Notes under the pieces: generated by a model
Seen by the model: the letters and a program-made list of their open reading frames with translations, nothing else
Told to the model about the DNA's origin: nothing
Databases searched by the model: none
Position numbers and translations under genes: made by a program
NCBI GenBank assembly: GCA_934512105.1
Contig: CAKSWQ010000033.1
Span: 1-23,598 of the forward strand
DNA from: an uncultured Faecalibacterium sp.
GTDB taxonomy: Bacteria; Bacillota; Clostridia; Oscillospirales; Ruminococcaceae
Reading direction: 5' to 3'
DNA: 23,598 nt
Shown: positions 1-23,598 of the stretch, one piece after another
Layout: every line of letters begins with the position of its first letter
Numbering within the stretch: position 1 is the first letter of the stretch

Positions 1-96
1 GATTACGCCAGCTTCGACTCCCGCGACTGCCCCCTGTGCAAGGCCGGGCAGCACATTGACGCGCTGGTGAACAGCTTTGGCTATTCGGCGCTGTAA
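1..96 (+). CDS. pyrE: Probable orotate phosphoribosyltransferase, C-terminal end (partial)
   Basis: Only the last 31 codons lie in the window, open from base 1 and ending at TAA 94-96. The peptide carries a CPLCKAG motif followed by a tail ending NSFGYSAL. From memory this resembles the C-terminal tail of clostridial-type orotate phosphoribosyltransferases, which convert orotate and PRPP to OMP in pyrimidine synthesis. The catalytic and PRPP-binding parts lie outside the window, so the name rests on the tail alone. A strong intrinsic terminator starts 15 nt after the stop, so this is the end of its transcript. Coding is secure (GC-rich third positions, directly followed by a terminator), but the product is only a moderate-confidence guess. 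Confidence 0.45.
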   Translation, partial: DYASFDSRDCPLCKAGQHIDALVNSFGYSAL

Positions 97-110
97 GCAA
101 AACTGTTAAA

Positions 111-146
111 GGCTGCTGCACAAACCACTGTGCAGCGGCCTTTTTT
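111..146 (+). terminator. Intrinsic terminator after the partial pyrE-like gene
   Basis: A 12-bp stem (111-122 with 129-140, one G-T wobble) closes a 6-nt loop and is followed by six T residues at 141-146. The stem core GCTGCTGCA recurs in several other terminators of this window. Confidence 0.85.
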
Positions 147-153
147 CGTGTGA

Positions 154-271
154 GACGATTGAAAATGGCTTCCGCTGCGCTCTAGCCATATTCAGCGGAA
201 ATATGATTTATAGATTCGCGTTTGTCGCGCTCTGCGGAGCGCTCCAAACGCATTTTCACAGGAGGGGTCGC
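154..271 (+). repeat. Family 1 pseudoknot/variable-hairpin repeat, copy A
   Basis: This copy begins GACGATT just 7 nt after the upstream T-run. Stem 1 is ATGGCT (165-170) with AGCCAT (184-189). CCGC in its loop (172-175) can pair with GCGG at 195-198, giving an H-type pseudoknot. After an AT-rich spacer comes the variable hairpin at 217-252 around the constant TCTGCGGA (231-238). Its arms match at 13 of 16 positions, so this is the least perfect copy. It ends in CATTTTCAC and GGAGGGGTCG, as copy D does. Confidence 0.8.
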
Positions 272-325
272 AACCGAACATACCCTTTTTCACAGAGAAA
301 GGATATTAAATGCAGTTTTCCGCTG

Positions 326-443
326 TGTCCCCTCTCGTGAAAATGGGATAGCGGAGCGTCCGCAGACGCTCCGCTATCCCGAAATAAAAAAATTCTTCCG
401 CTATTGATGCGCAGAGCAACGCGGAGCGCATTCCAAATCGTCC
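326..443 (-). repeat. Family 1 pseudoknot/variable-hairpin repeat, copy A-prime
   Basis: This copy is inverted relative to copy A, 54 bp away. Read on the minus strand it starts GGGACGATTT. Stem 1 is ATGCGC/GCGCAT (plus-strand 426-431 and 407-412), and CCGC/GCGG (421-424 and 398-401) can form the second pseudoknot stem. The variable hairpin is a perfect 16-bp inverted repeat (345-360 with 365-380) around loop TGCG. Its arm sequence is unrelated to that of copy A. It ends near GAGGGGACAC. Confidence 0.85.
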
Positions 444-448
444 CACGC

Positions 449-478
449 AAAAGGAACGGCAGCGCTGCCGTTCCTTTT
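449..478. terminator. Perfect 30-bp palindrome, probable bidirectional terminator
   Basis: AAAAGGAACGGCAGC (449-463) is followed without spacer by its exact reverse complement (464-478), with A and T runs at the two ends. This is the usual form of a bidirectional intrinsic terminator. It lies between repeat copy A-prime and the promoter of the MYG1-like gene, and would insulate that gene from upstream transcription. Confidence 0.6.
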
Positions 479-480
479 TG

Positions 481-509
481 TTGTCCCACGGGCGGGATTG
501 TGCTATACT
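481..509 (+). promoter_or_regulatory. Promoter of the MYG1/GIY-YIG pair
   Basis: TTGTCC (481-486) lies 17 bp upstream of TATACT (504-509). The -10 is extended by TG at 501-502, giving TGCTATACT. The same extended -10 is seen before nagA (18501-18509) and before the minus-strand candidate small RNA. Confidence 0.7.
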
Positions 510-547
510 GGTACAAGACGAAACTAGGAGAACGAGGTATCAAGTCC

Positions 548-1378
548 ATGAAAATTCCCGCAAACGGTTTTACCCACGCCGGCAAGTTCCATGCCGATGA
601 CGTGTTTGCTACGGCGCTGCTGCAAATCCTGCGCCCGGATATCAGGATCACCCGCGGCTTTACCGTGCCTGACGATTTTGACGGCATCGTGTATGATATC
701 GGCTTCGGGATGTTCGACCACCATCAGGAGCCCCGGGAGTACCGGCCCAACGGCGTGCCCTACGCGGCCTTTGGCCTGCTGTGGCGGGTACTGGGCCCCG
801 GCCTTGTGGGCGAGCGGCAGGCGCGGCTCATTGACGAAAACTTTATCCAGCCGCTGGACCTGAACGACAACACCGGCGAACAGAACAGCCTGTGCGATGC
901 CATCGGCTTTTTCAACCCGGTGTGGGACTCCAAGGAAGATCAGGACAGCTGCTTTTTCAAGGCAGTGGCCGTGGCAAAGCAGATTTTGGAAAACCAGATC
1001 GACAGCGCCAACGCCGTGAACCGCGCGGACGAAAAGGTGCAGCAGGCCTACCGCAACTCCCGCGACGGCATCGTGGTGCTGCCCTGCTATCTGCCGTGGA
1101 AAAACGGCCTGTACAAGACCGACGCCCTGTTTGTGGTGTACCCCAGCCAGCGCGGCGGGTGGAGCGCCCAGTGCGTCACCGACCACAAGACTAAAAAGTC
1201 CAAGCTGCCCTTCCCGCAGTCCTGGGCGGGGCAGCCGCAGGAGGTCATCGAGCAGAAGAGCGGCATCCCGGGCATCAGCTTCTGCCATGCCAGCCGCTTC
1301 CTCATCACCGCCAAGGACAAGGAGACCGCCCTTGCCGCCTGCCGTCAGGTGCTGAAAAACAATGGCCGCCTTGCCTGA
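548..1378 (+). CDS. MYG1 family (UPF0160) putative metal-dependent hydrolase
   Basis: A 276-residue protein of the MYG1 family, related to DHH phosphoesterases. It shows the N-terminal signature THAGKFHADDVFA (residues 9-21), the YDIG segment near 49-52 and FDHHQ near 56-60; these His/Asp residues are the expected metal ligands. Eukaryotic MYG1 is reported to act as a nuclease, while bacterial members are generally annotated as MYG1/UPF0160 proteins with unproven substrate. I chose ATG 548 because GAGGT lies 8 nt upstream, the family N-terminus begins there, and the promoter (481-509) lies just ahead. An upstream in-frame ATG at 404 would lie inside a repeat and ahead of the promoter. The end overlaps the next gene by 17 nt, which suggests translational coupling. 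Confidence 0.85.
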   Translation: MKIPANGFTHAGKFHADDVFATALLQILRPDIRITRGFTVPDDFDGIVYDIGFGMFDHHQEPREYRPNGVPYAAFGLLWRVLGPGLVGERQARLIDENFIQPLDLNDNTGEQNSLCDAIGFFNPVWDSKEDQDSCFFKAVAVAKQILENQIDSANAVNRADEKVQQAYRNSRDGIVVLPCYLPWKNGLYKTDALFVVYPSQRGGWSAQCVTDHKTKKSKLPFPQSWAGQPQEVIEQKSGIPGISFCHASRFLITAKDKETALAACRQVLKNNGRLA

Positions 1379-1646
1379 TGTTGCCTACGTCTACATGGTG
1401 CGCTGCACCGGCGGGCAGCTGTACACCGGTTGGACGAACCATCCCGCCGCCCGGCTGAAAGCGCACCAGAGCGGCAAAGGCGCCCGCTACACCCGCGCCC
1501 ATGGCGCGGTGGGCTTTGCCTATTTAGAGCGCTGCGCGGACAAAAGCGCTGCTCTGCGCCGGGAAGCCGCCCTGAAAAAGCTCCCCAAAGCGGAAAAAGA
1601 GGTGCTGTGCGCCGCATGGCGCGCCGCCGGGTGCCCCGGGGTGTAA
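1362..1646 (+). CDS. GIY-YIG domain nuclease-family protein
   Basis: A 94-residue single-domain protein of the GIY-YIG superfamily (YhbQ/UvrC-N type). The YVY (residues 9-11) and YTGWT (21-25) pair form the GIY...YIG signature. R31, H35 and E68 (in REAALKKL) fit the conserved Arg, His and metal-binding Glu. The length is typical of stand-alone members, whose physiological role is mostly unknown although DNA repair is often proposed. It starts inside the 3' end of the MYG1-like gene (17-nt overlap, different frame) and shares its promoter. A truncated family 1 repeat begins 1 nt after the stop codon. Confidence 0.88.
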   Translation: MAALPDVAYVYMVRCTGGQLYTGWTNHPAARLKAHQSGKGARYTRAHGAVGFAYLERCADKSAALRREAALKKLPKAEKEVLCAAWRAAGCPGV

Positions 1647-1647
1647 A

Positions 1648-1690
1648 CGATTTGAAATGCCCTCCGCGCTGCTTTGGACGATTTTGGGCA
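1648..1690 (+). repeat. Truncated family 1 repeat, copy B
   Basis: Right after the GIY-YIG stop the sequence reads ACGATTTGAAATG, then stem-1 arm ATGCCC (1657-1662), loop CCGC (1664-1667) and GCTGCTTTGG, matching the constant 5' part of copy C. After that it diverges. A displaced GGGCA (1686-1690) may be the remnant of the second arm. No variable hairpin and no GGAGGGGT end are present, so this is a 5' fragment. Confidence 0.6.
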
Positions 1691-1744
1691 CGAATCGCCC
1701 CGCAAATGCGCTGAAACGACCCGGCACACCGGACGCACCCGCAA

Positions 1745-1835
1745 AAACAGAAAACCGCCCGGCTTGCGGTTACCGGACGGCTTTCTGCTCTATAGGAATT
1801 ACGGGAATGGCATATTGGACAGAGCACTGCTCTGT
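1745..1835 (-). ncRNA. Candidate small RNA of about 90 nt
   Basis: On the minus strand a good promoter (extended -10 at 1841-1849) is followed within about 90 nt by an intrinsic terminator with no ORF between them. The predicted RNA starts near 1835 with a self-complementary ACAGAG...CTCTGT hairpin (1818-1834). It ends with a GCCGTCCGG / CCGGGCGG stem (one C-A mismatch) and a TTTTCTGTTTTT tract (plus-strand 1743-1757). AGAGCA occurs again before the terminator and could compete for the first hairpin's 3' arm. The terminator could instead serve the plus-strand GIY-YIG gene, but its T-rich side faces the minus strand. I do not recognise the RNA. Confidence 0.4.
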
Positions 1836-1840
1836 GCCGC

Positions 1841-1870
1841 AGTATAGCACGAACGGCGGGCAAAAGTGAA
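1841..1870 (-). promoter_or_regulatory. Promoter for the minus-strand candidate small RNA
   Basis: On the minus strand TTCACT (1865-1870) is separated by 18 bp from TATACT (1841-1846), which is extended to TGCTATACT (1841-1849). The -10 is identical to those of the MYG1-like gene and nagA. No minus-strand protein gene follows. Confidence 0.5.
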
Positions 1871-1953
1871 GAATTTCTGCGTGAATGACCCCTTAAATGC
1901 ATCGAATCGCTCCCCAAAACCACAAAAAGTCCTTGCGCCACCCTTTTGGGGCG

Positions 1954-1994
1954 CAAAAAAGGGACTGCTGCACAGTGCCCGTGCAGCAGTCCCT
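1954..1994 (-). terminator. Intrinsic terminator of the ATP-grasp transcript
   Basis: A perfect 14-bp stem, AGGGACTGCTGCAC (1960-1973) with 1981-1994, has a 7-nt loop. On the minus strand it is followed by a run of T residues (plus-strand A-run 1954-1960). It lies 32 nt beyond the stop of the small ORF at 2027-2203, so both that ORF and the ATP-grasp gene end here. Confidence 0.9.
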
Positions 1995-2026
1995 GCGGGG
2001 TTATAAGGAGTTATAGAACAGCGGTT

Positions 2027-2203
2027 TTAGCCACGCTGCTGGTAAGTTTTCCAAGTGCGGATCACTTCCATGCGGCCCACGCGGCTGCCGGGCTTGAAGC
2101 TGCCATCCTGTGCGGACATCAGGCCGGTATCCACGGCCCACAGCGGAGCGTCTTTGCCCGCTTGCGGCAAGCAGGAACTTTCTCCGCAGAGCCCGATGCG
2201 CAC
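2027..2203 (-). CDS. Small hypothetical protein, 58 residues, GTG start, behind the ATP-grasp gene
   Basis: Six nucleotides after the ATP-grasp stop, a GTG opens a 58-codon frame ending TAA at 2027. The translation begins MRIGLCGES and continues with PLWAVDTGL, FKPGSRVGRMEVI and RTWKTYQQRG. Third positions are mostly G or C, as in neighbouring genes, and the frame runs to just before the shared terminator, so it looks translated or recently so. There is no clear Shine-Dalgarno before the GTG; an internal ATG exists. I do not recognise the family. It could be a small partner of the ATP-grasp enzyme, a ligase substrate peptide, or the remnant of a longer C-terminal domain split off by a frameshift. 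No signal peptide or membrane segment is seen. Confidence 0.45.
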   Translation of the reverse strand: MRIGLCGESSCLPQAGKDAPLWAVDTGLMSAQDGSFKPGSRVGRMEVIRTWKTYQQRG

Positions 2204-2209
2204 TTCTGA

Positions 2210-3493
2210 TTATTTCTCAGCCGTTGCAGTCTCCGGCTCGCCCAGAGCCAGCACCTGCACAAGCTCTGCCTGCACCTTTGCGTTGGTGGCATCGGTGACG
2301 GCCAGCACATCGGAGTAGAACTTTTCCATCTCGTCACGGGTGGAGAAGGTGGCCACATACATCTGGTTGCCCATGGCACCGGACAGCGCCTCGGGGATGC
2401 GGTCCACCATGCGCATGTTGTCCTGATACTTCTGCATCAGCTGCTCGTGGCTGTAAACGAAACTCTTGCCGTCCCGGCGGCCGGCAAAGGCGCAGTAGTA
2501 GTGCTCACCCACCGGCATATCGGTGCCGCCGAAGGCGATCATGTCCGCCCAGATCTTGTACACATTGGTGGAGCGGGCAAAGTCGATCATGTCCGGGGTA
2601 AAGCCGCCGCAGGGACGCATGTTGACTTCCAAGGCCACGATCTGGCCTTTTTTGCCCATGCTGGCCTGATCCTCGGTCATGCGGAAGAACTCGAAGTGGA
2701 CAAAGCGGCTCTTCACCCCAAAGCTCTTGACGGCGGCACGGCCTGCGGCGCGGGTGTCCTCCGGCAGATCCTTGATGATGTAGTAGATGGAGTTATCGTC
2801 GTTGTTCACGATGTCCATGATGGACACGGGGCTTACGTTGCCCGCCTCAAAGATGGGGTTGCCGTGGGCGTCGATGATGGCATCGTAGCTGTTCACCTCG
2901 GCGCGGACGAACTCCTCCATGATGTAGGCCACATCCGGGTGCTCCTTCTCCTTGTAGGCCAGAAATTCCTCCAGCTCCTTGTCGGTGGAAAGGCGGTGGG
3001 TATCCGAAGCGCCCACGCCGTTGTCCGGCTTGACCACCACCGGGTAGCCCACCTGTGCCACAAAAGCCTTGCAGCCTGCAAAATCGTCCACCATGTGGTA
3101 GCGGGCGGTGGCGATACCGGCTTTCTGGTAGTACTCCTTCATCTTGCTCTTGTACTTGATGCGGGGCATATCAGAGCTCTGGAAGCCGCTGGTGATGTGG
3201 AAATCGGTGCGCAGGGCGGCATCTCGCTCCAGCCAGTATTCATTGTTGGACTCCAGCCAGTCGATGCGGCCATACTTGAAGGTGAAAAAGGCCACGGCGC
3301 GGTACACCTCGTCGTAGTTTTCCAGACTGTTCACCTTGTAGTACTCGTTCAGGCTTGCCTTCAGCTCAGGCTTCAGCTCCTCGTAGGGCTGGTCGCCGAT
3401 GCCCAGCACGTTCAGGCCGTTGTTCTTCAGCTCCCGGCAGAACTGCCAGTAGTTCGTGGGGAAGTTGGGGGAGATAAAAATAAAGTTCTGCAT
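2210..3493 (-). CDS. ATP-grasp domain protein (carboxylate-amine/thiol ligase-like)
   Basis: A 427-residue cytosolic ATP-grasp enzyme. The N-terminal part (1-110) is a preATP-grasp-like Rossmann region starting NFIFISPNFP. The ATP-grasp fold follows, with PVVVKPDNGVGASDT (151-165; K155 and the glycine-rich loop), E268 in HFEFF, and the metal-binding pair E289/N291 in ALEVNMRPCGG. Family members join a carboxylate to an amine or other nucleophile through an acyl-phosphate; the substrate cannot be read from the sequence. ATG 3493 follows AGAGGA with a rather long spacing of about 13 nt. The gene is followed 6 nt later by a small ORF and then a terminator. Two esterase genes lie upstream on the same strand, separated by a family 1 repeat. 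Confidence 0.85.
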   Translation of the reverse strand: MQNFIFISPNFPTNYWQFCRELKNNGLNVLGIGDQPYEELKPELKASLNEYYKVNSLENYDEVYRAVAFFTFKYGRIDWLESNNEYWLERDAALRTDFHITSGFQSSDMPRIKYKSKMKEYYQKAGIATARYHMVDDFAGCKAFVAQVGYPVVVKPDNGVGASDTHRLSTDKELEEFLAYKEKEHPDVAYIMEEFVRAEVNSYDAIIDAHGNPIFEAGNVSPVSIMDIVNNDDNSIYYIIKDLPEDTRAAGRAAVKSFGVKSRFVHFEFFRMTEDQASMGKKGQIVALEVNMRPCGGFTPDMIDFARSTNVYKIWADMIAFGGTDMPVGEHYYCAFAGRRDGKSFVYSHEQLMQKYQDNMRMVDRIPEALSGAMGNQMYVATFSTRDEMEKFYSDVLAVTDATNAKVQAELVQVLALGEPETATAEK

Positions 3494-3549
3494 GGTATTT
3501 GTTGATTCCTCTTTCCGTTACCTCTATGATTGCAATGCCCCTGCGGGGC

Positions 3550-3670
3550 GGGACGATTTAAAATGCCCGCCGCGCTGCTTTGGGCATTTTCAGCGGAATA
3601 ATGATTTATATTTCGGCACAACGGCGCGTCTGCGGACGCGCCGTTGTGCCATTTTTACGGGAAGGCTGCC
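3550..3670 (+). repeat. Family 1 pseudoknot/variable-hairpin repeat, copy C
   Basis: It starts GGGACGATTTA. Stem 1 is ATGCCC (3563-3568) with GGGCAT (3582-3587). CCGC (3570-3573) can pair with GCGG (3593-3596). After ATAATGATTTATATTTC comes a perfect 16-bp inverted repeat, 3615-3630 with 3635-3650, around TGCG (3631-3634). It ends ATTTTTACGGGAAGG. It lies between the ATP-grasp gene and the upstream esterase, antisense to both. Confidence 0.88.
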
Positions 3671-3723
3671 GCGCCTGTTTCCTGCGGAAATGCGGCACGG
3701 CGGGAAAACGTTTGACCACGCGG

Positions 3724-3751
3724 GGGCACAGCTTTGCCAGAAGCTGTGCCC
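3724..3751. other. Strong hairpin 13 nt beyond an esterase stop codon
   Basis: A perfect 11-bp stem, GGGCACAGCTT (3724-3734) with AAGCTGTGCCC (3741-3751), closes a 6-nt loop. It lies just downstream of the minus-strand esterase gene. There is no T-run on either side, so it is more likely an RNA-stabilising hairpin or a weak/Rho-associated end than a classic terminator. Confidence 0.55.
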
Positions 3752-3764
3752 GGCGGGGCAAGGG

Positions 3765-4523
3765 TCACTGCTCGCCCAGAACGTAGGGCATATAGTACGC
3801 CACCTGCTTGTACCACCAGTTCCAGTCATGGTTGACATCGTGGCCCCACAGGTCTACCCAGATGGGGATATGCTTTGCCTCAAAGATGCGCTTGAGCAGC
3901 CATGTGGTGTCCGGCTGTTCCCAGTCGCCCTGACCGCAGCAGATGACCGCTTTCTGATTGCGGAACAGCTGCATATAGGGGTGATCCTCCGGGAAGTTCT
4001 TCATGTAGTCCACAGGAGAGTTCATGTATACCAGCTCGTCCATGTAGTTGCCAAAGCCGTAGTGGGCGGTGTAGATGCCGCTGAGCGCCAGACAGCCGCA
4101 GAAGATATCCGGGCGGCGCAGATACAGGTTTACCGCGTGGGTAGCACCCAGACTGCACCCGAAGGCGATGATGCCGGGCAGGTCGCTCCAGCCGTTGCGC
4201 TGCTGCGCCAGATGCTGAAGCATCGGGGCGACCTCGCGGGTGATGTAGTGCAGCCACTGCTCATAGCGGCGGATGCGCCAGTAGGGGTTGCCCTGTGCGT
4301 CCGACCATGTTTCCTGATCCATGGTGTCGATGGAAAGCACCATGATCTGCCCGGACTCGATCCACGGGGCAAGGGTGTCGGTCATGTGGAAGTTTTCAAA
4401 ATCGAAAAAACGGCCGTCCTGACAGGGGATATACAGCACCGGGCGGCCTGCGTGGCCGTAAAGCTTGCACTCCATATCCCGTCCCAGTTCCGGGCTGTAC
4501 TCCTTGAAATACTGCATCTCCAT
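3765..4523 (-). CDS. Alpha/beta-hydrolase fold putative esterase (PF00756-like)
   Basis: A 252-residue protein of the putative-esterase (esterase D / PHB depolymerase-like) group. The nucleophile elbow is FGCSLGA with S124. C-terminal GHDVNHDWNWW (H228 or H232) supplies a candidate catalytic His. No signal peptide is seen, so it probably acts in the cytosol. The substrate is unknown. I chose ATG 4523 because AAAGGAGG stands 7-14 nt upstream. The open frame extends a further 42 codons, but those lie in a family 2 repeat and are not credible protein. It follows a second esterase gene on the same strand, 237 bp away with a family 2 repeat between them; the two may be co-transcribed. Only about the fold is the call secure. 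Confidence 0.8.
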   Translation of the reverse strand: MEMQYFKEYSPELGRDMECKLYGHAGRPVLYIPCQDGRFFDFENFHMTDTLAPWIESGQIMVLSIDTMDQETWSDAQGNPYWRIRRYEQWLHYITREVAPMLQHLAQQRNGWSDLPGIIAFGCSLGATHAVNLYLRRPDIFCGCLALSGIYTAHYGFGNYMDELVYMNSPVDYMKNFPEDHPYMQLFRNQKAVICCGQGDWEQPDTTWLLKRIFEAKHIPIWVDLWGHDVNHDWNWWYKQVAYYMPYVLGEQ

Positions 4524-4560
4524 GGTGTTTCCTCCTTTAGTGTGGTTATGGTGTCGGGGC

Positions 4561-4749
4561 ACCCCTTCAGTCTGCTCCCTTTGTTCGCAGCCAGCTCCCC
4601 CAAGGGGGAGCCTTTTGTGGGAATTGGAAACTTTCCGGCATAGCTGCAAGCCGTCCCCTTGGACAGACTCTCCCCGGCCGGGGAGAGATGTCGCGTTTAG
4701 CGACAGAGTGGGGAGCGGGTGGCATCGCGTCAGCGATGACGGAAGGGGT
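4561..4749. repeat. Family 2 MITE-like palindromic repeat, copy 1
   Basis: The ends are ACCCCTTCAGTC and GACGGAAGGGGT, which match as inverted repeats at 11 of 12 positions. Inside are AGCTCCCCCAAGGGGGAGC, GGAAACTTTCCGGCATAG and AAGCCGTCCCCTTGG, all shared with copies 2, 3 and 5, plus a CTCCCCGGCCGGGGAG palindrome shared with copies 4 and 6. It separates the two esterase genes. No clear target duplication is visible. Confidence 0.75.
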
Positions 4750-4760
4750 CACCCCCTCTT

Positions 4761-5531
4761 TTACTCCTCCACCTCATACAGCAGGGTGTGGAACACAAAG
4801 GGCAGCTGTTTTTCCCAGCTGGCCTCGCTGTGGGTGCCGCCGGGCACGATGCGGCTGGTCAGGTGGATGCCCCGGGTCATCAGCTTGCCGCTCAAGGCAG
4901 AAAATTCCCGGCGGATGCCATCGTGGTTGCCCATCTCCCGGGAGCCGTAGTCCATGTACAGCACCGTACCGGGGGCAAGCTTTGCACGCCCCACAAGGCC
5001 GGAAAGCTTATCCGGTGCCACCCAGATAGAGGGCGACAGCGCTGCGGCGCGGCTGTAAGTATCGTTATATTGCAGCAGGGCGTACAGGCTCATCAGCCCG
5101 CCCATGCTGCTGCCGCCGATAAAGGTATGTGCCCTGTCCGGCAGGGTGCGGAAATTCTGGTCGATCAAAGGCTTGAACCGGTGGATGAACCAGCTCATGG
5201 TGGCCTGTCCCTTGCCGTCAAAGTGGCCGTAGGTGGGGTCATCGAAGCGGTAGGGGGAATACTCCACCAGACGCTCGTTGTTTGCCCCGGCGTTGCACTC
5301 GATGGCTGCTACGATCAGCGGGGTATCGGTATAGTCCAGATAATCTGCCACGCCCCAGCTTTTGCCGTAGGTGGCATCCTCGTTGAAAAACACGTTCTGC
5401 CCATCGAACATATACAGCACGGGGAACCGGCGCTCCGGCTGTGCCTCGTACATGGTGGGCAGATAGACATACACCCGGCGCTGCTCGGTGCCGTTGACCG
5501 CCGGGTAACTCATTCTCCATTTTTTGATCAT
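4761..5531 (-). CDS. Putative esterase, enterochelin-esterase-like alpha/beta hydrolase
   Basis: A 256-residue putative esterase (PF00756-like). Visible features are RRVYVYLP, VLYMFDGQNVFF (38-49), the nucleophile elbow GGSSMGG (S142), and GGTHSEASW near the C-terminus with H234 as the catalytic His. Relatives hydrolyse carbohydrate acetyl or feruloyl esters, or siderophore esters; the exact substrate cannot be inferred. There is no signal peptide. ATG 5531 follows AGAGGAAAG at good spacing, and a promoter lies at 5598-5626. It is about 25-30% similar in layout to the downstream esterase by eye, so the two may be an old duplication, but I could not align them rigorously. Confidence 0.85.
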   Translation of the reverse strand: MIKKWRMSYPAVNGTEQRRVYVYLPTMYEAQPERRFPVLYMFDGQNVFFNEDATYGKSWGVADYLDYTDTPLIVAAIECNAGANNERLVEYSPYRFDDPTYGHFDGKGQATMSWFIHRFKPLIDQNFRTLPDRAHTFIGGSSMGGLMSLYALLQYNDTYSRAAALSPSIWVAPDKLSGLVGRAKLAPGTVLYMDYGSREMGNHDGIRREFSALSGKLMTRGIHLTSRIVPGGTHSEASWEKQLPFVFHTLLYEVEE

Positions 5532-5597
5532 GGTGCTTCTTTCCTCTCAAATCTTCCTGCAAAGGGCACAGGCGGCAAGCCCATGCCCTTTATAGGT

Positions 5598-5626
5598 AGT
5601 GTAGCACCATGCGGCGGGAATTGCAA
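5598..5626 (-). promoter_or_regulatory. Promoter of the esterase gene
   Basis: On the minus strand TTGCAA (5621-5626) lies 17 bp from TACACT (5598-5603), with an upstream TG making TGCTACACT. The ATG is about 67 nt downstream of the -10. Confidence 0.65.
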
Positions 5627-5639
5627 TCTTTATGCGCAG

Positions 5640-5762
5640 CGGGACGGTTTAGAATGCGCTCCGCTTCGCTCTGCGCATAAATAGCGGAATATTGATTTTA
5701 TATTTGCAATTCGGGAAAATCTGCGGATTTTCCCGAATTGCCTTTTCACGGGAGGGGTCGTG
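5640..5762 (+). repeat. Family 1 pseudoknot/variable-hairpin repeat, copy D
   Basis: It starts GGGACGGTTTAG. Stem 1 is ATGCGC (5654-5659) with GCGCAT (5673-5678). CCGC (5661-5664) can pair with GCGG (5684-5687). The variable hairpin is a perfect 16-bp inverted repeat (5706-5721 with 5726-5741) around TGCG (5722-5725), AT-rich in contrast to the GC-rich hairpin of copy C. It ends CTTTTCACGGGAGGGGTCG. It lies between esterase and ilvE, antisense to both. Confidence 0.9.
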
Positions 5763-5788
5763 ACGGTGAACGGCATCTGCGGTGATGC

Positions 5789-5828
5789 AAAAAGGACTGC
5801 TGCCCCAGACGGTATGCAGCAGTCCCTT
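5789..5828 (-). terminator. Intrinsic terminator of ilvE
   Basis: A 10-bp stem, GGACTGCTGC (5794-5803) with 5816-5825, has a 12-nt loop. On the minus strand a T5 run follows (plus-strand A-run 5789-5793). It lies 29 nt beyond the ilvE stop and shares the CTGCTGC core with other terminators here. Confidence 0.88.
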
Positions 5829-5856
5829 TAAAAGCCGTAGGGTAGCGGGCGGCTTC

Positions 5857-6936
5857 TTAGTATTTCTTTTCCACAGGCACGATCCAGCCCTTGGTATCGG
5901 GCAGCTTGCCCCACTGCATACCGGTCATGGTGTCGTACAGCTTCTGGGTGACAGGGCCGATCTTGCCGTCGCCGATGAAGGCATGCTCGCCCTTCCAGAC
6001 CAGCTCCTTGACAGGGGAGACGACAGCGGCAGTACCGGTGCCGAACACCTCTTCCAGCTTGCCTTCGCGGGCAGCGGCCATGATGTCGGCAATGGCGATC
6101 TTGCCCTCAACGACCTCATAGCCCCAGTCCTTCAGCAGCTCGATGCAGCTGCGGCGGGTAACGCCGGGCAGCACGGTGCCCACGGTAGCGGCGGTGTACA
6201 CCTTGCCGTCGATCTTGAACATGATGTTCATGCTGCCGACTTCTTCAACGTACTTCTTCTCCACGCCGTCCAGCCACAGCACCTGTGCGTAGCCCTGCTC
6301 CTCGGCCAGCTCGCCGGCCTTGATGGAGGCAGCGTAGTTGCCGCCGCACTTGGTAAAGCCGGTCAGACCCGGGGCGGCGCGGATGTACTCGTCCTCCACA
6401 TAGATGCGCACGGGGTTGATGCCCTCGGCGTAGTAAGCGCCGGAGGGAGCGCAGATGATGCAGAAGATATAGTGCTTGGAAGCGTGCACGCCCAGACCCA
6501 CATCATTAGCAAAGATGAAGGGGCGGATGTACAGGGAAGCGCCGTCAGTGTGGGGCACCCAGTCGCGGTCCACGTCCACCAGAGCCTCGACAGCCTGAAT
6601 GTAGTCCTCTACCGGGATCTTGGGGATGCACAGACGGTCGGCAGAATCCTGAAAACGCTTGGCGTTGCAGTCCGGGCGGAACAGCTGCACGGTGTCGTCG
6701 GCGGTGCGGTAGGCCTTCATGCCCTCAAAGATCTCCTGTGCATAGTGGAACACCACGGTAGCGGGGTCCAGCTCAAAGGGGCCGTAGGGGACGATGCGGG
6801 CATCGTGCCAGCCTTCGCCCTCGGTGTAATCCATGACGAACATATGGTCGGAGAACTTTTTGCCGAAGCCGAGCTTCGTCTCATCGGTGGGCTTTGCCTT
6901 GGGCGCAGCCGTGCGGGTGATCTTGATATCCAACAT
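5857..6936 (-). CDS. ilvE: Branched-chain amino acid aminotransferase
   Basis: A 359-residue fold-type IV PLP aminotransferase of the long bacterial/eukaryotic BCAT class, interconverting leucine, isoleucine and valine with their 2-oxo acids using glutamate/2-oxoglutarate. The PLP lysine is K196 in GFTKCGGNYAAS. Further signatures are FHYAQEIFEGMKAYR (63-77), YIRPF (136-140), EVGSMN (232-237), TRRSC and the phosphate-binding GTGTAAVV. The length is normal for the family. ATG 6936 follows AGAGGG, with a promoter at 7010-7037 and its own terminator, so it is a single-gene unit. The leader of about 65 nt shows no obvious leucine-rich leader peptide or T-box. Confidence 0.95.
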   Translation of the reverse strand: MLDIKITRTAAPKAKPTDETKLGFGKKFSDHMFVMDYTEGEGWHDARIVPYGPFELDPATVVFHYAQEIFEGMKAYRTADDTVQLFRPDCNAKRFQDSADRLCIPKIPVEDYIQAVEALVDVDRDWVPHTDGASLYIRPFIFANDVGLGVHASKHYIFCIICAPSGAYYAEGINPVRIYVEDEYIRAAPGLTGFTKCGGNYAASIKAGELAEEQGYAQVLWLDGVEKKYVEEVGSMNIMFKIDGKVYTAATVGTVLPGVTRRSCIELLKDWGYEVVEGKIAIADIMAAAREGKLEEVFGTGTAAVVSPVKELVWKGEHAFIGDGKIGPVTQKLYDTMTGMQWGKLPDTKGWIVPVEKKY

Positions 6937-7009
6937 AGTGAGTTTCCCTCTTTCCTTTTATGCGCGTGCGCACGATTTCCGGCGCTTTATGACACAAATG
7001 TTGGTTTCT

Positions 7010-7037
7010 ATTATAATATTCCGGAGCGGTTTTGCAA
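7010..7037 (-). promoter_or_regulatory. Promoter of ilvE
   Basis: On the minus strand TTGCAA (7032-7037) and a consensus TATAAT (7010-7015) are separated by 16 bp. The ATG lies about 74 nt beyond the -10. Confidence 0.75.
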
Positions 7038-7119
7038 GGAATCGCAAAATGTTTCATCTTTCCACCCGGTAAGTTGCACCAGATTATGAGCACAATGGTG
7101 TGCAAACTGCCAAATCTAT

Positions 7120-7127
7120 GGTACAAT
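7120..7127 (+). promoter_or_regulatory. Probable -10 box of the HAD phosphatase gene
   Basis: TACAAT (7122-7127) lies 60 nt before the HAD start codon, preceded by GG. No convincing -35 box is seen at 16-18 bp, so this is a partial call. Confidence 0.4.
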
Positions 7128-7186
7128 AGGGGCACAGAGCACTTTGCGGGGCACAGCCCCGCTTTTCTATGGAAGGAGATACTGCC

Positions 7187-7840
7187 ATGATCGACGGCGT
7201 TATTTTTGATATGGACGGCCTGATGTTCGACACCGAGCGGGTCTGGGCGACCCTGTGGGAGCCTGCGCTGGCTACCCTCGGGCTTTCTTATAAGGAAGGG
7301 TTGGACGTTGCCGCCCGCGGCACGGCGGGGGATACCATGCGGGCGGTGCTGCGCCGCTTCTACGGGGAGAACTGCGACACGGACGCCATCATCGAGGCGC
7401 TGCACGCACAGGCAGAAAAGGCGTTTCAGGCACCGCCGCCCAAAAAGCCCGGGCTGGACGAGATCCTGACATGGCTGGACGCGCAGCACGTCCCCATGGC
7501 AGTGGCTTCCTCCAGCCGGATGGCGTCTATCCGGCACCATCTGGACGGCTGGGGCCTGACCCACTACTTCAAGGTGATCGTCTCCGGTGAGCAGTTCTCG
7601 GCCTCCAAGCCCGACCCGGAGATCTTTAAGCGGGCAGCAGAATCGCTGGGCACTGCGCCCGACCGCACCCTTGTGCTGGAGGACAGCTACAACGGCGTGC
7701 GTGCCGGTGCCGCCGGTGGCTTTGTTACCGTGATGGTGCCGGACATGGCCCCCGCCGATGACGAGATGCGCCGCCTGTACACCGCCGAGTGCCGCGACTT
7801 GTACGAGGTGCTGGACGGCTTGCAGAAGGGGAGATTCTAA
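7187..7840 (+). CDS. HAD-superfamily hydrolase, beta-phosphoglucomutase-like
   Basis: A 217-residue HAD subfamily IA phosphatase or phosphomutase. Motif I is FDMDGLMFDTE with nucleophile D8 and acid/base D10. Motif II is VASSS (107-110), motif III is K141 in SASKPDPEIF, and motif IV is LEDSYNG with E165/D166. A cap region lies at about 15-85. Relatives dephosphorylate sugar phosphates or 2-phosphoglycolate; the substrate is not readable. I chose ATG 7187 because AAGGAG stands 9 nt upstream; an in-frame ATG 18 nt earlier would sit on top of that ribosome binding site. It diverges from ilvE. A family 2 repeat begins 40 nt after its stop. Confidence 0.9.
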   Translation: MIDGVIFDMDGLMFDTERVWATLWEPALATLGLSYKEGLDVAARGTAGDTMRAVLRRFYGENCDTDAIIEALHAQAEKAFQAPPPKKPGLDEILTWLDAQHVPMAVASSSRMASIRHHLDGWGLTHYFKVIVSGEQFSASKPDPEIFKRAAESLGTAPDRTLVLEDSYNGVRAGAAGGFVTVMVPDMAPADDEMRRLYTAECRDLYEVLDGLQKGRF

Positions 7841-7880
7841 TTATAAAAATACAATGCCGGACAGCCCTCTCGGGGAGCAA

Positions 7881-8012
7881 ACCCCCTCAGGCGCTGCGCG
7901 CCAGCTCCCCCAAGGGGGCGCCTTTGCGCTATGCCGGAAACTTTGCCGCCACCGCCAAAAGCCGTCCCCTTGGGGAAGGTGGCTGCGAACGCAGTGAGCA
8001 GACGGAAGGGGT
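7881..8012 (-). repeat. Family 2 MITE-like palindromic repeat, copy 2
   Basis: It runs from ACCCCCTCAGGC to GACGGAAGGGGT. It is the reverse orientation of copies 3 and 5: it shares AGCTCCCCCAAGGGGGCGCC, CTATGCCGGAAACTTTG and AAAGCCGTCCCCTTGGGG with their reverse complements. It directly abuts family 1 copy E (9 bp apart), on the 3' side of the HAD gene. Confidence 0.82.
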
Positions 8013-8021
8013 ATTCCACCC

Positions 8022-8131
8022 GTGAAAATACAAGCCCGGAAAGTCCGCAGACTTTCCGGGCTTGTTCTAATAAAAAATAATTTTTCCGCTGAATATGCGC
8101 AAAGCGAACGCGGAGCGCATTCAAATCGTCA
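8022..8131 (-). repeat. Family 1 pseudoknot/variable-hairpin repeat, copy E
   Basis: On the minus strand it begins GACGATTTGAATG, 4 nt after the 5'-nucleotidase stop. Stem 1 is ATGCGC/GCGCAT (plus 8115-8120 and 8095-8100), and CCGC/GCGG (8110-8113 and 8086-8089) are present. A perfect 16-bp variable hairpin, 8030-8045 with 8050-8065, encloses loop TGCG. The 3' end reads ATTTTCACGGG, and the GAGGGGTCG end is replaced by sequence leading into family 2 copy 2. Confidence 0.88.
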
Positions 8132-8134
8132 GGC

Positions 8135-10090
8135 TCAGCCCCGCGCCTTTTTTCTGCGGCGGAGCTTGCGCACCAGCTTACGGAGCAGCAGCACAAGGCA
8201 CACCACCAGCAGAATGACGGTGAGAATCAGGCCAAGAAGGATAAAGGCAAAGCGGTTGGGCTTTTTCAGCAGCGCGGAAAGGCTGCGGCTGTCCTCCACT
8301 TTTTTGCGGTCGTGCAGGGTGCTGTAATAGTCCGGCACGTTGCCGATGCCGTCGCCGTCGGTGTCCTCGAACGAGGCCATGTACCGCGCAATGGCGTCCC
8401 AGCCCTTCAGCTCTTTGCCGTTTTCGGTGAGGATCACATCCTCAAAGTCCTCGATGGGGGTGCCATCGGCGTACTTCGGCACGATGGACAGAATGCCGTA
8501 GGACATATCGGTGACAGCGCTCAGCATCTGCCCGCTGTAAAGGTCTGCCACGATGCGGTACAGCCTGTCGTCCTGCAGCTCTACGCGCTGCCCGTCCTTG
8601 ACCAGATAGACGTCCGTCACCTTGTTCAGCAGCAGGCGGTGGGGGTTGTAGGTGAAGTTCAGGCCGCTGCAATACAGCCGCGCGGTGGTCATGAAATCCG
8701 AGATGGAAGCGTCGATCTCGGCGGCGGTGCGCAGCTCCTTGCCGGTAAGGTAGACTTCGATGAGGGGATAGCCCGGCACGCCGTCCGCGCCGATGCCCAG
8801 CGAGAAGGAGTTGAACACCTGCTCCACCGTGATATCGCCCCGGGCGTAGGTGTCACGCACGGTGCCGCTGGGCACCACCGCCAGATCCACCGGCACGCCG
8901 TCATAGTCGGCGGCGTTCTCCACTGCGTACACATAGGCGTCCGCGATGATATCGCCCAGATTGTGCTCGGTGTGCACCTTGCCCAGATCTTTCAGGTTGG
9001 AAAAAACAACATCGTTTTCTGCCAGCACCTGATCCTTGGTGTAGCCGAACTGCGCTAGATAGTCCTCGTCCACCGTATCCATAAAGCGGTCGATGACCGC
9101 TTGCGTGTCCGCGTCAGCGGGGATATCGGAAGTGATGGGGATCAGCTGGTAATCGGTGATCTGCCAGCGGCCGTTTTCCTTCTGCGCCATGGCAATGCTG
9201 CCCAGATTTTTGCCGTACTCGCCGCAGGACACCACATAGGTGTCCCCGTGCCGGATGGGCTCAGTGATGCGGCTGTGGGTGTGGCCGCTGAGGATAAGGT
9301 CGAGGTCGGGCACGCCCTTGGCCAGCAGCTCGTCCTCGGACTTTTTGGGGTCGTCCCAAGTGCCGCTGTGGGAAACGCAGACGATCATATCCGCAGCTTC
9401 ATTCGCCTTGATCTCTGCCACGGTGGCTTTTACCGCCTGTACCGGGTCCTTGAACTTCAGCTCACAGGTGGGTGCGCAGGAGAGGGCATCCTTGCCGAAA
9501 ACGCCCACCACGGCAATGCGCACATCGCCTTTTTGCAGCACGATGTAGTCCTGTACGCCGTAGGCAGCAAAGGCGTCTTTGAGCAGCTGCTGTCCCTCAG
9601 TAAGACCGGCACTTTCCATGGCATCCCAGTCCACATTGCAGACCACGAGGGCCGGGACGGCATCGCCGGAGGTGCGGGCACTGGTAAGCATATTGGCAAG
9701 ACCCTTGGAGCGGTAGTCGAACTCGTGGTTGCCGAGGGTGGTCACATCGCAGCCCATGTAGCCCAGCATCCGCAGCTCTGCGGCCTGCGTTTCAAACACC
9801 GTCTGGATTAGGGTGCCCATGGAAAAGTCGCCGCCGTCGATCACAAGGGTGTCCGGGTTTTTGGCGCGCTGCGCCTTGATGAGGGTGTTGGCGCGGGCAA
9901 AGCCGCCGATGTCCGTTTCCTCGTCCTCCACCACAGTGGTGAAGGTGTTCAGGTGGGAGTGGGTGTCGTGGCTGAACAGGATGTCCAGCGTTTTGCCTGT
10001 TTCCGGTGCCTGCCCATAGGCGGCGGGAATGCCCAGCAGTACTGAAAACAGCAGCAGCACGGCCACCGTCATGGCGAAAAGCTTTTTCAT
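8135..10090 (-). CDS. Secreted, membrane-anchored 5'-nucleotidase / UshA-like metallophosphoesterase
   Basis: A 651-residue exported two-domain nucleotidase releasing phosphate from extracellular nucleotides. A signal peptide covers about 1-26 (KK, hydrophobic core, AYG/Q cleavage region). The calcineurin-like domain shows DTHSH (D42, H44), GGDF (86-89), GNHEFD (120-125), VSHSG (239-243) and GHTH (269-272), the complete dimetal set. The C-terminal nucleotidase domain covers about 360-560, with NLGDIIADAY and SGTVRDTY. Then come a calcium-loop-like DTDGDG (576-581), a membrane helix at about 614-636 and a basic tail RKLRRRKKARG. Anchoring is thus by a C-terminal helix, not a visible LPXTG sortase motif. 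ATG 10090 follows AAAGGAG. A promoter lies at 10195-10223. Confidence 0.9.
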   Translation of the reverse strand: MKKLFAMTVAVLLLFSVLLGIPAAYGQAPETGKTLDILFSHDTHSHLNTFTTVVEDEETDIGGFARANTLIKAQRAKNPDTLVIDGGDFSMGTLIQTVFETQAAELRMLGYMGCDVTTLGNHEFDYRSKGLANMLTSARTSGDAVPALVVCNVDWDAMESAGLTEGQQLLKDAFAAYGVQDYIVLQKGDVRIAVVGVFGKDALSCAPTCELKFKDPVQAVKATVAEIKANEAADMIVCVSHSGTWDDPKKSEDELLAKGVPDLDLILSGHTHSRITEPIRHGDTYVVSCGEYGKNLGSIAMAQKENGRWQITDYQLIPITSDIPADADTQAVIDRFMDTVDEDYLAQFGYTKDQVLAENDVVFSNLKDLGKVHTEHNLGDIIADAYVYAVENAADYDGVPVDLAVVPSGTVRDTYARGDITVEQVFNSFSLGIGADGVPGYPLIEVYLTGKELRTAAEIDASISDFMTTARLYCSGLNFTYNPHRLLLNKVTDVYLVKDGQRVELQDDRLYRIVADLYSGQMLSAVTDMSYGILSIVPKYADGTPIEDFEDVILTENGKELKGWDAIARYMASFEDTDGDGIGNVPDYYSTLHDRKKVEDSRSLSALLKKPNRFAFILLGLILTVILLVVCLVLLLRKLVRKLRRRKKARG

Positions 10091-10194
10091 GGCGTGTTCT
10101 CCTTTTGTTGCGTCCTTATTTTTTCGGCTCAGCCGAATTTTTACAGCATCAGAAAAAGTAATACCACTCTATAAAAATCAACTATCTGCACGCT

Positions 10195-10223
10195 ATTTTA
10201 GCATAAATGTACAAAATAAACAA
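10195..10223 (-). promoter_or_regulatory. Promoter and leader of the 5'-nucleotidase gene
   Basis: On the minus strand TTGTTT (10218-10223), a 17-bp spacer and TAAAAT (10195-10200) are preceded by TG, giving TGCTAAAAT. The leader of about 98 nt contains a TTCGGC/GCCGAA hairpin (10123-10137) flanked by A and T runs. On the plus strand this hairpin would look like a small terminator. The surrounding 10140-10310 is AT-rich and holds no gene. Confidence 0.65.
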
Positions 10224-10313
10224 GACGACAGTTGCTTTTTCGCGCTGATAGGCAACGGTTTTTATAAAAAAGACGCAGTACCTTCTTAGTTGCCTGCGGG
10301 AGTTCAGGTGAGT

Positions 10314-10449
10314 ACCCCTTCCGTCTTGCCGCTGCGCGTCAAGCCACCTTCCCCAAGGGGACGGCTTTAGCGACGGTGATAAAGTTTCCGGCATAGTCCA
10401 AAGGCGTCCCCTTGGGGGAGCTGGCGAACGTAGTGAGCCTGAGGGGGGT
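10314..10449 (+). repeat. Family 2 MITE-like palindromic repeat, copy 3
   Basis: It runs from ACCCCTTCCGTC to CTGAGGGGGGT. Internal order is CACCTTCCCCAAGGGGACGG, CTTTAGCGACGG, AAAGTTTCCGGCATAG, AAGGCGTCCCCTTGGGGG and GCGAACGTAGTGAGC. It is nearly colinear with copy 5 (15871-16009) and inverse to copy 2. It lies between the 5'-nucleotidase promoter and the ROK kinase terminator. Confidence 0.85.
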
Positions 10450-10474
10450 GGCTTCAGCGATTCCCCGCAAAAGC

Positions 10475-10508
10475 AAAACCAGCCAAGCCCGCGGGCTTGG
10501 CTGGTTTA
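10475..10508 (-). terminator. Intrinsic terminator of the ROK glucokinase gene
   Basis: A perfect 32-bp palindrome (10476-10507, centre CCCGCGGG) lies 22 nt beyond the stop codon. On the minus strand it is followed by TTTTGCTTTTG. Confidence 0.85.
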
Positions 10509-10529
10509 AAAGTTGTCGGGATTCCTTTA

Positions 10530-11480
10530 TCAGGCGCCCACGATCAGGCGCACGGCACCGTAGATGCCGGCGTCGTTGCCAAGGCTGGCGGCCTTGATGG
10601 GGGTCTCCTTGCAGGACTGGAAGGCGTACTCCTTGTAGTGGCGCACCAGCGGATCGAACAGAACCGCTCCGGCGCGGGCCACGCCGCCGCCGATCATGAA
10701 CATCTCGGGGTCGGTGGTGGCGGCAATGTTGGCCAGTGCCATGCCCAGCGTAGAAGCCATCTCGTCCACCTCGCGGGCGGCCAGTGCGTCCCCGGCGCGG
10801 GCGGCGTCGAACACGTCCTTGGCTTCAAAGTCCTTGCCGCGCAGGGTGCAGGCGGTGTCCGGGTTTGCGTCCAGCAGCTTCTTCATGCAGCGCACAACGC
10901 CGGTGGCGCTGGAATACTGCTCCAGGCAGCCGCGCTTGCCGCAGCCGCAGACGGCGGTCTCGTGGGGGTTGACGGTGATGTGGCCGATCTCGCCGCCGGC
11001 ACCGTGAGCACCGTCGATGACCTTGCCGTTCACGATGACACCGCCGCCCACGCCGGTGCCCAGCGTGACCATAACAGCGCTGCGGCAGCCCTGTGCCGTG
11101 CCCATCCAGATCTCGCCCAGAGCAGCCACGTTGGCGTCGTTGCCCACCAGCACCCGGATGCCGCCCAGCAGCTCGCTGAGCTCAATGGAGGCGTTGCGAT
11201 TGCCCCAGCCGCCAAGGTTTGCACACACGATGGGCACGATGCTGGAATCCAGCACCGGGCCGGGCACGCCCAGACCGACACCCTCGACTTCGTCTGCGGA
11301 CAGACCCTTTTCCTGCATCTTCTGCTGCACGGCAGCAGCCAGATTTTCCAGAATGTGAGCACCGTTATTGGAAGTATCGGTGCTTACCTCCCACTTTTCC
11401 AGCAGCTTGCCGCTGGTGGTGAACAGGCCGACCTTGGCAGTGGTGCCGCCCAGATCGATGCCAAATGCGTATTCCTTCAT
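10530..11480 (-). CDS. glcK: ROK family glucokinase
   Basis: A 316-residue cytosolic sugar kinase of the ROK family. It shows the ATP-binding GIDLGGTTAKVGLF (7-20), VGNDANVAAL (112-121; D115 as catalytic base), GTGVGGGVI (141-149), GEIGH with H167, and the zinc-binding CGCGKRGCLE (C178, C180, C185). This pattern is that of Firmicute glucokinases, making glucose-6-phosphate, though N-acetylglucosamine or N-acetylmannosamine kinases look alike. The DNA-binding N-terminus of NagC/XylR-type regulators is absent. I chose ATG 11480 because AAGGGG lies about 9 nt upstream; an in-frame ATG at 11513 has no such site. It has its own extended -10 promoter and terminator. Confidence 0.9.
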   Translation of the reverse strand: MKEYAFGIDLGGTTAKVGLFTTSGKLLEKWEVSTDTSNNGAHILENLAAAVQQKMQEKGLSADEVEGVGLGVPGPVLDSSIVPIVCANLGGWGNRNASIELSELLGGIRVLVGNDANVAALGEIWMGTAQGCRSAVMVTLGTGVGGGVIVNGKVIDGAHGAGGEIGHITVNPHETAVCGCGKRGCLEQYSSATGVVRCMKKLLDANPDTACTLRGKDFEAKDVFDAARAGDALAAREVDEMASTLGMALANIAATTDPEMFMIGGGVARAGAVLFDPLVRHYKEYAFQSCKETPIKAASLGNDAGIYGAVRLIVGA

Positions 11481-11531
11481 GTCATTTACCCCTTTGATGC
11501 GGATGTGCCGCATTTTTTATCAGTATTTTAT

Positions 11532-11540
11532 AGTATACCA
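11532..11540 (-). promoter_or_regulatory. Extended -10 promoter of the glucokinase gene
   Basis: On the minus strand TGGTATACT (11532-11540) lies about 52 nt before the start codon. The -35 region (TGCTCT at 17 bp) is poor, as is usual for extended -10 promoters. Confidence 0.6.
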
Positions 11541-11630
11541 TATTTTTCCGCAAAAGAGCAGTACTGCGGCGGCATTTCGTGCAATCGGACTGAAATCCAT
11601 GTAAAATTTTGGGCAGTTCCACAAGGAGTT

Positions 11631-12515
11631 TCAGCGTACGGTGTTGGTCAGCGTGCCGATCCCTTCGATCTCACACTGCACGGTGTCGCCCGGGTGCAAG
11701 AACTGCGGCGGGTCCATGCCCATGCCCACCCCGGCAGGGGTGCCGGTGGCGATGATAGTACCGGCTTTCAGGGTCATGCCCTGCGAAAGCTCGTGGATGA
11801 CATGGTCGATATCAAAAATTTGCAGCTTCGTGTTGGAATCCTGCCGCAATTCGCCGTTCACCCGGCTGCGGATGGGCAGCGCGGGCGGGTAGGTGTCAAA
11901 TTCATCCGCAGTGACGATGCAGGGTCCCATGGGGGTGAAGCCGTCCAGACTTTTGCCGAAGTACCACTGCTTGTGGGCGGTCTGCACGTCCCGGGCGGAG
12001 ACGTCGTTCAGGATGGTGTAGCCGAACACATAGTCCTTGGTCTGCCCGGCGGGCACGTCCTTAGCGTCCTTGCCCAGCACCACGGCCAGCTCACACTCGT
12101 AGTCCAGCTTCTGCACAAGGTCGGTGTGGGCTTCAATAAAGCCGCCGTCCGGCACTGCACGGCTGACCCGCTTAGAAAAGTAGATGGCGTCCTGATGCTG
12201 GGTGGAAAAGGCGTCCGCAGAATACTTTTCGGCTTCGTCCGAGTGCGCCATGTAGTTGATGCCCAGACAGACCACGTCCTGCGCGGGGCAGGGGATGGGG
12301 CTTTGCAGGGTGACGGCTTCCACCGGCAGCGCGGGGATGCCGCTGATGGCCAGCTGCAAGCCGAACCGCACCTGCGGGGTGAGGAAGGGGATGGCGTCGG
12401 ACAGGGTCTCGTAGGAGAGCCCCAGCCAGCTCAGCGGCCAGACCTGTGTGCCGTCCTGCGAGAGGATGGCGGGGTCCTCCACACCGTCCGGCAGGCGGCA
12501 GGTGACAAAACGCAT
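11631..12515 (-). CDS. Fumarylacetoacetate hydrolase (FAH) family protein
   Basis: A 294-residue FAH-family enzyme. The N-terminal domain (1-75) is followed by the catalytic fold with LGINYMAH (84-91), the metal ligands in DYECELAVVLGKD (E140, E142) and D170 in ILNDVSARD, GKSLDGFTPMGP, and TPAGVGMGM near the C-terminus. Members cleave C-C bonds in acylpyruvates or decarboxylate oxaloacetate; the specific substrate is not readable. ATG 12515 follows GAGGAGGGGG. It lies 15 nt behind the DJ-1 gene and is probably co-transcribed with it. A damage-control pairing (DJ-1 deglycase-like plus acylpyruvase/oxaloacetate decarboxylase) is inference only. No clear terminator follows. Confidence 0.88.
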   Translation of the reverse strand: MRFVTCRLPDGVEDPAILSQDGTQVWPLSWLGLSYETLSDAIPFLTPQVRFGLQLAISGIPALPVEAVTLQSPIPCPAQDVVCLGINYMAHSDEAEKYSADAFSTQHQDAIYFSKRVSRAVPDGGFIEAHTDLVQKLDYECELAVVLGKDAKDVPAGQTKDYVFGYTILNDVSARDVQTAHKQWYFGKSLDGFTPMGPCIVTADEFDTYPPALPIRSRVNGELRQDSNTKLQIFDIDHVIHELSQGMTLKAGTIIATGTPAGVGMGMDPPQFLHPGDTVQCEIEGIGTLTNTVR

Positions 12516-12530
12516 ACAGTCCCCCTCCTC

Positions 12531-13082
12531 TCAGTGCCGGTAGGCGATGGCGCTGCGGATGCGCTCGGCCTCCGCTTCTCCGGCCAGCTGACGCACCAGC
12601 TCCAGCGCAAAGGGGATGGCACCGCCCAGACCGTAGCTGGTGGTGATATTACCGTCCACGACCACCTCGGTGTCCAGCACATGGGCACCGGCCAGCTGAT
12701 CCTGAAATGCAACGTGAGCGGTGGCGTTTTTGCCCTCCAGCAGACCCAGTGCGGCCAGCACGCTGGGTGCGGCGCAGATGGCGGCTACCTTTTTGCCCGC
12801 CTTTGCAAAGGCAACGCAGGTGTCGGTCACCGTCTTGTTGGCGGCAAGGTTCGGCGTGCCGGGAATGCCGCCGGGCAGCACCACCAGATCTACGTCGGAA
12901 TAATCGACTTCCTCTGCCAGCGCATCGGCGGTGATATGCACCTTGTGGCTGCTCAGGATCTCCCGGCTGCCGGAGGCGCTGGCAACCAGCACCTCCACCT
13001 TGGCGCGGCGGAGCAGGTCTACCACCAGCAGTGCTTCGCACTCCTCGGTGCCCTCCGCAAAAAATACAACAGCTTTTGCCAT
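12531..13082 (-). CDS. DJ-1/PfpI family protein (YajL/ThiJ-like)
   Basis: A 183-residue DJ-1 superfamily protein. The nucleophile elbow AAICAAPSVLAA carries C103, equivalent by alignment to human DJ-1 C106. GTEECEA supplies E16, equivalent to DJ-1 E18. VVLPGGIPGTPNL (67-79) is the usual glycine-rich loop. This is the full catalytic pair of the DJ-1/YajL clade, proposed to act as glyoxalase, deglycase or redox-sensing chaperone. I chose ATG 13082 because AGGAGG stands about 9 nt upstream; the frame is open 45 codons further, through the upstream terminator and part of yerC. It heads a two-gene unit with the FAH gene. No separate promoter is obvious between it and the yerC terminator. Confidence 0.9.
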   Translation of the reverse strand: MAKAVVFFAEGTEECEALLVVDLLRRAKVEVLVASASGSREILSSHKVHITADALAEEVDYSDVDLVVLPGGIPGTPNLAANKTVTDTCVAFAKAGKKVAAICAAPSVLAALGLLEGKNATAHVAFQDQLAGAHVLDTEVVVDGNITTSYGLGGAIPFALELVRQLAGEAEAERIRSAIAYRH

Positions 13083-13106
13083 AAGAAAAACCTCCTGTTC
13101 AGATCT

Positions 13107-13163
13107 TAAAAAGAAAAGCCGCGTGCCGCAGCTTTGGGCAAAGCCCTTTTGGCGGTACGCGGC
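13107..13163 (-). terminator. Terminator between the yerC-like and DJ-1 genes
   Basis: On the minus strand a 12-bp stem with one mismatch (13152-13163 with 13118-13129) encloses an inner GGGC/GCCC hairpin and is followed by TTTTCTTTTT (plus-strand 13108-13117). It starts 8 nt beyond the yerC stop. Partial read-through may feed the DJ-1/FAH pair. Confidence 0.75.
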
Positions 13164-13170
13164 CTTTGTA

Positions 13171-13464
13171 TCAGTCAGCGGACTTTTTTTCAGCTTCCAG
13201 CAGCGCACGCAGCACACTGTCCTCCGCGCTCAGCACCCGGCTGACCCGGCTGATGATGGCGCTGGACGCACCGGTCTTGTCCATGATCTCGGTGTAGATG
13301 CACTTGTCGGCCAGCAGCTCGGCAATGTTGTAGCGCTGCTCCATTGCGCTGAGCTCCGAATAGCTGCACACGTCCTGCAGAAAACGATAGCATTCCTCCG
13401 GGGTCTTGAGCTGCAGAAAAGCCCGGTACAGTCCGGAGTTGCCGGTGGGATGATCTTTCGCCAT
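13171..13464 (-). CDS. YerC/YecD family TrpR-related DNA-binding protein
   Basis: A 97-residue helical protein of the YerC/YecD branch of the Trp-repressor superfamily. LYRAFLQLKTPEECYRFLQDV, the SAMEQRYNIAELL segment and the helix-turn-helix YTEIMDKTGASSAIISRVSRVL (about 57-78) fit the family length and order. Such proteins probably act as small homodimeric transcriptional regulators; effector and targets are largely unknown, and tryptophan binding should not be assumed. ATG 13464 follows AAAGGAG. Its promoter -10 box overlaps a palindrome (13511-13530), which suggests autoregulation. It is followed by its own terminator. Confidence 0.9.
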   Translation of the reverse strand: MAKDHPTGNSGLYRAFLQLKTPEECYRFLQDVCSYSELSAMEQRYNIAELLADKCIYTEIMDKTGASSAIISRVSRVLSAEDSVLRALLEAEKKSAD

Positions 13465-13510
13465 GATAGTCTCCTTTTTTGCACAGAATGCCCGCAGACA
13501 GCGGCTTTAT

Positions 13511-13550
13511 TACACTACATCAGTGTAGTACAAACGCGGATAAATTTCAA
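13511..13550 (-). promoter_or_regulatory. Promoter with overlapping dyad operator upstream of the yerC-like gene
   Basis: On the minus strand TTGAAA (13545-13550), 17 bp, and TACACT (13522-13527) form a good promoter. Two nested dyads cover the -10 and start region: ACTACA-TCAG-TGTAGT (13514-13529) and TACACT-ACATC-AGTGTA (13511-13527). A dimeric repressor bound here would block the polymerase. YerC itself is the obvious candidate. Confidence 0.65.
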
Positions 13551-13587
13551 TGGCTATTTTGTGATTTCTCGGAAATCAATTTTCCTC

Positions 13588-13619
13588 TTAAGGCTTCCCC
13601 CGGACGGGGGAAGCCTTAA
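13588..13619. terminator. Perfect 14-bp hairpin after the GNAT gene
   Basis: TTAAGGCTTCCCCC (13588-13601) pairs with 13606-13619 over a GGAC loop, 9 nt beyond the GNAT stop. The T-run after it on the minus strand is poor, so termination is plausible but not certain. The CTTCCCCC core also occurs in family 2 repeats, so it may be a repeat fragment that was co-opted. Confidence 0.55.
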
Positions 13620-13627
13620 ATCTGCGT

Positions 13628-14122
13628 TCAGCTCAGGGTGTGCTCATACACCAGCTCGTTGCGGGGCACGGTGCCGTTTTCCTGCTCGGCGGGGCGCAGC
13701 TCGCGGTAGCGCAGCGCCTTGAAGAACTGCTGCACCGGCAGTGCCTTGGCGTGGATGGTGCACCACACCCGGCCCTTGCCCTCACCCTTGGCCAGCCGCT
13801 CACAGGTCTGCACGATATCCCGGCCGATGGCCTTGCCGCGGTACTCCGGCTTGAGGTACAGGTGCATCAGGTGCAGGGCGGTGTTCTCCATCTTCCACGC
13901 GAAGTAGCCGATGAGCTTGCCTCCCAGAAATACCAGAAAATAGTTCACATCGTTGTCGATGTCCGCTTCAATGGCGTCGGCACTTTGCAGCTCCTCCACA
14001 AGGGTGTCCAGCTGCTTTGCGGGGTAGTAGCGCTTGTAGACCTCATGCCACAGTTCGCTGGCAAGGTCGGCGGTGTTGTGGATGTATCTGGCCTTTGCGA
14101 CCAGCTTGTAATCAGGCTTCAT
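13628..14122 (-). CDS. GNAT family N-acetyltransferase
   Basis: A 164-residue GNAT-fold protein using acetyl-CoA. LVFLGGKLIGYFAWKM (63-78) and LHLMHLYLKPEYRGKAIGRDIV form the beta4 strand and the pyrophosphate-binding R/QxxGxG/A loop (YRGKAIG). The acceptor substrate is unknown. ATG 14122 follows AAGGAG at 6-7 nt spacing. The 40 extra upstream codons of the open frame run through the nitroreductase gene and are rejected. It lies 8 nt after the nitroreductase stop, so the two form a tight operon read from the promoter at 14685-14713. Confidence 0.85.
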   Translation of the reverse strand: MKPDYKLVAKARYIHNTADLASELWHEVYKRYYPAKQLDTLVEELQSADAIEADIDNDVNYFLVFLGGKLIGYFAWKMENTALHLMHLYLKPEYRGKAIGRDIVQTCERLAKGEGKGRVWCTIHAKALPVQQFFKALRYRELRPAEQENGTVPRNELVYEHTLS

Positions 14123-14130
14123 AAAACTCC

Positions 14131-14652
14131 TTATACTCTTACGATGTAATCCGGCTTGCGGGGCGCGGCGGGCTTGGGTTCGGCGGCGGGGTAGCCCAGA
14201 ATGCAGTGGCCTACGCCGATCCAGTCGCCCTCGATGCCCCACTTTTTCAGCAGTGCCTTGCCCTCGGCGGAGTCAAATTCCTCCCGGGCGCGGTTGATCC
14301 AGCAGCTGCCCAGCCCCAGCGATGCGGCGGCCAGCATCAGGTTGCCCATGACAAGGCTGCCGTCCTGCACGGCGCAGTTTGCGTGGGCATCGGCCAGCAC
14401 CACCAGAATGGTGGGTGCGCCGTACATGGGGTCGCTGTCGGCGCCCATGACGGCGGCGTTCATCCGGGTCAGCTGGGCGCGGGTAGCGGCATCCTGCACA
14501 ACCACGATCTTAGCGCTTTGGCGTCCCATGGCGCTGGCGGCGTAGGTGCCGGCCTCCAGCACGGCGTTCAGTTCGGCATCCGTGATCTGCTGGGGCTTGT
14601 AGGCGCGGCAGCTGCGGCGGCTGTGAATGGTTTGTAAAGTCTCGTTGGTCAT
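14131..14652 (-). CDS. Nitroreductase family FMN-dependent oxidoreductase
   Basis: A 173-residue nitroreductase-fold protein, a length typical of the short clostridial group. The family opening IHSRRSCRAYKPQQI (9-23) binds the FMN phosphate. TYAASAMGRQSAKIVVV, DGSLVMGNLMLAAASLGLGSCWINR and a GVGHCILGYP segment follow the family order. Such enzymes reduce nitroaromatics, quinones or flavins with NAD(P)H as homodimers; the natural substrate is not known. ATG 14652 follows AAGGAGGGG. It has a strong promoter and heads an operon with the GNAT gene. The intergenic region towards the divergent lectin gene holds a cre-like palindrome. Confidence 0.9.
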   Translation of the reverse strand: MTNETLQTIHSRRSCRAYKPQQITDAELNAVLEAGTYAASAMGRQSAKIVVVQDAATRAQLTRMNAAVMGADSDPMYGAPTILVVLADAHANCAVQDGSLVMGNLMLAAASLGLGSCWINRAREEFDSAEGKALLKKWGIEGDWIGVGHCILGYPAAEPKPAAPRKPDYIVRV

Positions 14653-14684
14653 GAAAGATCCCCTCCTTAATCGTGGATGGCTTT

Positions 14685-14713
14685 ATTGTACCACAACCTG
14701 CGCCGGAGTGCAA
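14685..14713 (-). promoter_or_regulatory. Promoter of the nitroreductase/GNAT operon
   Basis: On the minus strand TTGCAC (14708-14713), 17 bp, and TACAAT (14685-14690) with an upstream TG (TGGTACAAT). Confidence 0.75.
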
Positions 14714-14745
14714 AGTGCCTGCCAGTAAAAAACATCATCGGCTTC

Positions 14746-14759
14746 CGAAAACGTTTGCG
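14746..14759. promoter_or_regulatory. Cre-like / LacI-type operator palindrome
   Basis: CGAAAACGTTTGCG matches the Firmicute catabolite-response consensus TGWAARCGYTWNCW at 12 of 14 positions, differing only at the two ends. It lies in the divergent region 33 bp upstream of the nitroreductase -35 and 57 bp upstream of the lectin-gene -35, a position suited to regulating either. Confidence 0.4.
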
Positions 14760-14816
14760 GCGCAAAAACACGGCAGAATGCACAAAAAACAAAAGAAAGA
14801 TTATGGAAAAGCATTC

Positions 14817-14845
14817 TTGTTGCCAGCGGGCAAATCGGGTATAAT
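14817..14845 (+). promoter_or_regulatory. Promoter of the ricin-B lectin gene
   Basis: TTGTTG (14817-14822), 17 bp, and consensus TATAAT (14840-14845). The ribosome binding site AAAGGAG follows at 14862-14868. Confidence 0.75.
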
Positions 14846-14877
14846 AGGGCTACCATAGCGGAAAGGAGTTGTGCTCT

Positions 14878-15468
14878 ATGGCAAAGGCATCGCAGGTCGT
14901 CATTATGGAGGGGGAATACTACATTATCAAGTCCCCCAACGGGAAGGTACTGGAAGTAAAGGATTTCAACACGGAGAACGGCGCCGGCATCCAGCTGTGG
15001 AGCTATGCGGGCCATCCGTGGCAGCAGTGGCAGTTTGTGGACGCGGGCGAGGGACGCTGGCGCATCCAGAACCGCTTTACCGGCAAGATGATCGATCTGG
15101 CACTTGGCGGCGTGGTGGAGGGCACATGGCTGCACCAGTGGAGCCGCACCAGCGGGCTGAGCCAGTGCTGGGCGCTGGAGCCTACCCGCAGCGGACGCAC
15201 CCGCATCCGCAATGTGCTGTCGGATAAGTACATCGACCTTGTGGGCATGAACACCGCCAACGGCGCACAGGCGCAGATCTGGAACTATGTGGCGGGCGGC
15301 AATCAGGAGTGGACGCTGGAGCGCATTGACCCCGATGTTGCCCAGACCGGCAAGCGCGCCGGGGAAGCAAAAGATCCCCAGCCCACGCCCAGCCAGCGCA
15401 AGCACCAGAACGACCTGGTGCGCAAGCTGAACAGCGCAGGCAAGGGGCGTGCCGGACGCAAGGCATAA
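14878..15468 (+). CDS. Ricin-type beta-trefoil (RICIN) lectin-domain protein, apparently cytosolic
   Basis: A 196-residue protein with one full ricin-B fold (about 12-150) and a basic tail. Three Q-x-W signatures, QQW (49-51), QCW (96-98) and QEW (143-145), mark the three subdomains, so the trefoil is complete. Such domains bind galactosides or other glycans. Unusually there is no signal peptide, membrane segment or attached catalytic domain. The tail 156-196 is Lys/Arg/Gln-rich and likely disordered (PTPSQRKHQND, AGKGRAGRKA), compatible with nucleic-acid or surface binding. ATG 14878 is 9 nt behind AAAGGAG; an upstream TTG is less likely. It is transcribed alone: own promoter and own terminator. 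Its function is not predictable beyond glycan binding. Confidence 0.85.
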   Translation: MAKASQVVIMEGEYYIIKSPNGKVLEVKDFNTENGAGIQLWSYAGHPWQQWQFVDAGEGRWRIQNRFTGKMIDLALGGVVEGTWLHQWSRTSGLSQCWALEPTRSGRTRIRNVLSDKYIDLVGMNTANGAQAQIWNYVAGGNQEWTLERIDPDVAQTGKRAGEAKDPQPTPSQRKHQNDLVRKLNSAGKGRAGRKA

Positions 15469-15520
15469 ATCAAAAATCTCTCCCGCTGCTATGTGGGCAT
15501 CCGCAGCGGAGACACTTCCC

Positions 15521-15562
15521 AAAGGGCTGCTGCACAGCGTTTCATGCAGCAGCCCTTTCTTA
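15521..15562 (+). terminator. Intrinsic terminator of the lectin gene
   Basis: A perfect 14-bp stem, AAAGGGCTGCTGCA (15521-15534) with 15545-15558, is followed by TTTCTT. It has the same GCTGCTGCA core as the terminators at 111, 1960 and 5794. Confidence 0.88.
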
Positions 15563-15654
15563 TAAGAAGAGATACGGTCAGCGGCGTGCAAGGCTAACGG
15601 GCGTTGCCCCTCATCCGGCGCTGCGCGCCACCTTCCCCCGGCGGGTGAAGGCTT

Positions 15655-15861
15655 AACTCCCTCAGTCAAAACCTGATGGTTTTGCCAGCTCCCTCTGGGA
15701 GGGAGCCTCTGGCGCGCCCGGAAACTTTACACTTTAGCCAGAAGCTTTGCCGCCATGCCAAAGGCCCCATCCCAGAGGACGACTTCCCCCGGCCGGGGGA
15801 AGATGTCACCGCAGGTGACAAAAGGGGGAATCTGTCGAGCGAATGCGAGACTGGGGGAGTT
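15655..15861. repeat. Family 2 MITE-like palindromic repeat, copy 4 (divergent, long form)
   Basis: The ends AACTCCCTCAGTC and GACTGGGGGAGTT match at 12 of 13 positions as inverted repeats. Inside are CAGCTCCCTCTGGGAGGGAGCC, CCGGAAACTTTACA and CTTCCCCCGGCCGGGGGAAG (also in copies 1 and 6). A further family 2 fragment (GCGCTGCGCGCCACCTTCCCCC) lies just upstream at 15618-15640. Together with copy 5 it fills the otherwise gene-free stretch 15469-16076. Confidence 0.75.
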
Positions 15862-15870
15862 TAGGTAAGA

Positions 15871-16009
15871 ACCCCTTCCGTCATCGCCTGCGGCGATGCC
15901 ACCTTCCCCAAGGGGACGGCTTTAGCGGTGGTGGGAAAGTTTCCAGCTCAGCTCAAAGGCGTCCCCTTGGGGGAGCTGGCTGCGAACGTAGTGAGCAGAC
16001 TGAGGGGGT
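15871..16009 (+). repeat. Family 2 MITE-like palindromic repeat, copy 5
   Basis: It runs from ACCCCTTCCGTC to ACTGAGGGGGT and is nearly colinear with copy 3: CACCTTCCCCAAGGGGACGG, CTTTAGCGGTGG, AAAGTTTCC, AAAGGCGTCCCCTTGGGGG and GCGAACGTAGTGAGCAG. It starts 9 bp after copy 4 and ends 67 bp before the NUDIX start codon. Confidence 0.85.
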
Positions 16010-16076
16010 ATTGCGGGAGCGCCTGAGAGGGCGAGCACGCTGGCGAAAAAACATCGAACAAAAAGGAGACTTACCC

Positions 16077-16586
16077 ATGAACTTAGGCGCATTTATGGAC
16101 CCGGAATTTCCCATTTTCAGCACCACCCTTTGCTATCTGGAGCGGGAGGACGCTTATCTGATGCTGCACCGCATCAAAAAGCAGGACGACTACAACCACG
16201 ACAAATGGGTGGGCGTGGGCGGCAAATTTGAACGATTCGAAAGCCCGGAGGACTGCCTTGTGCGGGAGGTGCAGGAGGAAACCGGCCTTACCCTGACGCG
16301 CTACCGCGCCCGGGGACTGCTGACCTTTGTGTGGGGCAACATGACCGAGTTCATCCACCTGTACACCGCCGACCGGTGGGAGGGCGAGATGATCAGGGGC
16401 GATGCCTGCGCCGAGGGCGAATTGCAGTGGGTGCAAAAGTCTGAGGTGCAAACGCTGCCCATCTGGGAGGGGGACAAGCTCTTTTTCCGTCTGCTGGAGG
16501 AAGAGCACCCCTACTTTTCCCTCAAGCTGGTGTATGACGGCGACACCCTCAAACAGGCCGTGCTGGACGGAAAGCGCATCGTATAA
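16077..16586 (+). CDS. NUDIX hydrolase, MutT/8-oxo-dGTP diphosphatase-like
   Basis: A 169-residue NUDIX enzyme. The complete Nudix box GX5EX7REUXEEXGU is present from G49 to L71 (E55, R63, E64, E67, E68, G70) and binds the catalytic Mg2+. DKWVGVGGKFE just before it, and the ARGLLTFVW segment, resemble MTH1/8-oxo-dGTP diphosphatases, so nucleotide-pool sanitation is the likely role; other nucleoside-diphosphate substrates are possible. I chose ATG 16077 because AAAAGGAG lies 9 nt upstream; the 78 earlier codons translate repeat copy 5. No promoter is evident between the repeat and the gene, so transcription may start within the repeat block or read through. Confidence 0.9.
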   Translation: MNLGAFMDPEFPIFSTTLCYLEREDAYLMLHRIKKQDDYNHDKWVGVGGKFERFESPEDCLVREVQEETGLTLTRYRARGLLTFVWGNMTEFIHLYTADRWEGEMIRGDACAEGELQWVQKSEVQTLPIWEGDKLFFRLLEEEHPYFSLKLVYDGDTLKQAVLDGKRIV

Positions 16587-16784
16587 AAAGGTACGGATGC
16601 AGAGACCTATGGTGGGATGCAACTGTTTGGGTAAAATAGACATAAAAAGAAAAGATTTTTCAGCACTTAAATCAGGACGCGTGCAGAAAAAACAAAAAAT
16701 ACTGACAGATGTGCCATCAAATAAGGACTTTTGACGCATTTTGATAGAAAAAAGAAAAAACCACTTTCTTTTTTTGCAAAAATA
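16587..16784. other. A/T-rich intergenic stretch between the NUDIX and PTS genes
   Basis: The stretch is markedly A-rich, with several A-tracts spaced roughly a helical turn or two apart (GAAAAAACAAAAAATA, GAAAAAAGAAAAAACC). It contains an ATCAAA...TTTGAT interrupted dyad (16717-16746) just upstream of the PTS promoter. No ORF of note and no convincing terminator is visible. It reads as an upstream regulatory region (curved DNA or an operator) for the PTS gene. Confidence 0.35.
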
Positions 16785-16793
16785 TGTTACTAT
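16785..16793 (+). promoter_or_regulatory. Extended -10 promoter and leader of the PTS IIBC gene
   Basis: TGTTACTAT (16785-16793) is an extended -10. A T-rich -35 region stands upstream without a good hexamer. The leader of about 75 nt contains a weak GGACAG...CTGTCT hairpin (16810-16835) before AAGGAGG (16855-16861). Confidence 0.5.
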
Positions 16794-16871
16794 TCTGTTA
16801 CGGAACTATGGACAGCCTGCAACCAGAGACTGTCTGTAAACACAAACATTCTTTAAGGAGGAATGTGTCTT

Positions 16872-18338
16872 ATGATGAAGTATCTCCAGAAACTGGGCAA
16901 AGCTCTGATGCTTCCCGTCGCTGTGCTGCCGATCTGCGGCATCCTGATGGGTCTTGGTTATGCCCTTGCTCCGGGCGTTATGGGCGTTCCCGGTGCACCG
17001 ACTTCCGGCGCAGCATACACCGTCGGCTTCCTGCTGGTCAAGGCAGGCGGCGCTCTGATCGATAACATGGCATGGCTGTTTGCCATTGGTGCCGCTGTCG
17101 GCCTTGCTGACAACGATGGTACCGCAGGTCTGGCCGGTCTGGTCAGCTTCCTGATGATGCAGCAGCTGCTGAACCCCGGCGTGGTCAGCATGGTGCGCAC
17201 TCTGGAAGAGGGCACCGCTACCTACATCGCCTTCCAGAAGGTCGCCGGCAACTCCTTCATCGGCATTCTGGCTGCTGTTGTGGGTGCTGCCTGCTACAAC
17301 AAGTTCAAGAATATCCAGCTGCCTGACTGGCTGGCATTCTTCTCCGGCAAGCGCTTCGTTGCAATTGCTACCGGTCTGATCTCCATTCTGGTGTCCGTTG
17401 TTCTGCTGTTCGTCTGGCCCGTCATCTTTGGCGCGCTGGTCGCTCTGGGCAACGGCATCGCTGGCATGAGCGGCATCGGCGCCGGCATCTACGCCTTCCT
17501 GAACCGTCTGCTCATCCCCACCGGCCTGCACCACGCTCTGAACAACGTGTTCTGGTTCGATACCATCGGTCTGGGCGACCTGAGCCACTTCTGGGCTGGC
17601 GAGACCTCCGCTGATGTGGGCTGGAGCCTTGGTATGTACATGTCCGGCTTCTTCCCCTGCATGATGTTCGGTATCCTGGGCGCTGCTCTGGCTATGGTCA
17701 AGACCGCTAAGAACAAGAAGGCCGCCATCGGTCTGGTTCTGTCCGCTGCAATCTGCGCATTCGTCTGCGGCGTTACCGAGCCCTTCGAGTTCGGCTTCAT
17801 GTTCCTGTGCTTCCCGCTGTACGTTGTGTACTCCGCTCTGTACGGCATCTTCACCGTCATCACCTACTACTCCGGTTTCCGTGCTGGCTTCTGCTTCTCC
17901 GCAGGCGCTACCGACCTGGTGTTCTCCGCTTCTCTGCCCGCAGCTGCTAAGACTTGGATGATCATTCCTCTGGGCATCGCAGCATTCCTGGTGTTCTACT
18001 TCGTGTTCTACTTCGCCATCACCAAGTTCGACCTGAAGACCCCCGGCCGTGAGGATGACGACGAGGAAGCTGAGAAGAAGGTCGTTCTGGCCAACAACAA
18101 CTACACCGAGGTCGCTTCCGCTGTTCTGGCTGCTGTCGGCGGCAAGGAGAACGTGAAGGACGTTGGCTACTGCGCAACCCGCCTGCGCTTTGAGGTGCTC
18201 GACAACGCTAAGGTTGACGAGAAGGCTGTGAAGGCTGCCGGTGCTGCCGGTGTTATCCGTCCCAGCAAGAACGCTTGCCAGGTCATCATCGGCACCAAGG
18301 TGCAGTTCGTGTACGACGAGCTGAAGAAGATGCTGTGA
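16872..18338 (+). CDS. nagE: PTS transporter subunit IIBC, probably N-acetylglucosamine-specific
   Basis: A 488-residue membrane permease of the Glc/GlcNAc PTS family. The IIC domain (about 1-390) has some ten hydrophobic segments and the sugar-site region GVTEPFEFGFMF. An acidic linker follows, then the IIB domain with phosphorylated C434 in GYCATRLRFEV. No IIA domain is fused, so an external EIIA is required; a free EIIA(Glc) gene lies 1.5 kb downstream. GlcNAc specificity is inferred from nagA being next in line; glucose or maltose are alternatives. ATG 16872 is 10 nt from AAGGAGG (ATG 16863 is too close; 16875 also possible). Codon use is shifted towards GCT, GGT, CTG and GTC relative to neighbours, as in highly expressed genes. 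Confidence 0.88.
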   Translation: MMKYLQKLGKALMLPVAVLPICGILMGLGYALAPGVMGVPGAPTSGAAYTVGFLLVKAGGALIDNMAWLFAIGAAVGLADNDGTAGLAGLVSFLMMQQLLNPGVVSMVRTLEEGTATYIAFQKVAGNSFIGILAAVVGAACYNKFKNIQLPDWLAFFSGKRFVAIATGLISILVSVVLLFVWPVIFGALVALGNGIAGMSGIGAGIYAFLNRLLIPTGLHHALNNVFWFDTIGLGDLSHFWAGETSADVGWSLGMYMSGFFPCMMFGILGAALAMVKTAKNKKAAIGLVLSAAICAFVCGVTEPFEFGFMFLCFPLYVVYSALYGIFTVITYYSGFRAGFCFSAGATDLVFSASLPAAAKTWMIIPLGIAAFLVFYFVFYFAITKFDLKTPGREDDDEEAEKKVVLANNNYTEVASAVLAAVGGKENVKDVGYCATRLRFEVLDNAKVDEKAVKAAGAAGVIRPSKNACQVIIGTKVQFVYDELKKML

Positions 18339-18361
18339 TCCTGCACTTCTGAAAAGAATGA

Positions 18362-18389
18362 ACTGCAAAAGTCTGGTTGATTTTGCAGT
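18362..18389 (+). other. Hairpin downstream of the PTS gene
   Basis: ACTGCAAAA (18362-18370) and TTTTGCAGT (18381-18389) form a perfect 9-bp stem with a 10-nt loop, 23 nt after the stop and 6 nt before the main terminator. It may stabilise or process the 3' end of the transcript. Confidence 0.5.
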
Positions 18390-18395
18390 ATGAAC

Positions 18396-18447
18396 CGGGC
18401 CGCCGGGGGCGGGGTGCACAGCGCCCCCTCCCGGCGGCCCGCTTTTT
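18396..18447 (+). terminator. Intrinsic terminator of the PTS gene
   Basis: A perfect 12-bp GC stem, CGGGCCGCCGGG (18396-18407) with 18430-18441, contains an inner GGGG/CCCC stem and is followed by CTTTTTG. Confidence 0.9.
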
Positions 18448-18482
18448 GTGCACAGCGGTACAATGTTCACACAAAAGGACTT

Positions 18483-18509
18483 TTGAAAAAACACCCGGCG
18501 TGCTATACT
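18483..18509 (+). promoter_or_regulatory. Promoter of nagA
   Basis: Extended -10 TGCTATACT (18501-18509). TTGAAA (18483-18488) lies 15 bp upstream of the -10 hexamer, with TTTTGA at 17 bp as an alternative. Both the promoter core and the GAACGAGGT ribosome-binding segment are identical to those of the MYG1-like gene. Confidence 0.65.
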
Positions 18510-18541
18510 GGGTGAAAAGAAAAAAGAACGAGGTGTTTTGT

Positions 18542-19669
18542 ATGATCCTTCAGAATGCACTGGTCTATACCCCGCGCCACACCTTTGAGCGCGGCACCAT
18601 CGTTATCCGCGATGGCCGCATCGTGCCCTTTGCCGCCCCGGAGGAGGGCGAAGAGGTGCTGGACGCCGAGGGTCTGTACGCCCTGCCGGGCCTTGTGGAT
18701 ATCCACTTCCACGGGGCAATGGGCAAGGATTTCTGCGACGGCACCGAGGAGGCTATCCAGACGCTGGCAGATTTCGAGGCCAGCAAGGGTGTGCTGGCCA
18801 TCTGCCCCGCCACCATGACCTACCCCGAGGAGATCCTGAACAAGGTGATGGACGCCGCTGCCGCCCATAAAAACGGCAAGGGCGCCGACCTTGTGGGCAT
18901 CAACATGGAGGGCCCCTTCATCAGCCCCAAAAAGGTGGGCGCACAGAACCCGGAGTATGTGCAGGGCGCAGACGCCGCCATGTTCCGCCGCCTGCAGAAA
19001 CGCGCGGGCGGTCTGATCAAACTGGTGGACGTTGCCCCCGAGGAGCCGGGCAATCTGGACTTTATCAAGGAGTGCCATAACGAGGTGCGCATCTCCATCG
19101 CCCACACCTGCACCGACTACGACACCGCCGTCAAGGCCTTTGAGGCCGGTGCCACCCACATGACCCACCTGTACAACGCTATGCCCGGCATCACCCACCG
19201 TGCGCCCGGTCCCATCATTGCGGCCATGGAGCACGACGCCGAGGTGGAGCTCATCACCGATAACGTGCACATCCACCCCGCCATGGTGCGGTTCACCTTC
19301 AACACCTTCGGAGACGACCGCGTCTGCCTGATCGCGGACAGCGCCATGTCCTGCGGCCTGCCGGACGGCCAGTACAGTCTGGGCGGACAGGCCATCACGG
19401 TCAAGGGGCCGCGCGCTACCCTGACCGAGCACCCGGACACCATTGCGGGCAGCAACACCTGCCTGTACGACTGCATGAAGCGCGCCGTGCTGGAGATGAA
19501 CGTGCCGCTGGAAAGCGCCGTCCGCGCCGCCAGCGAGACCCCCGCCAAGAGCATCGGCGTGGATAATGACTACGGCAGCCTTGCCGCCGGCCGCTACGGC
19601 AACGTCATCCTTGCGGACAAGGAGCTGAACCTCAAGGCCGTCATCCAGAAGGGCGTCCGCATCGTCTGA
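18542..19669 (+). CDS. nagA: N-acetylglucosamine-6-phosphate deacetylase
   Basis: A 375-residue amidohydrolase that deacetylates GlcNAc-6-phosphate to glucosamine-6-phosphate, the first cytosolic step after PTS uptake of GlcNAc. Metal and catalytic residues are visible: DIHFHG (H55, H57), MEGPF (E122), IAHTCTD (H187), THLYNAM (H208), and D265 in IADSAMSCG as catalytic acid/base. DNVHIHP near 239 is also typical. ATG 18542 follows GAGGTG; the 55 earlier in-frame codons lie in the terminator and promoter of the intergenic region and are rejected. It has its own promoter, separate from the PTS gene just upstream, and ends at convergent terminators facing crr. nagB is not in the window. Confidence 0.93.
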   Translation: MILQNALVYTPRHTFERGTIVIRDGRIVPFAAPEEGEEVLDAEGLYALPGLVDIHFHGAMGKDFCDGTEEAIQTLADFEASKGVLAICPATMTYPEEILNKVMDAAAAHKNGKGADLVGINMEGPFISPKKVGAQNPEYVQGADAAMFRRLQKRAGGLIKLVDVAPEEPGNLDFIKECHNEVRISIAHTCTDYDTAVKAFEAGATHMTHLYNAMPGITHRAPGPIIAAMEHDAEVELITDNVHIHPAMVRFTFNTFGDDRVCLIADSAMSCGLPDGQYSLGGQAITVKGPRATLTEHPDTIAGSNTCLYDCMKRAVLEMNVPLESAVRAASETPAKSIGVDNDYGSLAAGRYGNVILADKELNLKAVIQKGVRIV

Positions 19670-19674
19670 GCTTT

Positions 19675-19717
19675 GTAAAAAAGTGATACCGGGCAGCCGC
19701 AGGCTGCCCGGCATCAC
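19675..19717. terminator. Terminator hairpin between the convergent nagA and crr genes (distal for crr)
   Basis: The stem GTGAT-A-CCGGGCAGCC (19683-19698) pairs with GGCTGCCCGG-C-ATCAC (19702-19717) with a single mismatch and a 3-nt loop. On the minus strand a T-run (plus A-run 19677-19682) follows. It lies 13 nt after nagA and can also end nagA transcripts. Confidence 0.75.
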
Positions 19718-19741
19718 GCTGTAAAAAGATGTTTCCGCAAA

Positions 19742-19775
19742 AAAGAGGCCGCTGCGCGATGGCAGCGGCCTCTTT
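19742..19775 (-). terminator. Intrinsic terminator of the EIIA(Glc) gene
   Basis: A perfect 14-bp stem, AAAGAGGCCGCTGC (19742-19755) with 19762-19775, is followed on the minus strand by TTTTTTGC. It lies 13 nt beyond the crr stop. TTT on the plus side allows some bidirectional action. Confidence 0.85.
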
Positions 19776-19788
19776 GCGATGAAAAAAA

Positions 19789-20301
19789 TCAGACCTTGAA
19801 CAGCGGGGTGCCGGGGGCAACATCGCCCTCTGCCAGCATCTTCACTTCATCGTCCGCACCATCGGTGACGATGATAGCGGTTGCGGTGGGGTGACCGGCG
19901 GCGCGGATGGCGTCCAGATCCACCTTCAGCAGCGGAGTGCCTGCGGAGACCTTCTGGTTCTCCTTGACCAGAGCGGTAAAGCCCTGACCCTTCATGTCCA
20001 CGGTGTCCATGCCGACGTGGATCAGCAGCTCGATGCCGTCGTTGCTGGTAATGCCCACAGCGTGCAGGGTGGTGGCGATCTGGGTCACAGTGCCGTCAAA
20101 GGGGGCGTACACGGTGTCGCCGGTGGGCTCGATGCCGCAGCCGGGGCCCAGAATGCCCTGTGCAAAGGTCTCGTCCGGGATGTCAGCCTGTGCCAGCACC
20201 TTGCCCTGCAGCGGGGTCAGCACAGTCTTGCTCTGGTTGGTGAACTTAGCGGTGTTTTCGTCCTTGGACTTGCCGCCAAAAAGCTTGTCAAAAAAACCCA
20301 T
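19789..20301 (-). CDS. crr: Stand-alone PTS EIIA(Glc) component
   Basis: A 170-residue soluble EIIA of the glucose family, which passes phosphate from HPr to a IIBC permease. The two active-site histidines are present: H80 in TTLHAVGI and the phosphorylated H95 in LLIHVGMDTV, with VYAPFDGTV and GTPLLKVD completing the fold. The N-terminal MGFFDKLFGGKSK is amphipathic and may touch the membrane. ATG 20301 is 10 nt from AGGAAGG; an ATG 9 nt upstream sits on that site. It is convergent to nagA and has its own promoter. It probably serves the IIBC at 16872-18338, which lacks a IIA domain, and may serve other permeases too. Confidence 0.92.
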   Translation of the reverse strand: MGFFDKLFGGKSKDENTAKFTNQSKTVLTPLQGKVLAQADIPDETFAQGILGPGCGIEPTGDTVYAPFDGTVTQIATTLHAVGITSNDGIELLIHVGMDTVDMKGQGFTALVKENQKVSAGTPLLKVDLDAIRAAGHPTATAIIVTDGADDEVKMLAEGDVAPGTPLFKV

Positions 20302-20378
20302 AAGTATCATTCCTTCCTGTCATTATTCAAGAGGACGGCAGAAGCAACAAAATGTTTGCCGACCCTGAATGGTTTACC

Positions 20379-20414
20379 TGTATAAAAGATACCATACCGC
20401 GCACCAAAATGCAA
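20379..20414 (-). promoter_or_regulatory. Promoter region of the EIIA(Glc) gene
   Basis: Two overlapping minus-strand promoters each have 17-bp spacing: TTGGTG (20402-20407) with TATACA (20379-20384), and TTGCAT (20409-20414) with extended -10 TGGTATCTT (hexamer 20386-20391). I cannot tell which is used. Confidence 0.5.
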
Positions 20415-20587
20415 GAAAAGCGGGCACTTTTCTCCATGTTATCAGGGCAGGGGAGGCAGCTTTTTTGCCGGGGTGCAGGGCAGACCATCCCTGTACAGCC
20501 GACGCCATACGGGGAAAGAAAGTACCGGCAGAGCTTTCCTCTCCGGCCGCAGTACGCCCGAAAGGAGGGCGCAGGCAAGCAGCAGCT

Positions 20588-20704
20588 GATGGAAAATTTA
20601 TCCCTCCTCCGTCTGCTCACTGCGTTCGCAGCCACCTGTTCCCCCTTTTGTCGCTGTGCGACATTTTCCCCGGCCGGGGGAAATCTGTCCCAAAGGGGTA
20701 AAGG
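20588..20704. repeat. Degenerate family 2 repeat, copy 6
   Basis: It contains CTCCGTCTGCTCACTGCG, TTCGCAGCCACC and a CCCCGGCCGGGG palindrome also seen in copies 1 and 4. The paired ACCCC/GGGGT ends are worn. It lies in the gene-free region 20302-20892, between the divergent crr and DUF3048 genes. The remainder (20415-20587) shows no feature I can name. Confidence 0.55.
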
Positions 20705-20758
20705 CTTTTGCGCAGGGTCAAGCTGCAAAAATGGTTGCTGAGCGCCGCTAATTTTCAC

Positions 20759-20787
20759 TTTACAAACGCCGCAAGAACCGTTACAAT
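20759..20787 (+). promoter_or_regulatory. Promoter of the DUF3048 lipoprotein operon
   Basis: TTTACA (20759-20764), 17 bp, and TACAAT (20782-20787). The leader is about 100 nt, ending in AGGAGG about 8 nt before ATG 20893. Confidence 0.75.
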
Positions 20788-20892
20788 TACAATCAAAGCA
20801 ATGCCGAAAGGCCAATCGTTTTCATTCACCGCGCGCAACCGTTCCGACAGCGCCGGGGCTGCGCAGAACGCTCTTGTCAGGAGGTTTTTTGC

Positions 20893-22131
20893 ATGAAAAA
20901 GATCACGCGTCGTACCGTTCTTCGTGCCTCGGGGCTGGCAGCCGCCTCGCTGGCTCTGTCCGGCTGCGCGCCCACCGGCAGCGCCTGTCTGGGCAACGGC
21001 TTTTCCGACTGGCTGAAGCAGACCTTCGGGAAGGAAGACAGCGCCGCCTCCAGCAGTGCCGCCTCTTCTGAAAGCACTGAGGCCGCTGCCCCGGACGCCG
21101 GAGCGGCGTCTGAAGCCCCGGCGGAAAGCACCGATACCAGCCTGCCTGCCTACAACGCCGACCCTCTTACCGGCGAGCCGCGCCGCAGCAACGGCCGCAT
21201 GGTGGGTGTGATGGTGAACAATATCAGCAACACCCAGCGGCAGAATGCCCGTCCGCAGCGCGGCCTTGGCTCTGCCGACCTGCTCATTGAGAGCAAGGTG
21301 GAGGGCGGCATCTCCCGCTTCTGTGCGGTGTACTATGATGCCAACGCCATCCCGGAGGTGGGGCCGCTGCGCTCCGGCCGCGACCAGTTTTTGCAGCTGC
21401 TCATGCCGTGGCAGGCGCTGTACTACCATGACGGCGAAAGCGCCCCCTGCACCAAGTTCATCAACGTGTACAACTACTCCGGCCTGAACATCGGCGGCAA
21501 GAGCTACTTCAACACCCCCACCCATCCCCATGTGGCGCACCGCGACAGCCGCGGCCGCAACGTGGCCTACGAGCACACCGAGTTCACCTCCGGTGCCGAG
21601 ATCCGGCAGGCTGCCGCCAACGCAGGCATCGGGCTGCAATATCCCTACGAGAGCACCTTCTTCCGCTTTGCGGACTACCGCACCGGCGCAGAGAACAAGA
21701 TGTCCGGCGCTGCCGCCGCCAAGACCATCCACATCGTGCACTCGGACAGCTACAAGACCACCTTCAGCTACAACCGCTGGGAGCACCTTTATAAAATGTC
21801 CATGTACAGCCGCGCCGCCGGTGCCTTTGAAAACACCGTGGACGAGCTGACCGGCAAGCAGCTCGGTTTTACCAACCTGCTGGTCTGCTTTGCGGGCATC
21901 GCGGACTACCCCGGCAACTCCGGCGGTGTGCAGCAGGTGGACTATGTGTCCGGCGGCGAGGCCTATTTCTTTACCCGGGGCGCAGTGCAGCGCGGCACAT
22001 GGCAGAAAGCCTCCCCGGAGCACCCGCTTAAGGTCTATGCTGCCGATGGCAGCGAGATGTGCTTCAACCGCGGCAAGACCTATCTGGCCATCGTGGACGA
22101 CGACGAGTGGCAAAACTTCAATTATCAGTAA
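20893..22131 (+). CDS. DUF3048 (YerB-like) lipoprotein
   Basis: A 412-residue exported lipoprotein. The N-terminus has twin arginines (TRRTVLR, R6-R7), a short hydrophobic core and a lipobox LSGC with C25 as lipidation site; a Tat-type export signal is possible. A Ser/Ala/Glu-rich linker (about 47-80) precedes the DUF3048 domain, with NARPQRGLGSADLLIE, KVEGGISRFCAVYY and VGPLRSGRDQFL as typical segments. The C-terminal part ends in KTYLAIVDDD. The role of the family is unknown; the architecture suggests an extracytoplasmic binding protein. ATG follows AGGAGG. The next gene is a paralogue 12 nt downstream, so the two form an operon. Confidence 0.88.
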   Translation: MKKITRRTVLRASGLAAASLALSGCAPTGSACLGNGFSDWLKQTFGKEDSAASSSAASSESTEAAAPDAGAASEAPAESTDTSLPAYNADPLTGEPRRSNGRMVGVMVNNISNTQRQNARPQRGLGSADLLIESKVEGGISRFCAVYYDANAIPEVGPLRSGRDQFLQLLMPWQALYYHDGESAPCTKFINVYNYSGLNIGGKSYFNTPTHPHVAHRDSRGRNVAYEHTEFTSGAEIRQAAANAGIGLQYPYESTFFRFADYRTGAENKMSGAAAAKTIHIVHSDSYKTTFSYNRWEHLYKMSMYSRAAGAFENTVDELTGKQLGFTNLLVCFAGIADYPGNSGGVQQVDYVSGGEAYFFTRGAVQRGTWQKASPEHPLKVYAADGSEMCFNRGKTYLAIVDDDEWQNFNYQ

Positions 22132-22143
22132 GGGGAGAAGCCC

Positions 22144-23217
22144 ATGAAACGCAAATGGAGCCTGCGCCTTGGTGCAGCCGTGCTGTGCGCGGTGCTGCTG
22201 GGCAGCTGCGGGAGCATCGCCGCTGCGCCCGCAGATAGCACCGCCCCGGCAGACCCGCTTACCGGGCAGCAGCTGCTGTACCCGGAACAGCGGGCGGCGG
22301 CGGTAGTCATTGAGAACACCACTGACAGCACCACCCAGTGGGGCATCGGCAGCGCTTCGGTGGTGCTGGAAGCCCTGACCGAGAGCGGAAGCTCCACCGA
22401 GCTGTGTCTGGTATACCCCGCCCTCAGCGCCATGCCCGTGGTAGGGCCGGTGACACGCGGACAGGACCTATACTGGCGGCTGCTCAGCGGGCAGCAGGTG
22501 CTGCCCATCCAGTGCGGCAGCAGCGCATACACCAAAAGATATCTGGAATACTATAATCTCCGCGCGGTAGACGCACAGGAGGTGGGGCGCAATGCCTTTG
22601 TCAACACCGGTTACAGCTGGAACAGCACCCCCTTGTGGCGCACCAGCGGCAAGGCAGTCGCCTCGGTGCTGGACAGCCTGAGCATCTCTGCCGCTGTGAA
22701 CCAGAGCGCCTCTGGCAGCGAAAGTGAAACGGCAGGTGTGCTGCCTGCGTTGCTGCCCCAGCGGGACACTGGCCATCTGCCGGAAGCAAACGCCGCAGAT
22801 GCAGTAAACGTGACCGTGAATTTCCAATCCGGCGGTGCCACCGGCTTTGTCTATAATGACGCCCTTGCCGCTTACGGAATGCTGCACGCGGACGGCACCC
22901 CCCAGCTGGACGCCAACACCGGCACACAGGCAGCCTTTGACAATCTGCTCATCCTGTACAGCGGCTCTTCCCTGCGGGATGATGGCCGCACGCTGGACTA
23001 CGACCTTTCCATGGGCGGCGGCGTCTGGCTGAACGGCGGGCAGCTGTGGCAGGTCACATGGACACAGGGCACGGAGAGTACCCTTGCCCTCTACGACTCC
23101 AACGGCAAGCCGCTGGAGCTTCCGACAGGGCGCAGCTACATCGCTCTGCTTTCCAGCCTTACCGGGCAGGAGCTGCTGGTGCAAAGCAGCACCGGCGAAG
23201 CGCTGGTGGGAGCGTGA
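22144..23217 (+). CDS. Divergent DUF3048-like lipoprotein, paralogue of the preceding gene
   Basis: A 357-residue lipoprotein with signal peptide, lipobox LGSC (C22) and a short Ala/Pro linker. The body repeats the layout of its neighbour (ADPLTGQ, VVIENTT, ADLL-like SASVVLEALTESG, VVGPVTRGQDLY, FDNLLILYSG, LPTGRSYIALL), but the NARPQRGL and VEGG signatures are largely lost, so it is a diverged duplicate. AAGGGGA precedes the ATG, 12 nt after the first gene. The terminator that follows lies inside a family 2 repeat. The function is unknown; the pair may work as a heteromeric surface module (inference). Confidence 0.8.
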   Translation: MKRKWSLRLGAAVLCAVLLGSCGSIAAAPADSTAPADPLTGQQLLYPEQRAAAVVIENTTDSTTQWGIGSASVVLEALTESGSSTELCLVYPALSAMPVVGPVTRGQDLYWRLLSGQQVLPIQCGSSAYTKRYLEYYNLRAVDAQEVGRNAFVNTGYSWNSTPLWRTSGKAVASVLDSLSISAAVNQSASGSESETAGVLPALLPQRDTGHLPEANAADAVNVTVNFQSGGATGFVYNDALAAYGMLHADGTPQLDANTGTQAAFDNLLILYSGSSLRDDGRTLDYDLSMGGGVWLNGGQLWQVTWTQGTESTLALYDSNGKPLELPTGRSYIALLSSLTGQELLVQSSTGEALVGA

Positions 23218-23233
23218 GTGCAAAAAAGGCCAA

Positions 23234-23278
23234 TACCCCCTCAGGCTCACTACGTTCGCCAGCTCCCCCAAGGGGACG
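23234..23278 (+). repeat. Family 2 repeat fragment, copy 7a
   Basis: ACCCCCTCAGGCTCACTACG, TTCGCCAGCTCCCCCAAGGGG is one terminal half of the family 2 element, cut off by copy 7b immediately after it. Confidence 0.65.
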
Positions 23279-23409
23279 AACCCTCTCAGGCTCACATTCG
23301 TTCGCCAGCTCCCCCGAAAGGGGGAGCTTTTTGTCATCTTCCGGGTAGCACGAATAAAGCTCCCCCTTTCGGGGGAGCTGGCACGCCGTCAGGCGTGACT
23401 GAGAGGGTT
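23279..23409. repeat. Family 2-type palindromic element, copy 7b
   Basis: The ends AACCCTCTCAG and CTGAGAGGGTT are perfect inverted repeats. Inside are two further hairpins, AGCTCCCCC-GAAA-GGGGGAGCT (23307-23328) and its inverse AGCTCCCCC-TTTC-GGGGGAGCT (23358-23379), so the whole element is a large nested palindrome around a short unique centre. Confidence 0.8.
23307..23332 (+). terminator. Intrinsic terminator of the DUF3048 operon, inside repeat 7b
   Basis: A perfect 9-bp stem with GAAA loop (23307-23328) is followed by TTTT, 90 nt after the second lipoprotein stop. Confidence 0.75.
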
Positions 23410-23417
23410 TTAACAAA

Positions 23418-23455
23418 AAAGAGCCATTGCACGCAAACTTGTGCAATGGCTCTTT
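23418..23455 (-). terminator. Intrinsic terminator of the partial minus-strand gene at the window end
   Basis: A perfect 15-bp stem, AAAGAGCCATTGCAC (23418-23432) with 23441-23455, has an 8-nt loop. On the minus strand TTTTTTG follows. It starts 10 nt after the stop codon at 23466. Confidence 0.9.
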
Positions 23456-23465
23456 TACTATGCTG

Positions 23466-23598
23466 TTACAGGTCCACCACGCTGCCGACCTCGGCGGGGG
23501 TGGTGGGGACAGGGCCCAAAGCGGCTTCGTCGGCATCGCGGCGCACCGTAAAGATGGCGCTGCGCCCGGCGGCAAAGTCCGGGTGCCATGTCAGCTCA
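23466..23598 (-). CDS. Unrecognised protein, C-terminal 43 residues (partial)
   Basis: The minus strand is open from the window edge to TAA at 23466-23468. The 43 visible residues read ELTWHPDFAAGRSAIFTVRR, then an acidic and proline-containing tail ending EVGSVVDL. Codon use is GC-rich at third positions and a strong terminator follows directly, so this is the real end of a gene. I do not recognise the family. No membrane segment is visible in this part. Confidence 0.6.
   Translation of the reverse strand, partial: ELTWHPDFAAGRSAIFTVRRDADEAALGPVPTTPAEVGSVVDL

Follow-up and report, generated by a model that had tools for sequence, protein, structure and literature searches.

The window analysed here, a stretch of 23,598 nucleotides from an uncultured Faecalibacterium sp., carries five near-complete copies of an interspersed repeat and two further, degraded pieces of it, near 1646-1685 (+) and 19675-19773 (-). 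Among its genes is one at 5857-6936 (-), whose protein we take to resemble a branched-chain aminotransferase. A sequence-only reading had located the five copies, and the spans given by a covariance model agree with it. The features are the following.

149..275, + strand: copy 1, of the 15-nt sub-type with a TC/TC mismatch (covariance model, 113.0 bits)
218..251, + strand: variable stem of copy 1, 15-4-15, 13/15 pairs (sequence)
321..447, - strand: copy 2 (covariance model, 138.6 bits)
345..380, - strand: variable stem of copy 2, perfect 16-4-16 (sequence)
149..447, no strand: convergent two-copy module of copies 1 and 2, inverted relative to its flanks in G001 (blastn, window pieces against L094)
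1646..1685 (approximate), + strand: 5' remnant of a copy (repeat-family listing)
3547..3674, + strand: copy 3, the place of the original finding (covariance model, 140.4 bits)
3615..3650, + strand: variable stem of copy 3, perfect 16-4-16, flagged as terminator-like, unlike the other four (terminator scan)
5638..5765, + strand: copy 4 (covariance model, 142.8 bits)
5706..5741, + strand: variable stem of copy 4, perfect 16-4-16 (sequence)
8006..8135, - strand: copy 5 (covariance model, 123.1 bits)
8030..8065, - strand: variable stem of copy 5, perfect 16-4-16 (sequence)
19675..19773, - strand: degraded copy lacking the 5' part (covariance model, 40.0 bits)
4590-4672, 7901-7983, 10343-10425, 15898-15980 and 23258-23333: repeats of another family, of GCCAGCTCCCCCAAGGGG type

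The repeat family is genuine. Its element is non-coding, lies interspersed between genes and is specific to what looks like one clade of Faecalibacterium. Its unit of about 120 bp consists of GACGATTT, a hairpin with a 6-bp stem and a loop of mostly 13-14 nt, AGCGGAA, an AT-rich linker, a 16-bp stem with a TGCG loop, and TTTTCACGGGAGGGGTCG; when the window copies are aligned, they start with a GACGATTT-like and finish with a GGGGTCG-like sequence. TCTGCGGA occurs 8 times in the window against 0.87 expected, and positions compatible with a 16-4-16 hairpin with at most three mismatches number 12, against at most 1 in 20 mononucleotide shuffles; exactly four are perfect. Thus the earlier statement that four of the five hairpins pair 16/16 was confirmed, and the 36-nt 16-4-16 format, said to be invariable, holds for copies 2 to 5, whereas copy 1 is 15-4-15 with 13/15 rather than 13/16 pairs. 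The tandem TC/TC mismatch of copy 1 marks a recurrent sub-type, with 28 full-length copies and 29 pattern matches in the sample described below. The arms had also been called entirely different from copy to copy, which is too strong: with the final TC excluded, the four 16-nt window arms share, pairwise, 4 to 10 of 14 letters. Rfam families gave 0 matches in the window at gathering thresholds, and we found no published description of the family in the open-licence PMC literature.

A covariance model built from the five window copies, with matches accepted at E <= 1e-4, matched 10 of 31 Faecalibacterium genomes, eight of them with 76 to at least 112 copies and two with 3 copies each; at the same threshold the other 21 had no copies. 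Outside the genus, one weak match (G026, E 0.0072) came from a previous set of 31 genomes, of which 19 belonged to the genus and 12 to the order. When the genomes were ranked by identity to the 5857-6936 (-) protein, for which one genome had no match, the eight copy-rich genomes were those at 97-100% identity, and next, at 96%, stood G007 with 3 copies and G016 with 0, so that the family looks tied to one clade. The genome nearest to the window among those compared was G001. On the G006 chromosome copies seem scarce between 0.86 and 2.2 Mb (about 45% of its length), where 8 of the 79 matches listed lie. Two IMG/VR contigs filed as viral, L060 and L061, also carry copies and may be host DNA or prophage borders.

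The sample assembled for comparison covers 2.83 Mb, 162 loci and 322 copies, of which 303 have a usable 3' anchor and 233 are full-length; its G006 and G010 stretches were picked for holding copies, so copy density is unreadable from them. A constant arm length and loop had been proposed, and this stands in the main: arms are 16 nt in 165 of the 233 full-length copies and the loop is TGCG in 211, while lengths of 15 (48 copies), 17 (16) and 14 (4) also occur, some of the 17-nt arms perhaps by chance extension through a flanking T-A. In two of the 233 the loop is CGCA, the reverse complement of TGCG. The stem is wholly Watson-Crick in 138/164 16-nt stems, and the 233 full-length copies hold 137 distinct 5' arms. 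Most stem positions nonetheless have one to three dominant pairs family-wide, and the arms have a consensus and recurring types; GCGTTTGTCGCGCTC and GCAATTCTGGAAAATC were seen 17 and 14 times in 225 copies, contrary to the suggestion of a unique perfect stem per locus.

With gene positions taken from a simple codon-based prediction, which left 12 of 214 copies unclassified, the gene on the 5' side was co-oriented with the repeat in 140 of 202 copies at a median distance of 14 bp, and the 5' end of the repeat often follows directly after a stop codon. In convergent regions with a single copy, the 5' end was the one nearer to a gene in 39/45 (median 14 vs 135 bp). Sense and antisense copies were equally frequent in co-directional regions (34:32), and 43/44 neighboring copies no more than 400 bp apart were convergent. 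Among intergenic regions of at least 180 bp, 62/184 convergent and 13/178 divergent ones held a full copy. The GCCAGCTCCCCCAAGGGG-type repeats, often inverted, lie in the same intergenic islands.

Comparison of the same locus between strains is the most direct view of how the stems change. We defined orthologs by two-sided synteny with repeats masked, which gave 64 rows; an earlier single-flank search (218 pairs, 152 "different") was set aside because the flanks contain the convergent partner and other repeats. The stems were identical in 28 rows, partly changed in 17 and entirely different in 19. Counts of changes leave out the 22 of 64 rows that were not at least 75% alike on both arms, and 10 rows with truncated copies were counted apart. 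The remaining 32 rows of full-length copies with alike stems (502 pairs) showed 12 two-arm and 3 one-arm changes, and because 6 of these 12 come from two comparisons with a single ATCC 27768 copy, we also used each copy once, which left 9 two-arm and 3 one-arm changes in 438 pairs. Between intact orthologs of G001 and G006 alone, there were no one-arm and 4 two-arm changes in 295 stem pairs. In 29 of the 32 rows the other parts of the repeat had diverged (5' part, 158/1882 columns; 3' part, 70/580), so that the stem is conserved in place and not merely young. Copy 3 and its I4-1-79 ortholog (L045) differ in two adjacent pairs on both arms, plus the loop; L045 has lost most of its 5' part and was scored among the truncated rows. 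A concerted change of arm length was clear in one case (G001 L113 and G006 L132). At a given locus, then, the stem of an intact copy remains Watson-Crick, and most of the changes observed in it affect both arms. The comparison between strains that had been proposed shows arms changing in concert, and whole stems exchanged as well, an outcome that supports copying and exchange.

Ordinary hairpins behave differently. In the same genome comparisons terminator-like hairpins had 66 one-arm and 6 two-arm changes, with 147 standing G.U in 1048 pairs, and hairpins of at least 15 bp had 116 one-arm changes (Watson-Crick against other states) and 9 two-arm changes in 1489 pairs, both being pooled controls that reuse some hairpins across genomes and allow G.U in the chosen hairpin. 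A strict matched control, in which hairpins are Watson-Crick in G006 and each is used once between G006 and G001, gave 17 one-arm changes and 1 two-arm change in 266 pairs at 12 bp or more (one-arm changes per pair, p = 2e-6) and 8 and 1, respectively, in 192 pairs at 14 bp or more (p = 5e-4). However the comparison is drawn, one-arm changes are scarce in the repeats (p 2e-8 to 0.0045). For two-arm changes, an excess over ordinary hairpins reached p = 0.0017 in the pooled data but 0.057-0.65 in the matched G001/G006 sets, and, with two-arm counts small throughout, we regard it as not robust. Copies truncated at the 5' end provide a second contrast: 39/502 of their pairs are non-Watson-Crick (23 G.U, 11 A.C, 5 others) against 37/3370 (1.1%) in intact copies, where the frequent mismatches that would speak against a maintained stem are therefore absent, and they show 10 one-arm and 2 two-arm changes. 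The degraded window copy at 19675..19773 (-) differs from its G006 ortholog at five stem positions, each on one arm. Copies without the 5' part lose the coupling of their arms and behave like ordinary hairpins.

The kinds of mismatch and of substitution bear on the level at which pairing is maintained. Our premise was that selection on one RNA strand would tolerate G.U and not A.C; full-length copies hold 15 G.U, 14 A.C and 7 other non-Watson-Crick pairs in 3355, a G.U share that departs from 80% (p = 6e-4), and with no G.U excess (15:14) we rejected compensation on an RNA strand as the sole explanation. Stems one pair apart differ by 22 transitions and 17 transversions. Given an intergenic background of 3197 transitions and 1554 transversions, independent compensation would produce 89% transitions, which is rejected (p = 1.3e-7), and arm copying after one mutation would produce 67%, which is compatible (p = 0.17). 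A spanning forest that prefers transitions still gave 22:15, and the two-arm changes in orthologs, each copy used once, comprised 5 transitions to 4 transversions. The TC/TC sub-type points the same way: beside its 29 uncorrected pattern matches stand 9 copies in which both bases are now the complement of the other arm on the 3' side, 1-2 on the 5' side and 1 half-way, counts for which the order of the TC/TC and TC/GA states, and hence the direction of change, is not established. There is a limit to how fast any correction can run, since an ortholog pair from G001 and G010, about 87% identical in its flanks, still has the mismatch.

Three further candidates were set aside. Template switching as a general process is not adequate because ordinary long hairpins here are not homogenised; it would be too slow, and something specific to the intact element is needed. 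An UNCG tetraloop as the cause of the constant loop is contradicted by the loop variants, TGTG (a change of the third base) occurring 6 times and TACG (a change of the free second base) 2 times. A pseudoknot between the 5' loop (TCCGC) and AGCGGAA fails for want of covariation, the loop being unchanged where the downstream sequence is AGAGGAA or CAAGGAA.

Of the 19 ortholog rows with entirely different stems, a by-eye reading leaves about 15 clean loci, after removal of a long-loop form (L090/L073) and a non-family hairpin (L054:624/L176) and merging of rows that share a subject copy (L067/L107) or count one locus twice (L129 with L098 and L147). At these loci unrelated stem types occupy the same place between flanks about 94-97% identical, and in some cases (L135/L102, L122/L051) the linker or the 3' side is the same. 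Across copies the type of the 5' hairpin is nearly independent of the type of stem (z 3-4), and stem halves and adjacent bases are strongly linked (z 25, 12.5, 9.5). Ectopic gene conversion with short tracts would be the simplest cause of such exchange. Of 10 pairs with two-arm changes, 8 have one stem or both without a match at any other sampled copy, a check in which two subject copies occur twice and each genome is sampled in part, so conversion may not explain all.

We favor, tentatively and at a probability of roughly 0.45, a composite account in which a REPIN- or SPRITE-like repeat acquires its stems by template-switch copying, has them shuffled by ectopic conversion and keeps them perfect through a constraint at the level of the duplex. 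A template switch during replication, inside the palindrome, would use one arm to rewrite the other and so give rise to a new stem. The orthologs show that whole stems are passed from copy to copy, probably via ectopic gene conversion through the conserved blocks, which would reassort stems and 5' hairpins and leave pairing unbroken. Intact copies would also be subject to a constraint that removes one-arm changes; two observations call for it, the lack of homogenisation in ordinary long hairpins and the survival of the TC/TC mismatch in G001/G010, and since it tolerates neither G.U nor A.C, its target would be the DNA, as duplex or hairpin, or both strands, and not a single RNA strand. The two CGCA loops, together with 5 of 12 inverted loop modules, are the expected outcome of spacer inversion. 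The sequence-only reading had posed copying or arm exchange against strong selection as alternatives; copying and exchange are supported, and a selective constraint is needed besides, which may even suffice without special copying. Strict purifying selection of that kind would have each copy serve the host as a DNA hairpin or a both-strand hairpin, mismatches being purged and rare second mutations restoring the pair. The near absence of one-arm changes in intact copies and their frequency in 5'-truncated ones, the equal rarity of G.U and A.C, the placement just past stop codons and the fragility of the two-arm excess all agree with it, but independent mutations predict about 89% transitions where 22/39 were observed, two-base corrections outnumber half-corrections in the TC/TC sub-type, and 28 full-length copies tolerate a tandem mismatch, so we consider selection by itself a somewhat unlikely, if serious, alternative.

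One might instead suppose that a dedicated process, requiring the 5' part in cis, rewrites arms and swaps stems, so that a length-locked, hypervariable palindrome is kept by copying and not by selection on each pair; we think this improbable. Its agent could be a recombinase, a transposase or a hairpin-copying intermediate that acts on intact elements and rewrites or replaces the stem, and the loss of coupling in truncated copies, the replacement of stems in place and the inversion of loop modules and of the two-copy module are what such an enzyme might leave behind; no co-occurring enzyme was found, however, the Y1 transposase, the one family examined, being missing from 2/8 copy-rich genomes and present in 5 copy-free ones, and none of the empty-site alignments listed has a clean target-site duplication, which makes an enzyme of this sort an improbable agent indeed. 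Compensatory evolution at the RNA level, of a 3' UTR element or terminator with an UNCG-type loop, draws on the 5' end that follows a same-direction gene in 140/202 copies and lies nearer in 39/45 convergent regions, and on the motif C(TGCG)G, which we take to be UNCG-like on one strand only. It is very unlikely given that G.U does not exceed A.C, unlike the 147 G.U in 1048 pairs of terminator-like hairpins, that the loop varies as TGTG more than as TACG, that a simple scan for a stem and T-rich tail scores 1/5 window stems as terminator-like, and that sense and antisense copies are balanced in co-directional regions. Ectopic gene conversion alone, with stems traveling as blocks that are paired because their donors were paired, would account for the entirely different stems in 19/64 rows and for the near-independence of 5' hairpin and stem; it makes no matched new stems, yet there are 137 distinct arms in 233 copies and, in 8 of 10 two-arm-changed pairs, a stem without another sampled copy, and we give it hardly any weight.

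The repeat stands near several known systems. The sequence-only reading had known of no named repeat of such design, a statement that is not supported, as REPINs, with a length-conserved hairpin spacer, are similar in the available part of their description (PMC3116915). In conserved ends, a fixed-length paired variable middle and inverted doublets the Faecalibacterium repeat is closest to them, and it fails on tag and transposase. REPINs and REP doublets with RAYT are likewise extragenic, multi-copy inverted doublets with conserved ends, and their authors regard spacer length and the capacity to form a hairpin as apparently critical and compensatory changes as common; here, by contrast, each 120-bp unit has its own 16-bp perfect variable stem (PMC3116915). 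The GTAG tag was absent from the ends of the aligned window copies. PF01797 (Y1 transposase), the one protein family examined in the proposed search for a co-occurring protein, does not follow the copies: it was matched in 6/8 copy-rich genomes, in some of them broken, was missing in G006 and G041, and was also matched in 5 genomes without copies, and RAYT mobilisation was rejected on this distribution. The pneumococcal SPRITE, BOX and RUP elements likewise belong to one lineage, as short interspersed repeats that occur more often where genes converge, and SPRITE is described as terminator-like and near gene 3' ends; they have another layout, and, compared by description rather than by sequence, the available text describes no coupling of arms (PMC3049150). 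Enrichment between convergent genes and near gene 3' ends is a trait that our repeat has in common with the SPRITE/BOX type.

CGTC-tagged REPs are likewise palindromic and without a dedicated transposase, and the 5' end of the Faecalibacterium repeat, GACG, is CGTC on the other strand; the portion of that report at hand gives stems of 8-9 bp with loops of 4-5 and names five phyla, Firmicutes not among them (PMC3733652). Here the geometry is different, with a 6-bp stem and a loop of mostly 13-14 and a 15-16-bp stem and a loop of 4. Template switching at quasipalindromes is a mechanism and not a repeat family; its products include arm homogenisation and spacer inversion (PMC8604942), it has been argued to create and maintain RNA hairpins (PMC8794818), and, as far as the available parts of these sources go, arm homogenisation, multi-base correction and spacer inversion match what is seen here (PMC8604942, PMC8794818). 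The TC/TC and TC/GA forms, the CGCA loops and the inverted loop modules bear its signature in the repeat, the direction of change not being proven, whereas ordinary long hairpins here are without it. As to a MITE, 61 syntenic copy-free places were compared, and the alignments listed show no duplication; in many of them the two sides differ by several hundred bases that include other repeats.

Whether dispersed palindromes keep their arms matched through selection and compensation or through copying has long been asked of REPs, REPINs and RNA hairpins. One genome here provides about 100 palindromes of the same family and, as built-in controls, both truncated siblings and ordinary hairpins, so that comparison of strain genomes can separate selection from copying. 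In an abundant gut commensal, moreover, inversions and intergenic regions of mosaic make-up are marked by these repeats.

Additional modules accompany the repeat. A further hairpin of type GCAGCGCCGCTTTCTGCGAAAGCGCGGCGCTGC, also with a TGCG loop, follows the 3' block in many copies (e.g., L042 and L115), and the full unit may therefore be longer. Twelve copies have a nearly constant module of about 97 nt inside their variable-stem loop (L033, L058, L071, L073, L078, L079, L094, L126, L135, L137, L139 and L169), 7 forward and 5 inverted, and at one locus the same stem is found without it (G006 L074) and with it (I4-1-79 L033). A second conserved module, of about 115 nt, gave 26 pattern matches (L045, L074, L113, L126 and others); by eye, the 5' hairpin loop of the repeat contains 15 of these and the other 11 are outside it, which suggests an independent repeat that inserts into hairpin loops.
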